Source: Phycisphaerae bacterium (GTDB taxonomy: Bacteria; Planctomycetota; Phycisphaerae; Phycisphaerales; Phycisphaeraceae). From it: DNA of 64,000 bases. The notes under the pieces were generated by a model. That model did no database searches and was not told the DNA's origin. It worked only from the letters and a program-made list of their open reading frames with translations. The stretch covers positions 1-64,000 of the forward strand of contig JAUIGU010000001.1 in assembly GCA_030432595.1 (NCBI GenBank), given 5' to 3'. The translations under genes were made by a program, and so were the position numbers. Of this stretch, positions 1 to 64,000 are shown one piece after another. Position 1 is the first letter of the stretch, and each line of letters begins with the position of its first letter.

Positions 1-4
1 ACGA

Positions 5-138
5 CATTTCGTGATTAAGGAACTCAAGCCCTCACCCACCTGGCACCCACGCGGAGGCCACGCTCCACTCTCGCTGTATTCATTTTACCCGCCCGTCAAG
101 ACGCCGCGGTCAAGTACCGGGCCAAACGTGCGCAGGAA
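5..138 (+). repeat. Dispersed repeat, copy 1
   Basis: The first 59 bases (5-63) are identical to the reverse complement of 49984-50042, and weaker similarity continues to about 138 (copy 2 continues to about 49910). The two copies are therefore in opposite orientation about 50 kb apart. An open frame runs through both copies but differs after the identical core and has no gene-like features. The rest of 1-325 holds only the leader of the first gene. Confidence 0.8.
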
Positions 139-251
139 AAGGTTCCACGTACGGATCAAGGGCGACCGCCGCGGATCGGTCTTCTTGGCGACTCTTTCCA
201 TACAGGCGGCCTGCTGCACGGTCGGGTCAGGAATCGGGTCGAGCCCGCCGG

Positions 252-279
252 TTGGGGATGGCTGCGTGCGTGCTAAACT
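252..279 (+). promoter_or_regulatory. Candidate promoter of the first PEP-CTERM gene
   Basis: TTGGGG (252-257) and TAAACT (274-279) are separated by 16 bases, 46 bases before the ATG at 326. A strong ribosome binding site (GGAGGGAG) precedes the start. The same TAAACT box with a TTGCCG -35 at the same spacing precedes the gene at 18347. Confidence 0.4.
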
Positions 280-325
280 GTGGTTTGCGTATTGGCGGTT
301 TCATATCGGTTGAGGAGGGAGAACG

Positions 326-1198
326 ATGGCGGGACTGTTGCGACTACGGGTCATCGTGGGATTAGCGGTTGTGGTTTTTGCCTCGGCACCACCGACGCAA
401 GCGAACCTGCTGTCGAACGGCAACTTCGAGGCGGGAAACACCGGATTCACGAGTGATTTCTCTTACGTTCCTGGGAACATCACGCCGGCGCAGTCGTACG
501 ACGTGGTGGACGACCCGGCGTCGTCGCACTTTCTGGCGACGAGTTACGGTGATCACACGACAGGCACGGGCCTCATGCTCGCGGTCAACGGGAGCAACGA
601 CACGACGTCGGCGTTCTGGCGGCAGCTGGTGGCCGTCGCGCCGCAGACGTCGTACGACTTCTCGGTGTGGACATCGTCGTGGTTCTCGCCGGCCGAGTTC
701 AGCCTGCGCATCAACGGGCAGCGCGTCGGGCCGACCTTCCTCACCCCCGGCAGCAACGGCGTGTGGGCGCGCACGGTGATCCACTGGGGCTCGTCAGGCG
801 CAAACACGACGGCGCTGCTGGAGCTGGTCAACGACAGCGCGGTCCACGACGGCAATGACTTTGCGGTGGACGACCTGGGGTTCGTGGCGATCGCGTCGCA
901 GGTGGCCGGCGACTACAACGCGTCGGGTCAGGTCGAGCAGGGCGACCTGGATTTGGTGTTGCAGCACTGGGGCACGGGGTTCGCGGCGATCCCGGCCGCG
1001 TGGGTGTACCAGCGGCCGAGTTCGGGCATCGTGGATCAGGCGGAGTTGGACGGCGTGTTGTTGAACTGGGGGAGCACGGCGACGCCGTCGTTGGGGGGAA
1101 ACGCGGATTCGGTCGTGCCGGAGCCTTCGGCGGGTTGGTTTCTGGTGTGGGGGGTGGTGCTGCGTCGGCGTGGCCGTACAATGGCCGCTCAGGATTGA
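326..1198 (+). CDS. PEP-CTERM surface protein with carbohydrate-binding-like domain
   Basis: Secreted 290-residue protein. Residues 1-26 are a signal peptide ending PTQA. Residues 27-190 resemble a jelly-roll, DUF642/CBM-like fold (NLLSNGNFEAG at the N-terminus, then a VDDLGF ending), a type often binding glycans. From residue 194 comes the window's shared cassette: an EF-hand loop (DYNASGQVEQGD) with QHWG, then a second degenerate repeat (IVDQAELDGVLLNWG). The C-terminus is VPEPS, a hydrophobic stretch and RRR, a PEP-CTERM sorting signal that implies exosortase processing at the envelope. The start is fixed by a strong GGAGGGAG site. Its ligand is unknown. Confidence 0.85.
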   Translation: MAGLLRLRVIVGLAVVVFASAPPTQANLLSNGNFEAGNTGFTSDFSYVPGNITPAQSYDVVDDPASSHFLATSYGDHTTGTGLMLAVNGSNDTTSAFWRQLVAVAPQTSYDFSVWTSSWFSPAEFSLRINGQRVGPTFLTPGSNGVWARTVIHWGSSGANTTALLELVNDSAVHDGNDFAVDDLGFVAIASQVAGDYNASGQVEQGDLDLVLQHWGTGFAAIPAAWVYQRPSSGIVDQAELDGVLLNWGSTATPSLGGNADSVVPEPSAGWFLVWGVVLRRRGRTMAAQD

Positions 1199-1253
1199 GA
1201 GGGCACGGACGGCGAGCGCGGTCGAACCGGGGGGAAGCGAGGACGAAGTGATC

Positions 1254-2297
1254 ATGGTGCCGGTTCATCAGGCGGGCCCGCGTCGGCGGTGGTTGTTGTG
1301 TTTGGCGTGGGCGTGGGCGCTGGGTGCGGTCGTGTCAGCCGGGCCGGCGTGGGGGCAGGACGACGACTTCAACGACAACGTGACCGGTCCGCAGTGGACG
1401 ACGGTGGTGGACGAGCCGCAGACGCTGAGCGTGTTCGAGTTCAGCGAGCGGTTGAACGTGATCGCGAATTCGCCGCCGAGCTTGTCGACGGACGCGCTGT
1501 ACCTGAGCAACGGGCCTTCGGGGTTCCGGATGTCGACGGCGGCGGACTTCGAGCTGGCGCTGGACTACGCGTTCAACGGGTTCGACGGCGAGCGTGCCGA
1601 CGACGGCGACGCGTTGACGCTGGTGTTCGGCGTGGGCCGAGACGAGGCGGGGACGGACTCGGCGGCGGTGGGTTACGGCGCGGCGGCGCAGGAGGTGCTG
1701 GGCACGACCGTGATCAGCGAGGTGCTGGTGGGCGCGGCGCGCACGAACAACGCGCAGACGCAGGAGCTGCTGGGTCTCGGCGGGCCATCGACGGGGACGT
1801 TCTCGATTACCTACGACGCGTCGGCGGATGATCTGCGGCTGGGCGTGGGCGGCAACGAGATGTTGCTGGACGACGTGGTGCAGGGGGAGTGGAACGCGGA
1901 CTCGCTGCTGGTGTCGTTCGGGGCGCGCGGCAGCGCGTTCTTTTTGTTGAGCGGCGACGCGTGGCTGGACAACTTCCAGATCGTGTCGGGCGACGTGCTG
2001 CCGATCGGCGGGCTGGCGGGCGACTACAACGGCGGCGGGCAGGTGGAACAGGGCGACCTGGACCTGGTGCTGCAGAACTGGGGCCGCAACACGGAACTGA
2101 CGGGCGTGCCGGCGGGCTGGGTGAACGACGAGCCGACCGAGTTGATCGACCAGGAAGAGTTGGACGGCGTGCTGCTGGGGTGGGGGAACACGGCGGCGCC
2201 GCGTTTGGCGGGGGCGGCGGTGCCGGAACCGGGGATGGCTTGGTGTCTGGCTTTCGGGCTGAGTGTTTTGCGTCGGCGTTCTGCTTTCGGGAGATGA
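1254..2297 (+). CDS. PEP-CTERM surface protein, N-terminal domain unrecognised
   Basis: Secreted protein of 347 residues. A twin-hydrophobic signal peptide (WLLCLAWAWALGAVVSAG) is followed by about 230 residues with no motif I recognise, beginning DDDFNDNV, rich in acidic residues and short beta-strand-like stretches. The cassette starts near residue 256 (DYNGGGQVEQGD, then LIDQEELDGVLLGWG), and the PEP-CTERM tail (VPEPG...RRR) ends the protein. The reading frame is open further upstream, but ATG 1254 follows a GAGGA site; GTG 1248 is an alternative. A TACAAT box at 1177-1182, inside the end of the preceding gene, could be its -10. Confidence 0.8.
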   Translation: MVPVHQAGPRRRWLLCLAWAWALGAVVSAGPAWGQDDDFNDNVTGPQWTTVVDEPQTLSVFEFSERLNVIANSPPSLSTDALYLSNGPSGFRMSTAADFELALDYAFNGFDGERADDGDALTLVFGVGRDEAGTDSAAVGYGAAAQEVLGTTVISEVLVGAARTNNAQTQELLGLGGPSTGTFSITYDASADDLRLGVGGNEMLLDDVVQGEWNADSLLVSFGARGSAFFLLSGDAWLDNFQIVSGDVLPIGGLAGDYNGGGQVEQGDLDLVLQNWGRNTELTGVPAGWVNDEPTELIDQEELDGVLLGWGNTAAPRLAGAAVPEPGMAWCLAFGLSVLRRRSAFGR

Positions 2298-2298
2298 C

Positions 2299-4941
2299 AT
2301 GGCTAATGGCGAGCGACGGCGTTTCGGGGTCGGGCTTCGTTTGCTGAGCGTTTCGGTGCTGTGCGTTCTGAGCGCAGCCGCCACGGCGGACGAGTGGATC
2401 AACGCGGCGGGCGGGGCGTTCGAGGACCCGACGAACTGGCTCGACGGCAGCCCCCCGCTGTTTACCGAGACCGCCGAGTTCGATCTGGAGGGCGGGCCTT
2501 ACACGGTCACGCTGAATCAAGACCAATCCATCGCAGGTCTGCTGGTTCCCGACGACCGGGTTGTGTTCGATCTCGGCGGGAACGACCTCGAGGTTCTCGG
2601 TAACGCCGGCTTCGACGTCGCGCTGGGCGCGGCGGGCGACGATTCTTCCGTGGAGATTGTCAACGGCCGGCTCGTGACGTTGTTTTTCAGCCGGCTCGGC
2701 GGTGACGGCAAGACGGCGGACGTCACGGTGCAAGGCGTCGGGAGTCGCTGGGACGCGAGCGGCACGATCGACGTGGGCTTCGAGGGGACCGGGACGTTGA
2801 ACATCCTCGGCGGCGCCCGCGCTTCGATCGACCGGCTTGATCTCGCCGACCAGCCGGGGTCCGAAGGGCACGTGCTGATCGACGGGGCGGGCTCCGCGGT
2901 CGACATCATCAGCGGCGGCACCCTCGGTGAGGACGGGCTCGGGACGCTGACCGTCTCCGCCGGCGGCACGCTGGGGATCGCGAGCAGCCTGTCGGTAGGC
3001 ACCAACCCGTCCCCGAGTCAGATACTCGTGACCGGCGTCGGGTCGCGGCTGATCAAACTCGGCGGCGACAGCCCGGGGCTTTCGCTCGGGGTCGGGAACG
3101 ACGGCAACGGGAGCCTCCTCGTGGAACAGGGCGCGTTGGTCGAACTCGGCCAGATCAATGTTGCGAATGGCAACGGCGCGACCTCACGCCTGACCGTCGG
3201 CGGCGCGGTCGGGAATACCGAAGCCCGGGTGCTGCTCAGCCACAATCTGAACGTCGGCAACTTCAGCAACCGAGGGACCGTCGAGGTCAACGAAGGCGGG
3301 TATCTGGAAGTCGGCGGCACCATCGACATCGATTCGTTCAGCGGCGCGCCGGAGGTGCTCGAGGTCAATGGCGGCCGTGTGGTCGCCGAGGCCATCGTGA
3401 TCGGTTCGGGGAACCGGCTCGACTTCCATGCCGGCGAGATTTCCACGCGTGCGTTTACGTTCGAGGGCGACCTGTCACTGCAGGGCGCCACGCCCGGCGA
3501 CCACCCCGTCCTCAACCTGCTCGAAGACAACTCGGGCCTGGTCGATGGAACGCTGTACCTGGGCGGCGACTTTGTCGGCCCCGGGAACCCCGCCACGTTG
3601 AACATCGGCCCGCTCCCGTCGAGCTCCAGCCCGGTGTTTGAGGTCACGGTCGACACGCGCGTTTACGCCAACGGGCAACTCCACATCGCCGGCAACCTCG
3701 TGACGGACCGCCTGATTTCCGACGGTGTGGTGACGCTCGACACCGGCAACCCATTCGTCGGCATCACGGCCGGCCAGTACCAGCTCAACACGCCGTTGAC
3801 CTGGACCAGCGGCAAGCTGAGCACGCCCGGAGCGCTCAGCACCGCCGCGCTGGCGGGGGTCGATCTGACGCTGACCGCGGACAAGCAGCTCGAAAGCACC
3901 GATTTGCTGACCGTCGAGGGTGGTGATGTCGTCACGGTGGACGGCGGCGAACTGCGGTTCGGAACGCTGGCCGGTGCCGGGACGATCGACTTCCAGCGTG
4001 GCGTCGTGACCGCGACGGGCGGCCGGCTTTTCATCGAACCGGGGCTTCCCCTCGGTGACTCTTTGGTCGTCGGCGACGACCGAACGCTGCGCACGACCTC
4101 CACCCACAGCATCGAGATCGGCTCGAACGGCTACGCCCAGGTCGTCACGCAGGGGAACGGCCGGATCGAGACCCGGAACGTAATCATCGGCGCGGAGGGC
4201 TCGTTCGCGATTGACGGTGGTACCGTCAATGTCGAGAGTATCTTGCACACGAGCGGCGGCGACTTCAGCTTCACGGACGGGGTGCTATCCATGCGGAGTA
4301 TTGGTGGCGACCTCGTGCAGGACGGGGGCACGCTCGATCCAACCATGCCGCCCGGCACGCTGCTGATCACCGGCGATTACGTCATGAACGCCGGGACGCT
4401 GGCGATCGAGTTCGACGGGCCGCTGCCCGGCAGCGGGTTCGACCAGGTCACGGTGCGCGGCGACGCGTTCCTCGGCCCCAACTCGGTGCTCGACCTCTCG
4501 CGCAGCGGCGGGTTTGTCCCGGCGCTCGACGATTCGTTCACGATCCTCGCCACCGACGGCACCATCACCGGGACTTTCGGTGAAGTCCTCGGCACGCCGG
4601 GGCTCTCACGCGCCTGGAACGTGCGTTACACCAGCAGCTCCGTCGAGGTGTCCGTAGTCATCGCCGGCGACTACAACGGCTCCGGCCAGGTCGAGCAGGC
4701 CGACCTGGACCTGGTGTTGCAGAATTGGGGCGTGGACACAGACACGGCGGGCGTCCCCGCGGGTTGGCTCGCCGACCTGCCCACGGGCCTGATCGATCAG
4801 GCGGAGCTCGACGGCGTGCTGCTGAACTGGGGCGACACGGCGGTGCCGGATGTTTCGGGCGTGAGCGTCCCCGAGCCGGCCGGGTTGGCGGTGGTTCTGG
4901 TCGGCGTTTTGAGGCGTCGGGCCGCGTTTCGCCGGGCGTGA
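2299..4941 (+). CDS. PEP-CTERM protein with T5SS/PEP-CTERM-associated beta-helix repeats
   Basis: An 880-residue secreted protein starting one base after the previous stop codon (TGACATG), so probably co-transcribed. After a signal peptide ending TADEW come irregular repeats of about 20-35 residues such as VTVQGVGSRWDASGTIDVG and GTLNILGGA, typical of the T5SS/PEP-CTERM-associated repeat family (autotransporter-like right-handed beta-helix). Near residue 791 the EF-hand cassette begins (DYNGSGQVEQAD, then LIDQAELDGVLLNWG), followed by VPEPA and RRR. Likely an elongated surface stalk or adhesin; no catalytic motif is visible. The longer frame from 2263 overlaps the upstream gene and is not preferred. 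Confidence 0.85.
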   Translation: MANGERRRFGVGLRLLSVSVLCVLSAAATADEWINAAGGAFEDPTNWLDGSPPLFTETAEFDLEGGPYTVTLNQDQSIAGLLVPDDRVVFDLGGNDLEVLGNAGFDVALGAAGDDSSVEIVNGRLVTLFFSRLGGDGKTADVTVQGVGSRWDASGTIDVGFEGTGTLNILGGARASIDRLDLADQPGSEGHVLIDGAGSAVDIISGGTLGEDGLGTLTVSAGGTLGIASSLSVGTNPSPSQILVTGVGSRLIKLGGDSPGLSLGVGNDGNGSLLVEQGALVELGQINVANGNGATSRLTVGGAVGNTEARVLLSHNLNVGNFSNRGTVEVNEGGYLEVGGTIDIDSFSGAPEVLEVNGGRVVAEAIVIGSGNRLDFHAGEISTRAFTFEGDLSLQGATPGDHPVLNLLEDNSGLVDGTLYLGGDFVGPGNPATLNIGPLPSSSSPVFEVTVDTRVYANGQLHIAGNLVTDRLISDGVVTLDTGNPFVGITAGQYQLNTPLTWTSGKLSTPGALSTAALAGVDLTLTADKQLESTDLLTVEGGDVVTVDGGELRFGTLAGAGTIDFQRGVVTATGGRLFIEPGLPLGDSLVVGDDRTLRTTSTHSIEIGSNGYAQVVTQGNGRIETRNVIIGAEGSFAIDGGTVNVESILHTSGGDFSFTDGVLSMRSIGGDLVQDGGTLDPTMPPGTLLITGDYVMNAGTLAIEFDGPLPGSGFDQVTVRGDAFLGPNSVLDLSRSGGFVPALDDSFTILATDGTITGTFGEVLGTPGLSRAWNVRYTSSSVEVSVVIAGDYNGSGQVEQADLDLVLQNWGVDTDTAGVPAGWLADLPTGLIDQAELDGVLLNWGDTAVPDVSGVSVPEPAGLAVVLVGVLRRRAAFRRA

Positions 4942-5114
4942 TCCACTGCGGGCATTGTGGATGTCCCTAGTTTCCCGGGGAAGACCCTTCAATCTCGGCG
5001 GTCACACCGTTAGGATCAAGGATTCGCCGGGGTTGCCCTGAGGTCGCCTTAGGGGACGCCGTGGTGGTGTTCGAGGGCACCCGTCCGACGTGATTCACAC
5101 GAGGGAGCAGCAAA

Positions 5115-8100
5115 GTGATCTATAACCATCCCCGCCGGGAGCGTGGTTTCTTGTGGCTTGCCGTCGCGGCGCTGTTCGCGGCGCCGTGGGCGATGCCCGC
5201 GGAAGGCGCGGTCCGCACCTGGATCGGCGGCGACAACGACTGGAACGGCAGCGGCCTGAACTGGACCGGGCTCGACGAGCCGGACGACGACGACGACGCG
5301 GTGTTCAGCACCAACAACCACGTCGAGATGGCGATCGACAACGAGGTGCTGTCGCTGACGTTGTCGAACAGCATCGCGCTGGACACCGAGTCGTTCTTCC
5401 TCGACGTCAACGGTGACGTCACGTTGTCCGGTGCAGGCACGATCCTGCGGGCCGGCGAGAGCAACACCGCCGGGCCGCCGGCGACGTCGCTGTCTGCCTA
5501 CAACGTCACCGTCGGCGCCAACACCACCTTCGCCAACGCGAACTTCACCTCGATCATCGACGCTTCGTCCATCGGGGTTTTCGAGATCGAAACCGGCGGC
5601 ACGCTCATCGGGCACGGCCTGATCCGCAACGGCGACGGGATCACCTCGGTGACCCCGGTGTTCATCAACGACGGCGTGATCCGCCCCGGGGCGGTGGCCG
5701 ACGGCCCCATCTTCGTCGGCGGTTCGCCGACGGCACGCACCCTCACGCTCGCCGCGATCGACGGCGAAGCCCGGATCGAGCTCGACGGGGTCGGTGGTGC
5801 CGGCGCCGTCGATATCACGCGCAACCAGACCCTCGACATCGACGTGCAACTCAGCGACGCGTTCGACGGCGTCATCGACCTGGCGCACAACAGCACGCTC
5901 GACATCGAAGACGCCTGGACGTTTTCGGGCACGCTGAACGTGGAGAACGGCTTCGTCGCCGGGAACCCGCCGTTGACGCCGAACATCCCCGCCGACGTTG
6001 CGTTCCTGCGCGGCGGGCCGATCACGATGACCGGCGGGCTCACGCCGACGACGGTCAACGTCTTCGACGCCGACGGGACGCTGCAGTTCGACGCGCCCCT
6101 CACCGCGAACGGCGGCGCGATCGCCAACAACGGGCACATCATCTTCAACGACGACGCCACCATCAACGCGGGCGTCGATTTCGAGATGATCGGGGAGGAG
6201 GCCTCCTTCACGGTCGGGCCTGGCGCGACGGTCGTGATCAACGACGCCGACATGGACTTCGACGGCGCCGGCGCCGCGACCAACGTCATCACCGTCGAGG
6301 CCGGCGGGCTGCTGGATTTCAACCTCGACAGCTTCGAGGGCAACGACCGGGCGGACAACTTCCTGACGCTCAACTCCGGCCAGCTCGCGCTCACCGTCAC
6401 CGACGGCTCCTGGACCATGGAACGCCGGCTTACCCTCAACAACACCGGCGGCGGCGAGCCGACCGTGACCGGCAGCGCGATCGTGGTCGGCGACGACGCG
6501 ATCGTCGGCCAGTCCAACGACGCGGACATCCTCGTCCAGGGCAGCGGCTCGTCCCGCATCAGCCCCAACGTCACCTTCAACTCCGACGCCGAGGTCGATG
6601 TCGAAGCCGGCGCCACCCTCGCGGTCGTGGGCTTCTCCACCTTCAATTCGGCCAACGGTGCCGAGAACGCGCGGTTCGACGGGCCCGGCAACATCCGCTT
6701 CAACGGCGGGCAGGTCAACGAGGCCACCACCCTCGACTTCTCCGGTGGCACGGTCGGGCTCGACGGCGGCGGCACCCCGGTCATCCTGCTCTCGGCCCCC
6801 GACTTCACGGTCGACGCGCCGCTCACCATCAACGCCGCAACGTTCGACCCCTACGGCCGGACCGTCAACTTCCCCAACAACGACACCGCGATCCTCACCG
6901 TCAACGGCATCGTCGGCGGTGTGCTCGAAGTCAACCTCGACAACGCCAACGACAGTTGGGAGATCAACAGCCTGGGCGTCCTCAACGTCATCGGCAGCGG
7001 CGTGATCACCACCAACGTCCTGAGCGGAAGCACGCTCGCGATGAACGGCACCATGAACGCCGACGGCCTCGTGGAGACCGGGGCCCGCGTGGTCATCGGG
7101 TCGACCGGCGGCGTCTCCCTCATCGACGCCGGCACCAACCTCCGCATCTCCGGCGGCGACCTCGCCAACCCCAACCGCCTCGAGGGCGGGAGCATCACCG
7201 GGCCCGGCGAGCTCTCGGCCAACGCCACCCGCGCCCTGCACGGCTTCGGCACCCTCGGCGTCGCCATCGACTTCGACGGCAACGCCGAACTGCTCGCCGA
7301 CGACGGAACCCTCACCCTCGACGCCAACGCGACCCTGCTCGATGTCGGCACCCTCGGCACCAACGACACCGACGGCACCCTCAACGTCGTCAACGCCTGG
7401 AACACCATCGCCGCCAACGAGGTCCGCCTCCGCGGCGGCTCGCTTGTCGGCGGCAACATCACCAACGACGCCGTCTTCGGCATCAACGGCTTCGGCGTGG
7501 TCAACGCCCAGGTCGTCAACAACTCCCTCATCGATGCCGACGACGGCGGCACCCTCTTTGTCATCAACGCCGCCAACGACTGGGACGGCACCACCAACAC
7601 CGGGACCCTCCACGCCCGCTTCGGCGACCTCGAACTGGTGGACGCCGGCTCGTTCGCTTTCAACGGCACCGTTCAGGCCGACGCCGGGCAGACCGTCTTC
7701 GCCAACGGGTTCGAGCTCGACTTCCAGCCCGGATCGAGCCTGATCCTCGGCGGCGGCACCTACCGCAGCACCGACACCACCGATCTGCGCGGCAACGTGG
7801 TCGTCGCGACCGGCACCTCCACCCTTAATATCACCGGCTCGGCCGTCTTCCGCAGCAACGCCAGCGTCGCCGTAACCGGCGACCTGGTTCTAGACAACAA
7901 CACCACATTGATCAACGCCGGCGCGACCTTCGTCGGCGGCGGAAGCCTCATCAACCCCGCCGGAAGCTTCTTGAACCTCGCCGACGGCGCCGACGTCGAT
8001 GTCCTCATCGAAAACGAAGGCGAACTCACCTTTGCGGGTGCCGGGATCGGCAGCGCCACCGGCGACGACCTGCAGCTCGACCCCACGGGCACGATCCGCT

Positions 8101-8693
8101 TCGACCTGGCCGGCACCGCGCTCACCGACTTCGACCGCCTCGCGCTCACGGGGCTGGCATCACTCGACGGCGAGCTCGAAGTTAACCTGCTCGGCGCCTT
8201 CAACCCCGCGATCGGCGACCAGTTCCCGATCCTCACCGCCAACGCCGGCGTGTTCAACACCTTCGCCTCCCTCGATCTGCCCGCGCTGGACCCCGGCGAG
8301 GTGTGGCGCGTCAACTACCCCAACGCCATCACCCTCGTGCTCGAAGTCGTCGCCGGCATCGTCGGCGACTACAACGGCTCGGGCCAGGTCGAACAGGGCG
8401 ACCTGGACCTGGTCCTCCAGAACTGGGGCGACCCGACCCCGCCGATCCCCGCCGGCTGGGTCAACGACCTGCCGTCCGGCATCATCGACCAGGGCGAACT
8501 CGACGGCGTGCTGCTGAACTGGGGCGACACGGCGGCACCGGACTTTGGCGCGGCAACAACCGTCCCCGAACCCGCGGCGGTTTTTGTGACGGTGATGTTG
8601 GGCACAGCGCTACGCCGTGTGACGCGGCGGCGTGTTGGCGAATCCGCGAGTCAGAGGCCAGTTTGTATTGATTCACCCGCAGTGGTCGCCTGA
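5115..8693 (+). CDS. Giant PEP-CTERM beta-helix surface protein
   Basis: The longest gene here, 1192 residues. The start is GTG 5115, 7 bases after GAGGGAG; an upstream TAGGAT (5011-5016) may be the -10. A signal peptide (residues about 9-33, ending EGA) precedes WIGGDNDWNGSGLNW, a motif seen at the N-terminus of autotransporter-like passenger proteins. Residues 100-1070 are low-complexity, Asn/Asp/Gly/Thr-rich beta-strand repeats. The cassette begins near residue 1084 (DYNGSGQVEQGD; IIDQGELDGVLLNWG), then VPEPA and a shortened tail followed by about 20 extra residues (RRRVGESASQRP...), longer than usual after the basic cluster. Inferred extracellular structural protein. A long antisense frame across it is a codon-bias shadow. 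Confidence 0.85.
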   Translation: MIYNHPRRERGFLWLAVAALFAAPWAMPAEGAVRTWIGGDNDWNGSGLNWTGLDEPDDDDDAVFSTNNHVEMAIDNEVLSLTLSNSIALDTESFFLDVNGDVTLSGAGTILRAGESNTAGPPATSLSAYNVTVGANTTFANANFTSIIDASSIGVFEIETGGTLIGHGLIRNGDGITSVTPVFINDGVIRPGAVADGPIFVGGSPTARTLTLAAIDGEARIELDGVGGAGAVDITRNQTLDIDVQLSDAFDGVIDLAHNSTLDIEDAWTFSGTLNVENGFVAGNPPLTPNIPADVAFLRGGPITMTGGLTPTTVNVFDADGTLQFDAPLTANGGAIANNGHIIFNDDATINAGVDFEMIGEEASFTVGPGATVVINDADMDFDGAGAATNVITVEAGGLLDFNLDSFEGNDRADNFLTLNSGQLALTVTDGSWTMERRLTLNNTGGGEPTVTGSAIVVGDDAIVGQSNDADILVQGSGSSRISPNVTFNSDAEVDVEAGATLAVVGFSTFNSANGAENARFDGPGNIRFNGGQVNEATTLDFSGGTVGLDGGGTPVILLSAPDFTVDAPLTINAATFDPYGRTVNFPNNDTAILTVNGIVGGVLEVNLDNANDSWEINSLGVLNVIGSGVITTNVLSGSTLAMNGTMNADGLVETGARVVIGSTGGVSLIDAGTNLRISGGDLANPNRLEGGSITGPGELSANATRALHGFGTLGVAIDFDGNAELLADDGTLTLDANATLLDVGTLGTNDTDGTLNVVNAWNTIAANEVRLRGGSLVGGNITNDAVFGINGFGVVNAQVVNNSLIDADDGGTLFVINAANDWDGTTNTGTLHARFGDLELVDAGSFAFNGTVQADAGQTVFANGFELDFQPGSSLILGGGTYRSTDTTDLRGNVVVATGTSTLNITGSAVFRSNASVAVTGDLVLDNNTTLINAGATFVGGGSLINPAGSFLNLADGADVDVLIENEGELTFAGAGIGSATGDDLQLDPTGTIRFDLAGTALTDFDRLALTGLASLDGELEVNLLGAFNPAIGDQFPILTANAGVFNTFASLDLPALDPGEVWRVNYPNAITLVLEVVAGIVGDYNGSGQVEQGDLDLVLQNWGDPTPPIPAGWVNDLPSGIIDQGELDGVLLNWGDTAAPDFGAATTVPEPAAVFVTVMLGTALRRVTRRRVGESASQRPVCIDSPAVVA

Positions 8694-8743
8694 TGCTTGG
8701 TGTGTTTGATTCCTTTGTGTCGTGTCTTTACCTCGGGTCTTGA

Positions 8744-9964
8744 ATGATTGACTCTGTTATGCACCTATCCAAGTTTTTTGTGGTTTTGTCGCTGATGCAT
8801 GTGTCGTTCAACGCTTCGGGAACGCGTTTCGACGACAACGACTTCATCATCTCGTCGGTGTCGGGCGAATTCCTCGGTGTGTACAGCGAGAGTTTTGAAT
8901 TCAAGGGGCCGCTCGGCGAGTCGGTGTCGGTGGTGACGGGGTTGGACTTCAATCGGTTCGGGCATCTGGTGTCGCGGGGGCGGTTCAATTCGCCGGCCGA
9001 AGGGGAGATCGTTGTTTTCGACCCGTCGGGTTTTCCTGCGGCCTACCAGCCGGACCCGGTGTTCGGCACCGGTGGCGCGCTCGATGTGAAGGTGTTGCCC
9101 AACGGCAACTACCTGCTGGCCGCACAGGATGCGTTGTTCGGGACACCGAACGGTCTGTTGGAAATGTCGCCCGACGGCACGGTGCTGCGGCAGTTCGACG
9201 AGGGCGATTACGAGGGCGCGGCGGTGCTTCCCGACGGCACGATCTGGGGTGGGGGCAGCAGCGGGACCGGTTTTCTCAACGTCTTCGACTACGCAAGCGG
9301 GAACCTGATCGCGTCTTTTCAGGGATATAGTGGGGGTCGCGGCGGGCCGCCCGACAACCCGCTCGACGAGGGGCAGCGCGGTGCGCACTCGATGTTTTTC
9401 AGCGCGGCGACCGGCACAGTGCTCATCGCGGATCGCCAGGCCGGCGTCATCTACGAACGCAATCCAGACGTGAGCTTCGTCCGAAAATTCGAGTTCGACG
9501 AGGGGTTTGGTCAGTTGGTCGGCGTGACGCGCGGTCCGGGTGGCGACGTCTTTGCGGTCTCCAATTCCACCGTCACGCGCTGGCAAGCCGACGGCACGTT
9601 CGTCGAGACTATCGACGTTATGCCCCCGAGCATCTCCGCATGGAACATCGTCTGGACCGGCAACGCCGAAGGCCTGCTGTTGAACGACTTCGACGGCTCC
9701 GGTCTGGTCGAGCAGGGTGACCTGGACTTGGTGCTTCAGAATTGGGGCCTCGATACCCAGGCCAACCCGATCCCGGCGCGTTGGTTCAACGACCTGCCGG
9801 ACGGGCTGATCGATCAGGCGGAGCTCGACAAGGTCTTGCTTGGTTGGGGTGACATGGCCGCGCCGGGCTTCGAGGACGCGACGTATGTGCCCGGGCCGGC
9901 TGTCGGCGTCGGCGCAGTTGTGTTGATCGTGTCGATCACTCGGCGGCGTCGCTCGTGTACGTGA
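8744..9964 (+). CDS. Secreted beta-propeller-like protein with degenerate PEP-CTERM
   Basis: A 406-residue protein. After a short hydrophobic leader (about residues 8-25) it has repeated segments such as VLPNGNYLLAAQD and VLPDGTIWGGG that resemble NHL/SMP-30-type beta-propeller blades. The EF-hand cassette starts near residue 316 (DFDGSGLVEQGD; LIDQAELDKVLLGWG). The tail reads VPGPA, then a hydrophobic stretch and TRRRRS: the usual Glu of PEP is Gly, so sorting could be impaired. There is no convincing ribosome binding site; ATG 8759 is an alternative start. The last 29 bases overlap the convergent glycosidase gene. Confidence 0.75.
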   Translation: MIDSVMHLSKFFVVLSLMHVSFNASGTRFDDNDFIISSVSGEFLGVYSESFEFKGPLGESVSVVTGLDFNRFGHLVSRGRFNSPAEGEIVVFDPSGFPAAYQPDPVFGTGGALDVKVLPNGNYLLAAQDALFGTPNGLLEMSPDGTVLRQFDEGDYEGAAVLPDGTIWGGGSSGTGFLNVFDYASGNLIASFQGYSGGRGGPPDNPLDEGQRGAHSMFFSAATGTVLIADRQAGVIYERNPDVSFVRKFEFDEGFGQLVGVTRGPGGDVFAVSNSTVTRWQADGTFVETIDVMPPSISAWNIVWTGNAEGLLLNDFDGSGLVEQGDLDLVLQNWGLDTQANPIPARWFNDLPDGLIDQAELDKVLLGWGDMAAPGFEDATYVPGPAVGVGAVVLIVSITRRRRSCT

Positions 9965-11780
9965 TGTCGTCCAGGTAGAACGTGACCGGCTGGCCCTCGG
10001 CGGCGAGGACCCAGTAGAAGCCGGTCTTGATGCGTTGCAGTTCTTTGCCGGTCAGGCCGAAGGTGTATTGCTTCCACTGGTCGGTGAGGGTGACTTCGAT
10101 TTCGTCGCCGGCCGAGTCGCGGTGGGTGGCGTCGGACTTAAGGAGGCCGTAGCCGAACTTGACGGTTTCGCCGCCGTTTTCGCCGCGGGCCCAGAAGGTG
10201 AGGGACTTGGCCGCGCGGAGGTCGTAGCCGCCGGGCTGGTCGCCCCAATCTTCGGCGGGGTGTTGCCAGACGACGCCGCCCCAGCCGTCGCCTTGGGTGT
10301 AGCGGACTTCGAGGCAGGTGTCGCCGGTGTGCGGGTTGGTGCGCGACTGCGGGTTCATATGGATCGCGTCGGCGGTGCCCATGTAGCCCGAGGGGTGGTA
10401 GGGGGCGTCGGGACCGGCGATGTCGTCGGCGTAAACGGTGAACGGCAGTGCGGGTTTGTTGTCGGCGGCCGGGACGTCTTGCTTGTCGGGCGTGGCCGTC
10501 ACCAGGAAGGGCAGGTTGGCGACGGCTGCACCGCCGTGGCCGTCGCGGACGGTGACGAACAGGCGGTAGATGCCTGCTTGCTGCGGCGCGTTCACCGTCG
10601 CAGAGTCGACGGCGCTTTCGACAACGGCGTCGGCGAACTCGTCGGGCGCTTCCTCGGCGTCGCCGCCGATCTTGAACTCCGCGCCCTCGGCGAGCACGGT
10701 CCACGCGACGGCGAGCGTGTCGTTTTCGGGGTCCGAGGTTTTTAATGACGCGGTGACTTGGCCGCCGGGTTGGACGCGGTCGGTGGCGAGTTCGAACGTC
10801 TCGATCGCGGGACACAGGTTGTCCATCGGCTCGCCCGTCCAGAGCTGCGACATCGTGTCGACGGCGGCGAGCTTGCTGCCGTCGGGCAGGATCATGCCGA
10901 ACCAGGTGTACGTGACTTCCTGCTTGTGTCCCCAGAGGAAGGCGAAGGTGCCGAGGCACTTGCCGGTATCCGCCATCACGGCTTCGTGGGACTCGCGGTA
11001 GAAACGGGTCTTCTCGGTGCTGGTGGGTTCGACGTGGGCGCCGAAGTCGTTGGGCGAGAACTCCCAGATGCCCAGCGGGCCGAACTCGGTGAGCATGTAC
11101 GGCTTGGTGCCGCCGGCTTGCGCGTAGCGTTGCGGGAGGTTCGGCGCGCCGCCGTAGGTGTTGACGCCGTGGATGTCGATGCCGGGGCAACGGTCGCGGA
11201 TGGCGGCGACGGCGTTGTTGTTCAGGTCGGCGGTGATGCACATGGTCGGGTGATCGGGGTCGAGTTGCTGGATCATCTCCCCGATGTCGTTGACGGCGTC
11301 CCACATGTTGTCGAGCGCCTGGCCGGCGAGCCCGGTCTCCATTTCGTTGCCGACGCTCCACATGAGCAGGGCCGGGTGATCCTTGAAGCGCTGGACGGCG
11401 TCGCGCGCTTGATCGAATTGTTGTTGGACTTGTTGTGGGTCGAGGTAGTCGAAGCCGTGGCGTTCGTGCCCGAGCCAGATGCCCAACACGACCTTGATCC
11501 CGTGGCGGTGGGCTTGATCGAGGTAGGCCTGGGTGTTGGGCCCGACGCCCCAGGTGCGGACGGTGTTGCCGCCGGCTTTGACAAGCAGTTCCATGGAGGC
11601 GCTGCCGCCGACACCGCGGACGACGTAGGGCTCGCCGTCCACGCGGAGTTCATGCCCGGCGGCGGTTTCAACGAGCTCGACCGCCGCGCGCGAAGCGGTG
11701 GCGACGCCCAGGCACGCGACCAGCAAGACAAGACACGCGGGCAGGCGGAGCAGACGCAGACGGGGGAGGGTCGGGGTCAT
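9936..11780 (-). CDS. Secreted clan GH-A (GH2/GH5-like) glycoside hydrolase with C-terminal CBM
   Basis: A 614-residue exported enzyme. A signal peptide ending ASRAA precedes a TIM-barrel domain of glycoside hydrolase clan GH-A: VRGVGGSAS and NTVRTWGV early, the acid/base motif GNEME, and the candidate nucleophile in LTEFGPLG. A middle Ig/PKD-like segment (DPENDTLAVAWTV) follows, then a C-terminal CBM11/CIA30-like jelly roll (LTFWARGENGGETVKFGYG...FYLDDITY). It lacks the EF-hand and PEP-CTERM tail. It is divergent from the GH16 laminarinase gene, so a role in beta-glucan breakdown is likely; the exact GH family (GH2 TIM barrel, GH158 or other) is not settled. Upstream ATGs at 11795 and 11831 are possible starts. 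Confidence 0.75.
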   Translation of the reverse strand: MTPTLPRLRLLRLPACLVLLVACLGVATASRAAVELVETAAGHELRVDGEPYVVRGVGGSASMELLVKAGGNTVRTWGVGPNTQAYLDQAHRHGIKVVLGIWLGHERHGFDYLDPQQVQQQFDQARDAVQRFKDHPALLMWSVGNEMETGLAGQALDNMWDAVNDIGEMIQQLDPDHPTMCITADLNNNAVAAIRDRCPGIDIHGVNTYGGAPNLPQRYAQAGGTKPYMLTEFGPLGIWEFSPNDFGAHVEPTSTEKTRFYRESHEAVMADTGKCLGTFAFLWGHKQEVTYTWFGMILPDGSKLAAVDTMSQLWTGEPMDNLCPAIETFELATDRVQPGGQVTASLKTSDPENDTLAVAWTVLAEGAEFKIGGDAEEAPDEFADAVVESAVDSATVNAPQQAGIYRLFVTVRDGHGGAAVANLPFLVTATPDKQDVPAADNKPALPFTVYADDIAGPDAPYHPSGYMGTADAIHMNPQSRTNPHTGDTCLEVRYTQGDGWGGVVWQHPAEDWGDQPGGYDLRAAKSLTFWARGENGGETVKFGYGLLKSDATHRDSAGDEIEVTLTDQWKQYTFGLTGKELQRIKTGFYWVLAAEGQPVTFYLDDITYTSDAAE

Positions 11781-11897
11781 GGTGTGCCTATTCATTAAGG
11801 AAGCGCATCCAGCGCCGGGTCGGGCACGCATTCATGGCGGAGGGACGGGAGAAGGCCGGGACGGACCGGCGGCGGGTACGGGAATGCCCGAAAGGTC

Positions 11898-11926
11898 TTG
11901 ACGGGCCGCCGGGGATGAGACATAAT
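11898..11926 (+). promoter_or_regulatory. Sigma70-type promoter of the GH16 gene
   Basis: TTGACG (11898-11903) and CATAAT (11921-11926) are separated by 17 bases, the best -35/-10 match in the window. It lies about 105 bases before the GH16 start codon in the divergent intergenic region. Confidence 0.6.
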
Positions 11927-11927
11927 G

Positions 11928-11940
11928 TGAAACTGTTTCA
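11928..11940. promoter_or_regulatory. 13-bp palindromic operator candidate
   Basis: TGAAACTGTTTCA is a perfect inverted repeat (6+1+6) directly after the -10 box, covering the expected transcription start. Palindromes with TGAAA/TTTCA arms are typical of LacI/GntR-type sugar-responsive repressors, and the position would block initiation. No regulator gene is present nearby. Confidence 0.5.
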
Positions 11941-12032
11941 GAAAGTGTATCTCCTTTGCGGCCTCGGCTCAAGCACGTCCGGCCGCAACGCCCCGCCCGC
12001 GATCCGGGCACCCACTGCCCACGGAGTTTTCT

Positions 12033-13694
12033 ATGCCCGGCCTGCTGCTTCCTAAAGGTTCGCGCGTGCGGTGTGGAGCTTGGTCGGCGCTGGCCCTTGC
12101 CGTTACCGCGTGGTCGGGGGTCGCGTTGGCGGGCGTGATCGACCTGCCCGGTTGGGAGTTGGTCTGGCAGGACGAGTTCGACCAGGCCTCACCCGACACG
12201 AGCGAGTGGGAGCTGTTCAACCTGCAGAACAGCTTCAACAACGAGCTTCAGTACTACCGCCCCGAACAGATCACCACGGACAACGGGAATCTGGTCATCA
12301 CGGCGACCGATCAGCCGCTGGCCGGCAAGCAGTACCGCTCCGGGCGGATGGAGAGCTGGCAGGAGTGGGGCTACGGGCGGTTTGAAGCACGCATTCAATT
12401 GCCGAGCGGCCAAGGCTTCTGGCCGGCGTTCTGGCTGCTGCCCGAGACGGACACGACGCCGTGGCCGTCGGGCGGCGAGATCGACATCCTCGAGAACCGC
12501 GGCAGCCAGCCCGGGCTGGTCAGCAGCGCGTACCACTGGGGGCCGGACTTCTTCGGGCGCGACTTCATCTTCGACGAATACACCAGCGCCGATGCCGGCG
12601 GCCCGGTGAACTTCCACGACAGCTTCCACGACTACGCGGTCGAGTGGGAGCCGGGTGTGCTGCGTTTCTTCGTGGACGGCAACAACTACCACACGATCAC
12701 CGAGCAGACCACGGGCGTCGTGCAGGGCAACAACGCCGAGATCTTCGACACGCCCAAGAAGATTGTGCTCAACCTCGCGGTCGGCGGGGACTTCGGCGGC
12801 GATCCCAACGTCAGCACGCCCTTCCCGTCGCAGATGCTCGTGGATTACGTGCGCGTCTGGCAGCGCCCGGACGACCCGCCGCCGCCCGGCGACAACCTGC
12901 TGGTCAACGCGGGCTTCGACAACGCCGGCGGGTCGCTGAATAGTTGGACGACCTTCGGCAACAGCATCCCCAACGTCCTGGCCAACAGCGAGAACGCGCT
13001 CAACAGTTCGCACGCGCTCAAGATCTTCGGGCAGTTCAACGGCGGCGAAAACTTCTCGGGCGCATCGCAGGGCGTCGCGGTCACCGGCGGCTCGACGGTC
13101 CGTGCCGAGGCCAGCGCGTTTACGCCCGATTGGGACACGCTCGCGGGCAAGGACAACGAGCTGTTCATGAAACTCGAGTTCTACAGCGTGTTCGGCGCCG
13201 CGCCCGGCTCGTCGGACTTCCTGGGCGAAGAGGTACTCTTGATGCTCGACGGGTCGTCGGCGGAGAACACCTGGCTGGACGGCGCGATCGAAGCGGTCGT
13301 GCCCGAAGGCGCGGTCGAGGCGCGAGTCGTCTTCTCGTTCCGGCAGCCGGACAACGACAACGGCGCCGCGTGGATCGACTCGGCCGGGCTGTTTCTGCTT
13401 TCGCTTCTGCGAGGCGACTACAACGGCAACGGCCAGGTCGAACAGGGCGACCTCGATTTTGTTCTGCAGAACTGGGGCGAAGACGTCGATGCCAACGGCG
13501 TGCCCAACGGGTGGATCGATGATCTGCCGACGGGCCTCATCGATCAGGACGAACTCGACGGCGTGCTGCTGAACTGGGGCGACACGTCGGCACCCGACTT
13601 TGGCGGTTTCACGAGCGTGCCGGAGCCGGGAATGGTGGGCTTGTTGGCGGTATTCGGGCTGCGGTATCGGTCTCGTGTTTGCACGCCGGCGTAA
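12033..13694 (+). CDS. GH16 laminarinase-type endo-beta-glucanase with PEP-CTERM tail
   Basis: A 553-residue exported enzyme. After the signal peptide (residues 1-35) the GH16 domain runs to about residue 285: WQDEFD, YYRPEQ, then the catalytic signature GGEIDILE (residues 147-154) with nucleophile and acid/base Glu, and DYVRVWQ at the end. Sequences of this type act mainly on beta-1,3-glucans such as laminarin. Residues 290-455 form a galactose-binding-like CBM domain (NLLVNAGFDNAGG). Then comes the EF-hand cassette (DYNGNGQVEQGD, residue 461; LIDQDELDGVLLNWG) and VPEPG...RSR. ACGGAG precedes the ATG by 6 bases. Together with the divergent GH-A enzyme it forms a small glucan-degradation locus. 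Confidence 0.9.
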   Translation: MPGLLLPKGSRVRCGAWSALALAVTAWSGVALAGVIDLPGWELVWQDEFDQASPDTSEWELFNLQNSFNNELQYYRPEQITTDNGNLVITATDQPLAGKQYRSGRMESWQEWGYGRFEARIQLPSGQGFWPAFWLLPETDTTPWPSGGEIDILENRGSQPGLVSSAYHWGPDFFGRDFIFDEYTSADAGGPVNFHDSFHDYAVEWEPGVLRFFVDGNNYHTITEQTTGVVQGNNAEIFDTPKKIVLNLAVGGDFGGDPNVSTPFPSQMLVDYVRVWQRPDDPPPPGDNLLVNAGFDNAGGSLNSWTTFGNSIPNVLANSENALNSSHALKIFGQFNGGENFSGASQGVAVTGGSTVRAEASAFTPDWDTLAGKDNELFMKLEFYSVFGAAPGSSDFLGEEVLLMLDGSSAENTWLDGAIEAVVPEGAVEARVVFSFRQPDNDNGAAWIDSAGLFLLSLLRGDYNGNGQVEQGDLDFVLQNWGEDVDANGVPNGWIDDLPTGLIDQDELDGVLLNWGDTSAPDFGGFTSVPEPGMVGLLAVFGLRYRSRVCTPA

Positions 13695-13886
13695 CCCGTT
13701 TGACGTGTCGGCGTGGTTGGCGGCGGAACCGTTCGGTCACTTTTTTCGGCCCGTTTGTAGGCGAACCGGGGCGGTCGTGATACCCTCGGGTGCGTCCGGC
13801 GGTGTGGGTGTGGCCGTAAGACTCGGCCCGGGGTGTTCTGAATATCGTTGTCTTTGTCGGGTTCGTCGTGTTCAAGGAGAGAGACG

Positions 13887-15023
13887 TTGAAGTGCATCCG
13901 CGTCGGGTTGTTGTTGGCGACCGCTTGCCTGGGGTCTTTCGCTTCGGGCGCCTCGGGTCAGGCGTTCCCGGCCAACGCCGAGGCGCAGACCCAAGCGACG
14001 GCGTTTCGGTTGACGGATACTGAATTTTTCAGCGATCAATCGGGCGGGGTGGGTTTGACCGCGTTTTTGGCGGAAGACGTGTTGGCCGGCAGTTCGACGA
14101 CTTCGGCGAACCTACTCACGGGCCGGCTGAACGCCCGGGCCGAAGTCGCCGGGGGCGTGACCGATGGGTACGTCGCGACCGGGGGGCTGGGCTCGATCTT
14201 TGAGTTTCTGACCTTCGACACCGGCGGCGGTCCCGCCGAGGTGTCGTACGAGTTTCAGATCGATGGCGAGATGGTTTCGGCGGGGCCGATGAGCTCTGCC
14301 ACGGCGTTTGGTTTGGTGACGATCTTCGACGTCACGGGGCGAACCAGTTTTGTAGAAACACTCGACGGTGTCCTGGTGCCCGTGGGCGGGGCGCCGATCG
14401 TGGAAGATTTCGTGGTTGAACTCTCGACGTTTGGAAGCTCGGTGGCGAACGAACCGGAGTACACGGTGCGCGATGACGAGATTCTCAGGTATGTGGAGGA
14501 TGAGAGCGGCCAGCCCGTGGGGTTTGACGAGACGGCGGAGGGATCGTTTCTGGTGCAACCCGACCGTCTCTACATGATTTACCTCGTGTTGTCGGTCGGG
14601 GCAGAAAGCGGCGGCGGGCTGAGCGACGCCACCGAAGCCGACTTCAGCAACACCGGCCGGTTCGCCTTCACCGACCTCGGCGGCGCCACGCTTGAATCAT
14701 CTTCGGGGTTGTTCCTGAGCCAAGTCGGCTCGCTGGTTCCCGGCGACTACAACGCCAGCGGTCAGGTGGAGCAGGGGGACCTGGACCTCGTGCTCTCGAA
14801 CTGGGGGTTCGACACCGACGCCAATGGCATCCCGACCGGCTGGACCAACGACCCGCCCGGCGGGTTGATTGACCAGGCCGAACTCGATGGTGTGCTGCTG
14901 AACTGGGGTGGCACGGCTGCGCCGAACTTCACCGGGTTGGCGAGTGTGCCGGAGCCGGCGGCGCTGGGGTTGTTGTGGGTGCTCGGGTGGCGGCCTCGGG
15001 TTGAAGGTCGCGGGTCGGCGTGA
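13887..15023 (+). CDS. PEP-CTERM surface protein, unknown N-terminal domain
   Basis: A 378-residue secreted protein. The start is TTG 13887, chosen because AAGGAGAG lies 5 bases upstream and a signal peptide (LLLATACLGSFASGASG) follows immediately; the frame upstream lacks these. Residues 30-280 show no family I recognise; they are acidic, beta-rich and cysteine-free. The EF-hand cassette begins near residue 286 (DYNASGQVEQGD; LIDQAELDGVLLNWG), with LSNWG replacing the usual QNWG, and the tail is VPEPA...RPRV. Only the C-terminal sorting and cassette functions can be inferred. Confidence 0.8.
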   Translation: MKCIRVGLLLATACLGSFASGASGQAFPANAEAQTQATAFRLTDTEFFSDQSGGVGLTAFLAEDVLAGSSTTSANLLTGRLNARAEVAGGVTDGYVATGGLGSIFEFLTFDTGGGPAEVSYEFQIDGEMVSAGPMSSATAFGLVTIFDVTGRTSFVETLDGVLVPVGGAPIVEDFVVELSTFGSSVANEPEYTVRDDEILRYVEDESGQPVGFDETAEGSFLVQPDRLYMIYLVLSVGAESGGGLSDATEADFSNTGRFAFTDLGGATLESSSGLFLSQVGSLVPGDYNASGQVEQGDLDLVLSNWGFDTDANGIPTGWTNDPPGGLIDQAELDGVLLNWGGTAAPNFTGLASVPEPAALGLLWVLGWRPRVEGRGSA

Positions 15024-15244
15024 GGCGGTTGGCGGCACCGGATCGAGAGATCGTCCCGAGCGGCCCACGCGTTGGGCCGGAGTCGCGTGAACCTGGGTAG
15101 GCTTCGGTCGTGCCGGGCTCGGTTTGATATTGGCGCGTTGGGCCGTCGGGGCGGCGTTGATCTCGGCCTTCTCACCGGGGCCATCTGTGGTTATCCTCGT
15201 GCTGGCATTTCTGGATGTCCCTCAACGGAGAGAGAGCGTCGAAC

Positions 15245-18202
15245 ATGAGTGGGAAGCGGTTGTCGGCCGGGATTGTGTCTTGTGCGTTGTCGTCGGTGTG
15301 CCTGTCGAGCGGCCCCGCGTCGGGCCAGACGTTCAACTGGATCGGCGGCCCCAGCGGCGACTGGACCCAGGTCGGCGGCTGGGACAACGGCCTGCCCGAC
15401 GGCCCGACCGACGACGTGTTCATCGACGCCACCGCGCTGGGCGTCGCGGTCGACCTCGACTCCGACCGCACGGTTCGTGACGTCAACATCGGCGACACCG
15501 ATATCCTGGACATCGAGGCCGCACGCACGCTCACCGTCCACGGCTCGATCGTCAACGACGGCCAGATCAACCTCCAGGGCGTCGTGGGGCTCAACGCCCA
15601 GATCACCGTCCAGTCCACCGACACCGTGCTCGGCGGCGACGGGCTGACCACCACCCTCGACTCGGGCAACAACCGCGTCGAGGCCGGCTTCAACGGCGCC
15701 AAGCTCACCATCGGCGCGGACCACACCTTCAGCGGCTCGGGCTTCCTGGGCGGCGGCACGAACCTGGGGATCGTGAACAACGGCCTGATCCTCGCCGACA
15801 ACCCCAACAACGGGTTGACCATCAACCCAGGTGGCCTGGGCAACGCCGAGGGCGCGGCGGACTTCATCAACAACGGCACGATCCGCAACACCAGCGAACA
15901 GGACCTGCTGTTGACCGGCGGCCTGTACCGCAACAACGGCACGATCGAGAACCTCGATCTGACGGGGTCCTCCAACATCGTGCTGACCGACATCATCTTG
16001 GACAACACCCTTGGCGCGATCGACACGGGCTTCGGCGGCGGCAATGTGATCCTCGACGACAACACCGAGCTGCGTGGCGGGACGCTGGACGGGTTTTTCT
16101 CGACGCTCGGCACCACCGGCTTCCCCTCGCCCAACGCGGTCAGCACCAACGTCGTGATTGCGGACGTCACGCTGACCGGTGGGGTGAGCTCTGCCCTCAA
16201 CATCAACTCGCAGTCCGAGGTGACCCTTGAAGGCGGCTTCAACCTGCCGGCCGCCAGTCACCGCATCATTGTGAACGCGCCGCCTAACGCCCCCCAGACC
16301 CGTGTCGCCATCGACAACGTCACCCTCTCCGGGCTCGGCTCAATGGACTTGTTCGACGAAGGGGCGTTGCTGGTCAACCCCGTGCCGGGCACGCCCACGA
16401 GCCTCACGATCGAAGACGACTTCCTCATCGACGGCATCCGGGGCGGCATCGGCGACAACGACAACCTCGGCGTCATCAACCGCGGCACCATCCAGGCACG
16501 CAACCCGTTCCCCAGCGGCCCCACCGCGTTCACGATCGACCTGGGCACCGGGGCGAACGTCGACGGGCAGACCGACCTGCTCAACGAGGGGACCCTACAG
16601 GTCGTGGGCGATGCCCGGATGGTGATCGCCAACACGCAGATCGACAACACGTTGGGCGTCATCGATGGCGGTAACGGCACCGTGATCCTCGACGACAACA
16701 GCGAGCTGCGCGGCGGGACGCTGGACGGGTTTTTCTCGACGCTCGGCACCACCGGCTTCCCCTCGCCCAACGCGGTCAGCACCAACGTCGTGATTGCGGA
16801 CGTCACGCTGACCGGTGGGCTGAGCTCTGCCCTCAACATCAACTCGCAGTCCGAGGTGACCCTCGAAGGAGGCTTCAACCTTCCGTCCGCCAGTCACCGC
16901 ATCATTGTGAACGCGCCGCCCGACTCCAGCGAGACCCGCGTCGCCATCGACAACGTCACCCTCTCCGGGCTCGGCTCAATGGACCTGTTCGACGAGGGGG
17001 CGTTGCTGGTCAACGTCAATCCCGCCGTCGCCACCAGCCTTACGATCGAAGAAGGGTTTCTGGTCGACGGCATCCGGGGCGGCATCGGCGACAACGACAA
17101 CCTCGGCGTCATCAACCGCGGCACCATCCAGGCACGCAACCCGTTCCCCGAAACCTCATTAACCTTCACCTTCAACCCCGGCCTCGGCGGCAACATTGAT
17201 GGAACCACCGACGTGGTCAACGAAGGCACACTGCGCTCGATCGACGTGTCGGAGATGGTCCTGCTCAACGCGACCGTCCGCAACGACGGCGTGATCGAGG
17301 CCCGCGACGGCGGCACCGTGACCTTCGGCAGCAACACCGCCCTGACCAACCGCAGCGGCGGGCTGCTCTTCGGCGGCACCTATATCGGGCACGGCGGCGC
17401 GGTGGATCTGGGCGGGGCCGCGTTCACCACGCTCGGCTCGACCACCGAAGTGGTGATCGGCGCAGACGGCGACGTGACCGCCGGCGGCCTGAGCCTCGGC
17501 GCGAGCCTCACCAGCAGTGCCGGCACGCTGCGCATCCTCGACGGCGCCGACGCCGAGCCCGGCAACGACTTCACCAACGCGGGACTGCTCGAACTCGGCG
17601 TCGGCAGCGACTACGGCATCGTGGCCGGCAGCGTCGACTTCACCCAGACCGCCGCGGGCACGCTGCTGCTCCAGCTCGGCGGCACCGGCAACGAAGTCCA
17701 CGGCCAGATCGCCATGTCCGGCGACGTGTCCCTCGCCGGCACGCTCGAGCTGCTGCTCGCCGACGGCTACGTCCCCACCCTCGGCGACACCCTTGCCGTC
17801 ATCACCGGCGACACCGTGACCGGCACGTTCGACGCACTCGTCCAACCCATCGACATGCCGGCCGGCCTCGCGTTCGACGTCAACGTCTTCCCCGCGCTGG
17901 TCGAGTTGCAGGTCATCGCCGCGGGCATCGCCGGCGACTACAACAACTCCGGCCAGGTAGAACAGGCCGACCTGGACTTCGTGCTTCAGAACTGGGGCGT
18001 GGATACGTCAGGGAACAACATCCCCAGTGGTTGGACCAACGATTTGCCGGACGGTCTGATCGACCAGGCGGAACTCGACGGCGTGCTGCTGAACTGGGGC
18101 GACACCGGCACCCCGCCGGACCTGCGCGGCTTCGCCGTGCCCGAGCCAACGCTTGCGTTGCCGCTGCTGCTGGCCGGGCTGCTCAAGCGCCGCCGGGCGT
18201 GA
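15245..18202 (+). CDS. PEP-CTERM beta-repeat surface protein with internal 636-bp duplication
   Basis: A 985-residue secreted protein. The signal peptide ends ASGQ and is followed by FNWIGGPSGDWTQVGGWDNG, a common start of autotransporter-like passenger proteins. The body is Asn/Asp/Gly-rich beta-solenoid-like repeat. Residues about 268-423 and 480-635 are near-identical (ELRGGTLDGFFSTLGTTG... to ...TIQARNPFP), the product of an in-frame tandem duplication of period 636 bases (212 residues). The cassette begins near residue 897 (DYNNSGQVEQAD; LIDQAELDGVLLNWG), then VPEPT...RRR. ATG 15245 follows GGAGAGAGAG; ATG 15215 is less likely. Probably a surface structural protein or adhesin. Confidence 0.85.
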   Translation: MSGKRLSAGIVSCALSSVCLSSGPASGQTFNWIGGPSGDWTQVGGWDNGLPDGPTDDVFIDATALGVAVDLDSDRTVRDVNIGDTDILDIEAARTLTVHGSIVNDGQINLQGVVGLNAQITVQSTDTVLGGDGLTTTLDSGNNRVEAGFNGAKLTIGADHTFSGSGFLGGGTNLGIVNNGLILADNPNNGLTINPGGLGNAEGAADFINNGTIRNTSEQDLLLTGGLYRNNGTIENLDLTGSSNIVLTDIILDNTLGAIDTGFGGGNVILDDNTELRGGTLDGFFSTLGTTGFPSPNAVSTNVVIADVTLTGGVSSALNINSQSEVTLEGGFNLPAASHRIIVNAPPNAPQTRVAIDNVTLSGLGSMDLFDEGALLVNPVPGTPTSLTIEDDFLIDGIRGGIGDNDNLGVINRGTIQARNPFPSGPTAFTIDLGTGANVDGQTDLLNEGTLQVVGDARMVIANTQIDNTLGVIDGGNGTVILDDNSELRGGTLDGFFSTLGTTGFPSPNAVSTNVVIADVTLTGGLSSALNINSQSEVTLEGGFNLPSASHRIIVNAPPDSSETRVAIDNVTLSGLGSMDLFDEGALLVNVNPAVATSLTIEEGFLVDGIRGGIGDNDNLGVINRGTIQARNPFPETSLTFTFNPGLGGNIDGTTDVVNEGTLRSIDVSEMVLLNATVRNDGVIEARDGGTVTFGSNTALTNRSGGLLFGGTYIGHGGAVDLGGAAFTTLGSTTEVVIGADGDVTAGGLSLGASLTSSAGTLRILDGADAEPGNDFTNAGLLELGVGSDYGIVAGSVDFTQTAAGTLLLQLGGTGNEVHGQIAMSGDVSLAGTLELLLADGYVPTLGDTLAVITGDTVTGTFDALVQPIDMPAGLAFDVNVFPALVELQVIAAGIAGDYNNSGQVEQADLDFVLQNWGVDTSGNNIPSGWTNDLPDGLIDQAELDGVLLNWGDTGTPPDLRGFAVPEPTLALPLLLAGLLKRRRA
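16046..16513 (+). repeat. Tandem duplication, unit 1 conserved part
   Basis: This 468-base stretch matches 16682-17149 with only scattered differences and no gaps (constant offset 636 bases). The remaining 168 bases of the period have diverged, including ones encoding TIDNTLGVI-like linkers. Confidence 0.9.
16682..17149 (+). repeat. Tandem duplication, unit 2 conserved part
   Basis: Second copy of the 636-base-period duplication inside the gene at 15245-18202. A unit change would be in frame, since the period is 212 codons. Confidence 0.9.
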
Positions 18203-18294
18203 ACGCGCGGCCCGTGATGGCGCGCATTGGCGTTCCGGAAGCCCGCGGATCGAGGTTCCGCGGGGCGGATCGCCTGAATCCGCGTGAAAACCCT

Positions 18295-18322
18295 TTGCCG
18301 GCGGGGTGGGTGGGCGTAAACT
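18295..18322 (+). promoter_or_regulatory. Candidate promoter
   Basis: TTGCCG (18295-18300) and TAAACT (18317-18322) have a 16-base spacer, 24 bases upstream of the ATG at 18347, matching the arrangement before the gene at 326. Confidence 0.45.
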
Positions 18323-18346
18323 TGGCTCGACGCGGAGGATACGACG

Positions 18347-21298
18347 ATGCGGCGAGTCCGAGGGCAATTGGTGTGGACGTGGCACGGGGGCGTTGCGTTC
18401 CTGACGGCGTTGGCCGTGGGGGGCGTGGCGCACGCGGCGATTTCGACGTCCGGCCAGGTGACGCCGAGTTATCCCGGCGGCAACCCGTGGACCATCTCGC
18501 CGCAGCGGCTGCTCGTGGGCAACACCACGAACGGTCAACTCACGATCAACAACGGCAGCTTCGTTTCCGCCAACGGCGGCGCGACGCTGGGCAACCTGGT
18601 CGGCGGCAACGGCATCCTGAATCTGGACGGAGGCGGCAGCGGGCTCAACTTCTTCACACCCGACATGATCGTCGGCGCGTTCGGTGTCGGCGGCGTGTAC
18701 ATGGACGGCAACGCGTTCCTGGACGTGCAGAACGACCTGGTGCTCGGCGGGCTGCCGACCAACGGGTACGGCGAGATCCGCGTGACGGATACAAACCGCG
18801 TCCGGGCCGAGGGCAACCTGTACCTGGGCGGCGACGCCACTGCGGACGGCGGGCAGGGCTACATCTTTCGCGCGCTCGGCGGTGCCACCGACGTGCGCTT
18901 CCAGGTCGGCAACGCCGCAAACGCGGCCCTCCTTTCGGACCCCACCGATACGGTCATCGCGTCGCACAGCAACGGCTCGGGCGGCAACATCGTGGTGCGG
19001 CACGGCAGCGGGATCGACCTGCCGTTCTTCGATCTGTACCTGGGCCTGGGCGGCGGGAACCAGGGTTCGCTGCGCGTGACGGGCGCATCTTCCAACGGCC
19101 TGACGGATTCGCTCGTGGAGCTCGCGTCCGTGAACGTCGGCGTGCAGGGCGGCAGCGGGACGCTCACGGTGGACGACGGCGGCGTGGCCGAGCTCGGGGC
19201 GGTCGGCGTGGCGAACGCGTCGGGTTCGACCGGCACCGTGAACGTGACGGGCGGCGGGCACTTCGAGGCCAACGCACTCAGCATGGGCGGTTTGTCCGGG
19301 CTGGCCGGCGGCGTCGGCACCCTGAACCTGCAGGACACGAACAGCCGCGTCGTGCTGGGCGTCGACGTCGCGAGCATCACGGGCACGACGCTCCTGGTGA
19401 ACAGCTCGGCGTTAACGGTCCGCACGGGCAGCGTGGCCAACACGCAGGGCGCGGCGTATTTCGGCTACGAATCCGGCCGCAGCGGCGTGCTGCGCGTCGA
19501 AGGCAGCACGTCCTTGTTCAATCACGTCGGCACGACGCAGATGGCCTTCGAGACCGGCTCTTCCGCGGAGGCGACGGTGGGCGAGAACGGCCGGTGGGCC
19601 AACACCGGTAGCGTGGTCCTCGGCCGGGAGGGCGCGGCAACCCTCGCCGTCACCTCCGGCGGCACAGCCGCGTTCGGCGGCGACCTGTACGCCGGGTTCG
19701 AGGCCGGCGGCAGCGGCGACATCACGATCAACGTCGCCACGATTGACATCGAGCGCTCGCTCGTGCTGGGCGGCGACGAAAGCACCGACGGCGGCGTCGG
19801 CTCGCTCACCATGACCAGCACCAGCGGCCGGCTGCTCGTCGGCGACGACGCGGACGACTTCCCCATCATCGGTACCCCCGCCAGCGTTATGGTCAGCGAC
19901 GACGACACCGTCGGCGGCAAGCTCGTCGTGCGCAACGGCTCCACGCTCACCACGGTCGGCGGCGCGTGGATCGCCTCGGGCCCCGGGGAGTTCGGCGCGG
20001 TGCGCGTCGTGGACTTCGGCAGCACGTGGAACGCGTCGGGCACGCTCGTCGTGGGCCGCAGCGGGCAGGGAGAACTTGACGTTGACGGCGGCGAAGTCGT
20101 CAACAGCGGCGACCTCATCGTCGGACTCAACAGCGCCGCGGCCGGGCAGGTCGAGCTCACCAGCGGCATCGTCACCACGACCGGCGACCTCACCCTCGGC
20201 AGCTTCGGCGGCGCGGTCGGCACCGTGAATCTCTCCGGGCCCAGCGGCCGGCTCAACGTCGGCGACCGGGCCACCTCCCTCGGCACCGCCGGTGGCCAGT
20301 ACGTGGTCGTCGCCGACGACGACCTGGACGGCGGCAACCTCCTCCTGCGCAACGGCAGCACGCTCACCGCCGGCTCCCTCGAAGTCGGCAAGGGTGCCGG
20401 AAACCGCGGCGCGCTCCTCGCCGACGGCGCGGGCACCAACGTGACCCTCACCGGCGACCTGACCCTCGGCGACGACGGCGGCACGGGCGACGCCACCCTC
20501 TCCAACAGCGCCCTTGTCGAGGCCGACACCGTCACCGCCTTTTCCGGCAGCACGATCGAACTCTCAAACCAGGGACGGATCAAGACCCGCTCGCTCAACA
20601 TCGAGAACGGCGCCACGCTCCGCGGCGGCGGCAATGTCGACCCCATGACGTTCGCCACCGACCCCGGCGTGACCAACGCCGGCCGCGTTGAGCCGGGCAA
20701 CTCCATCGGCGACCTCTACGTCGGCGGCCACTTCACGCAGACCGCACCGGGCACCGTCCAGATCGAGATCGACGCCACCGGCCCGGGCATCGTCCAGGAC
20801 CTGCTGCTCGCCAACGGAGACATCGACCTGGCCGGCACCTTGGAACTCGTCACGTTCGCCGGCTCCGACCCGGCCTACTACGTCCCACGGACCGTCATCG
20901 AGAGCGACGAGAGTGTCGCCGGAGTCTTCGAGGCCGTCACCGGTGTGGTGATCGACGCAAGCAAGTGGTGGGCGGTGGTTTACCTCGCGCGCGACGTGCA
21001 GGTCGTCGCGGCGCTGCCCGGCGACGCGAACCTCAACGGCCAGGTCGAGCAGGCCGACCTCGACGCCGTCCTCCAGAACTGGGGCAAGACCTCCGTGGAC
21101 GACGGCGTCTCGTGGGCGACCGGCGACTACAACGGCAACGGCCAGGTCGAACAGGCCGACCTCGACGCGGTCCTCCAGAACTGGGGCGACACCGCCGCGC
21201 CCGACCTCCGCGGGCTCGCCGTGCCCGAGCCGGCGGCGCTCGGCATGATCGTCAGTGTTTGCCTGGTTTGTCGGGTTCGTCGTGCCGGTCGGGCCTGA
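18347..21298 (+). CDS. PEP-CTERM beta-helix surface protein with two EF-hand loops
   Basis: A 983-residue secreted protein. GGAGG lies 9 bases before the ATG. The signal peptide ends VAHAA. Most of the protein consists of T5SS/PEP-CTERM-associated repeats (for example GTLTVDDGGVAELGAVGVAN, GTLVVGRSGQGELDVDGG), predicted as right-handed beta-helix. Unlike its neighbours, which pair one EF-hand loop with a degenerate second half, it has two good loops in tandem near residues 892 (DANLNGQVEQAD) and 926 (DYNGNGQVEQAD), each followed by LDAVLQNWG. The tail is VPEPA...RVRR. Likely an elongated surface protein whose calcium-binding stub is more complete than in the other family members. Confidence 0.85.
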   Translation: MRRVRGQLVWTWHGGVAFLTALAVGGVAHAAISTSGQVTPSYPGGNPWTISPQRLLVGNTTNGQLTINNGSFVSANGGATLGNLVGGNGILNLDGGGSGLNFFTPDMIVGAFGVGGVYMDGNAFLDVQNDLVLGGLPTNGYGEIRVTDTNRVRAEGNLYLGGDATADGGQGYIFRALGGATDVRFQVGNAANAALLSDPTDTVIASHSNGSGGNIVVRHGSGIDLPFFDLYLGLGGGNQGSLRVTGASSNGLTDSLVELASVNVGVQGGSGTLTVDDGGVAELGAVGVANASGSTGTVNVTGGGHFEANALSMGGLSGLAGGVGTLNLQDTNSRVVLGVDVASITGTTLLVNSSALTVRTGSVANTQGAAYFGYESGRSGVLRVEGSTSLFNHVGTTQMAFETGSSAEATVGENGRWANTGSVVLGREGAATLAVTSGGTAAFGGDLYAGFEAGGSGDITINVATIDIERSLVLGGDESTDGGVGSLTMTSTSGRLLVGDDADDFPIIGTPASVMVSDDDTVGGKLVVRNGSTLTTVGGAWIASGPGEFGAVRVVDFGSTWNASGTLVVGRSGQGELDVDGGEVVNSGDLIVGLNSAAAGQVELTSGIVTTTGDLTLGSFGGAVGTVNLSGPSGRLNVGDRATSLGTAGGQYVVVADDDLDGGNLLLRNGSTLTAGSLEVGKGAGNRGALLADGAGTNVTLTGDLTLGDDGGTGDATLSNSALVEADTVTAFSGSTIELSNQGRIKTRSLNIENGATLRGGGNVDPMTFATDPGVTNAGRVEPGNSIGDLYVGGHFTQTAPGTVQIEIDATGPGIVQDLLLANGDIDLAGTLELVTFAGSDPAYYVPRTVIESDESVAGVFEAVTGVVIDASKWWAVVYLARDVQVVAALPGDANLNGQVEQADLDAVLQNWGKTSVDDGVSWATGDYNGNGQVEQADLDAVLQNWGDTAAPDLRGLAVPEPAALGMIVSVCLVCRVRRAGRA

Positions 21299-21433
21299 TC
21301 CGGCGTTGCCGCGCAAACATCTCGTTTCCACTTGCTTTTGCGTGGCCCGCCGCGCAACGCGGGGTACCGTTGACGGGTCGCGGTGCCGTTTGTGAAGCCC
21401 CGCGGCGTTCCGTGTGCGTGAGTGGGAGACGAG

Positions 21434-22378
21434 ATGCTGCGCAGTACGTATCGGGTGTTGGAGCGGGATACCTGGCTGGCGGTCCTTCTGAGGTCGCTGG
21501 GTTGGGCGCTGGCGGTGGCTGCGTGGCTTTTGCTGCTGGTCGGGTTAACCACCTCGGCCCACGCGTTGACGACGGTGCGTATCACCACGGTGCTCGGCGA
21601 CGTCGACGTCACGCTCTACGAAGACACCGCACCGCTGACCGCCGACAACTTCCTGGATTACGTCGCCGCCGATGCGTATGCCGACATGTTCCTGCACCGC
21701 TCGGTGCCGGGCTTCGTCGTGCAGGGAGGCGGGTTCACGTTCGTGCCCGGGCAAGGCGTGGGCAACGTGCCGACGTTCGCGCCGGTGCAGAACGAGTTCA
21801 ACGTCTCGAACACCCGCGGCACCGTCGCCATGGCCAAGCTCGGCGGCGACCCCGACAGCGCCACCAGCCAGTGGTTCTTCAACCTCGACGACAACAGCGA
21901 CAATCTCGACAACCAGAACGGCGGGTTCACGGTGTTCGGCCGGGTCGTCGGCGACGGCATGGACACGGTCGACGCCATCGCCGCGCTGCCCCGGATCAAC
22001 GCCGGCGGCGCTTTCACCAACCTGCCGTACCGCAACCAGATCGTGAACAACACGGTCGATGAGAACAACCTGGTCTTCGTCACGTCCGTCACCGTGCTCG
22101 ATGTGATGTCGGGCGACTACAACGGCAACGGCCAGATCGAGCAGGGCGACCTTGACTTGGTGCTCCAGAACTGGGGCGCGTTCGGCTCAGAACTGGAGGT
22201 CGGGCTGTACGGCCACGGCCCCGGCCAGATCGGTCAGGGCTCGCTGGACGCCGTGCTGACCAGTTGGGGCGAGGCCACCGCCCCCGAATTCACCGGATCG
22301 GCCGTCCCCGAGCCCGTGTCCGGGTCGATCGGGCTGGTGGCGGCGGTTCTGGCCTACCGACGCCGGCGTCAACGCTGA
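21434..22378 (+). CDS. Cyclophilin-type peptidyl-prolyl isomerase with PEP-CTERM tail
   Basis: A 314-residue exported protein. A signal/anchor segment (residues 20-42, LGWALAVAAWLLLLVGL) precedes a cyclophilin domain (about 46-215) with the active-site motif FLHRSVPGFVVQGGGF (catalytic Arg and Gln present), MAKLGGDPDSATSQWFF and VFGRVV. It should catalyse Xaa-Pro isomerisation outside the cytoplasm. The EF-hand cassette begins near residue 227 (DYNGNGQIEQGD; a second, unusual half reads QIGQGSLDAVLTSWG), then VPEPV...RRR. Fusion of cyclophilin to a surface-sorting tail suggests a foldase for the surface proteins encoded around it. GTG 21422 is an alternative start. Confidence 0.85.
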   Translation: MLRSTYRVLERDTWLAVLLRSLGWALAVAAWLLLLVGLTTSAHALTTVRITTVLGDVDVTLYEDTAPLTADNFLDYVAADAYADMFLHRSVPGFVVQGGGFTFVPGQGVGNVPTFAPVQNEFNVSNTRGTVAMAKLGGDPDSATSQWFFNLDDNSDNLDNQNGGFTVFGRVVGDGMDTVDAIAALPRINAGGAFTNLPYRNQIVNNTVDENNLVFVTSVTVLDVMSGDYNGNGQIEQGDLDLVLQNWGAFGSELEVGLYGHGPGQIGQGSLDAVLTSWGEATAPEFTGSAVPEPVSGSIGLVAAVLAYRRRRQR

Positions 22379-22429
22379 AACCGCCGTCGATAGAAAAGCG
22401 GGGGTTTTCCTTTTTTTCTGGATTTTGGA

Positions 22430-22458
22430 TTGATCCGTTCCGAGAGTCGCGTTAAATT
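22430..22458 (+). promoter_or_regulatory. Candidate promoter
   Basis: TTGATC (22430-22435) and TAAATT (22453-22458) with a 17-base spacer lie in a locally AT-rich stretch 91 bases before the next start codon. Confidence 0.5.
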
Positions 22459-22549
22459 ACATAACTATCATCCGTGTTTTATCGGCACCCCTTGGTTCGC
22501 CGTGGCTTGCACGACCTTCCTTTTTCGCCCTGTCTGGAGGATTTGACAA

Positions 22550-23707
22550 ATGAAACGCACCCTTCTGTTTGGTGGTCTCCTGGCGGTCTCGGGCCCGGTG
22601 GCCCTCGCCGACACGACGCTCGTGGATGACGACTTCGAGTCGTACGCCAACGACAGCGCGCTGTACGCGGTCTGGGAACCCCGCGCCGGCAACGGCGGCG
22701 GCCCGCCGGCATTCCCGGACGACGGCATCCTCACCACCGACGACACGTTGTTCCCCGGCCTCGAAGGGCAGGGCGTTGACCACATCGGCGGCTCGGTGAT
22801 GCAGTGGACCGGGCTCACGCCCGACGCGCCGATCAACCCGTCGGCCGGTCAGTCCATCCGCATGGTGGCGGACATCTACGACGACGCCTCGGGCAACAAG
22901 CGGATGACCGCCGGCCTGCGCAGCCGCGACGCCACCGAAAACCTCATCGAACTCGGTCACTACAACACCAACGGCGTCGATCCCGTCGACGGCGTCACCG
23001 CCATCCCCAACTCGGGGTACCAGTACCGCCTCATCCTCTTCTTCACGGGCGACGGCATCGTTCAGAACCCCAACTGGGTGCCGTTCGTCCTCGACACAGC
23101 CTTGGACCGCCCCGACGACGCGGACGAGATCACGACCAACGCCGACATCGGCGCGGGCTGGCATCGGTATTTCGCCACCGTCACGCCGGACACGGTCACG
23201 GTCGAACTCGACCTGTTCCGTGACGGCCTGGATAACGGCGCCACCGCCACCGCCGGCAGCGACGTGGCCGGCTTGGACGCGTCCGTGACCTACAACCTGA
23301 CCACCACCCCCGCCGGCTTCGACAGCTTCCGCATCGGCGCCCCGTCGGGTCTCACCTCCGCGGGCGGCGGCGTCGCCTTCGACAACGTCCTGTTGGAACT
23401 CATCGACGTCGTCGGCGGCGGCATCGAGGGCGACTACGACGACGGCGGGCAGGTCGAGCAGACCGACCTGGACTTCGTCCTCTCCAACTGGGGCGACACG
23501 GACATCTCCGACGTCACCGGCTGGGTCAACTTCCCCGGCGGCGGCGCGTTCGACGGCCTGGTCGATCAGAACGAGCTCGACGGCGTGCTCCTGAACTGGG
23601 GCAGCACCAGCGCCCCGGACTTCTCCGGCAGCGCCGTGCCCGAGCCCGGTACCCTCGCGGCCCTCGCCGGCCTGGGCGTCCTCGCCCTGCGTCGCCGCAG
23701 CGCTTGA
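22550..23707 (+). CDS. PEP-CTERM surface protein
   Basis: A 385-residue secreted protein with a clear signal peptide (KRTLLFGGLLAVSGPVALA) and a GGAGG site 9 bases before the ATG. Residues 22-285 begin DTTLVDDDFESYANDSAL, a pattern seen in concanavalin-like secreted domains of planctomycetes, and end FRIGAPSG...AFDNVLLELI. Function unknown; a ligand-binding beta-sandwich is likely. The cassette starts near residue 295 (DYDDGGQVEQTD with LSNWG; LVDQNELDGVLLNWG), then VPEPG...RRR. A perfect terminator follows 36 bases after the stop. Confidence 0.8.
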   Translation: MKRTLLFGGLLAVSGPVALADTTLVDDDFESYANDSALYAVWEPRAGNGGGPPAFPDDGILTTDDTLFPGLEGQGVDHIGGSVMQWTGLTPDAPINPSAGQSIRMVADIYDDASGNKRMTAGLRSRDATENLIELGHYNTNGVDPVDGVTAIPNSGYQYRLILFFTGDGIVQNPNWVPFVLDTALDRPDDADEITTNADIGAGWHRYFATVTPDTVTVELDLFRDGLDNGATATAGSDVAGLDASVTYNLTTTPAGFDSFRIGAPSGLTSAGGGVAFDNVLLELIDVVGGGIEGDYDDGGQVEQTDLDFVLSNWGDTDISDVTGWVNFPGGGAFDGLVDQNELDGVLLNWGSTSAPDFSGSAVPEPGTLAALAGLGVLALRRRSA

Positions 23708-23743
23708 GTCCGAACCCGTCCCACCGACAACTGAATCAACCCC

Positions 23744-23777
23744 GAAGCCCACGGCGTCACGCCGTGGGCTTCTTTTT
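23744..23777 (+). terminator. Rho-independent terminator
   Basis: A perfect 13-base-pair stem (23744-23756 with 23760-23772), a 3-base TCA loop and five T residues. It ends the run of PEP-CTERM genes and separates it from the Nif3 gene, whose start codon lies 19 bases further on. Confidence 0.9.
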
Positions 23778-23796
23778 CGCGCGTTACGCTGCGCCC

Positions 23797-25017
23797 ATGC
23801 CCAGCAAACCCAAGGCCCGCACCACGAAGAAGAAATCCAAGTCACTCGCCGTCCGCGACATCGTCGCCGCCATCGAACCCCTCGCCCCGCTGCACCTGGC
23901 CGAGGACTGGGACCAGGTCGGGCTCCAGGTCGGCCGCTGGGACGACCCCGCGACCCAGGGCCTGCTCTGCATCGACTTCTCGCCCGCGGTGCTGGACGAA
24001 GCGGTGAACACCAAGTGCGACTTCGTGGTCGCGTACCACCCGCCGATGTTCAAGCCATTGAAGCGGCTGGTGGAAGGGGGACAGATCGGTCGAAGCCTGA
24101 ACGACTGGAAGCAGGCACTCATTCTGAAGACGGCTCGGAAGCGCATTTCGGTCTATTCCCCTCACACCGCGCTCGACGCGGTGCGCGGCGGCGTGAACGA
24201 TTGGCTCTGTGACGGGCTGGGCGAGGCCCGCTTCCGTAACGCCATGTTGCTCGGCCGAACCGGCGGTGGCCACCAAAAGGTCGTCGTCTATGTGCCGCGC
24301 GGCAACGCCGCCGACAAGGTACGGAGCGCGATGGCCCGAGCCGGTGCCGGCACCATCGGACGCTACGACCACTGCTCGTTCAACCTCGACGGCGTCGGCA
24401 CCTTCCGCGGCGGCGGTGACACCCAACCTGCCGTCGGTCGGCCCGGGGTCCTGGAAACCGTTGAGGAAACGCGCATCGAGATGATCTGCTTCGCAGATTC
24501 GACCGCGACCGTGCTCGATGCGATCCGCGCGGCACACCCGTACGAGGAGCCGGCCATTGATGTCTTCTCACTCGCTCCGGTGCAGCCCGACCCGGCAAAC
24601 GCCGACGGCCAAGGCCGATGGATGGGACTCAAGACGCCGGTGACCCCGGAAGTCCTGGCCCGTCGCGTCAAGAAGCACCTCGGCCTCAAGCAGGTCCGGC
24701 TGGCTAAGCCGAGCAGGTTTGTCAACCGTGCGGGGGTGGAAGGCAAGGTCGAGACCGTGGCGGTATGCGCCGGTGCCGGCGGCTCGCTGTTTGATGGAAG
24801 GTGGCTCGACCACCCCGACGCCTACATCACCGGCGAGATGCAGCACCACCAGGTGCTCGACCTTGTGCAACGTGGCAAGGTCGTGATCCTCGCGGGCCAC
24901 ACCAACACGGAGCGCCCGTTCCTGCCGCGCTACCGCGAGATGATCGAGGGCACCGACGCGGGGCGGATCAAGTGGAAAGTCAGCGAGGCGGACGTGACGC
25001 CGTGGGTTACGGTTTAA
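23797..25017 (+). CDS. Nif3-like dinuclear metal-centre protein
   Basis: A 406-residue cytoplasmic protein of the Nif3/YbgI (DUF34) family, long form with the central PII-like insertion seen in YqfO. Family signatures: LAEDWDQVGLQVG, the metal ligands in YHPPMFKP and HTALDAVRGGVNDWL, HPYEEPAIDV inside the insertion, and the C-terminal ITGEMQHHQVLD...GHTNTERPFLP. Family members form hexamers with a two-metal site; some annotations call them GTP cyclohydrolase type 2, but the cellular role is uncertain. A TACGCT box ends 7 bases before this ATG with no Shine-Dalgarno, suggesting a leaderless mRNA. The C-terminus overlaps the convergent gene by 11 bases. Confidence 0.85.
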   Translation: MPSKPKARTTKKKSKSLAVRDIVAAIEPLAPLHLAEDWDQVGLQVGRWDDPATQGLLCIDFSPAVLDEAVNTKCDFVVAYHPPMFKPLKRLVEGGQIGRSLNDWKQALILKTARKRISVYSPHTALDAVRGGVNDWLCDGLGEARFRNAMLLGRTGGGHQKVVVYVPRGNAADKVRSAMARAGAGTIGRYDHCSFNLDGVGTFRGGGDTQPAVGRPGVLETVEETRIEMICFADSTATVLDAIRAAHPYEEPAIDVFSLAPVQPDPANADGQGRWMGLKTPVTPEVLARRVKKHLGLKQVRLAKPSRFVNRAGVEGKVETVAVCAGAGGSLFDGRWLDHPDAYITGEMQHHQVLDLVQRGKVVILAGHTNTERPFLPRYREMIEGTDAGRIKWKVSEADVTPWVTV

Positions 25018-25936
25018 CCGAGAGCTTTGCTACCTTCTCTGCAGCGACTTCAAATCGGTGTCGATCTTCAAGCCGGTCGAGTGCGACAGCGGGAATGGCC
25101 TGCACTCCGTTTCTTGCGCCCCAGATGCCCGCGGCCATTGCAGCGAGTGTGTCGGTGTCACCGCCGAGGTCGATGGCAAAACCGATCAACGCCGCCAAAG
25201 GTTCGTTTATGAATCGGATTGCCAGATAGATCGAAGTCACTGCGGATCCTTCCGCATCGACCGTGTTGCCGAGGCTCGACACAACGTCGAGTGGAATTGT
25301 ATCGTGGCCCACCATCTCACAAGCGTCATCGAGCTTGGCTCCGTACGTCGCGTTCACTTTTAAGTCGCGAAGTTGATCGAACCAGACGTCCGTCCCTTCA
25401 TCTGACGCGGCCAGGCTGACCGCTGATGCGATCAACTGGGCGCCTTGTATCGCGGCGGGATGTGCATGCGTGATTTCCGCGGATCGGGCCACCGTCCGCT
25501 GAAGTTTCTCCCGATCCGAAGCATAAAGCAGTCCGAAAGGCGACACTCTCATCGCCGCACCGTTGCCGTACGAACCGTCGGAAAAGACGGCACGGCTTGC
25601 CTCGGCCCACGGTTTGCCTTCCCGGATCATGCGGAGGGTGGTCACCACGCCACCGCCGTATCCCCGATGAGCGTTGGCATGGTTTGCCCAGGTTTTGGCC
25701 ATGTGTTCGTCGTCAAACCCGCCACACTCTGCCAATGACTCGGCCGCACCCAGCGTCATCTCGCCATCGTCGGAGTATTTCAGATACGGACGTCGCTCGA
25801 AATCAAACGGACCCAGCGCGCTATCCGCGGTCGATGCGCCTTCAAACGGTGCAGCCGCAGCATCGGCGATGGCATGAGCAAGTAAACAGCCTTTGAACCT
25901 ACTGACCTTTTCCGAATAGGTCATCGAGTGTGACAT
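25007..25936 (-). CDS. ADP-ribosylglycohydrolase family protein
   Basis: A 309-residue protein of the DraG/ARH family, which removes ADP-ribose from modified targets. Metal-binding motifs are visible: YSDDGEMTL near the N-terminus, GNGAAMRVSP in the middle, and DLGGDTDTLAAM near the C-terminus supply the acidic residues for the dimetal centre. The ATG overlaps the murA stop codon (TGATG), so translation is probably coupled to murA. Base composition is lower in GC than the neighbours, which may indicate separate ancestry. The substrate (protein, nucleic acid or small molecule) cannot be told from sequence. Confidence 0.85.
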   Translation of the reverse strand: MSHSMTYSEKVSRFKGCLLAHAIADAAAAPFEGASTADSALGPFDFERRPYLKYSDDGEMTLGAAESLAECGGFDDEHMAKTWANHANAHRGYGGGVVTTLRMIREGKPWAEASRAVFSDGSYGNGAAMRVSPFGLLYASDREKLQRTVARSAEITHAHPAAIQGAQLIASAVSLAASDEGTDVWFDQLRDLKVNATYGAKLDDACEMVGHDTIPLDVVSSLGNTVDAEGSAVTSIYLAIRFINEPLAALIGFAIDLGGDTDTLAAMAAGIWGARNGVQAIPAVALDRLEDRHRFEVAAEKVAKLSVKP

Positions 25937-27309
25937 CAAACCCCGTCCATCTTCACCCGTGCGATTTCCGCGCCGAGTTGTTGCAGAGTCAGCTCCATGC
26001 GTTCGTAGCCGCGGTCGAGGTGGTAGACGCGGTTGATGGTGGTCTCGCCCTTCGCCGCGAGGCCGGCCAACACCAGACCCGCGGAGGCGCGGAGGTCGGA
26101 CGCCATGACCGGGGCGCCGACCAGTTCGCGCGTCCCTTGGATCAGCGCGGTGGGGCCGATGCGTTTGATGTCGGCACCCATGCGTTGGAGTTCGGGCACG
26201 TGCAGGAAGCGGTCGGGGAAGATTTTTTCGGTGACCATCGAGTTGCCGTCCGCGAGCGTGAGCAGGGCCATGAGCTGGGCCTGCAGGTCGGTGGGGAAAC
26301 CCGGGTGCGGTTGCGTGACGGCGTGGCAGGCGTTGAGTCGTCGAGGCGTGATGATGCGGACGGTGTCGCGGCTGCCGGGGTTGGTGGTATCGCCTTCGGC
26401 TTCGAGGTTGATCCCGACCTCTTCGAGCCGATCGAGGAACGCGCCGAGCATGTCGGTGGGGAAGTTGGTGAGCGTGACGTCACCGGCGGTGATGGCGGCG
26501 GCGATGACGTAGGTGCCCGCTTCGATGCGGTCGGGGATCACTTCGTGGCCCCCGGTCGTGTCGCCCGTGCCGTGCAGTTCTTTGACGCCGTGCACCGTGA
26601 CCTTCGGCGAGCCGAGGCCTTCGATGTTCGCGCCCATGGTGATCAGCAGCCGGCCGAGGTCTTCGATCTCCGGCTCGCAGGCGGCGCACTCGATCACGGT
26701 CGTGCCTTCGGCGAGGACGGCGGCGGACATCACGTTCGCGGTGCCCAGCACGGTCGAGCCGTTGGTCCCGCCCAGGAAGACGTGCCGGCCGCGCAGCCGA
26801 CGGTTGCCGTGCGCGTCGGTCGGCGCCTCGGCGACGATATAGCCCGCGTCGAGTGTGATCTGGGCGCCCAGCGCTTTGAGGCCGCGCAGGTGCAGGTCGA
26901 CGGGTCGGGTGCCGATCGCGCAGCCGCCGGGCATGGAGACCTTGGCGTGGCCGCGCGCGGCGAGCAGCGGCCCGAGCACGCAGATGCCCGCCCGCATGGT
27001 GCGGACGATGTCGTAGTGCGCGGTGGTCTGCGTCGGGTCCGTAGTGGACATCGCGCAGCGGCCATCGCCGGAAGCGTTGCCGTCCCCGGATGCTTCGCCG
27101 CCGCCGGGGTCGCGCTCGACTTTGAGGCCCAGCGACTCGAGCAGCCGGACCATGTTGCGGATGTCCGACAGGTCGGGCACGCCGGTGAGCGTGACGGGTT
27201 CCTGGGTGAGCAGCGCCGCGGCCATGAGCGGCAGCGCGGCGTTCTTGCTGCCGTTGATGCGGACGGTGCCGCGGAGGGGTCGGCCGCCGGTGATCTGGAA
27301 TGCGTCCAT
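25936..27309 (-). CDS. murA: UDP-N-acetylglucosamine 1-carboxyvinyltransferase
   Basis: MurA, 457 residues, performs the first committed step of peptidoglycan synthesis, transferring enolpyruvate from PEP to UDP-GlcNAc in the cytosol. Diagnostic features: NGSKNAALPLMAAAL near the N-terminus, the active-site Cys in MPGGCAIGTRPVDLH, GGTNGSTV and the C-terminal LRASAGLVLAGL. It is longer than the usual ~420 residues because of a Gly/Ser-rich insertion (GGGEASGDGNASGDG) plus MSTTDPTQ before the HYDIVRTMRA segment. The start codon directly follows a C-rich tract that is one arm of an inverted repeat shared with apt; no Shine-Dalgarno is seen. Its presence agrees with planctomycetes having peptidoglycan. 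Confidence 0.9.
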   Translation of the reverse strand: MDAFQITGGRPLRGTVRINGSKNAALPLMAAALLTQEPVTLTGVPDLSDIRNMVRLLESLGLKVERDPGGGEASGDGNASGDGRCAMSTTDPTQTTAHYDIVRTMRAGICVLGPLLAARGHAKVSMPGGCAIGTRPVDLHLRGLKALGAQITLDAGYIVAEAPTDAHGNRRLRGRHVFLGGTNGSTVLGTANVMSAAVLAEGTTVIECAACEPEIEDLGRLLITMGANIEGLGSPKVTVHGVKELHGTGDTTGGHEVIPDRIEAGTYVIAAAITAGDVTLTNFPTDMLGAFLDRLEEVGINLEAEGDTTNPGSRDTVRIITPRRLNACHAVTQPHPGFPTDLQAQLMALLTLADGNSMVTEKIFPDRFLHVPELQRMGADIKRIGPTALIQGTRELVGAPVMASDLRASAGLVLAGLAAKGETTINRVYHLDRGYERMELTLQQLGAEIARVKMDGV

Positions 27310-27540
27310 GCGGGGTGGGGGTTGGGGTCTGGGGCTTGGGGTGGGGTCTGCATCGTCCGGCCAACGTGAAGTAGGCCCAACGACGCAACGATCTTCCCGT
27401 TGCTTCCGGGTCAGCACTCATCGGCCGATCCAATCCAGCCATGGTAAAACCTCACGGCCTGAGGCGAGTCCCACGAACGGTTCGCTCTACGGCATGCCCC
27501 GCCAAACCCCAAGCCCCAGCCCCCAACCCCAGACACCCGC
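27310..27540. repeat. Inverted C-rich/G-rich repeat between murA and apt
   Basis: Both divergent genes start immediately after a C-rich tract (CCCCAAGCCCCAG core, read in the direction of each gene). On the plus strand the left arm (about 27311-27346) has seven runs of four or more G, and the right arm (about 27495-27535) is its C-rich counterpart. The central 150 bases presumably hold both promoters. The G-rich strand is the template strand for both genes and fits a G-quadruplex pattern. Confidence 0.75.
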
Positions 27541-28062
27541 ATGAACGTCGATCTCAAGACCCTCATCCGTGACATTCACGACTACCCCAAGCCCGGGATC
27601 GTCTTCAAGGACATCACGCCGCTGCTCAAGGACCCGGCCGGGCTCGCGATGGCGGTCGAGCTCATGGCCTCGCCGTTCCGCGGCAAGGGGATCGAGCTGG
27701 TCTGCGGCGCCGAGTCGCGCGGGTTCATCTTCGGCACCGCGATCGCCCAGTCGCTCTCGGCCGGCTTCGTCCCCATCCGCAAGCCCGGCAAGCTCCCGCA
27801 CGACGTCGCTGCCAAGAGCTACGAGCTCGAGTACGGCAGTGACACCCTCGAGATCCACACCGACGCCATCGCCAAGGGCCAGAAGGTCCTCATGGTCGAC
27901 GACCTGCTCGCCACCGGCGGCACGCTCAAGGCCTGCTGCGAACTCATCGACGACCTGGGCGCCGACCTGGTCGGCATCACCGTCGCCATCGAGTTGGCGT
28001 TCCTCAACGGGCGGGAGAAGGTCAAGCCTTACGAGAATATCCACTCGGTGGTGTCGTATTGA
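27541..28062 (+). CDS. apt: Adenine phosphoribosyltransferase
   Basis: A 173-residue purine-salvage enzyme converting adenine and PRPP to AMP in the cytosol. It begins LKTLIRDIHDYPKPGIVFKD and has AESRGFIFG and the PRPP-binding signature VLMVDDLLATGGT, all standard for Apt, and has the normal family length. The start codon follows the C-rich arm of the inverted repeat shared with murA. The stop is followed within 10 bases by the left arm of a palindromic repeat. Confidence 0.95.
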   Translation: MNVDLKTLIRDIHDYPKPGIVFKDITPLLKDPAGLAMAVELMASPFRGKGIELVCGAESRGFIFGTAIAQSLSAGFVPIRKPGKLPHDVAAKSYELEYGSDTLEIHTDAIAKGQKVLMVDDLLATGGTLKACCELIDDLGADLVGITVAIELAFLNGREKVKPYENIHSVVSY

Positions 28063-28065
28063 TCC

Positions 28066-28163
28066 GATTGCCGATTTAAGATTTCCGACTTGCGATTGAT
28101 TCAATCGGTGCTGCCCCAGCCATGAGCAGGAAGATCGGCCATCGGCAATCCTCGGTCGGCAAT
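28066..28163. repeat. ATTGCCGAT-type palindromic element
   Basis: Left arm about 28066-28093 and right arm about 28131-28163 are imperfect inverted copies with the pattern ATTGCCGA-N5-GATT-(G/T)-CCGA. The same pattern forms both arms of the element inside carB (63370-63443). The right arm overlaps the first codons of the protease gene at 28122. Confidence 0.7.
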
Positions 28164-28925
28164 CGCCGCCACGGTGTCACGTCGTACTGGGAGCGCACGC
28201 TCTGGCCGTTGCAGTCGCTGTACTTCCTGTCGCCGCTGCTGATCGGTTACGAGATCGCCACGGTCGCGGTGGCCGGGGCGTCGGGTGGTGAGCGGCTGCC
28301 GGCGATCTATGCGGAGCGGCTGCTCGGGCGCTTTTTCGAGTTGTTCGGGGCGACGGGCTATTACCTTCCGGGCGTGCTCGTGGTCGGGGTGCTGCTGGCG
28401 ATGCATGTCCTGCGCGGCGACCCGTGGAAGGCCGAGCCGAAGCTGTACCTGGGGATGCTGATCGAGTCGGTGGTGTGGGCGTTGCCGCTGTTCGTGCTGG
28501 GCACGATTCTGTCGGGTGCGAAGACCGGCACGGCCGCGCCCGCGATGATCCTGCTGCAACAGACGGTGGACGGCGGCGGCATCACGCTCGCGGAGGGCAT
28601 GGTGTATTCGGTCGGCGCCGGCATCTACGAAGAGCTGATGTTCCGCGTGATCGCCATCGCGGTTTTGCATTTGCTGTTGGACGATGTGCTCGCGCTGCCC
28701 GAGCAGGTCGGCAAGTGGGGCGCGATCATCGGCTCGGCGTTGCTCTTTTCGTTCTACCACTTCGGCGGCGACCACCCGTTTGAGTGGGGCCGATTCGTCT
28801 TCTACACATTGGCGGGTCTGTATTTCGCGGTGCTCTACGTCGGCCGGGGCTTCGGCATCGTCGCAGCGACCCACGCGCTCTACGACATCCTCGCGGTGGC
28901 GAGCCAGCTCAACGGTCAGGGGTGA
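28122..28925 (+). CDS. CPBP family intramembrane metalloprotease
   Basis: A 267-residue membrane protein with about seven hydrophobic segments. The CPBP (CAAX protease/bacteriocin-processing, Rce1-like) motifs are in place: YEELMFR (the EExxxR motif), FSFYHFGGDHPF, and THALYDI near the C-terminus. Such enzymes cleave within or next to the membrane; bacterial substrates are mostly unknown. The first 14 residues (KIGHRQSSVGNRR) are encoded by the right arm of a palindromic repeat, so the cytoplasmic N-terminus is repeat-derived. A later start after the repeat is possible, but the next in-frame Met is well inside the protein. Confidence 0.8.
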   Translation: MSRKIGHRQSSVGNRRHGVTSYWERTLWPLQSLYFLSPLLIGYEIATVAVAGASGGERLPAIYAERLLGRFFELFGATGYYLPGVLVVGVLLAMHVLRGDPWKAEPKLYLGMLIESVVWALPLFVLGTILSGAKTGTAAPAMILLQQTVDGGGITLAEGMVYSVGAGIYEELMFRVIAIAVLHLLLDDVLALPEQVGKWGAIIGSALLFSFYHFGGDHPFEWGRFVFYTLAGLYFAVLYVGRGFGIVAATHALYDILAVASQLNGQG

Positions 28926-28970
28926 CCAGTGATCTAAACTAGGTGGCGCGACGAAAAAGGCAGCCAGATA

Positions 28971-28999
28971 TTGCTTCCGGCGCGGGCTTGCGTTACGCT
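28971..28999 (+). promoter_or_regulatory. Candidate promoter
   Basis: TTGCTT (28971-28976) and TACGCT (28994-28999) with 17 bases between, 41 bases before ATG 29041. A second TAAACT box lies at 28935-28940. Confidence 0.4.
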
Positions 29000-29040
29000 C
29001 GATCGGGAGTTTGTTGCCAAGCATTGCTCGGAGAAAGACG

Positions 29041-30861
29041 ATGGGGTTTTTCCGGAGGTTGATCAACTTGCCGACGATGGGGTTGGCGTTGGCTGCGTTT
29101 ACGTTTTGCCCGGTGCCACCCGTTTGGGCGGCAACCACGCCAGGTTTTATCGAGGTCATCGCGACATCGAGTGATATGGTTCCGGGCGGCACCCAAGCCT
29201 TCACCGGCTTCGGTGCCCCGTGGATCAACGATTCGGGTCAGGTTGCATTTCGTGCCGAGTTGTCGCCTCATGGCGGGGGCGGTGAGTCGGAGGAGGGGAT
29301 CTTTATCCGCGACCGCCGGCAAGGCGTCGAAAAGATTGCTCAGCGATTCGACTTCACCCCACGTGGCGACGTGGCTTATCTGAAATTCGGCGACCCGATG
29401 CTGAATAATGCCGGCCAGGTCGCGTTCGGCGCCGAAGTTTCTGGCTTGAGCACGAGCGGATACCAAGCCTACAACGCGGTCTTCCGTGCCGACGGCCCGA
29501 CGGGGGTCGTCCAGATCGGCGGCTTCAACGACCCGGCACCCGGCGGGAACGGGCTGATCACGGAGTACCGGGAGCCCGCGCTGAATGACGCGGGGCAGGT
29601 CGTCTTCGTGTCCGAATTGTCGGGGACGCAGGCCGGATCCCTTGACGCGGAGGTGCTGTACCGCTGGGACGATACGCACGGCCTCGTGCAAATGCTGCGT
29701 GGCGAAGACCCTGCGCCGCGCGGCAATGGAGACTTTGCCTTTTTTTGGTCGCACCCCCCTCGTATCAATAGCACCGGTCAGATCGTCACTTACGCGTTTC
29801 TGCGTCGGGTGGAGGGCGACCAACCGACTTACGCGAGCAACGTCCTGATCGAGCCCGACGGCACTGTGTTTGAGATCAACCGTTACGGCGAACCAACGCC
29901 AGGCAATCGCGGGCCTTACGTCGGTGGAAGCATTTTTACACAGCCGGAATTAAACGAAGCGGGGCAAGTGCTGTTCCAGTCCGCGATCGGCCCGTACCGG
30001 GGACCGGATACCGACTACGGGGTGTTCGTCGGGGACGCGACCAACGGCGTCCGCGAGTTGGTACGCGACGGCGACACCGTGCCCGGGGGAGACGGTGAGT
30101 TCAGTTTTCTCTCCATCCCGGCGATCAACGATTCGGGCGTTGTGGCAATCGGGACCGGTCGTACGAATAACAGCGGCGGTCTTGCGGAAAACCTCTCACT
30201 CCACCTGTTCGAACCCGGTCAAGACGCGCGAGCCATCGCGGTCGAGGGGCAGGCGATGCCCGATGGCGACGGCGTGATCGATCAATTCAGCTACCACGTG
30301 ATCAACAATGCGGGGCAGGTCGCCTTCCAGAGTCGGCTACGAAACACGGCAGACCCTGCCCATGATCAGGCGATCCTTTTGTATAGCGACGACGCGGGGA
30401 TCGTGACGCTGGTGCGTTCTGGTGAACAACTCGCTGGCAGCACGATCAGCCTGCTTAGTCTTGTCGAATCTACGAACGATCGCACGCGGCGTAATTATCT
30501 CCCGCTTAACGAGCGCGGGGACATTGTTTTCTGGTTCGAGCTCGAAGATGGCCGCACCGGGTTAGCGCTCTGGAGCGCCTTCAGCGGCGTTGCCGGCGAT
30601 TACGACAACTCGGGGCAGGTCGGACAGGGTGACCTCGATCTGGTGCTTCAGAACTGGGGCGACAACACCGACGTTACGGGCATTCCCGCGGGCTGGGTCA
30701 ACGACCTGCCGCAGGGCCAGATCGAACAGACCGAGCTTGACGGCATTCTTCAGAACTGGGGCGAAACGGCCGCGCCCGATTTCCGCGGCACGATGCTCGT
30801 TCCCGAGCCGGCTCTGGCTGTGCCTTTGCTGATGATGGCCGCGGCGCGGCATCGACGCTGA
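29041..30861 (+). CDS. PEP-CTERM protein with NxxGQVAF repeats
   Basis: A 606-residue exported protein. GGAGA lies 7 bases before ATG 29041. After the signal peptide (ending PVWA) there are about eight repeats of 55-65 residues, each containing a variant of (L/I)N(N/D)(A/S)GQV(A/V)F preceded by PAPGG(N/D)G-like turns; this matches the DUF7453-type repeat proteins common in planctomycetes, likely a beta-propeller. The EF-hand cassette begins near residue 519 (DYDNSGQVGQGD, with Gly replacing the usual Glu; QIEQTELDGILQNWG), then VPEPA and a short tail. It lies apart from the main PEP-CTERM cluster. Confidence 0.85.
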   Translation: MGFFRRLINLPTMGLALAAFTFCPVPPVWAATTPGFIEVIATSSDMVPGGTQAFTGFGAPWINDSGQVAFRAELSPHGGGGESEEGIFIRDRRQGVEKIAQRFDFTPRGDVAYLKFGDPMLNNAGQVAFGAEVSGLSTSGYQAYNAVFRADGPTGVVQIGGFNDPAPGGNGLITEYREPALNDAGQVVFVSELSGTQAGSLDAEVLYRWDDTHGLVQMLRGEDPAPRGNGDFAFFWSHPPRINSTGQIVTYAFLRRVEGDQPTYASNVLIEPDGTVFEINRYGEPTPGNRGPYVGGSIFTQPELNEAGQVLFQSAIGPYRGPDTDYGVFVGDATNGVRELVRDGDTVPGGDGEFSFLSIPAINDSGVVAIGTGRTNNSGGLAENLSLHLFEPGQDARAIAVEGQAMPDGDGVIDQFSYHVINNAGQVAFQSRLRNTADPAHDQAILLYSDDAGIVTLVRSGEQLAGSTISLLSLVESTNDRTRRNYLPLNERGDIVFWFELEDGRTGLALWSAFSGVAGDYDNSGQVGQGDLDLVLQNWGDNTDVTGIPAGWVNDLPQGQIEQTELDGILQNWGETAAPDFRGTMLVPEPALAVPLLMMAAARHRR

Positions 30862-30892
30862 ACCCGTCGCCATACACGATCAACCCCGACGC

Positions 30893-30928
30893 GGGCGCTG
30901 CTAGGATGCAGCGCCCGATGCTATTTTT
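30893..30928 (+). terminator. Hairpin between PEP-CTERM gene and aconitase, with -10-like loop
   Basis: A perfect 9-bp stem (30893-30901 with 30908-30916) whose 6-base loop reads TAGGAT, followed after 6 bases by TATTTTT. It could end the upstream transcript while the loop supplies the -10 box of acnA. Confidence 0.5.
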
Positions 30929-30958
30929 ATGGTCTCCCGCAAGAAAGACCCCAGACAA

Positions 30959-33786
<2,828 letters not shown>

Positions 33787-33790
<4 letters not shown>

Positions 33791-34041
33791 ACCCGACCGA
33801 GTCCGTCAGCATGATCCGCAAGGCAGACGACAACCAGGCCGCCGCCGCACGAATGGAACTCGCGTGGGAACTCTACGAAGCCGGCGTCGAGATCGCGTCC
33901 CACCGCATCGCCCGGCAACTCCCCGACGCCGACGCGCAGACCCGCGCGCAACGCCTCCGCGACGAACTCGACCGCACCAACGCCGCCCACGGGCCCGACC
34001 TGCAACCGCCGGCATGCCCGAGATTCTCCACCAACTCCTGA
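33787..34041 (+). CDS. Small antitoxin-like partner of a nucleotidyltransferase
   Basis: An 84-residue protein starting with GTG that overlaps the acnA stop codon (GTGA). It contains [20 protein letters not shown] and a Pro/Asp-rich turn ([17 protein letters not shown]), resembling the small helical proteins with an (L/F)xxGVxxMxxxLRRxxPDA pattern often found directly upstream of AbiEii-like nucleotidyltransferases. It overlaps the downstream gene by 28 bases, so the two are co-translated. Inferred role: antitoxin or partner of the nucleotidyltransferase. It is shorter than many tracked open frames and easily missed because an overlapping long frame hides it. Confidence 0.6.
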
Positions 34042-34625
34042 CCGCCGCGGCGCGGACGCTCCACGACACCGACACCCGCTTCGCCGTGGTCGGCGGCATG
34101 GCCGTCGTCGCCCGCACCCAGGCCCGCTTCACCGCCGACGCCGACCTCGCCATCGCGGTAACGGACGACCAACAGGCCGAAGCCGTCGCGCGGCTCTTCA
34201 CCACGCAGGGCTACGTCGTCGCGACCGAACTCGACAACACCCGCACCCACCGCCTCGCGACGCTTCGGCTGCGCCCGCCGCGCTTCCCCGGCCTCGACGT
34301 CCCGGACGAACGCCTGCCCCTGCTCGACCTGCTCTTCGCCACCTCCGGCATCGAACCCGAAACCGTCGCCGCCGCCGAAGACCTGCGCTTCACCTCGGGC
34401 CTGGTCCTCCCCACCGCCCGCATCCCTCACCTGATCGCGATGAAGTGCCTCTCCGAATCCGACGACCGCCTCCAGGATCGCATCGACCTCCAAAACCTCA
34501 CCGCCGAGGCCACCGCCGCCGACCTCCACGAAGTCCCGCCCCTGCTCGACCTCATCACCGAGCGCACCTACGCCGGTGACAAAGACCTGCACGCTGTCTA
34601 TCAATCCTTCGCGTCGCGGCGGTAG
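34014..34625 (+). CDS. AbiEii/MNT-type nucleotidyltransferase, putative toxin
   Basis: A 203-residue protein of the minimal nucleotidyltransferase fold. FAVVGGMAVVARTQARFTADADLAIAV matches the AbiEii/AbiGii-type core: a GG motif followed by an Asp pair (DAD) that would bind metal. LLDLLFATSGIEP supplies the third acidic residue, and HLIAMKCLSESDDRLQDRIDLQNL is the usual C-terminal helix. Family members transfer nucleotides, in toxins commonly to tRNA, and are paired with an upstream antitoxin. Here the partner is the overlapping 84-residue gene. The pair sits between acnA and a remnant of an acnA 3' end, consistent with acquisition by insertion. Confidence 0.7.
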   Translation: MPEILHQLLTAAARTLHDTDTRFAVVGGMAVVARTQARFTADADLAIAVTDDQQAEAVARLFTTQGYVVATELDNTRTHRLATLRLRPPRFPGLDVPDERLPLLDLLFATSGIEPETVAAAEDLRFTSGLVLPTARIPHLIAMKCLSESDDRLQDRIDLQNLTAEATAADLHEVPPLLDLITERTYAGDKDLHAVYQSFASRR

Positions 34626-34636
34626 ACTGACATCAC

Positions 34637-34708
34637 GACACCCCAGTGGAAGTCCAGTACTGCCGCAACCGTGGCGTCACGAACTCAATGTTGCGGACAT
34701 GGAAATAG
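34637..34708 (+). pseudogene. Remnant of an aconitase gene 3' end
   Basis: Translated in frame this reads [23 protein letters not shown] then TAG; intact AcnA ends [25 protein letters not shown]. The codon register and stop position agree, and about three quarters of bases match 33713-33784. It is separated from acnA by the two-gene module at 33787-34625. Confidence 0.8.
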
Positions 34709-34745
34709 CCAATAACTCACCGTAATCATGAGTAGGTGAACTCTA

Positions 34746-35936
34746 ATGATTCCCAGATTATTCCTCATTGCAATGCTTCTATTTGGCAGTGGTGCCATTG
34801 TATTCGCGGATGCGCCGGTCACTGAAGACTTTGAGCCAGAGCAAGATGTTTCCGAAGCCAGAGAGGTGGCTCTTGCCTATTTACGTGCATATCGATCCGG
34901 CAACCTCGATGCCCTACAGCAAGTCGCGATAGGCAACACAGACTTACAGCGCCTTGCTGATCACGGCCGGGGCAAGCGCGTGTTGAACGACACTGAGATG
35001 TTGCGGTTTGTGGAGTCGATTCGTCTAGGGCTGGTTTCACGCAGCTCGAAACAACGGGCGTCGGAAGAACGCATCTATATGGCGGTGTATGGCGGCAGGA
35101 CATTCCCAGTACATCTGAAGAAGATCAACGGCGGGTGGAAAGTCGATGCACGCTGGTGGGTGGCCACAACCGTTGAGCCGACGCCAGCTCACGCCGTAGC
35201 TCGTCGGTTTATGTTGGCGAAGATAACCGCGGATGTGATCGGCCTTCAGCAGACTTCCGTCGCGCACAAAGAGCAGTGGGTGCTTTCTTTTGCAGGGCCG
35301 GCACCCGACAGTGGGTTAACGATCTATTACGAGATGTGTGCCAACATGCCGTTGATCCAGCTTAAGGCCGGCGACTCGTTCGTGAATCATGCGGGTCACC
35401 CCGACATTGTCGACGAGACTATGGTGGGGCCGGATCGGCAGGTGCATTTGGGACTCTTCGAATTGACGGAGATCCCCTTTTTCTTGATGAAAACAGAACA
35501 CGGGTGGCGTGTCGATGCCGAGCCGCACATTAATGCCTTGCTGGCTAACCTGACAGATGAAGATAGGGATCGAGGAAGAGTAGATTATCCCCTCAAGATC
35601 AAAGATGCGCGAATCGGCCGATGTTTCCGTGGACAGGGCGACCTGGTCGGTTTCCAAGAGTTGATCGATGAAGGGATAACGCCCGCACAGGCCACGAGAA
35701 GCCTTCGTTTGGCGATCCGAGAGTATTGGTACAACAACCAGTTGGGACAGTTGCCCGAAAACTCCGTATGGGTTCAATTGGCGAAGCTCGCGTTGGAAGC
35801 GGGCGCAGACCCGAACGCAGAGTTTGGTGATAGGGGGCGGCCTTTGCAGGAGTTGTCCGGCAGTGATCACAACGCGGAGATGATCGCGTTGCTCGTGCAA
35901 TATGGTGCAGACCTTGCCTTGGTTCCTCCCAAATAG
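34746..35936 (+). CDS. Secreted protein with C-terminal ankyrin-like repeat, unknown function
   Basis: A 396-residue protein with a signal peptide (LFLIAMLLFGSGAIVFA) and an AGGTGA site 7 bases before the ATG. The N-terminal part has a segment like a stress-related or NTF2-like fold (VALAYLRAYRSGNLDALQQVA; KKINGGWKVDARWW; KTEHGWRVDAEP appears as a second copy of the same idea), so it may be two related domains. Residues 330-396 (LALEAGADPNAEFGDRGRPLQEL...EMIALLVQYGADLALV) resemble ankyrin repeats. The GC content and codon use are lower than the flanking genes, and gene remnants lie on both sides, which points to horizontal acquisition. Confidence 0.65.
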   Translation: MIPRLFLIAMLLFGSGAIVFADAPVTEDFEPEQDVSEAREVALAYLRAYRSGNLDALQQVAIGNTDLQRLADHGRGKRVLNDTEMLRFVESIRLGLVSRSSKQRASEERIYMAVYGGRTFPVHLKKINGGWKVDARWWVATTVEPTPAHAVARRFMLAKITADVIGLQQTSVAHKEQWVLSFAGPAPDSGLTIYYEMCANMPLIQLKAGDSFVNHAGHPDIVDETMVGPDRQVHLGLFELTEIPFFLMKTEHGWRVDAEPHINALLANLTDEDRDRGRVDYPLKIKDARIGRCFRGQGDLVGFQELIDEGITPAQATRSLRLAIREYWYNNQLGQLPENSVWVQLAKLALEAGADPNAEFGDRGRPLQELSGSDHNAEMIALLVQYGADLALVPPK

Positions 35937-35949
35937 TCGGCATCGGTGG

Positions 35950-36000
35950 CTCGACGACTTCGATGCGGACGCCGCAGACGACGCCCTTATTAAGCGGAGT
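35950..36000 (-). pseudogene. Fragment of a DUF2200 gene
   Basis: On the minus strand this encodes [15 protein letters not shown], matching [16 protein letters not shown] of the intact gene at 39105-39455; 35 of 39 aligned bases agree. Only this piece remains, directly before the next gene. Confidence 0.65.
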
Positions 36001-36005
36001 GAACC

Positions 36006-36332
36006 ATGGCTGACGGGAAGCATTGTCCGAACTGCGGGGACGACATCGGGGTGTGGGCGGTGTTTTCGGCAGCGCTGCCGAACTGGGTGAAGTGTCCGCA
36101 CTGCGGGGCGCGGCTGGCGTATCGGCCGGTCGCGGGGTTGGTGGTGGGGTTGTCGGTGGTGGCCTTGGGGTTGCTGGCGGGTATGTGGTGGGTGGGGTTG
36201 CGGTTTGGGCCGGTGTTTTCGTTGCCGTGGATCACGGCGTACACGGCGGGTTCGTTGGCGGCGTGGTTGCCGGTCGAGGCGGTGGTGGTGTGGTACGTGC
36301 GGCGTTACAAGACGCTGTCGCGGGCGGGGTGA
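36006..36332 (+). CDS. Zinc-ribbon membrane protein
   Basis: A 108-residue protein. Two CxxC pairs (CPNCGDD at residues 7-13 and CPHCGARL near residue 36) form a zinc ribbon, followed by two transmembrane segments (about 45-65, GLVVGLSVVALGLLAGMWW, and 75-98). GGAG precedes the ATG by 8 bases. Proteins of this layout are common in planctomycetes and usually uncharacterised. It is convergent with the sensor kinase gene (95-base gap). Confidence 0.75.
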   Translation: MADGKHCPNCGDDIGVWAVFSAALPNWVKCPHCGARLAYRPVAGLVVGLSVVALGLLAGMWWVGLRFGPVFSLPWITAYTAGSLAAWLPVEAVVVWYVRRYKTLSRAG

Positions 36333-36427
36333 AGCGGGTGCGGCGCGGCAGGACCCGCGACGCATGGGCCGGACGTGTGAATAAACGGTGGCGCGTTCGG
36401 ACACGGCGCGCGTTGTGTGCGGTGTGG

Positions 36428-38860
<2,433 letters not shown>

Positions 38861-39104
38861 GGCAGCTTCCACCCGCCGCGCGGCGGAGTCACGTCCACAC
38901 CCCCCGCACACCTTGGCGTGATCGGCAGAAAAGACGTGACACTGAGGCGGGCCGCGCATGTCCGTGATGCGATTGGGGAAAATCGGTAGTCCCCCGTGGC
39001 CGATAATCGCGCCGCTCCCGCGGATGTTTCGACCGCCGCGTGTCGGGCCAGGCACCGCAGACCGCCCACCACCAGACCGCGCGCTCCCGTGGAGGCTTCC
39101 CGCG

Positions 39105-39455
39105 TTACGCCCGCAACACCTTCTCCATCGCCTTGCCCTTGGCGAGTTCGTCGATGAGTTTGTCGAGGTAGCGGATCTCGCGCATCGTTTTCTCTTTGAC
39201 GTCTTCGACGCGGACGCCGCAGACCACGCCCTTAATGAGCTTGCGGGCCGGGTTCATCGCCGGCGCTTCGGCGAAGAAGGTCTCGAAGTCGGTCTCTTTT
39301 TTGATCGCGGCGGTGAGTTGCCGCTGCGTGTAGCCGGTCAGCCACCGGATCACCCGATCGACCTCGGCCTTCGTCCGGCCCTTCTTCTCGGCCTTGGCGA
39401 CGTAGTGCGGGTAGACCCCGGCGAAGGGCGTGGTGTAGATGCGGTGCTTGGCCAC
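39105..39455 (-). CDS. DUF2200 domain protein
   Basis: A 116-residue cytoplasmic protein matching the DUF2200 family almost end to end: [23 protein letters not shown] at the N-terminus and [21 protein letters not shown] at the C-terminus. The function of the family is unknown. GTG 39455 is chosen because the family begins here and because TAGAAT lies 7 bases upstream with no ribosome site, i.e. a leaderless arrangement. The open frame continues 179 codons upstream without family similarity. A partial second copy lies at 35950-36000. Confidence 0.85.
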
Positions 39456-39672
39456 GGGGCGGATTCTAGGGCCGTGGCGGGGTTTTTGAGGCACGAGGAG
39501 CCAAGAACCCGGGTTTTGGACCGCGTGGGGGCGTTCCCGGCCGGGAATCCGCGGATCGGGCTGGACAGACCGCCCGGGGCGGGGTACCTTGTAAGGGGTT
39601 TCATGGCCGTTCGGCCGTGGGGCATCTGGAGTGGATTGATCCCGTCTTCCCGGATTTTGGAGAGAGACCATC

Positions 39673-40392
39673 ATGAACCGTTTCCGTTGGGTGATGCTGG
39701 CCGCTGTGGCCGGGCTGGGCGTGTCGCAGACGAGCGAGGCGTCGCTGCTGGTGGACGGCAACCTGTCGCTGGCGACCAGCGGCAGCACGACGAGCAACAG
39801 CGCGTGGCAGCTCGCCACGAACATGCCGGACGGCACGAACCTGGGCGCGCAGTTCCAGACGGGTTTTGCGAACGCGCAGAACACCGGCGTCGGCGGCCCC
39901 GAAGCCCCGGGCACGGGCACGGGCGTGTGGTTCCGCTCCTTCGAGGGCAACCAGGGCGGCAGCGGCGAACCGCTGGCGCAAGGGGTGATCACGCAGTCGG
40001 TCTTCGCGCCGGCGGCCGGCGACTACACGCTGGACTTCGTGGCCGGCCGTGAAGTGAACTTCATCGCCCGCGTGTTCGAGGTGACGCTCTCGACCAACAG
40101 CCAGTCGGCGACGGTGGACCTGCTGACCGCGGTGATCCCGGACGGCAACCTCGGCGGCGCCGCGAGCGGCAACCCCGGCGGCACGCCGTTCTCCGTCACG
40201 CTGACCGGCGTCTCGGCCGGCCAACTGCTCACCGTCACCGGCGTCATGCTCGACGGCGAAGACTCGCAGATCCCCGGCGGCCAGAGCGCGTTCCTCGACG
40301 GCTTCGTCCTGGACCTGGTCCCCGAGCCCGCGACCGCGGCGCTGCTGGGCCTGGGCGGCGTGTGCCTGCTGGGCCGGCGTCGTCAGGCCTGA
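39673..40392 (+). CDS. Short PEP-CTERM protein lacking the EF-hand cassette
   Basis: A 239-residue exported protein with a signal peptide ending [10 protein letters not shown]. The body resembles choice-of-anchor/DUF642-type beta-sandwich proteins ([30 protein letters not shown]). The tail [21 protein letters not shown] is a textbook PEP-CTERM signal. Unlike the other twelve it has no DxNxxGQVEQ loop, showing that the cassette and the sorting signal are separable. GGAGAGAG precedes the ATG by 7 bases, and a strong terminator follows. Confidence 0.85.
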
Positions 40393-40433
40393 GAAGGCCC
40401 GAGCAAGTCGATCTCCCAACACAACAACCTTCA

Positions 40434-40464
40434 GGGAGCAGGCACCACGCCTGCTCCCTTTTTT
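40434..40464 (+). terminator. Rho-independent terminator
   Basis: A perfect 10-bp stem (40434-40443 with 40449-40458), a 5-base loop ACCAC and six T residues, 41 bases after the preceding stop codon. Confidence 0.9.
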
Positions 40465-40570
40465 GTTCACAACCAGCCGGGACCGGGCCGGTGCCGACAG
40501 AATTCACGACGTCGCGTGGCACAAAGCGACCTATCGGGCAAACCGAGTGCAAGAAAGTGAGTAGGCTTTG

Positions 40571-40600
40571 GGTGCCACACGTCGCCGCAGGCGATGTGTG
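40571..40600 (+). repeat. REP-like hairpin, GGTGCC head
   Basis: GGTGCC followed by an 11-bp stem (40576-40586 with 40590-40600, one G-T pair) and GCA loop. A half-copy in the opposite direction lies at about 40639-40656. The gap 40393-40680 otherwise holds only the terminator above. Confidence 0.65.
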
Positions 40601-40680
40601 TGGTAGTCTTTTTAAATACGGCATTCGTCAAGCCGTGCGTGAGGTGCGGCAGCCGGCTCCCATCTAAACCGGACGCCATT

Positions 40681-41211
40681 ATGCGAATACAAGGTTTTTG
40701 GGGAGCAGTGGCTTTGTTTGGCTTCATTTTATGCTGTGTTGGCTGCGCACATAAGGGGCCGGCATCCACTGAATCGGAAAAGCAATCAAGCCGCGAGATG
40801 ATCCTCGAAGCAGTTGTTCGTGACGTTCTGACCAACCCACAACTGCGGCGTGCCCGCGATTTTTACGGGACCGAAGGGCGTCGAGAAGCGGCGCTGGTGA
40901 CCGTTCCCGGTTACGACGTGCCGTGGCCATCGGGTTTCGAGTCAGACCTTGCGGGATGGACTCTGTTCGAGATGGACGGCTACGCCGAAAGAGACCCCTC
41001 AGCGCAACGTCTCCTCGGCATCCGCATCGATGCTTATATGGATGAAGGGGACAATCCCACGCTGCTCTTTTCGGCACCCATTTCAGTTACGATAATGAAT
41101 GTCGGCGGTTCCGCGAATGGGTCCGTGATCGGCGGGTGCTTTGTCAACTATCGCCCCAGACTGGAGGGTGGCGTGTGGACCGTGACCCTCGAAGGTGTGT
41201 TTGATCCATAA
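40681..41211 (+). CDS. Putative lipoprotein, unknown function
   Basis: A 176-residue protein with a lipoprotein signal (GAVALFGFILCCVGC, lipid-modified Cys near residue 24 expected). The mature part is acidic and shows no family I recognise; it carries a beta-rich C-terminal half (RIDAYMDEGDNPTLLFSAPISVTIMN, NYRPRLEGGVWTVTLEGVF) resembling small secreted beta-domain proteins. An open frame runs further 5' but the signal sequence fixes the start. Codon use is noticeably less GC-rich than the rest of the window. REP-like repeats flank it on both sides. Confidence 0.55.
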   Translation: MRIQGFWGAVALFGFILCCVGCAHKGPASTESEKQSSREMILEAVVRDVLTNPQLRRARDFYGTEGRREAALVTVPGYDVPWPSGFESDLAGWTLFEMDGYAERDPSAQRLLGIRIDAYMDEGDNPTLLFSAPISVTIMNVGGSANGSVIGGCFVNYRPRLEGGVWTVTLEGVFDP

Positions 41212-41286
41212 AGGCGTGTTCGGTGCGGTGCAGGATACGACGAGTCGCCATGGGGGGGGGGGAGCAGCGGTAGTCATTCCTACTCA

Positions 41287-41325
41287 GGCTCACGTCAGGC
41301 TGCGCGTGAGGTGTGGCACTCGGCC
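41287..41325 (-). repeat. REP-like sequence, GTGCC head
   Basis: On the minus strand it reads GAGTGCCACACCTCACGC, then GCA and a partly complementary strand, closely similar to the copy at 49594-49623. An 11-G run (41252-41262) lies just upstream. Confidence 0.5.
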
Positions 41326-41330
41326 CAAGG

Positions 41331-41657
41331 TTAATACCCGGCGGTATAGAACACATCGACCACGCGATCCGATTCAAACGTGACATGGCATGCGGCCGGC
41401 CAATCGTAATCCCATTTGATTCTTCCGTCGCCGATGTCACGCACATTGGCTGGATGTCCAATGGTCTTGATGACATCTTGGGATGAACCCCCCAGCAAAG
41501 AATACAAGGCGTCTAGTTCTCTCTCGGTCGGCCAGTGATCCAATCGAACAGATTTTGCCGTATTTGGTAAAAGTTGAGCATCGCCCTCAAACATACCGGT
41601 GCATCCAACGGTAAAGCATGTCGTCAACGGCGCTAAGATTCTGCACAGCTTTTTCAT
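41331..41657 (-). CDS. Small lipoprotein, unknown function
   Basis: A 108-residue protein with a lipobox (LAPLTTCFTVGC) after KKLCR. The mature region includes LDALYSLLGGSSQDVIKTIGHPANVRDIGDGRIKWDYDW, reminiscent of the SmpA/OmlA/BamE-like motif in which a conserved Gly-x-P follows a short helix; the resemblance is weak and BamE-like function is only a suggestion. Less GC-rich than its surroundings. The upstream extension of the frame runs through repeat DNA and is not used. Confidence 0.5.
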   Translation of the reverse strand: MKKLCRILAPLTTCFTVGCTGMFEGDAQLLPNTAKSVRLDHWPTERELDALYSLLGGSSQDVIKTIGHPANVRDIGDGRIKWDYDWPAACHVTFESDRVVDVFYTAGY

Positions 41658-41687
41658 CGTTAGAGCAAACGGAGCCCATTTGTCGCG

Positions 41688-41777
41688 GGTGCCACGGTCG
41701 CTTGCGACCGTGCGAATGACATAAAACATCGCGTGTTGAAAGGTCGGAAGAACACGGTCGCAAGCGACCGTGGCACC
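41688..41777. repeat. Inverted pair of GGTGCC REP hairpins
   Basis: The plus-strand copy 41688-41712 (GGTGCC, then CACGGTCGC-TT-GCGACCGTG) faces a minus-strand copy at 41753-41777 with the same stem, separated by 40 bases. This is the REPIN (paired REP) layout. Confidence 0.8.
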
Positions 41778-41853
41778 CAATCCACTACGTTTGAATCACG
41801 GTTGATCTAGATGCAAAATGTGGTCCACAGGCGCGGGTTCATTGGTGTAAAGG

Positions 41854-42930
41854 TCACTCCCGCGGCAGCGGCATGTTCGGGGCGTAGGTCACGACGGGGG
41901 CGTGTTCGCCGTCGATTTGTTTGAGGTTGTCGAGGGCGTTTTCCTGCAAGGCGAGGAACTTGAAGCCGAGGAACTGGGGTTTGCCGGCCTCGGCCTTCTT
42001 CGCGTTGCCGGCGGCGCTGCGGGCGCCGTAGTCGGCGATGCGTTCGCGGCGGACGTGCGGGCTGGCGCTGTGGATCATCCAGAGCTCGCCGGCGTCGTCG
42101 ACCTCGACCAGGCCGAAGTGTCCGACGTACGCGCCGGCGAAGCGGCCGTTGACGCCCAGGTCGGCGGAGTCGCCGGTGGCGGGCGGGGGCGGGGTGCCGC
42201 GGACGATCTGGACGACGTCGCCGTCTTGCAATTGTCCGCGGGCCCGGTCGAGGTTTTCAAAAGGCAGGTAGGTGGTTTGGCCTTCGATGATCCAGTCGTC
42301 GAGTTGGGTGCCGAACTTGTCGCGGAGGAACTTGGCGACGTTGGCCTTGGCTTTGTAGGGGACGGCGGCGTCGCCGGCGATGGACTCGGTGATGTCTTTC
42401 ACGAGCCAGGCGTTGTTGGGGTTCCACTGCGGCTCGGTGTAGTGGTTGCGGGTGGCGACGCCGATGCGTCCGTCGATGTAGCGGATGCGTTGGAGGTAGC
42501 CGAAGAACTGGGCCCAGTCGTCGCCGAGCGCCATGGCGTAGGTGTGCTCGACGAAGACGACGCAGTCGGATTCTTCGAGGTTGTAAAGGGGTTGCGGGTC
42601 GTCGACCTCGAAGGGGAACTCGCCGAGGAGGTAGATGTCGTAGGGTTGGCCGAGCTGGCGGTGGGCGACGGCGAGGATGCGCTCGCGCAGGTCGGGGGTG
42701 GACGCGTGGAGGTGTTGGAGGAAGGTGTCGAGGGCCTTGGGTTCGAGCGTGTAGAGCTTGTCGTCCGGATCGCCGGCGCGCCATTCCGCGGTCACGGCGG
42801 GGTCGAGGTGTTGATCGCTCTGGCAGCCGAGGGTGGTGAGGGCGAAGGCGAGGATGAGGGTTGGGAGGATCCGGACCTTCGCTGCGCTCAGGTGCCGGCT
42901 TAAGAGATGGTTGGGTGTGGGGTGAATCAT
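41854..42930 (-). CDS. DUF1460 (amidase-like) lipoprotein
   Basis: A 358-residue lipoprotein (signal RILPTLILAFALTTLGC). The mature protein matches DUF1460, an NlpC/P60-related cysteine hydrolase fold: HRQLGQPYDIYLLG, the catalytic Cys in LEESDCVVFVEHTYAMAL, IRYIDGRIGVATRNHYTEPQW, and the His in VGHFGLVEV. Related enzymes act on peptidoglycan-derived amide bonds, so a cell-wall recycling or remodelling role is likely at the envelope. The gene starts 20 bases after the end of the large hydrolase gene, so the two may form an operon. The upstream extension of the frame lies inside that gene and is rejected. Confidence 0.75.
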   Translation of the reverse strand: MIHPTPNHLLSRHLSAAKVRILPTLILAFALTTLGCQSDQHLDPAVTAEWRAGDPDDKLYTLEPKALDTFLQHLHASTPDLRERILAVAHRQLGQPYDIYLLGEFPFEVDDPQPLYNLEESDCVVFVEHTYAMALGDDWAQFFGYLQRIRYIDGRIGVATRNHYTEPQWNPNNAWLVKDITESIAGDAAVPYKAKANVAKFLRDKFGTQLDDWIIEGQTTYLPFENLDRARGQLQDGDVVQIVRGTPPPPATGDSADLGVNGRFAGAYVGHFGLVEVDDAGELWMIHSASPHVRRERIADYGARSAAGNAKKAEAGKPQFLGFKFLALQENALDNLKQIDGEHAPVVTYAPNMPLPRE

Positions 42931-42949
42931 GTGTGGTCGTGCTTTCGGG

Positions 42950-45250
42950 TTATCCGATGAATTCGAGGCCGGAGATGGTGTCGTCGGAGTCTTCGTTGCC
43001 GTGGACGATGACGCGGTCGGTCTCGGCTTCGATGGTGACGCGTCCGTGGGGGTCGACGACGCAGACGGGGACGCGGCCGGCGGCCCAGTCGGCCAGGGGC
43101 AACAGCGGCCAGCGCTGGGGCATGTGGCGGTCGGGCTCGACGGTGAGGTATGCGCCGCCGGGCGCGAGGCGGTTGATGGCGAGGCGCGGGGTGGCGAGGA
43201 AGTAGCCCAACGCGACGATGCCGCGCGGGTAGTGGGCGAGGTAGTCGTTGATGTAGGCGTCGGCGAAGCCCAGGGAGTTGTCACCGGTGTTGGACATGAC
43301 CTGGAGGTCCCAGTACTGCTGGGCGGAGGACGGGCCGGACAGGCCGAGGTAGCGGGCGACCATGTCGCGCCAGAGGTTGAGGGAGATGCGGACGCAGTCG
43401 GGGGACTCGGAGGAGTGCCCGTCGCCGTAGCGGCCCTGGTTCTCGCGGTCGGCGGCGATGAGGTCGGCGGTGAGGCGGTCCTTGGGGAACATGGAGGTCT
43501 GTCCGACCATGATGGGCAGGAGCAGGCCGTTGGCGGTGTGGATGGAGTAGGCGTCGGTGCCGGGGAGGCGTTCGAAGGGGACGGGCTTGCCGGTCTCGGG
43601 GTGGAGCATCTCGAGGGCGGAGTTGTCGCAGGCGATGGCGTAGTGGTCGCCGAGCCAGGCGGCGTCGTCGACGCGGCGGGCGTCGCGTTCGAGGCGGGCG
43701 TCGAGTTCGCGGGCCTCGTCGGCGCGGTTGGCCAGGCGGAGCAGGTCGGCGGCGGCGCGCATGCCGGCGAGGCGTTTGATGGCGAGGTAGGTCTGCTTGC
43801 GGGCGAAGCGGACGGCGGCGGGTCCGTCGGCGAGGGTGTTGGCGTTGCCCTCGGTGGGGAAGCCCGAGCCGTCGCGGTCGGCCCAGAGCAGGTAGCGCGT
43901 GAGCCGGCGGACGAGCGGCTTGAGCTTCATGAGCGGCTCGCGGTCGCCGGTCCAGCGCGTGTAGGCCTGGAGCATGAGCAGGTAGTTGCTGTTCTCTTCG
44001 ACCTCCATGGCGTGGAATGACCGCTGCCCGGTGGCGTCGACGCCCGAGCCCAGGTCGTGGCTGAGGATCGAGCCGGACGACGGCGCGTGCGCTTCCTCGT
44101 ACTGCGGCCACTGGAGCAGTTGGAGCTTGAGCAGGTCGGGCCAGAGCGTGAGGTGGAAGAGGCAGCCGTTGTATTCCACGTCGAGCGTGGAGTGGAACAG
44201 GGACGAGCCCTCCCAGACGCTGAACCAGGGGAAGCGTTGCGGGCCGTCTTCGTCGTCGGCGTTTTCTTCGTCGAAGCCGGTACACCAGAACGTGTTCGCG
44301 AGGTAGTTCTGGAAGCTGAGGTTGACCAGGTGCTGCTGGGACCGGTCGAGGGGGGCTTGGTCGATCAGTCTTTCGAACCGGCGGGACAGGGCGAGGTAGT
44401 CGTCGCGGTGCTGAACGGCCTCGGTGATCACGGCGTCGAGGTCGGAGAAGTAGTCGTTGTAGGCCAGGTGAGCCGGGCAGTCGCGCTGCTCGTGGCGGAC
44501 GCGCAGCACGGGCGCATCGGTGTGCGCGGCCCAGACGAGGCGCCACTTCACGCCCGAGCCGGCGTCGGTGACGGGAAGCGTGAGTTTCAGGCCCGCGCCG
44601 CCGCGGTCGTCGTCCCAGACCTGCGTGCCGGGGTTGAGCGAGACGATGCGCTCGGCGACCTCGGCGGGGGCGAGCGAGTCGGGCGGGGTGAGGTCGACGT
44701 CGGGGTCGAAGTGGCGCGGCTCGAGCGCGTTGCGGTAGCGCAGATCGATCTGTCCGGGCTGCGCGGAGACCTGCGTGTCGGGCCGGCGGAGGCGCAGGGC
44801 GAGGGTGATGTCGTCGGGCGTCGGCCCGGCGGCGGCGACGTCACGCACACGATCGACGGGGTTGACGCGCATCTCCAGATAGAACGCGGGCATGACGCAC
44901 ATGCGCCGGTTTTGCGGGTAGAAGACGCTGTGGACGTTGAACTCGAAGCGCAGCCGGTATGCGGCGCTGTAACCGCGGAAGGTGATCGAGTTGATGCGGT
45001 CGAACTGCTCGGGGTTGTAGAGCGGGTGGACGCAGTCGCCTCCCGCGCCGTCGCGCCGGTCGGCGTCGAGGTCGGCGGTGAGCGGGAGCGCACGCAGCGT
45101 CCCGTCGGGCTCGACCAGGCCCACGCACAGGTCCAGCGGCGCGTCGAGGAACCGCCCCAGCGCCGAGTGCATCACCCGGTGCCGGTTCGGCTCGAACAGC
45201 AGCGTGAAGCGGCTGCCCAGCCGGGATACGGTCCAACTCATCGACTGCAT
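42950..45250 (-). CDS. Large six-hairpin-like hydrolase (GH52/DUF4965-like), uncertain
   Basis: A 766-residue protein without signal peptide. The N-terminal 300 residues are beta-rich; the C-terminal 400 look like an (alpha/alpha)6 toroid: TLDVEYNGCLFHLTLWPDLLKLQL, a SGSILSHDLGSG loop, EVEENSNYLLMLQAYTRW, RYLLWADRDGSGFP and DNSLGFADAYINDY. The HDLG loop and the order of elements resemble GH52 beta-xylosidases and DUF4965/glutaminase-type hydrolases, but I cannot assign a family. ATG 45250 follows a GAGGA site at 5-6 bases; longer frames (45292, 45367) lack one. Probably a cytoplasmic glycan hydrolase, upstream of the DUF1460 gene. Confidence 0.5.
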   Translation of the reverse strand: MQSMSWTVSRLGSRFTLLFEPNRHRVMHSALGRFLDAPLDLCVGLVEPDGTLRALPLTADLDADRRDGAGGDCVHPLYNPEQFDRINSITFRGYSAAYRLRFEFNVHSVFYPQNRRMCVMPAFYLEMRVNPVDRVRDVAAAGPTPDDITLALRLRRPDTQVSAQPGQIDLRYRNALEPRHFDPDVDLTPPDSLAPAEVAERIVSLNPGTQVWDDDRGGAGLKLTLPVTDAGSGVKWRLVWAAHTDAPVLRVRHEQRDCPAHLAYNDYFSDLDAVITEAVQHRDDYLALSRRFERLIDQAPLDRSQQHLVNLSFQNYLANTFWCTGFDEENADDEDGPQRFPWFSVWEGSSLFHSTLDVEYNGCLFHLTLWPDLLKLQLLQWPQYEEAHAPSSGSILSHDLGSGVDATGQRSFHAMEVEENSNYLLMLQAYTRWTGDREPLMKLKPLVRRLTRYLLWADRDGSGFPTEGNANTLADGPAAVRFARKQTYLAIKRLAGMRAAADLLRLANRADEARELDARLERDARRVDDAAWLGDHYAIACDNSALEMLHPETGKPVPFERLPGTDAYSIHTANGLLLPIMVGQTSMFPKDRLTADLIAADRENQGRYGDGHSSESPDCVRISLNLWRDMVARYLGLSGPSSAQQYWDLQVMSNTGDNSLGFADAYINDYLAHYPRGIVALGYFLATPRLAINRLAPGGAYLTVEPDRHMPQRWPLLPLADWAAGRVPVCVVDPHGRVTIEAETDRVIVHGNEDSDDTISGLEFIG

Positions 45251-45376
45251 GGGAGTCCTCGGCAGACGCGGCGACGCCGTTACTTCCTCCATCCGGCCCC
45301 GGCCGACCAACGCATCATAAACACGCACCGAATCGGTATGGAAACACGGCGTCACCCCCGACGCCACACGCGACCC

Positions 45377-46579
45377 CTATGACCCCATCGGCAAAGCGCC
45401 CCGCAGCCGGCCCAAAACACGCTCCAACGCCACCACCGCCGCGTCGATCTCCGCTCCCGTGGTGGATCGGCTCAGGGAAAAACGCACCGACCCGTGCGCC
45501 ACTTCCTCCGGGATCCCCATCGCCCGCAGCACCGGCGACGGCTCGAGCGACCCGCTGCTGCACGCCGCGCCCGCCGAGGCGCACACGCCCAACTCGCTCA
45601 GCCCCAGCAGGATCGCCTCGGCCTCCAGCCGGGGGAAGCCTAGGTTGCTCGTGTTCCACAGCCGGCCGTGCCGCGCGTGCTCGGCGTTGACCACGACGTC
45701 GGGCGCGATGCGGCGAACGTCGCGTTCCAGGCGGTCACGCAACGCGAGCCCGGCCACGACCGCGCCGTCGTCGGCCACGAAGCGCCCCGCCAACTCCGCC
45801 GCCACGCCCATCCCGACGATGCCCGGCGTGTTCTCCGTGCCGCCGCGCCGCTCCGTCTCCTGCGGCCCGCCCCGTTGCCGCGGACGCAGCCGCAACCCGC
45901 GCTTCACGAACAACGCCCCGACGCCCTTGGGCCCGTGGAACTTGTGCGACGCCAGCGTGAGCAGATCCACCGCCACCGCCGACACGTCCACCGGCATCTT
46001 GCCCACCGCCTGCGTCGCATCCACATGCAGCAGCACGCGGTGCCGGCGGTCCGACGCACGGTTAATCTCCGCAATCGCCTCCGCCAACTCCGCGATCGGT
46101 TGAATCGTCCCGGTCTCGTTGTTCGCCCACTGCACGCTCACGAGCACCAGGCGGTCTTCGTCGCCGACCAGGCCCGGCAGCGCGTTGAGGTCGATCACGC
46201 CGTCGCCGTCCACCGGCAGCCACGCCACGCGGTTCCCGCCGAGCGCCGCGTCTTCCGCGGGCTCACGCACGGCGCTGTGCTCGACCTGGCTGGTGATGAG
46301 CGTGGCGTCGCCGGCCTGCGCCGCCTTGCCCAGCACGCCGTGGAGCGCGAGGTTGTTGGACTCGGTCCCGCCGGAGGTGAACACGAGGTCCGCCGGCCGG
46401 GCCCCGATCAGCCGCGCGACCTGCTGCCGGGCCAACTCGACGCGCTGGCGGACCTCCTGCCCGAAGCGGTGCACGCTGGACGGGTTGCCCCAGAGTTGCC
46501 GGTGGACCTCATCGACCGCGTCGCGGACTTCCGGTGCCGGCCGGGTCGTGGCGTTGTTGTCGAGGTAGCACAGGTCCAC
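45377..46579 (-). CDS. Cysteine desulfurase, NifS/IscS type
   Basis: A 400-residue PLP enzyme that takes sulfur from cysteine for Fe-S cluster and thiocofactor synthesis. It opens with CYLDNNATTRP and has TSGGTESNN, the PLP-binding Lys in SHKFHGPKG (near residue 212), and the catalytic Cys in SAGAACSSGSLEPS (near 338), the class I (NifS/IscS) arrangement. Length is normal. No scaffold or other isc gene is adjacent. The start is GTG, with TACACT 6 bases upstream and no ribosome site, again leaderless-like. Confidence 0.9.
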   Translation of the reverse strand: MDLCYLDNNATTRPAPEVRDAVDEVHRQLWGNPSSVHRFGQEVRQRVELARQQVARLIGARPADLVFTSGGTESNNLALHGVLGKAAQAGDATLITSQVEHSAVREPAEDAALGGNRVAWLPVDGDGVIDLNALPGLVGDEDRLVLVSVQWANNETGTIQPIAELAEAIAEINRASDRRHRVLLHVDATQAVGKMPVDVSAVAVDLLTLASHKFHGPKGVGALFVKRGLRLRPRQRGGPQETERRGGTENTPGIVGMGVAAELAGRFVADDGAVVAGLALRDRLERDVRRIAPDVVVNAEHARHGRLWNTSNLGFPRLEAEAILLGLSELGVCASAGAACSSGSLEPSPVLRAMGIPEEVAHGSVRFSLSRSTTGAEIDAAVVALERVLGRLRGALPMGS

Positions 46580-46605
46580 GGCGGCAGTGTACGTCGAGGC
46601 AGGGA

Positions 46606-47187
46606 CTAGTCCCGGCTTGCCGCGTCGGGGGCTTGTTTGACTTCATGGAGCCAGCGCGCAATCTCCCGGCGTGAAACCAACCGGATCCGACGCAGATGCG
46701 ACCAAGCCGGATCAGCGAAGAACCGATCTATTTTTTGGCGGCGGTATCCGTACGTGTTCCAAGCCCAGAGGATGATCGAGTCTTTGCTCAGCGCCATGCG
46801 CGCGCTCTCGACGTTTCCGTGCCACAGTTGTTCCCGGGTGACGACCCGCCGGATCGTGCGCCGCGTCACCTGCGCCATCACGGTGCGCCTGGGCAGGTCG
46901 AGCCACACCACTGTGTCGGCACGGGTCACGACCGGCATGTCCTCGGGGTCTTTGGGGGGCACCAGGTTGCCGTCCAGCACCCAGCGTTGTCCCCGGGTCG
47001 CGGCTGCGAACAGGGCTGGCCGACGGTCTCGCGGAACTTCCGTCCAGCCGGGTCCCCAGATCAACGCGTCGTTGCTGACGTACTCCAGTCGGAGCGCGTG
47101 CGCGAGGCGCTTGGCCACGGTCGTCTTGCCGCTGCCGGACGTTCCGACGACGAGGATGCGTTGGCCGGGTTGCATCGGTGGGGCCAT
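46606..47187 (-). CDS. P-loop nucleotide kinase-like protein (FlaR-related)
   Basis: A 193-residue protein with an N-terminal Walker A (VVGTSGSGKTT), a DGN motif in WVLDGNLV and TVVWLDLPR (Walker B-like). The layout matches the adenylate-kinase-like group annotated as DNA topology modulation protein FlaR. Actual substrate unknown; small-molecule phosphorylation is plausible. It is divergent from the FHA-PulE gene; the shared 70-base gap contains TGATAAT reading toward this gene and TACATT reading the other way. Confidence 0.75.
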   Translation of the reverse strand: MAPPMQPGQRILVVGTSGSGKTTVAKRLAHALRLEYVSNDALIWGPGWTEVPRDRRPALFAAATRGQRWVLDGNLVPPKDPEDMPVVTRADTVVWLDLPRRTVMAQVTRRTIRRVVTREQLWHGNVESARMALSKDSIILWAWNTYGYRRQKIDRFFADPAWSHLRRIRLVSRREIARWLHEVKQAPDAASRD

Positions 47188-47240
47188 GCCCTCGCAGGCA
47201 CCGAGACGATCGTGTGATGGCGGGTTGGGGTGGGCCCGGC

Positions 47241-47251
47241 TACATTATCAC
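47241..47251. promoter_or_regulatory. Overlapping divergent -10 boxes
   Basis: TACATTATCA holds TACATT for the plus strand (10 bases before ATG 47257) and its complement TGATAATGTA holds GATAAT for the minus strand gene starting at 47187. Both divergent promoters would share this sequence. Confidence 0.4.
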
Positions 47252-47256
47252 GGTTC

Positions 47257-49020
47257 ATGCCCATCCTTGAAGTGATCAATGCCCAGGCCCAGGTGCTGCG
47301 CCAGGTCCAGTTCGATCAGTCCCGGGTGATCATCGGCCGCGCCGACGACTGCCTGCTCAAGATTGACGACGACGACCAGGTCTCCCGACACCACTGCGAG
47401 GTCGTCCTCCACGAAGGCCGGCACGTCCTCCACGACCTCAACTCCCGCAACGGCACCGTCGTCGGCACCCGCAAGGTCGAGGCCGTCAAGCTCCGCACCG
47501 GCGGCGTCTTCCGCGTGGGCAACACCTTCGTCCGCTTCGTCGACCCCGCCGCCGGCCCCGAATCCGCCAAGCCCTCCAAAGCCCCGATCGGCATGGCCGC
47601 GGCCAACGGCAACGCCGGCGCCGCCGACGACGACTCCGTCTACGACGTCGCCGTCCTCGCCGAAGACGACGACGCGCCCGCCCACGAAACCACCACCACC
47701 GCCGCGGCCGCCGCCGCACGACCCAGCGGCAACGCCTACGGCGCCGACTCGCTCCACTCCCTCGCCACCATCGGGCACGACCCCGGCTTCGGCCTGGACA
47801 AGCTCTCCCTCATCAACGCCCGCAGCCAGATCGTCCACGAAGCCGGCGCCGCCTCCGAGGGCCAGGGCGAATCCCTCCTGGTCGTCCAGCTCATCCTCTA
47901 CGGCGCCGTCCGCACCCGCGCCACCGACATCCACCTCGAGCCGCGCAACGAGGAAGCCATCCTCCGCATGCGCATCGACGGCGCGATGATCGAAGTCTGC
48001 TCCCTCCCGCTCGACCTCACCAAACGCACCGCCTCGCTCATCAAGGTCCTCTGCGACATCGACATCGCCCAGCGCGCCATCATCCAGGAAGGCCACTTCG
48101 CGATGGGCGTGCCCGGCCGCAAGATCGACTACCGCGTCAGCTTCACCCCCGTGCAACACGGCCAGAAGCTCGTCATCCGCGTGCTCGACAAAGCGCTCTC
48201 GCCCCAAACCCTCGAAGACCTCGGCCTCACCGGCGAAGTCGCCGAACGCCTGCAGGCAACCAGCGAACAATCCACCGGGCTCGTCACCATCTGCGGGCCC
48301 ACCGGATCGGGCAAGACCACCACGCTCTACGCCATCCTCCGCGGCATCGACGCCCAGCTCCGCAACGTCATCACCATCGAAGACCCCATCGAGTACGAGC
48401 TGCCCTCCGTCACCCAGATCCCCGTCGATCACGACAAGGGCCACGGCTTCGCGCAACTCCTCCGCTCCTGCCTGCGCCAGGACCCCGACGTCATCGTCGT
48501 CGGCGAGATCCGCGACCGCGACACCGCCATCACCGGCCTGCAAGCCGCCACCACCGGGCACCTCGTCCTCTCCACCATCCACGCCACCGACACCATCGGC
48601 ACCGTCTTCCGCCTGCTCGACCTCGGCGTCGAGCCCTACCTCGTCGCCAGCACCGTCAACCTCGTCCTCGCGCAGCGCCTCGTCCGCACGCTCTGCGAGA
48701 AGTGCAAGCAGCCCACCGACCTGGTCGACCGCGACCTCCGCCGCCTCAACCTCGAAGCCCCGCCCGAAGCAACCGTCTTCGGCCCCGTCGGCTGCGACGA
48801 GTGCTTCGGCACGGGCTACACCGGCCGCACCGCCGCCTTCGAGCTCATGGTCGCCAACGACGCCCTCCGCGACGTCATCCTCGCCACCCCCAACATCGCC
48901 GACCTCAAGGCCGCCGCCCTGGGCGCCGGCATGATCTCCCTCAAAGACCACGCCCGCTCCCTCATCACCAGCGGCGTCACCAGCATCGACGAATGCCACC
49001 GCGTGATCGGGCTGGAGTAG
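47257..49020 (+). CDS. FHA domain fused to PulE/PilB-type assembly ATPase
   Basis: A 587-residue protein. Residues 1-95 form an FHA phosphothreonine-binding domain (GRADDCLLKI, SRHHCEVV, LNSRNGTVV). An Ala/Pro/Asp-rich linker (about 100-175) leads to a GspE/PulE ATPase: TDIHLEPR, Walker A GPTGSGKTT (near residue 347), IEDPIEY, GEIRDRDTA, the His box HATDT and a zinc-binding pair CEKC...CDEC typical of PilB/GspE. It should power a type II secretion or type IV pilus-like machine at the inner membrane. The usual GspE N-terminal domain is replaced by FHA, suggesting control by Ser/Thr phosphorylation. No other pilus genes are adjacent. Confidence 0.85.
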   Translation: MPILEVINAQAQVLRQVQFDQSRVIIGRADDCLLKIDDDDQVSRHHCEVVLHEGRHVLHDLNSRNGTVVGTRKVEAVKLRTGGVFRVGNTFVRFVDPAAGPESAKPSKAPIGMAAANGNAGAADDDSVYDVAVLAEDDDAPAHETTTTAAAAAARPSGNAYGADSLHSLATIGHDPGFGLDKLSLINARSQIVHEAGAASEGQGESLLVVQLILYGAVRTRATDIHLEPRNEEAILRMRIDGAMIEVCSLPLDLTKRTASLIKVLCDIDIAQRAIIQEGHFAMGVPGRKIDYRVSFTPVQHGQKLVIRVLDKALSPQTLEDLGLTGEVAERLQATSEQSTGLVTICGPTGSGKTTTLYAILRGIDAQLRNVITIEDPIEYELPSVTQIPVDHDKGHGFAQLLRSCLRQDPDVIVVGEIRDRDTAITGLQAATTGHLVLSTIHATDTIGTVFRLLDLGVEPYLVASTVNLVLAQRLVRTLCEKCKQPTDLVDRDLRRLNLEAPPEATVFGPVGCDECFGTGYTGRTAAFELMVANDALRDVILATPNIADLKAAALGAGMISLKDHARSLITSGVTSIDECHRVIGLE

Positions 49021-49083
49021 ACCGATCCGCTTGTTAGCAAACGAGCGGCGACTAAAACCTGAGTGGTCAACTAAGTCGCCAAT

Positions 49084-49566
49084 TCATCGAATCTTGGCAT
49101 TCATTTGTTCTTCATACCATGTGAGATGTTGGGAGGCGTTGTCGGCAAAACCTGCAGCTACCAAAAGATCACGCCAATCGGTTTGGGCCAAGTTGATTCC
49201 AACGGCCAAATTCAACGGCGAACGATCAGTCAACTTCAGAACCGCAAATCGAATCCGTTCCATCTCTTCCGGGCTTGAATTCTTGCAGTCCGGGATGTTG
49301 CCGCTCACAGCTCGATAGAGCATGTCAGATATCAAGACTCCTTCGGCTTTTGAGAACACTTTTGAGATTAGATCGCGAGTGCGTTCGGACAGTGGGATTC
49401 CCGACAGTCGGTCTTCTGGTCTATTACCAAAATCGAGCAGATTGCCATCATGGTCAACCAAAAATCGCAAATCGCATTGCGGGCAGACCCCCCAGCACTG
49501 CACAGAACCAAAGTCAGTCCCGCAATCTGGGCATCGGCGCGACCATTTTTTACGAAGCTTTGCCAT
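49084..49566 (-). CDS. Zinc-ribbon protein, unknown function, atypical composition
   Basis: A 160-residue protein. The N-terminal 40 residues carry three Cys pairs (CPDCGTDFGSVQCWGVCPQCDLRF), forming a zinc ribbon; the rest is helical with no family recognised (LTDRSPLNLAVGINLAQTDWRDLLVAAGF). It is clearly less GC-rich than every neighbour and adjoins a repeat-rich gene-free patch, so recent acquisition is likely. The start is the ATG before KLRKKWSRRC; the frame continues upstream into repeat DNA. Confidence 0.55.
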   Translation of the reverse strand: MAKLRKKWSRRCPDCGTDFGSVQCWGVCPQCDLRFLVDHDGNLLDFGNRPEDRLSGIPLSERTRDLISKVFSKAEGVLISDMLYRAVSGNIPDCKNSSPEEMERIRFAVLKLTDRSPLNLAVGINLAQTDWRDLLVAAGFADNASQHLTWYEEQMNAKIR

Positions 49567-49593
49567 GTGGATACCTAGCTTGGCGACCAGCCG

Positions 49594-49623
49594 GGTGCCG
49601 CACCTCACGCGCAGCGTGATGTG
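49594..49623 (+). repeat. REP-like hairpin, GGTGCC head
   Basis: GGTGCC then a 10-bp stem (one mismatch) around a GCA loop: CACCTCACGC-GCA-GCGTGATGTG. Same head and loop as the copy at 40571, but a different stem sequence that still pairs. Confidence 0.65.
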
Positions 49624-49764
49624 CGCGGGCAGTCATTCGGCGTCCCGCACACATCAGCAACGCCGACACACACCACCCGACGCCCAACACGTGTTCGGCA
49701 GAACATCCGCCGCATCCGTCCGATTCTCCGCGCCGGCCGCGCGGCTGTCAACGGTCGGGCACCC

Positions 49765-49885
49765 CACTTAGCCCCGGGCCAATGGCCCGGGGCCGGCGGA
49801 CCACGGCGTGGCCGCGTCTAGGTGCGGAATGAACGGCACCACGTCGGTCACGGTCGGCCCCGGGCGGCTCTCCCGGGGCTAAGTG
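49765..49885. repeat. Inverted pair with CTTAGC head and CCCCGGG hairpins
   Basis: The ends CACTTAGCCCCGGG (49765-49778) and CCCGGGGCTAAGTG (49872-49885) are exact reverse complements. The left one continues into a perfect 10-bp hairpin (GCCCCGGGCC-AAT-GGCCCGGGGC), the right into a similar one. Confidence 0.8.
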
Positions 49886-49909
49886 TTCAAACGGCCATGT
49901 CTCTTCGCG

Positions 49910-50042
49910 TTCCTGCGCACGCTTGGCCCGAGAGTTCTCCGCGACAGCTTGACGTGCGGATAAAATGTAAGTGCAGGTGAAGGGCGTGGCCTCCGCGTGG
50001 GTGCCAGGTGGGTGAGGGCTTGAGTTCCTTAATCACGAAATG
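49910..50042 (-). repeat. Dispersed repeat, copy 2
   Basis: Reverse complement of 5-138; the end-proximal 59 bases (49984-50042) are identical, the remainder has diverged. Confidence 0.8.
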
Positions 50043-50550
50043 CCGTGCGGCCTTGGACGCGGGTGAATCGGGACGGATTCCGATTGCACGCCGCCTCCCG
50101 CCGGAACCCCCCGAGTGAGTCCCATCCGAAGCGCGGTGACGGCGGGCTGAAAAGCCGACGCCGGCCGGGGGACTGTTGGATCGTGACGGCGGTCCCGCCC
50201 CGGGATGTTTCGAAGCGAGCCGGGGTGTGTCACCCCGGATTTCCGAATGACGGGAACCGGGCCGACACGGCCCGGCTCGCTCAGAAGCGCACACGGCGTT
50301 CTTTCACAAGTGAATCCGTGGGGCGTTGTCGTCCCCAGAATCGTCCGTGTGTTTTGCACGGATAGCCGGAACCGGGCCGGTTCCGGACCGGGAGCCGCCG
50401 GCTCCCGGCTGAGGCGCGCGGGAGACTTCAACCCCGCGCCGAAACGAGATTCACAGCTCCGCAACCGCTTGCGGGGCTCGGGTACCAAAAAACAATCTGA
50501 GTTTCAGACCACGCGGGCCCCGCAGGCGGATGCGGGGCGATGTAAACCGT

Positions 50551-51756
50551 TCACGCCACCGCGGTGTTGGTGGGGCTGAGCGCCTTGGTGAGTTGGCGGA
50601 GGGCCTGGCGGATGCGTTGTTCGTTTTCGACGAGCGCGAGGCGGACGTAGCCCTCGCCGCGCGGGCCGAACGCGGCGCCGGGGGTCATGGCGACCTCGGC
50701 CTGCTCGACCATGGCGACGCAGAACGCGTCGGTGCTGCCGCCGAAGCGGGCGAGGTGTTCGTCGCTGACCTTGGCCCAGATGAACATGGAGGCGCGGGGG
50801 GATTCGACGTCCCAGCCGAGCTTGCGCAGGCCGGGCACGAGGATGTCGCGCCGGGCGGCGTACTTGAGGTTCTGTTGTTCGATGTGTCGGTCGCCTTCGC
50901 GCATGGCGATGATGGCGGCGATCTGCACGGCCTGGAAGATGCCGTAGTCGTAGTAGCCTTTGATCGTCGAGAGGCCTTCGATCATCTTCGCGTTGCCGCA
51001 GCAGAACCCGATGCGCCAGCCGGCCATGTTGTAGGGCTTGCTGAGCGTGCTGAACTCGCAGCCGAACTCTTTCGCGCCGGGGGCCTGCAGGAACGACGGC
51101 GCCTTGTAGGAATCGAAGCAGGTCTCGCCGTAGGCGAAGTCGTTGATGAGCATGACCTGGTGGCGGCGGGCGACGTCGACGGCCTTGGGGAAGAAGTCTT
51201 CATCGACGGTGAGGGCCGTGGGGTTGTGCGGGTAGCAGAGGATGACGACCTTGGGCTGGGGCGTGAGCGTGTCCAGCACGTGGTCGATGCGGTCCAGGAA
51301 CGCGTCGTCGTTACCGAGCGGCACGGACACGGTGGACGCACCGGCGAGCACCACCGCGGTGGTGTGGATCTGAAAGGCCGGGTCGGCGACGACGGCGATG
51401 TCGCCCGGCCCCAGCAGCGCGAGCATGAGGTGGGAGAAGCCCTCTTTGGAGCCGATGGTCGCGATGACCTCGTGGTCGGGGTCGAGCTGCACGCCCCACT
51501 TGCGTTCGTACTTGCGGGCCATGTCGCGGCGGAGGTTGTAGACGCCCTTGGAGACGGAGTAGCGCGAGTTGCGCGGATCGACCACGGCCTCGCGCAGCTT
51601 CTCGACCACCGGGTCGGGCGGCGCGTCGGAGGGGTTGCCCATGTTGAGGTCGATGACGTCGGCGCCGGCCTTGCGGGCGTCGTAGATCATCTGCTTGAGC
51701 CGACCCAGGACGTAGGGCGGGAGGCGTTCGATGCGGGTGGAGAGGTGGATGTCCAT
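50551..51756 (-). CDS. alaC: AlaC-type alanine aminotransferase
   Basis: A 401-residue class I PLP aminotransferase. Its motifs follow E. coli AlaC closely: RIERLPPYVLG at the start, LNMGNPSDAPP, ATIGSKEGFSHLMLALL, CYPHNPTA, NDFAYGETCFD and the PLP Lys in STLSKPYNMAGWRIGF, then KASMFIWAK-like and VRLALVENEQRIRQA. It should interconvert pyruvate/glutamate and alanine/2-oxoglutarate in the cytosol. ATG 51756 is the family start; upstream codons lie in a repeat. No operon partner is evident. Confidence 0.85.
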   Translation of the reverse strand: MDIHLSTRIERLPPYVLGRLKQMIYDARKAGADVIDLNMGNPSDAPPDPVVEKLREAVVDPRNSRYSVSKGVYNLRRDMARKYERKWGVQLDPDHEVIATIGSKEGFSHLMLALLGPGDIAVVADPAFQIHTTAVVLAGASTVSVPLGNDDAFLDRIDHVLDTLTPQPKVVILCYPHNPTALTVDEDFFPKAVDVARRHQVMLINDFAYGETCFDSYKAPSFLQAPGAKEFGCEFSTLSKPYNMAGWRIGFCCGNAKMIEGLSTIKGYYDYGIFQAVQIAAIIAMREGDRHIEQQNLKYAARRDILVPGLRKLGWDVESPRASMFIWAKVSDEHLARFGGSTDAFCVAMVEQAEVAMTPGAAFGPRGEGYVRLALVENEQRIRQALRQLTKALSPTNTAVA

Positions 51757-51894
51757 TTGGCGATCTGGTGATTTCGCGATTTGGCGATTTGTTTCTTTGA
51801 GTTCGTCTCTCAACGTGAGTGCGACGAAGGCCTCGTCTACATCACATCATCGGCGAGTCGGCGTCAATCGCCAAATCGCCAGATCGCCAAATCA
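51755..51894. repeat. GATTTGGC-type inverted repeat element
   Basis: Left arm 51755-51790 (repeats of GCGATTTG/GGCGATCTGG) and right arm 51866-51894 (CGCCAAATCGCCAGATCG) are inverted copies, themselves made of 8-base near-repeats. The element fills the gap between alaC and the PPIase gene and overlaps the stop codon of the latter. Confidence 0.75.
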
Positions 51895-52941
51895 CTCCCG
51901 TGTGTCCCACTGCCGCTTCAGTTCGGGGTTCAGCACCAGCACCTCGGCCTCGTCCAGCAGCGCCCGGGCCTGCTGCTCCATGAGCAGGCGTTCGTTCTGC
52001 CGGCGGACGCTTTGGGCAAGCTCGTCCCGGGCCGTTTCATAAGACACGTCCTGCGGCGGGAGGGCTTCCTCGAGCTTGAGCACGGCGTACCCGCCGTCCA
52101 GCGCGAGGATCGGGCTCAGGCCCGCGTCGTGATCCGGGTCGAGTCTGGGCAGGGCGTTGCGGACGGCCTGGGGGTAGGTCGCGTCCTCCGGACTGATCGG
52201 CGCGAGCAGGCCGCCCTGGGCTCGGCTTTCGTCGGTCGAGTGCGTCGCGGCCAGGTCGCTGAACGATTCGCCGGCCAAAGCGCGGGCGCGGAGGCGTTGG
52301 GCGGTGGCGGCGTCATCGGCGGTGATCAGACGCACGCGGTACCGCGGGCCGTAACGCAGTTGGTACGCCTTGCGGATTTGCAGCTCGGCGACCGTGACGT
52401 CGGCGGCGACGAGCTTGCGGAGCATGGCGTTGCGGCGGAGCAGGCGGTCGAAGCGTTCGTCGCCCAGGCCGCGCCGGTCGCGGAGTTGGCGGAGCAGGCG
52501 AGCGGCCTCGTCGGCGTCGTCGGAGAGCGCAGCGCTGAGGGCCGAGAGTTCTTCGGCGATTTCGCCGGCGCTGAGGTTGAGGTCGCGTTGATGGAGTTCG
52601 CGGCGGAGCAGCACGTCGAGCGCGACTTCTTCGAGCACCGTCGAGCCGGCCGCCTCGATCAGCGCGGGCAACACGGTGTCTTCGCGGATGGGTTGGCCGG
52701 CCACGTACGCGACGATGGGGCTCAGCGAGGTGGGCGGCGCCTTGCCGTTGTTGTGAACACCTGCTCCGAGCGTGTCGTTGACGGGAAAGGACGACGAGGG
52801 CGCCTCACACGCCGGCAGACCGGCCCACGTCGTCAAAATCAGGAAGGCGGCGAACCCCCGATGCCGCACGGTGCGGCCCACACGCGTGGCCAGCGGCGAT
52901 TCGGTTCGGGCGGGGGGCGGTGATACGATGGCGCGTCGCAT
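51892..52941 (-). CDS. Parvulin-type peptidyl-prolyl isomerase lipoprotein
   Basis: A 349-residue protein. A lipoprotein-like signal (FAAFLILTTWAGLPAC, residue about 45 lipidated) is followed by a SurA/PrsA-like N-terminal helical chaperone region (VLEEVALDVLLRRELHQRDL) and a parvulin domain: YRVRLITADD, LAGESFSDLAATHSTDESRAQGGLLAPISP and LDGGYAVLKLEE. Such proteins fold exported substrates at the envelope. TAGCTT lies 6 bases before the ATG with no ribosome site (leaderless-like). The large set of exported beta-rich proteins in this genome would be plausible clients. Confidence 0.8.
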   Translation of the reverse strand: MRRAIVSPPPARTESPLATRVGRTVRHRGFAAFLILTTWAGLPACEAPSSSFPVNDTLGAGVHNNGKAPPTSLSPIVAYVAGQPIREDTVLPALIEAAGSTVLEEVALDVLLRRELHQRDLNLSAGEIAEELSALSAALSDDADEAARLLRQLRDRRGLGDERFDRLLRRNAMLRKLVAADVTVAELQIRKAYQLRYGPRYRVRLITADDAATAQRLRARALAGESFSDLAATHSTDESRAQGGLLAPISPEDATYPQAVRNALPRLDPDHDAGLSPILALDGGYAVLKLEEALPPQDVSYETARDELAQSVRRQNERLLMEQQARALLDEAEVLVLNPELKRQWDTRE

Positions 52942-53024
52942 CGCGGCAAGCTACGCGATCCGCCCCGCGGCTTCACCCCGCCTTGCTCCGTTTGGCCCCG
53001 CCCTTCCCCCGCCCGGCCCATCGC

Positions 53025-54161
53025 ATGCCCGAGTTGCCCGAGACGCCCGACTCGCACGAGACCGCCGACTTCCCGGCGATGTCGGGCGACGAGCCGGCGG
53101 AGCAAGCCACCGAATCCACCGACGCTGACGAGGACACGGACGAAGCGACCGCCGATGAGGACGCGTTGTCGGAAGCGGTGGGCGATGTCGAAGAGGTCGC
53201 GGCCGAGGAGCGGGAGAAGTCCAAGCCCAAAGCGATCCTCTGCCCGTACTGCGGGCACATGCAGGGGCAACGGAACCAGCGAAACACCTGCGACCAGTGC
53301 GGCGGTTTGTTCGAGCCGCTGTCGCGGAAGGCGACGCAGATCGCAATGGGGCCGTGGTACCTGCGGGACCAGCGTCACCCGTTCCGGCCGGGGTGTTCGT
53401 TTGATGTCATTCTCCGGCTGGTCGAACAGAACAAGATCAGCGCGACGACGGTGATCCGCGGGCCGACGACGCGGCAGTTCTGGTCGATCGCGCGGAACGT
53501 GCCGGGGCTGGCGCACCGGCTGGGGTATTGCCATTCGTGCCGGGGGCACATCGACAAGGGGCTGGACAAGTGCCCGCTGTGCGACGCCGAGTTCAAGACG
53601 CCGCCGCACCGCAACGAGTTGGGCCTGCTCTACCCCAACGGCAAGGCGGCCGAGGCCGCACAGCGCTCGCTGGACCGGCAGCTCGCGCTGGTGCGCGGCG
53701 ACGACCTGGTGGGCTTCGACCAAAACGGCGACCCGGTGGACCACCACCCCGAGCCGGCGCAACCCCCGGCCGACCCCGCGCCGGCCGACACCGCCGCCGA
53801 GTCACAGAAGTCCGGCGCAGACGTTGACTCGGGCGCGTTGTTGGATGACGTGCTGGGGATTCAGACGACGGCGCGTCCGCGCACCTCGGAACCCGAAGCG
53901 CCGCGGTCGACCCCGCCCCCGCCGCCCGAGCCGCCGCAGGCCAGCACATCGCCCACAACGAGTTCCGTGCCGGACGCCCCCCCACTGCCGGCGCCGCAGC
54001 CCGCGCCCGAACCCGTCGCCCCGCTGCGGGCGCCGCACCCCAACGATCTGCCGGCCGTCCAGCCCGCCAAGCCGCTGGTCGTGTGGCTGCTGATCGCGTT
54101 GAACGTGATGGTGGCGTTGGCGATCGTGCTGTACTTCGTGCTGCGGAATGCGGGTGAATAA
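53025..54161 (+). CDS. Zinc-ribbon, tail-anchored membrane protein
   Basis: A 378-residue protein. An acidic N-terminal stretch (residues 1-65) precedes a zinc ribbon (CPYCGHMQGQRNQRNTCDQC), a GYF-like segment (MGPWYLRDQRHPFRPGCSFDVILRLVEQNKI), a second Cys-rich ribbon (CHSCRGHIDKGLDKCPLC), then a Pro/Ala-rich linker and one C-terminal transmembrane helix (VVWLLIALNVMVALAIVLYFVL). No enzyme motif is visible; it looks like an adaptor anchored to the membrane. Divergent from the PPIase gene; the frame from 52920 overlaps that gene and is not used. Confidence 0.65.
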   Translation: MPELPETPDSHETADFPAMSGDEPAEQATESTDADEDTDEATADEDALSEAVGDVEEVAAEEREKSKPKAILCPYCGHMQGQRNQRNTCDQCGGLFEPLSRKATQIAMGPWYLRDQRHPFRPGCSFDVILRLVEQNKISATTVIRGPTTRQFWSIARNVPGLAHRLGYCHSCRGHIDKGLDKCPLCDAEFKTPPHRNELGLLYPNGKAAEAAQRSLDRQLALVRGDDLVGFDQNGDPVDHHPEPAQPPADPAPADTAAESQKSGADVDSGALLDDVLGIQTTARPRTSEPEAPRSTPPPPPEPPQASTSPTTSSVPDAPPLPAPQPAPEPVAPLRAPHPNDLPAVQPAKPLVVWLLIALNVMVALAIVLYFVLRNAGE

Positions 54162-54224
54162 TGCTGGCATACTAAAACACCAAAGGTCGAAACTGTCGTT
54201 TCAACCGCCCTACACTGCGGGCCC

Positions 54225-55436
54225 ATGCCGCGCCTCTACCTCGACAACGCCGCGACGAGTTTCCCCAAGCCGCCCGCGGTGCTGGACGCGATGACGCGTT
54301 ACGCGACGGAGTTGGGCGCGTCGCCGGGGCGCGGCGGGTACGCCGAGGCGCGCGAGGCGGCGGAGCTCATGCAGCGGTGCCGGGAGCGGATCAACACGCT
54401 GATCGGCGGGGCGTCGCCGGACAACGTCGTCTTCACGCTCAACACGTCTGACGCGCTGAACCTCGCGATCCGCGGCGTCGTGCTCAAGCACCCGGGCAAG
54501 CGGCGGCACGTGATCACGACCGACCTGGACCACAACTCGGTGCTGCGGCCGTTCAACACACTGTGTGACGCCGACGCGACCATCACGCAGACGCGCGTGC
54601 CTTGTGACCCCGAGACCGGCCTGGTCGATCCGGAGGACATCGCCCGCGCGATCACGCCGGACACTGTGCTCGTCGCCGTGGTGCACGGCAGCAACGTCAC
54701 GGGAACGGTTCAACCGGTGCGGCAGATCGGTCGGGTGTGCCGGGAGCACGCGGTGCCTTTCCTGGTCGACGCGGCGCAGACGGTCGGGCATCTTCCGTTG
54801 GACGTGGACGCGGACCACATCGACCTGCTCGCCGCGCCGGGGCACAAGGGGCTGCTCGGGCCGTTGGGCACGGGCTTTCTCTATATCCGGCCGGGGCTCG
54901 AGCGGCACATGGTCACCGTGCGCGAGGGCGGGACCGGGTCGATCTCCGAACACGACACGCAGCCGGACTTCATGCCCGACCGGTTCGAGCCCGGCTCACA
55001 CAACGCGATCGGGCTCATCGGCCTCAGCGAAGGTGTGCAATACATCCTCGATCGCGGCATCGAAGAACTGTGGAAACACGAGCAACAACTGATTGCCACG
55101 ATGCTCGAAGGCTTGTCGCCGATCGACGGTTTGCGGTTGCTGGGCCCGCCGGGCGTCGCGGATCGGTGCGGGGTGTTCTCGGTGCGTCTACCGGGGTTTG
55201 CCGAGCCGGAGCACGGCCCGCAACAACTGTCGGATGCGCTCGAGCGTGAGTTCGGCATCCTCACGCGGTCGGGCATCCACTGTGCGCCGCACGCCCACCG
55301 GACGATGCGCACGCACCTGGACGGCGGGGCGACGCGGATGTCGTTGGGGCCGTTCGTTTCGTTGCAGGATGTGAAGTACGCGACGGACGCGCTGGCGCAC
55401 CTGGCAGAACAAAGCGCGGTCGGTGCGGCACGCTGA
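54225..55436 (+). CDS. Class V aminotransferase, cysteine desulfurase-like (class II)
   Basis: A 403-residue PLP enzyme related to CsdA/SufS: LYLDNAATSFPKP at the start, TLNTSDALNLAI, the PLP Lys in APGHKGLLGPLGTG (near residue 207), and a Cys in RSGIHCAPHAHRT (near 352) at the position of the SufS catalytic Cys. It thus has the residues for sulfur mobilisation, but members of this subgroup may act on other amino acids. TACACT ends 8 bases before the ATG, leaderless-like. This is the second desulfurase-like gene in the window; its class differs from the IscS type at 45377. Confidence 0.8.
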   Translation: MPRLYLDNAATSFPKPPAVLDAMTRYATELGASPGRGGYAEAREAAELMQRCRERINTLIGGASPDNVVFTLNTSDALNLAIRGVVLKHPGKRRHVITTDLDHNSVLRPFNTLCDADATITQTRVPCDPETGLVDPEDIARAITPDTVLVAVVHGSNVTGTVQPVRQIGRVCREHAVPFLVDAAQTVGHLPLDVDADHIDLLAAPGHKGLLGPLGTGFLYIRPGLERHMVTVREGGTGSISEHDTQPDFMPDRFEPGSHNAIGLIGLSEGVQYILDRGIEELWKHEQQLIATMLEGLSPIDGLRLLGPPGVADRCGVFSVRLPGFAEPEHGPQQLSDALEREFGILTRSGIHCAPHAHRTMRTHLDGGATRMSLGPFVSLQDVKYATDALAHLAEQSAVGAAR

Positions 55437-55461
55437 CGTTCCGTGATTTGGTCTGTTGCCG

Positions 55462-55655
55462 GGTGCCACGGTCGCTAGAGCACATTGCAAGATGAATGCC
55501 TCTTAGCTGCGACGCTCCGCGTCGCTGTTTCGTCGTTCATCACTGGTGACACCTGCGACGCGGTGCGTCGCAGCTAAGGCACAGGAAGGATGCAAATTGC
55601 TTTAGCGACCGTGCTGTTCATCGTGGTCCGCACGGACGCGAGCGTCCGTGGCACC
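55462..55655. repeat. Inverted GGTGCC REP pair, one copy split by a small element
   Basis: The left copy (GGTGCC, CACGGTCGC) starts at 55462 and its second stem strand GCGACCGTG is at 55605-55613, 130 bases away. The right copy, minus strand 55631-55655, has an intact stem CACGGACGC-TC-GCGTCCGTG. The interrupting segment is listed separately. Confidence 0.75.
55478..55602. mobile_element. MITE-like 125-bp element with TA flanks
   Basis: Both ends are flanked by TA (55476-55477 and 55603-55604). The ends are imperfect inverted repeats of about 45 bases (GAGCACATTGCA... and ...TGCAAATTGCTT) that include CTTAGCTGCGACGC hairpins. It has no coding capacity. Removing it with one TA restores the perfect hairpin CGCTAGCG of the host REP. 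Confidence 0.65.
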
Positions 55656-55677
55656 CCCCGCGTGTAAGCCGTTGTTT

Positions 55678-56919
55678 CTAAGGCCCGCTCGTCGTATTGG
55701 TCTCCGCCGTCATGCGCACGAGGGCTTCGTGGACTTGCTGGTTGGTCAGCGCCAGCACGCCGACGCGTTCGGGGCGGGCGATGTTGAGGCCGAGCACGTT
55801 GCCGTCGAGCGACACGACCGGGCCGCCGCAGGACGACGGGGCGATCCGCGCGTCGTGCTGGAACGCGTCGGGGAAGCCGGAGCGTCGCCGGCTGAGCGGG
55901 CCCGACGCCTCGTTCATCCGGCCGGAACGGTTGTCGGGTCGGTCCGGGCCGACGCCCAGGACGATCTTGAGTTCGAGTTGGGTTTCGGGTTGGTCGGTCT
56001 GCGCGGCGCCGCCTCGGCGGATGGTGACGGCGACGGCGTCGCCGGCGAGTTTGTCGGACAGGGCTTCGACCACTTCGAGCGGCGTGGGCGTGGGTGTGCC
56101 GTCCACGGAGACCAGCACGTCGCCGGTGCGCAGCCCCGCCAGCGCCGCGCCCGACTCGGGCTGAACGAAACGCACCAAAGGACGCACCGACCCGGACGCG
56201 AAGAACACGCCCATTCTCGCGCGGGACTTGATCGGCCGCGGCGCGGCGCTGACCACGCCGACCGCCAACACCCCGCCGGTCCTTCGTTGCAGCGCGGTGC
56301 CGAAGCCGGGAACCACGGCCCACGGCCCCGGCGACATCGACACCACCGGCCGGACGCGGGCCAGCTCCAATGACGTGTCGTCGGGCGCTGGTTCGTCGGA
56401 CGCCGCGGCGGCGTGCCACGTGACGCCCCAATGCACATACGGCCACGGCTCGAGCGGCGCGGCGGCTTTCAAAAGCGCCAAATCCGTTTCGCGGTCCACG
56501 CCCACAACCAACGTCGGCCAGCGCGTGCCGTCCTGCCGGACGCAGAGCACGCCGCCGGGCGGTTGCGTGATTTGAGTTTGATCTTCGGCCGGTCGGACGG
56601 ACGCCGCGCCACGGAAGACCTCGCTGGCTTTGGTGACCACCCAGCCGTCGGGCGACACGACGCAGCCCAGCGCGGCGCGCTCGCCGGCGACGCGCACCTC
56701 GACGACGGCGGGCGTGATGGTCTTGACTGCGGGAACGAAGGCCGCGCGGAACGTGTCGCCTTCTTTGGCGTGAGTCCGGGGCAGGTATGACTCGGCGTAC
56801 ACGGGTGACGTGAGAAACAGCGCGAGCAACAACAACGAAGGCAGGGTGATCGTCGGGCGGCGCGCGGGCCGTTGGCCCGCGGCTGACCAGCACGGGTTTT
56901 GGTGGAGGTTACGAGTCAT
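55678..56919 (-). CDS. Catalytically dead HtrA-like protein with PDZ inside the protease fold
   Basis: A 413-residue exported protein. The N-terminal half is trypsin-like (VVEVRVAGERAALGCVVSPDGWVVTKASEVF) but where HtrA proteins have the catalytic His it has TKASEV. The Asp motif (DRETDLALLK) is present. A PDZ domain (about 220-310, RFVQPESGAALAGLRTGDVLVSVDG) follows, and only then comes the Ser-motif region, which reads SSCGGPVVSLDG: Cys replaces the Ser. The start overlaps the end of the HtrA-type gene by 11 bases (same operon), so it may regulate or help that protease. Confidence 0.75.
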   Translation of the reverse strand: MTRNLHQNPCWSAAGQRPARRPTITLPSLLLLALFLTSPVYAESYLPRTHAKEGDTFRAAFVPAVKTITPAVVEVRVAGERAALGCVVSPDGWVVTKASEVFRGAASVRPAEDQTQITQPPGGVLCVRQDGTRWPTLVVGVDRETDLALLKAAAPLEPWPYVHWGVTWHAAAASDEPAPDDTSLELARVRPVVSMSPGPWAVVPGFGTALQRRTGGVLAVGVVSAAPRPIKSRARMGVFFASGSVRPLVRFVQPESGAALAGLRTGDVLVSVDGTPTPTPLEVVEALSDKLAGDAVAVTIRRGGAAQTDQPETQLELKIVLGVGPDRPDNRSGRMNEASGPLSRRRSGFPDAFQHDARIAPSSCGGPVVSLDGNVLGLNIARPERVGVLALTNQQVHEALVRMTAETNTTSGP

Positions 56920-57940
56920 CCTGGTTTTCGTCGGGCGCGGTCCAGCGGATCGGGCGGGCGTCGAGGGTGACGGTGAGGTCCATGTCCTGCCCGCGTCGGC
57001 GGACGCGCAGCGACACCGCGTCGCCGTCGCGGCGCGGGGCGAGGAAGCTGTCCAGCGGCCGGCCTGGACCGAGCGTCTCGCCGTTGAAGGCGACGATGAT
57101 GTCGCCGCGCGTCAGGCCCGCGGCAGCGGCGGGCGAGTCGGGTTCGACGGCCCCGACGCGGAAGCCGGTGAGGGTGTCGCGGCCGACCGCGCCCAGCCGC
57201 GCCGCGGCGCGGCCGCCGCGGGCGAGCGCCGACCACTGCGCGGCGTAGCGCGCGACGGGGACGTGGAAGTTGACGCTGGGCGACGAGCCGATGCGGGTGT
57301 GGATGCCGATGACGCGCCCGTCGAGGTCGAGCAGGGGCCCGCCGGAGTCGCCGGCGATGAGGGCGGCGTCGGTGCGGAGGTCGCCGCCGAAGCCGTCCTG
57401 GCCTTCGACGCCGCCGATGTCGACGCCGGTGACGCGTCCGACGCGCACGACGACCGGGCGGTCGGCGTCGTATCCGCCAGGGTGCCCGAGGGCGACGACG
57501 AAGTCGCCGGGTTGAGGGCCGCGCGGTTCATTCTCGGCTTCGGAGTGGTTCTGGTGCGACGCGACGGGGGCGTGCGGCCAGGGCCCGGGGCCGACCATCT
57601 GGAGCATTCCGCAGTCGGTCTTGCCTTCGAGGCCGAGCGTCTCGGCAGCGGCGACGGAGCCGTCGGCGAAGTGGACGGCGGCGCGCTGGCCGGGCGCGCC
57701 GGTGACGTGGGCGACCGAGAGCACGAGGCCGTCGGCGCTGACGATGACGCCGCTGCCGGTGCCGTCGCCGATCTGGATGGCGACGGTGGCGGGCGCCACT
57801 TTTTCGACGACGGCCTGGATGCGTTGTTCGATTTCGCGGAGGGCTTGGAGCGAAAGCTTTTCGTCTTCCGCGGACACGGACGGCACGGTGGCGATCCAGG
57901 TCAGCACGAAAAGACCAACGCGATGACGGAGCTTCCTCAC
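56909..57940 (-). CDS. HtrA/DegP-type serine protease with PDZ domain
   Basis: A 343-residue envelope protease. The signal peptide (RKLRHRVGLFVLTWIATVPSVSA) precedes a trypsin-like domain with complete triad: His in LVLSVAHVTG, Asp in GKTDCGMLQM and Ser in AGDSGGPLLDL. One PDZ domain follows (FRVGAVEPDSPAAAAGLTRGDIIVAFNG). It should degrade or refold misfolded exported proteins. GTG 57940 is chosen because TATGAT lies exactly 6 bases upstream and the signal peptide starts there; TTG 58018 is the longer alternative. The pseudo-protease gene overlaps its end. Confidence 0.8.
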   Translation of the reverse strand: MRKLRHRVGLFVLTWIATVPSVSAEDEKLSLQALREIEQRIQAVVEKVAPATVAIQIGDGTGSGVIVSADGLVLSVAHVTGAPGQRAAVHFADGSVAAAETLGLEGKTDCGMLQMVGPGPWPHAPVASHQNHSEAENEPRGPQPGDFVVALGHPGGYDADRPVVVRVGRVTGVDIGGVEGQDGFGGDLRTDAALIAGDSGGPLLDLDGRVIGIHTRIGSSPSVNFHVPVARYAAQWSALARGGRAAARLGAVGRDTLTGFRVGAVEPDSPAAAAGLTRGDIIVAFNGETLGPGRPLDSFLAPRRDGDAVSLRVRRRGQDMDLTVTLDARPIRWTAPDENQDDS

Positions 57941-58055
57941 AGCCCGATCATAAATGAACGAACGGGAAGCGGTCGGCGCGGCCGGGATTGGTTTCTTTTC
58001 AGTGGCGCCGCCAAGCAAGCCTTCATATGGACGATGGGCGGAACGGCATGGCGGC

Positions 58056-59615
58056 TCAACGCATCACGGCCGTAACGCGTTGGGCGGTGCGTAGTGCGGC
58101 GGCGTCGAGCGTGTGGCCGTACGGGTCCAGGGCGTTGAGGTAGACCTGTTCGCAGGGCAGGCGTTCGGCGACGCGGTGGGCGGCGCTCAGGTCGCGCGTG
58201 TAGACGCCGGCGGCGGGGCAGGGCGCGGCGTCGGCGGCGTTGGCGTGCATCAGGTCCTGCGCGGCGGCGACGAGTTCGGCCGAGGTGTCGTGCACCGTGA
58301 CGGCCAGCAGCGGCCCGACGACGGCGCGGCGGACGGCCGGGCATTGCCGGTCGGCGGTCTCGAAGACCCGCGGGTGGACGACGCCGCCTTCGTCCGGCGG
58401 CGCGTCGGCGGGGTTGTCGACGTCGGCGACGACGCGGCGGCCGCCGTGGCCCAGGCAGCGCTGCGCGATCCACCGCGCGTACTCGGCGCGGCCGGTCGCG
58501 ATCATCGGACCCAGCACCGTGCCGGCTCGCGTGGGATCGCCGGCGACGCGGTCGGCGGACACTTCACCCAGGCGCGCGAGGAACGCGTCGGCGACCGGCG
58601 CGGCGACCAGCACGCGTGACGCGGAACGACGCAGTTGACCTGCGAACGCGAACGCGGCGTCGGCGGCTTGTTCCGCCGCGGTTTCCGGGTTGGCGTCGCC
58701 GAGCACGAGCGTCGGGCACAGCCCGCCGGTGTCCGCGATGACCGGCACGCCCGCCGGCGCCGCGGTGGCACGGACCTGCGCCAATGTCTCGCGCCGGCCG
58801 GTGAAGACCACCCCGTCGATGCTTTGGTGAGACACCAGCGCCGCGCCACACTCGGCCGGGCCGGGCAGGATGTTCAGCACGCCCGCGGGCAGCCCGGCCT
58901 CGGCGGCGACCGCGCCCAGCCGCAGCGTCAGCAGTGACGCCTCAGGCGCGGGCTTGGCCACCAGCGTGCACCCGGCCATCCACGCCGAACCCCACGCCCA
59001 CGCCGCGTCCAGCAGCGGCGACTGCCACGACGTCACCGCCGCGACCACGCCGCGCGGCCGGGCGCGCTCCAGCGTCCACGCGCCGCGGCCGGCCCGGCCC
59101 TGCGCCGTGTCGCCCATCGCGCCCACGCCCTGCGCCGCGAGCTCGCGCAGCGTCGCCACCGCGCGCGGCAGCTCGGTGTGCAGCGTCTGGTTCAGCGGCC
59201 GGCCCGTGTCGCGCGCCTCCAGCAGCGCCAACTCGCCCGAGCGCGTCTCGATCAATTCGGCAAACTTGAAGAGCACCTGCGCCCGCCGCCCCGCCGACAT
59301 GCCCGGCCAGGCCCCGGCCTCGAGCGCCCGCCGTGCCGTGAAGACCGCGCGATCGATCTCGCGCTCGCCGCACTCGGCGACCTGAGCCAGTACGCGCCCG
59401 GTCCACGGGTCCACCGCGGGGAAGGTCGCGCCGGTGGCGGCGAAGACGGCCCGGCCGTCGATCCACGCGCCGCGCAGCAGGCCGTCGCGCGACTGAGAAC
59501 CTGGCCCCTCCGTGGACCCGCCGGGTTCTCGGACGTCACCCAACCGGGCCCGGACCGGCCGGACCAATTTGCCTTGCTCACGGGACGACTCTCGGCGCTT
59601 CAGCGTCGGACTCAT
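58056..59615 (-). CDS. Pseudo-aldehyde dehydrogenase
   Basis: A 519-residue protein with the full ALDH fold (WPGMSAGRRAQVLFKFAELIE, VVAAVTSWQSPLL, VVFTGRRETLAQV, TVLGPMIATGRAEY). Key residues are changed: the oxyanion Asn of xxWN is Gln (SWQSP, near residue 196), the general-base Glu of LELGG is Asp in ADTGGLCP (near 297), and the catalytic Cys position in GQxCxA reads GQLRRSASR (near 328), giving Arg. Chemistry of the normal kind is therefore unlikely; a structural or binding role is inferred. AGGGAG lies 6 bases before the ATG. The N-terminal 45 residues are Arg-rich and absent from typical ALDHs. Confidence 0.75.
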   Translation of the reverse strand: MSPTLKRRESSREQGKLVRPVRARLGDVREPGGSTEGPGSQSRDGLLRGAWIDGRAVFAATGATFPAVDPWTGRVLAQVAECGEREIDRAVFTARRALEAGAWPGMSAGRRAQVLFKFAELIETRSGELALLEARDTGRPLNQTLHTELPRAVATLRELAAQGVGAMGDTAQGRAGRGAWTLERARPRGVVAAVTSWQSPLLDAAWAWGSAWMAGCTLVAKPAPEASLLTLRLGAVAAEAGLPAGVLNILPGPAECGAALVSHQSIDGVVFTGRRETLAQVRATAAPAGVPVIADTGGLCPTLVLGDANPETAAEQAADAAFAFAGQLRRSASRVLVAAPVADAFLARLGEVSADRVAGDPTRAGTVLGPMIATGRAEYARWIAQRCLGHGGRRVVADVDNPADAPPDEGGVVHPRVFETADRQCPAVRRAVVGPLLAVTVHDTSAELVAAAQDLMHANAADAAPCPAAGVYTRDLSAAHRVAERLPCEQVYLNALDPYGHTLDAAALRTAQRVTAVMR

Positions 59616-59816
59616 GCATGCTCCCTGCCCGCGGCGGCGGGCGCTTCTCGTTCAAAACCCTGACCGAATGAAGGCGGCCGATCCCGTCCAACGCACGACC
59701 CGACGGGCTCGACGCCTCAGACCCTTGCGACAACATCACTGACCGAAACGAGGCCAAGAAATCAAAAGAAACCCAAAAACCAAGCCAGAAAAGAAAACCA
59801 AACCGTGGAAGAGGTG

Positions 59817-59853
59817 AAAAAAGCAGGCCCGCCGGAATCGCTCGGCGGCCCTG
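59817..59853 (-). terminator. Rho-independent terminator
   Basis: On the minus strand an 11-bp stem (one mismatch) with 8-base loop is followed by six T residues (59822-59817). It ends the gene at 59903-60331. The A-rich plus-strand stretch 59760-59820 has no other recognisable feature. Confidence 0.7.
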
Positions 59854-59902
59854 ATTTTACGGCCCGGGAACCTGTGGGCACAAGGATTTTTTCTCGACCC
59901 GT

Positions 59903-60331
59903 TCAGTTCGCATCCAGCAACGCCCGCACGTCCGCGATCAGCTCCGCCAAGGCCGGCGGCAGCGGGTCTCCGGTTGCATTTCCTGTGGAAAACCCCGCCC
60001 AGATCGCTTGCAACCGCCGTTCGTGCTCGGCCAGCGACACAGCCGCCCGGTCCCGGCCCAACGCCCGCTGATCCGCCGGCAAACCCTCCGACCGGCTGAG
60101 CGCGAACCACAGCGCCTGCAACTGGATCGCGTGCGTCACCGACGCCGACCACGCCCGGGCCTCGGCGGCGTCCTCCGCGTCGTCGCTGTCGACCGGCAGC
60201 GCCACCGCCGCCTGCGCCAACGCCACGCACTGGCTCAGCAACGCCGCCCACGTCAGCGTCTCGACGTCCAGTCGGCCCGGGGCGCTGGGCGTCGGGCGCT
60301 CCTCGGCGTCCGGGGGGTTGGGCGGGTCCAT
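59903..60331 (-). CDS. Small helical protein of unknown function
   Basis: A 142-residue protein of almost all alpha helix (LTWAALLSQCVALAQAAVAL, RAWSASVTHAIQLQALWFAL, LAEHERRLQAIW), no signal peptide, no family recognised. It is divergent from the lipoprotein gene at 60355 with only 23 bases between start codons. TACGCT lies 6 bases before this ATG and belongs to a palindrome shared with the other gene. A terminator follows. Confidence 0.55.
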   Translation of the reverse strand: MDPPNPPDAEERPTPSAPGRLDVETLTWAALLSQCVALAQAAVALPVDSDDAEDAAEARAWSASVTHAIQLQALWFALSRSEGLPADQRALGRDRAAVSLAEHERRLQAIWAGFSTGNATGDPLPPALAELIADVRALLDAN

Positions 60332-60337
60332 CGGGAC

Positions 60338-60347
60338 AGCGTACGCT
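60338..60347. promoter_or_regulatory. Palindromic bidirectional -10 element
   Basis: AGCGTACGCT is a perfect 10-base palindrome. It gives TACGCT on both strands, 7 bases before ATG 60355 (plus) and 6 bases before ATG 60331 (minus). Confidence 0.55.
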
Positions 60348-60354
60348 TTCGGGT

Positions 60355-61260
60355 ATGAAGCGCTTCCCGACGATTGCCGAAGTGACGACGTCCGTGCTCT
60401 TGCTGCTGGCAGCCGTGTTGGTGGTGGGTGGTTGCGCTTCGCACGACACATCGGCCGACCACACGTTGAACACGGCAGATGTCGAGCCGTCGCATGAACG
60501 TTCGCCTGACGCGATCAACAAGACCGATGGCCACGTCGCCGACGAAACTACAAAACAAAACGAAACGTCCCACGAACAGCCGGCGGACACCGCGGAGTCT
60601 TCCGCCCCCGCGTTGCCCGGCATCACCTTCTTCCTCGAGCGCGGCTACGTCGAACTCGACGCCGTCGTCGTCGGGCGCGAAGCGGAGTGGCTCGAACTGG
60701 TCGCCTGCACGCCCGGAACCCGCGAGCACGAGGCGCTGGTCACGGTCAGCGCGACGCCGTCGGACCTGCACCTGGCGCTGCTGCTCCTCGGCGTCGAGCC
60801 CGGCCGGCCGCAGCGCGGCGTGCGGGGCGAAGACGGGTGGCGGATCCTCCCGGCGTCGGGCGGACGGGTGGCGTTGGAGTTCGTGATCCACAAGGGCGCG
60901 GACGGCGAGCCGGCGGTCGTGCCCGCCGGGGCGTGGGTGCTGGACCTGGACACCGGCGCACCGTTGGACACGCGGCTGTGGATGTTCACCGGCTCACGCC
61001 TGCTGCCCAACCCCGACGACCCGGAAGGCCCGGCGGTGTACCTCGCGGACGTCAACGGCACGGTCGCGTCGCTGGTGCATTTCGGCGACGAGACCCTGAG
61101 CATGGACACCACCAAGACCCAGGATACGGACGGCCAGAGCCTGGCCCCCCACCCCGACCGGATGCCGCCCGACGGGGCCGCGGTAAAGCTGCGGGTCTCG
61201 GTCGTGGCCACCGGTTTCGCGGCCAACACGGTGCCGGACAAGCTCCAAGAGCCCCGTTAA
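60355..61260 (+). CDS. YdjY-domain lipoprotein
   Basis: A 301-residue lipoprotein (signal LLLLAAVLVVGGC). After a polar linker (residues 28-85) comes a YdjY-like domain: ITFFLERGYVELDAVVVGREAEWLELVACTPGTREHEALV with the following TPSDLHLALLLLGVEPG, the conserved hallmark of the family. Function of YdjY domains is unknown; they occur in exported proteins of planctomycetes and others. Leaderless-like: TACGCT is 7 bases upstream and no ribosome site is seen. A small lipoprotein gene follows. Confidence 0.75.
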   Translation: MKRFPTIAEVTTSVLLLLAAVLVVGGCASHDTSADHTLNTADVEPSHERSPDAINKTDGHVADETTKQNETSHEQPADTAESSAPALPGITFFLERGYVELDAVVVGREAEWLELVACTPGTREHEALVTVSATPSDLHLALLLLGVEPGRPQRGVRGEDGWRILPASGGRVALEFVIHKGADGEPAVVPAGAWVLDLDTGAPLDTRLWMFTGSRLLPNPDDPEGPAVYLADVNGTVASLVHFGDETLSMDTTKTQDTDGQSLAPHPDRMPPDGAAVKLRVSVVATGFAANTVPDKLQEPR

Positions 61261-61382
61261 ACCCTCTGTTGCCTTGAGGTTGACACCGTCGGCCCGACCC
61301 CGGACAATCGGCGTTCAGCCTGACCCGGACCTTGTATTTTGCCCCGGACTTTTCCGGACCTTCCCGGACCACTGGAGTTCCC

Positions 61383-61637
61383 ATGAAGTTTGCCCGCCCC
61401 GCGCTGTCTTTCGCCCTGCTGCTCGCCGCCGCCCTGATGTTCACCGGCTGCACCTCCGCGTGGGGCGTCCGAGCCGACCTGACCAACGCCACGGACTCCA
61501 CCGCCCGCAGCGACGACCAGGACCGCAACAACTACGCCCGCACCATCGACCACAACACGCGCGGCATCTGGGACGACACCGCCCGGCTGCTGCTGCTGGA
61601 CCGGCCCAGCCGCCTGTCGCCGTACACCATCCCGTGA
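61383..61637 (+). CDS. Small lipoprotein
   Basis: An 84-residue protein with a lipobox (FALLLAAALMFTGC). The mature 60 residues are hydrophilic, with ARTIDHNTRGIWDDTARLLLLDRPSRLSPY, and match no family I recognise. GGAG stands 7 bases before the ATG. The open frame begins earlier (61332) but the signal sequence fixes this start. A terminator follows about 75 bases after the stop. Confidence 0.65.
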   Translation: MKFARPALSFALLLAAALMFTGCTSAWGVRADLTNATDSTARSDDQDRNNYARTIDHNTRGIWDDTARLLLLDRPSRLSPYTIP

Positions 61638-61710
61638 TCAGCCCGGGTTTCGACGCGGTTTCCCCCCGCCGACCCGACTCGCAAGGCCGTCCGTACTGCC
61701 GCCCCCCTCA

Positions 61711-61734
61711 CGCCGCGCCATCGCGGCGTTTTTT
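61711..61734 (+). terminator. Rho-independent terminator
   Basis: A perfect 7-bp stem (CGCCGCG/CGCGGCG) with a CCAT loop and six T residues, 74 bases after the small lipoprotein gene. Confidence 0.8.
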
Positions 61735-61818
61735 CATGGCTGTTTTACCCGTCGATCCGCGTCATCGGGGTTAACCCGGCCTACCGATTCACCGAATACT
61801 CATTTAGGGGAGAGCCTG

Positions 61819-62367
61819 ATGGGGGGTAGCCCGATCCGCGACGGTCCGCCGTCGACGAATCCAAGGGAGACCCACGTGACGAAGCTATCTCCGTCCGGTG
61901 CGATCGCCGAGGAACTCAACGCGCTCGAGTCCCTCCGCAGGTCCGGATCCAAGACCGGCGCCCACGCCGCCCGCCAGTTCCTGCGGTACATCACGCGGGG
62001 CGAGGCCGTGATCTATCCGATGAGTCGGCGGACCCCCGCCGACGCCGGGGCCCCGATCTTTCTCCGCGATGTCGGTCGGGGCGGCGTCGGTTTCATCTGT
62101 CAACGCGACCTGCCCGCGCGGGGCGACTGGCGCATCGTGTTCCTGCGGGACGGCTACGCGGTGGCCGAGTCGGCCATCAACCTCTGCCACACCCAGCGTG
62201 TCCGCGACGGGGTCTTCCTGTGCGGCGGGCGGTTTGTCGCGGGCGCGGGGTTGCTCACGACGCTCGGCGTCGCGCCGCACGCCCTCGAAAACGAATACGC
62301 GGCGTTGCTGGAGTCCGGGCCGAACTTTGGAAGCGGCGACCTCGCGAAACCCGCCGAAGCCGCCTGA
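61819..62367 (+). CDS. PilZ-like domain protein
   Basis: A 182-residue cytoplasmic protein. The segment YPMSRRTPADAGAPIFLRDVGRGGVGFICQRDLPARGDWRIVFL looks like a PilZ fold, with an Arg pair and a D-x-G-x-GG-x-G motif where c-di-GMP is bound (canonical RxxxR...DxSxxG is altered, so binding is uncertain). RRSGSKTGAHAARQFLRYITR forms the helix before it. Two starts have strong ribosome sites: ATG 61819 (GGGGAGAG) and GTG 61876 (AAGGGAGA); both may be used. Confidence 0.6.
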   Translation: MGGSPIRDGPPSTNPRETHVTKLSPSGAIAEELNALESLRRSGSKTGAHAARQFLRYITRGEAVIYPMSRRTPADAGAPIFLRDVGRGGVGFICQRDLPARGDWRIVFLRDGYAVAESAINLCHTQRVRDGVFLCGGRFVAGAGLLTTLGVAPHALENEYAALLESGPNFGSGDLAKPAEAA

Positions 62368-62423
62368 CGCGTGTTGCTGGGCGCATGTCGCCGCGCTGGG
62401 CCGAGCCGAGAGATCGAAGGCCG

Positions 62424-64000
<1,577 letters not shown>

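Follow-up and report, generated by a model that had tools for sequence, protein, structure and literature searches.

Can an HtrA-type protease keep its cutting and its sensing on two different chains? In HtrA homotrimers every subunit sends a signal, from its PDZ domain to loop L3, and every subunit receives one through loop LD. A pair of overlapping genes in the stretch of DNA analyzed here (64,000 nucleotides in full, hereafter the window) encodes one protein with the residues of an active HtrA protease and one without them, the latter with a PDZ domain inside its protease fold, and raises the question of whether the two roles have been divided between them.

Features of the gene pair

We found both reading frames on the minus strand at window positions 55678–57940, with the following features:

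56909..57940, minus strand: active HtrA-type protease, 343 aa (Trypsin_2 E 3.5e-18, PDZ_2 E 1.6e-10)
57707..57709, minus strand: catalytic His78 (SVAHV) of the active HtrA, counted on the translation and matched by its alignment column
57614..57616, minus strand: catalytic Asp109 (KTDCG) of the active HtrA, from translation and alignment column
57344..57346, minus strand: catalytic Ser199 (GDSGGP, codon TCC) of the active HtrA, from translation and alignment column
56963..57196, minus strand: C-terminal PDZ of the active HtrA, aa 249–326 (PDZ_2)
56909..56919, minus strand: 11-nt gene overlap with the HtrA stop and the pseudoprotease ATG, from the sequence
55678..56919, minus strand: pseudoprotease, 413 aa from the ATG at 56919, PDZ nested in the protease fold
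56620..56634, minus strand: TKASE motif, aa 96–100, with Ser99 at the catalytic His position
56482..56484, minus strand: Asp146 (ETDLALL), catalytic-Asp position kept in the pseudoprotease
56236..56238, minus strand: Arg228 of the pseudoprotease, aligned with the loop-L3 Arg of HtrA (profile alignment)
55879..56235, minus strand: loop L3 insert, aa 229–347, with PDZ and a conserved LSxRR linker (boundaries approximate)
55996..56217, minus strand: nested PDZ, aa 235–308 (PDZ_2 E 1e-8, PDZ_6 E 9e-9)
55828..55830, minus strand: Cys364 (SSCGGP, codon TGC) replacing the nucleophilic Ser, from the sequence

The active HtrA starts with GTG at 57940, an alternative TTG 78 nt further upstream being possible, and consists of an N-terminal hydrophobic stretch, a trypsin domain, and a C-terminal PDZ. 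It meets the criteria for an HtrA (S1C) protease, a His-Asp-Ser triad and at least one C-terminal PDZ, and stays below the NCBIfam cut-off for a named subfamily (TIGR02037, 113 bits vs. 416.2); for five proteins compared with NCBIfam, none of the matches listed reached its cut-off. The ATG of the pseudoprotease falls within the last HtrA codons, the common 11 nt being ATGACTCGTAA. Held against the same criteria, the downstream protein is homologous to HtrA over both protease halves and fails on the triad (Ser for His and Cys for Ser, with Asp kept) and on the PDZ, which is not C-terminal to the protease domain but lies between its halves, at L3. It reads TKAS where HtrA has T-x-A-H, and Lys97 of the motif is invariant across the pseudoprotease family. 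Pfam Trypsin_2 has two matching stretches in it, of which the best (aa 85–228) spans only positions 3–108 of the 144 in the profile, and the PDZ_2 match precedes the CGGP segment; no further Pfam domain in this protein exceeded its cut-off. By eye, a hydrophobic, signal-peptide-like stretch opens both proteins, and both are therefore probably secreted.

The sequence-only reading of this locus had described a complete His-Asp-Ser HtrA overlapped by a relative with no catalytic His, Cys in place of Ser, and a PDZ between the Asp half and the Ser half. This description stands: the triad is present in the translation and in the alignment columns, the two substitutions recur in the translation and in the family alignment, the place of the PDZ follows from Pfam positions and from a non-collinear alignment to solved HtrA chains (see below), and the genes overlap by 11 nt. 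That the pseudoprotease keeps the catalytic Asp is a detail absent from that reading. Gene neighborhood was considered as a clue to function and discarded, as the 10 neighbors from 9 loci, the window's included, have no family in common and two of them match nothing.

A conserved family of pseudoproteases

Of 61 genomes in a first search, 15, including that of the window, had a match, in some cases only to the PDZ. A homologue was found in genome_contigs, in an uncultured Pirellulaceae bacterium (Planctomycetota) whose genome holds three copies. The peptide-pattern scan of genome_contigs with the window protein retrieved this single relative; scans of viral contigs found no pseudoprotease relative and those of plasmids only one partial match, covering 32% of a homologue, in Prevotella, none of these being a sensitive test. 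A profile was searched against 392 genomes from the window's phylum, most likely the Planctomycetota; 88 of them had a match at 1e-20, and 70 of the 88 reached 1.4e-36 or better. Counting the open reading frames whose best domain scored at least 90 bits, we obtained 91 rows of homologous frames carrying the pseudoprotease domain (L007 and L056 are one locus counted twice), almost all of them belonging to genomes of that phylum. One row lacks the first protease half (L114) and another the last (L133), which leaves 90 rows for each half. Identity to the first row of the family alignment was 28 to 45%, with 67% for one close row, and 19 columns were invariant across 17 diverse rows.

The loss of the catalytic residues is a property of the whole family. 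All 90 rows with the first half have Lys-x-Ser in place of the His motif, and the catalytic-Asp position is Asp in all 90. At the nucleophile position Ser never occurs in 90 rows; Cys is the most frequent residue (60), followed by Gln (12), Met (8), Val (4), and Ile (3), with Ala, Thr, and Phe once each. As far as residues in aligned columns can tell, the family is dead at two triad positions throughout. Homologues with an intact triad would have refuted the earlier reading, and with Ser at the His position in 90 of 90 rows and at the nucleophile position in 0 of 90, none was found. The nested PDZ itself is well kept: it passes the criterion for a PDZ, a fold with a hydrophobic-Gly-hydrophobic carboxylate loop, and the Gly of this ligand loop is present in 90 of 90 rows. 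In genomes of two families, f30 and f83, the insert holds two PDZs (17 loci) or four (L121 and L134), as counted from profile matches.

Pairing with an active HtrA

The active protease is fused N-terminally to the pseudoprotease in 42 of the 91 rows. In another 40 it is encoded directly upstream and in the same orientation, the two stop-to-stop frames being separated by −200 to 70 nt. Wherever the partner's triad is visible it is intact (His 81/81, Asp 81/81, and Ser 82/82, L009 beginning inside the partner). No partner was nearby in nine rows, two of which (L106 and L114) end at a contig boundary or have a broken frame; for the other seven, a search with a partner profile found a partner elsewhere in the genome in every case, at 230 to 273 bits over the whole domain. 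The partner profile reached at best 115 bits in 14 pseudoprotease-free genomes, the first listed without a pseudoprotease match in the 392-genome search.

Co-occurrence across the 392 genomes was computed for matches at 1.4e-36 or better, leaving aside the 18 of 88 genomes with partial matches. A partner at E ≤ 1e-37 was present in 67 of the 70 genomes with a pseudoprotease; one of the remaining three (G413) has a fusion with an intact partner, and the other two (G409 and G390) are incomplete owing to a contig end or a broken frame. The Fisher value of 1e-56 overstates the association because the genomes are related. A partner-like protein (131 to 146 bits) without a nested-PDZ protein occurred in 15 genomes, and of the 13 such loci that we fetched, 12 have another dead HtrA fused or adjacent, L199 having none within 3.5 kb. 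In 11 of these 12 dead partners the PDZ occupies its ordinary C-terminal position, L197 being truncated ahead of it.

By profile matches, the 42 fusions look 1:1 with two exceptions. These two, L112 and L119 of family f32, each combine three protease-like domains in a single chain: an active one in the middle, flanked by two that lack the triad (the first dead domain was judged by eye). Separate active partners, the window's included, retain their own C-terminal PDZ, and in several fusions the active half has none of its own.

The pairing of the pseudoprotease with an active HtrA is well supported by gene content. The sequence-only reading had inferred a heteromeric complex from the overlap of the window genes and proposed a search for conserved pairs; such pairs recur across the family, and the 42 fusions and 40 adjacent genes among 91 rows and the seven of seven unlinked partners speak for a complex, without demonstrating a physical interaction. 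As the domain order, the dead residues, and the pairing all recur in homologues, the arrangement in the window is not a chance one.

Position of the nested PDZ

We built a family profile from 17 members and aligned it against solved structures. With the DegP-like chain 22kg_A the alignment is non-collinear: profile positions 33–134 fall on residues 95–200 and positions 249–303 on residues 205–264, whereas the PDZ part of the profile, 136–220, falls on residues 270–365. The corresponding break in DegQ (4a8a) falls between residues 164 and 171. The alignments thus indicate that the insert takes the place of some four to six residues in a single loop. We identify this loop as L3 of the HtrA nomenclature on the basis of an aligned motif and of the HtrA numbering as we take it to be, and the placing of the break within L3 leans partly on the latter. 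The insert begins, in the profile alignment, directly after the position of the L3 arginine, the column of Arg228 in the window pseudoprotease, which presumably corresponds to Arg178 of DegS and Arg302 of HtrA1. Of the 91 rows, 58 have Arg at this position; 21 have Tyr, 16 of them tandem-PDZ forms.

The location matters for what is described of L3 in other HtrA proteins. In DegS, according to the portions of the published account available to us, L3 comprises residues 176–189, the signal passes from the PDZ to L3 and from Arg178 of L3 to the LD loop of the adjacent subunit, and the unliganded PDZ is inhibitory via L3 (PMC11642142). In HtrA1, as far as the accessible text goes, Arg302 influences LD of the neighboring monomer, and the protease is inactive without this residue (PMC5666011).

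Fold models give weaker evidence. They were computed from 7-row alignments that include fragments of the two active HtrAs, possibly pulling the models toward HtrA, and their mean pLDDT was 56 for the window pseudoprotease and 60 for the L024 homologue. In the latter the PDZ is mostly confident (77–96 per block), the N-terminal half middling, and the C-terminal half poor. By VIA-align, residues 1..304 of this low-confidence model superimpose on DegS without PDZ (3lgt) with Z 15.1 and rmsd 3.5 over 160 aligned residues, and residues 130..221 on the PDZ of S. pneumoniae HtrA (9pno) with Z 14.8 and rmsd 1.9 over 91. The Foldseek TM-scores are low, about 0.25 to 0.30 by query length, and the top VIA rows have an rmsd near 10, as a rearranged domain order would give. 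The predicted fold agrees with a PDZ inside one protease fold, as weak support, and does not show its orientation. A PDZ outside the fold would have counted against the earlier reading; the alignments and, weakly, the model place it inside.

Phylogeny and the sister group

The tree was inferred from the protease halves only, leaving out the insert, with a careful method. Of 141 rows it includes 75, selected by manual exclusion of eight that were long-branched or odd and by even thinning of the others. In this tree the nested-PDZ pseudoproteases make up a single clade (support 99/94), and L202, which has TKAS, Met at the nucleophile position, and an insert without PDZ, is the sister of this clade (98/81). 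All active partners form one clade as well (98/92), which splits into the partners of nested-PDZ proteins, the unlinked ones included (99/95), and the partners of a sister group (94/59). Partners and pseudoproteases thus each divide into two, the splits being parallel in both halves of the pair. With all 141 rows, a quick tree separates the groups a little less neatly, the nested-PDZ group needing two changes instead of one.

The sister group, an active HtrA with a dead HtrA that has a C-terminal PDZ, comprises 15 loci (L188–L198, L200–L202, and L204). The active protease is fused or adjacent in 14 of them, L201 being cut by the contig end, and the PDZ follows the protease halves of the dead partner in 13, L197 being cut before the PDZ and L202 having none. 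As in the nested-PDZ family, L3 of the dead partner is enlarged by eye; unlike there, it contains no PDZ and has some 25 to 30 residues, often with a GLFGMFG-like motif, the longer insert of L202 looking helical by eye. The nucleophile position, again judged by eye, is Phe in 11 of the 15 dead partners, Leu in 2, and Tyr and Met in 1 each, and the His is kept in 3.

Lengths of loops L3 and LD

The L3 span was counted from the Gly preceding the loop to the Asp following it, a measure that depends on the alignment to a profile with a short L3. The active partners have a span of 13 in 49 of 81 cases and of at most 16 in 72; the remaining nine, the window's among them, exceed 16. The unlinked partners have a span of 13 in seven of seven and the sister-group partners one of 24 to 31 in 15 of 15 (L199 counted in). 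In 15 ordinary or other HtrA-like proteins the span is 13 to 26 with a median of 19, and as three of these also give 13, the measure is a rough one. The LD span is 23 in 76 of 81 active partners and 23 to 28 in ordinary proteins, and 16 in 78 of 90 pseudoproteases.

In most pairs, then, the active partner combines a shortened L3 with a full-length LD, and the dead one has a shortened LD and a PDZ placed in its L3. We rejected such reciprocal loss as a universal rule: the window pair is an exception on both sides, with an active L3 span of 23 and a pseudoprotease LD span of 23 (the only such LD in 90), nine of the 81 partners have an L3 longer than 16, and the L3 of the sister-group partners is long.

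Proposed mechanism and alternatives

The explanation that we favor, with a probability of roughly 0.5, is that the pair forms an obligate heteromer of the HtrA type, whose dead subunit, with its PDZ and L3, switches the active one through LD. Both proteins would be subunits of one secreted HtrA-type complex with catalysis and sensing divided between them. If they associate in the HtrA manner, as we infer, L3 of the dead subunit would stand opposite the LD loop of the active one. By analogy with DegS and DegP, the nested PDZ may bind a peptide, an exposed C-terminus, and its binding would shift L3 and so switch the activation domain of the neighbor, making the dead subunit the sender and the active one the receiver. 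Association and relay are inferences only, drawn from a composition, position, conservation, pairing, and co-occurrence that the comparison of sequences establishes. The sign of the regulation cannot be read from the sequence, and whether the dead partner senses, presents, activates, or inhibits is not shown.

A wider version, in which the PDZ–L3–LD relay of HtrA has been broken into a dead, PDZ-bearing sender (PDZ in L3, LD shortened) and a catalytic receiver (L3 shortened, LD retained) whose genes were repeatedly fused or unlinked, with up to four PDZs in the sender loop and the three-domain chains as a covalent trimer, is tentative, and we would stop just short of backing it. Against the favored explanation stand the window's own pair, which shows no reciprocal loop loss, the roughness of the L3 measure, the 21 of 91 rows with Tyr in place of the L3 Arg, the weakness of the single-chain models, and the 15 genomes that have a partner-like protein but no nested-PDZ protein. 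The separate partners keep a PDZ, which implies that sensing has not wholly moved and that the active subunit may sense too. The mostly 1:1 fusions do not fit a simple three-fold HtrA trimer; the three-domain chains L112 and L119 do fit a covalent trimer, which is only suggestive.

Several of these features would serve equally if the nested PDZs did no more than capture substrate tails for the active site, without any L3–LD relay. The conserved PDZ ligand loop agrees with such a delivery subunit, the inserts with two PDZs (17 loci) or four (2 loci) could be a capture device, and the separate partners still have their own PDZ. Capture alone, however, needs no insertion at L3, where the aligned members, one clade, have it, and does not require the opposite loop-length changes seen in most pairs. 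We consider substrate delivery unlikely as the sole role, though it remains the strongest competitor.

Dead homologues of enzymes often serve as regulators, and the pseudoprotease might restrain the active subunit until a ligand at the nested PDZ frees it. A natural 1:1 fusion would guarantee constant restraint, and an unliganded PDZ that inhibits through L3 is described for DegS in the part of the source available to us (PMC11642142). No inhibitory segment is seen in the sequence, however, from which the sign is not readable in any case, and a built-in inhibitor seems to us a still more doubtful candidate. Its anatomy is the same as that of the heteromeric switch favored above, and the two differ mainly in sign.

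The constancy of Lys, Ser, and Asp in 90 of 90 rows, while the old nucleophile varies freely, could also mean that Lys-x-Ser and Asp make a new active or ligand site and that the protein is repurposed rather than dead. We know of no chemistry with such a K-x-S-D spacing, the residues may only pack a disused site, and the fold model is too weak for geometry, so that this appears very improbable. A decaying, functionless duplicate of the upstream HtrA, as its tandem position and the loss of two triad residues might suggest, can be rejected, given its conservation as a single clade across many families (17 diverse rows share 19 invariant columns), the fixation of the dead residues, and the co-occurrence even when unlinked.

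Relation to known HtrA systems

We found no account of the pair in open-access text or in titles and abstracts, subscription papers and supplements being outside the scope of the search. Within the searchable literature this is a real, conserved HtrA variant, undescribed so far. Because sensing and cutting are combined in every HtrA subunit, signaling between subunits is difficult to take apart; here is a natural pair with the roles seemingly on separate chains, and its fused, adjacent, and unlinked forms within one phylum would make each step testable alone. The family is at the same time an example of a domain inserted at an allosteric loop and of a dead enzyme retained with its active twin over many families.

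The closest working likeness is MamE and MamO: one genomic region encodes both the HtrA protease MamE and the dead HtrA relative MamO, which is required for proteolysis by MamE in the passages available to us (PMC4794232). The criterion for a MamO-type protein, a degenerate triad encoded with an active HtrA, is met by the pseudoprotease. The same passages have MamO promoting MamE activity via a C-terminal transporter (TauE) domain and binding metal with its protease domain, with Thr for Ser and with His116 and Asp149 present, and a nested PDZ is not mentioned in them (PMC4794232). Against the cut-off of 800 bits of the NCBIfam MamO model, the active HtrA of the window scored 31.5 and three homologues 18 to 62; for the window pseudoprotease the model was not among the matches listed, and no C-terminal transporter domain reached its Pfam cut-off in this protein. 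The resemblance to MamO is one of function, not of descent.

Other systems share single elements with the pair. Plant Deg5 and Deg8 are likewise two HtrA paralogues of one compartment, one of them without a PDZ, but both have a full triad, and a nested PDZ is not described in what is accessible of the source (PMC3640471). Human HtrA1 resembles the proposed relay in its communication from L3 to LD between monomers and in its conserved L3 Arg302; it differs, on the available text, in being a homotrimer, in its PDZ-independent activation, and in having the PDZ outside the fold (PMC5666011). DegS and DegP, homo-oligomers of E. coli, belong to the same protease and PDZ families. In DegS the PDZ likewise signals to L3, with Arg178 touching LD of the adjacent subunit, but DegS and DegP are each described, in the sections at hand, as the product of one gene with a C-terminal PDZ and with all subunits catalytic (PMC11642142). 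In the pairs reported here, the putative sender and receiver would in most cases lie on different chains.

Relatives of the nested-PDZ pseudoprotease

In the tree, L202, one of the fetched homologous loci, was recovered as sister to the clade of dead HtrA homologues with PDZ nested in loop L3. Its protein (L202:978-3122) is a fusion in which TKAS and Met occupy the catalytic His and Ser positions, and its L3 insert, helical as judged by eye, carries no PDZ. A second type of pair, consisting of an active and a dead HtrA, was observed at L188-L198, L200-L202 and L204. The dead HtrA of these loci has a C-terminal PDZ wherever this is visible, Phe at the nucleophile position in most cases, and an enlarged L3 in which a GLFGMFG-like motif is frequent.

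PDZ domains also vary in number: at L115-L118 and L120-L134 the L3 insert contains two to four in tandem, and at many of these loci additional PDZs separate the active half from the dead one. The nested-PDZ pseudoprotease itself is present in three copies in G429, the Pirellulaceae genome of L024, and in two in G213 and a few other genomes. In each of the chains L112:4366-6876 and L119:4405-6855, the triad is confined to the second of three protease-like domains; its absence was judged by eye for the first domain and by family residue count for the last. A further HtrA-like protein of usual domain order (L015:286-1710), from a relative of the window's genome, has the motif ANYGGP, in which Tyr replaces the catalytic Ser.

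Other genes of the window

Immediately upstream of the window's pair, on the same strand, lies one gene:

58056-59615, (-) strand, aldehyde dehydrogenase (Pfam Aldedh)

At 8 other loci, no such gene was found among the neighbouring genes that were tried. Two NifS-like ORFs were recognized by eye:

45377-46579, (-) strand, NifS-like aminotransferase/cysteine desulfurase
54225-55436, (+) strand, NifS-like aminotransferase/cysteine desulfurase

Many large ORFs at 326-24000 and 29011-30861 (+) have near their end a repeated stretch (GDYNGSGQVEQGDLDLVLQNWG...LDGVLLNWG) that is dockerin-like, and after it a VPEP-type C-terminus, ends that we take to resemble those of PEP-CTERM-sorted proteins.
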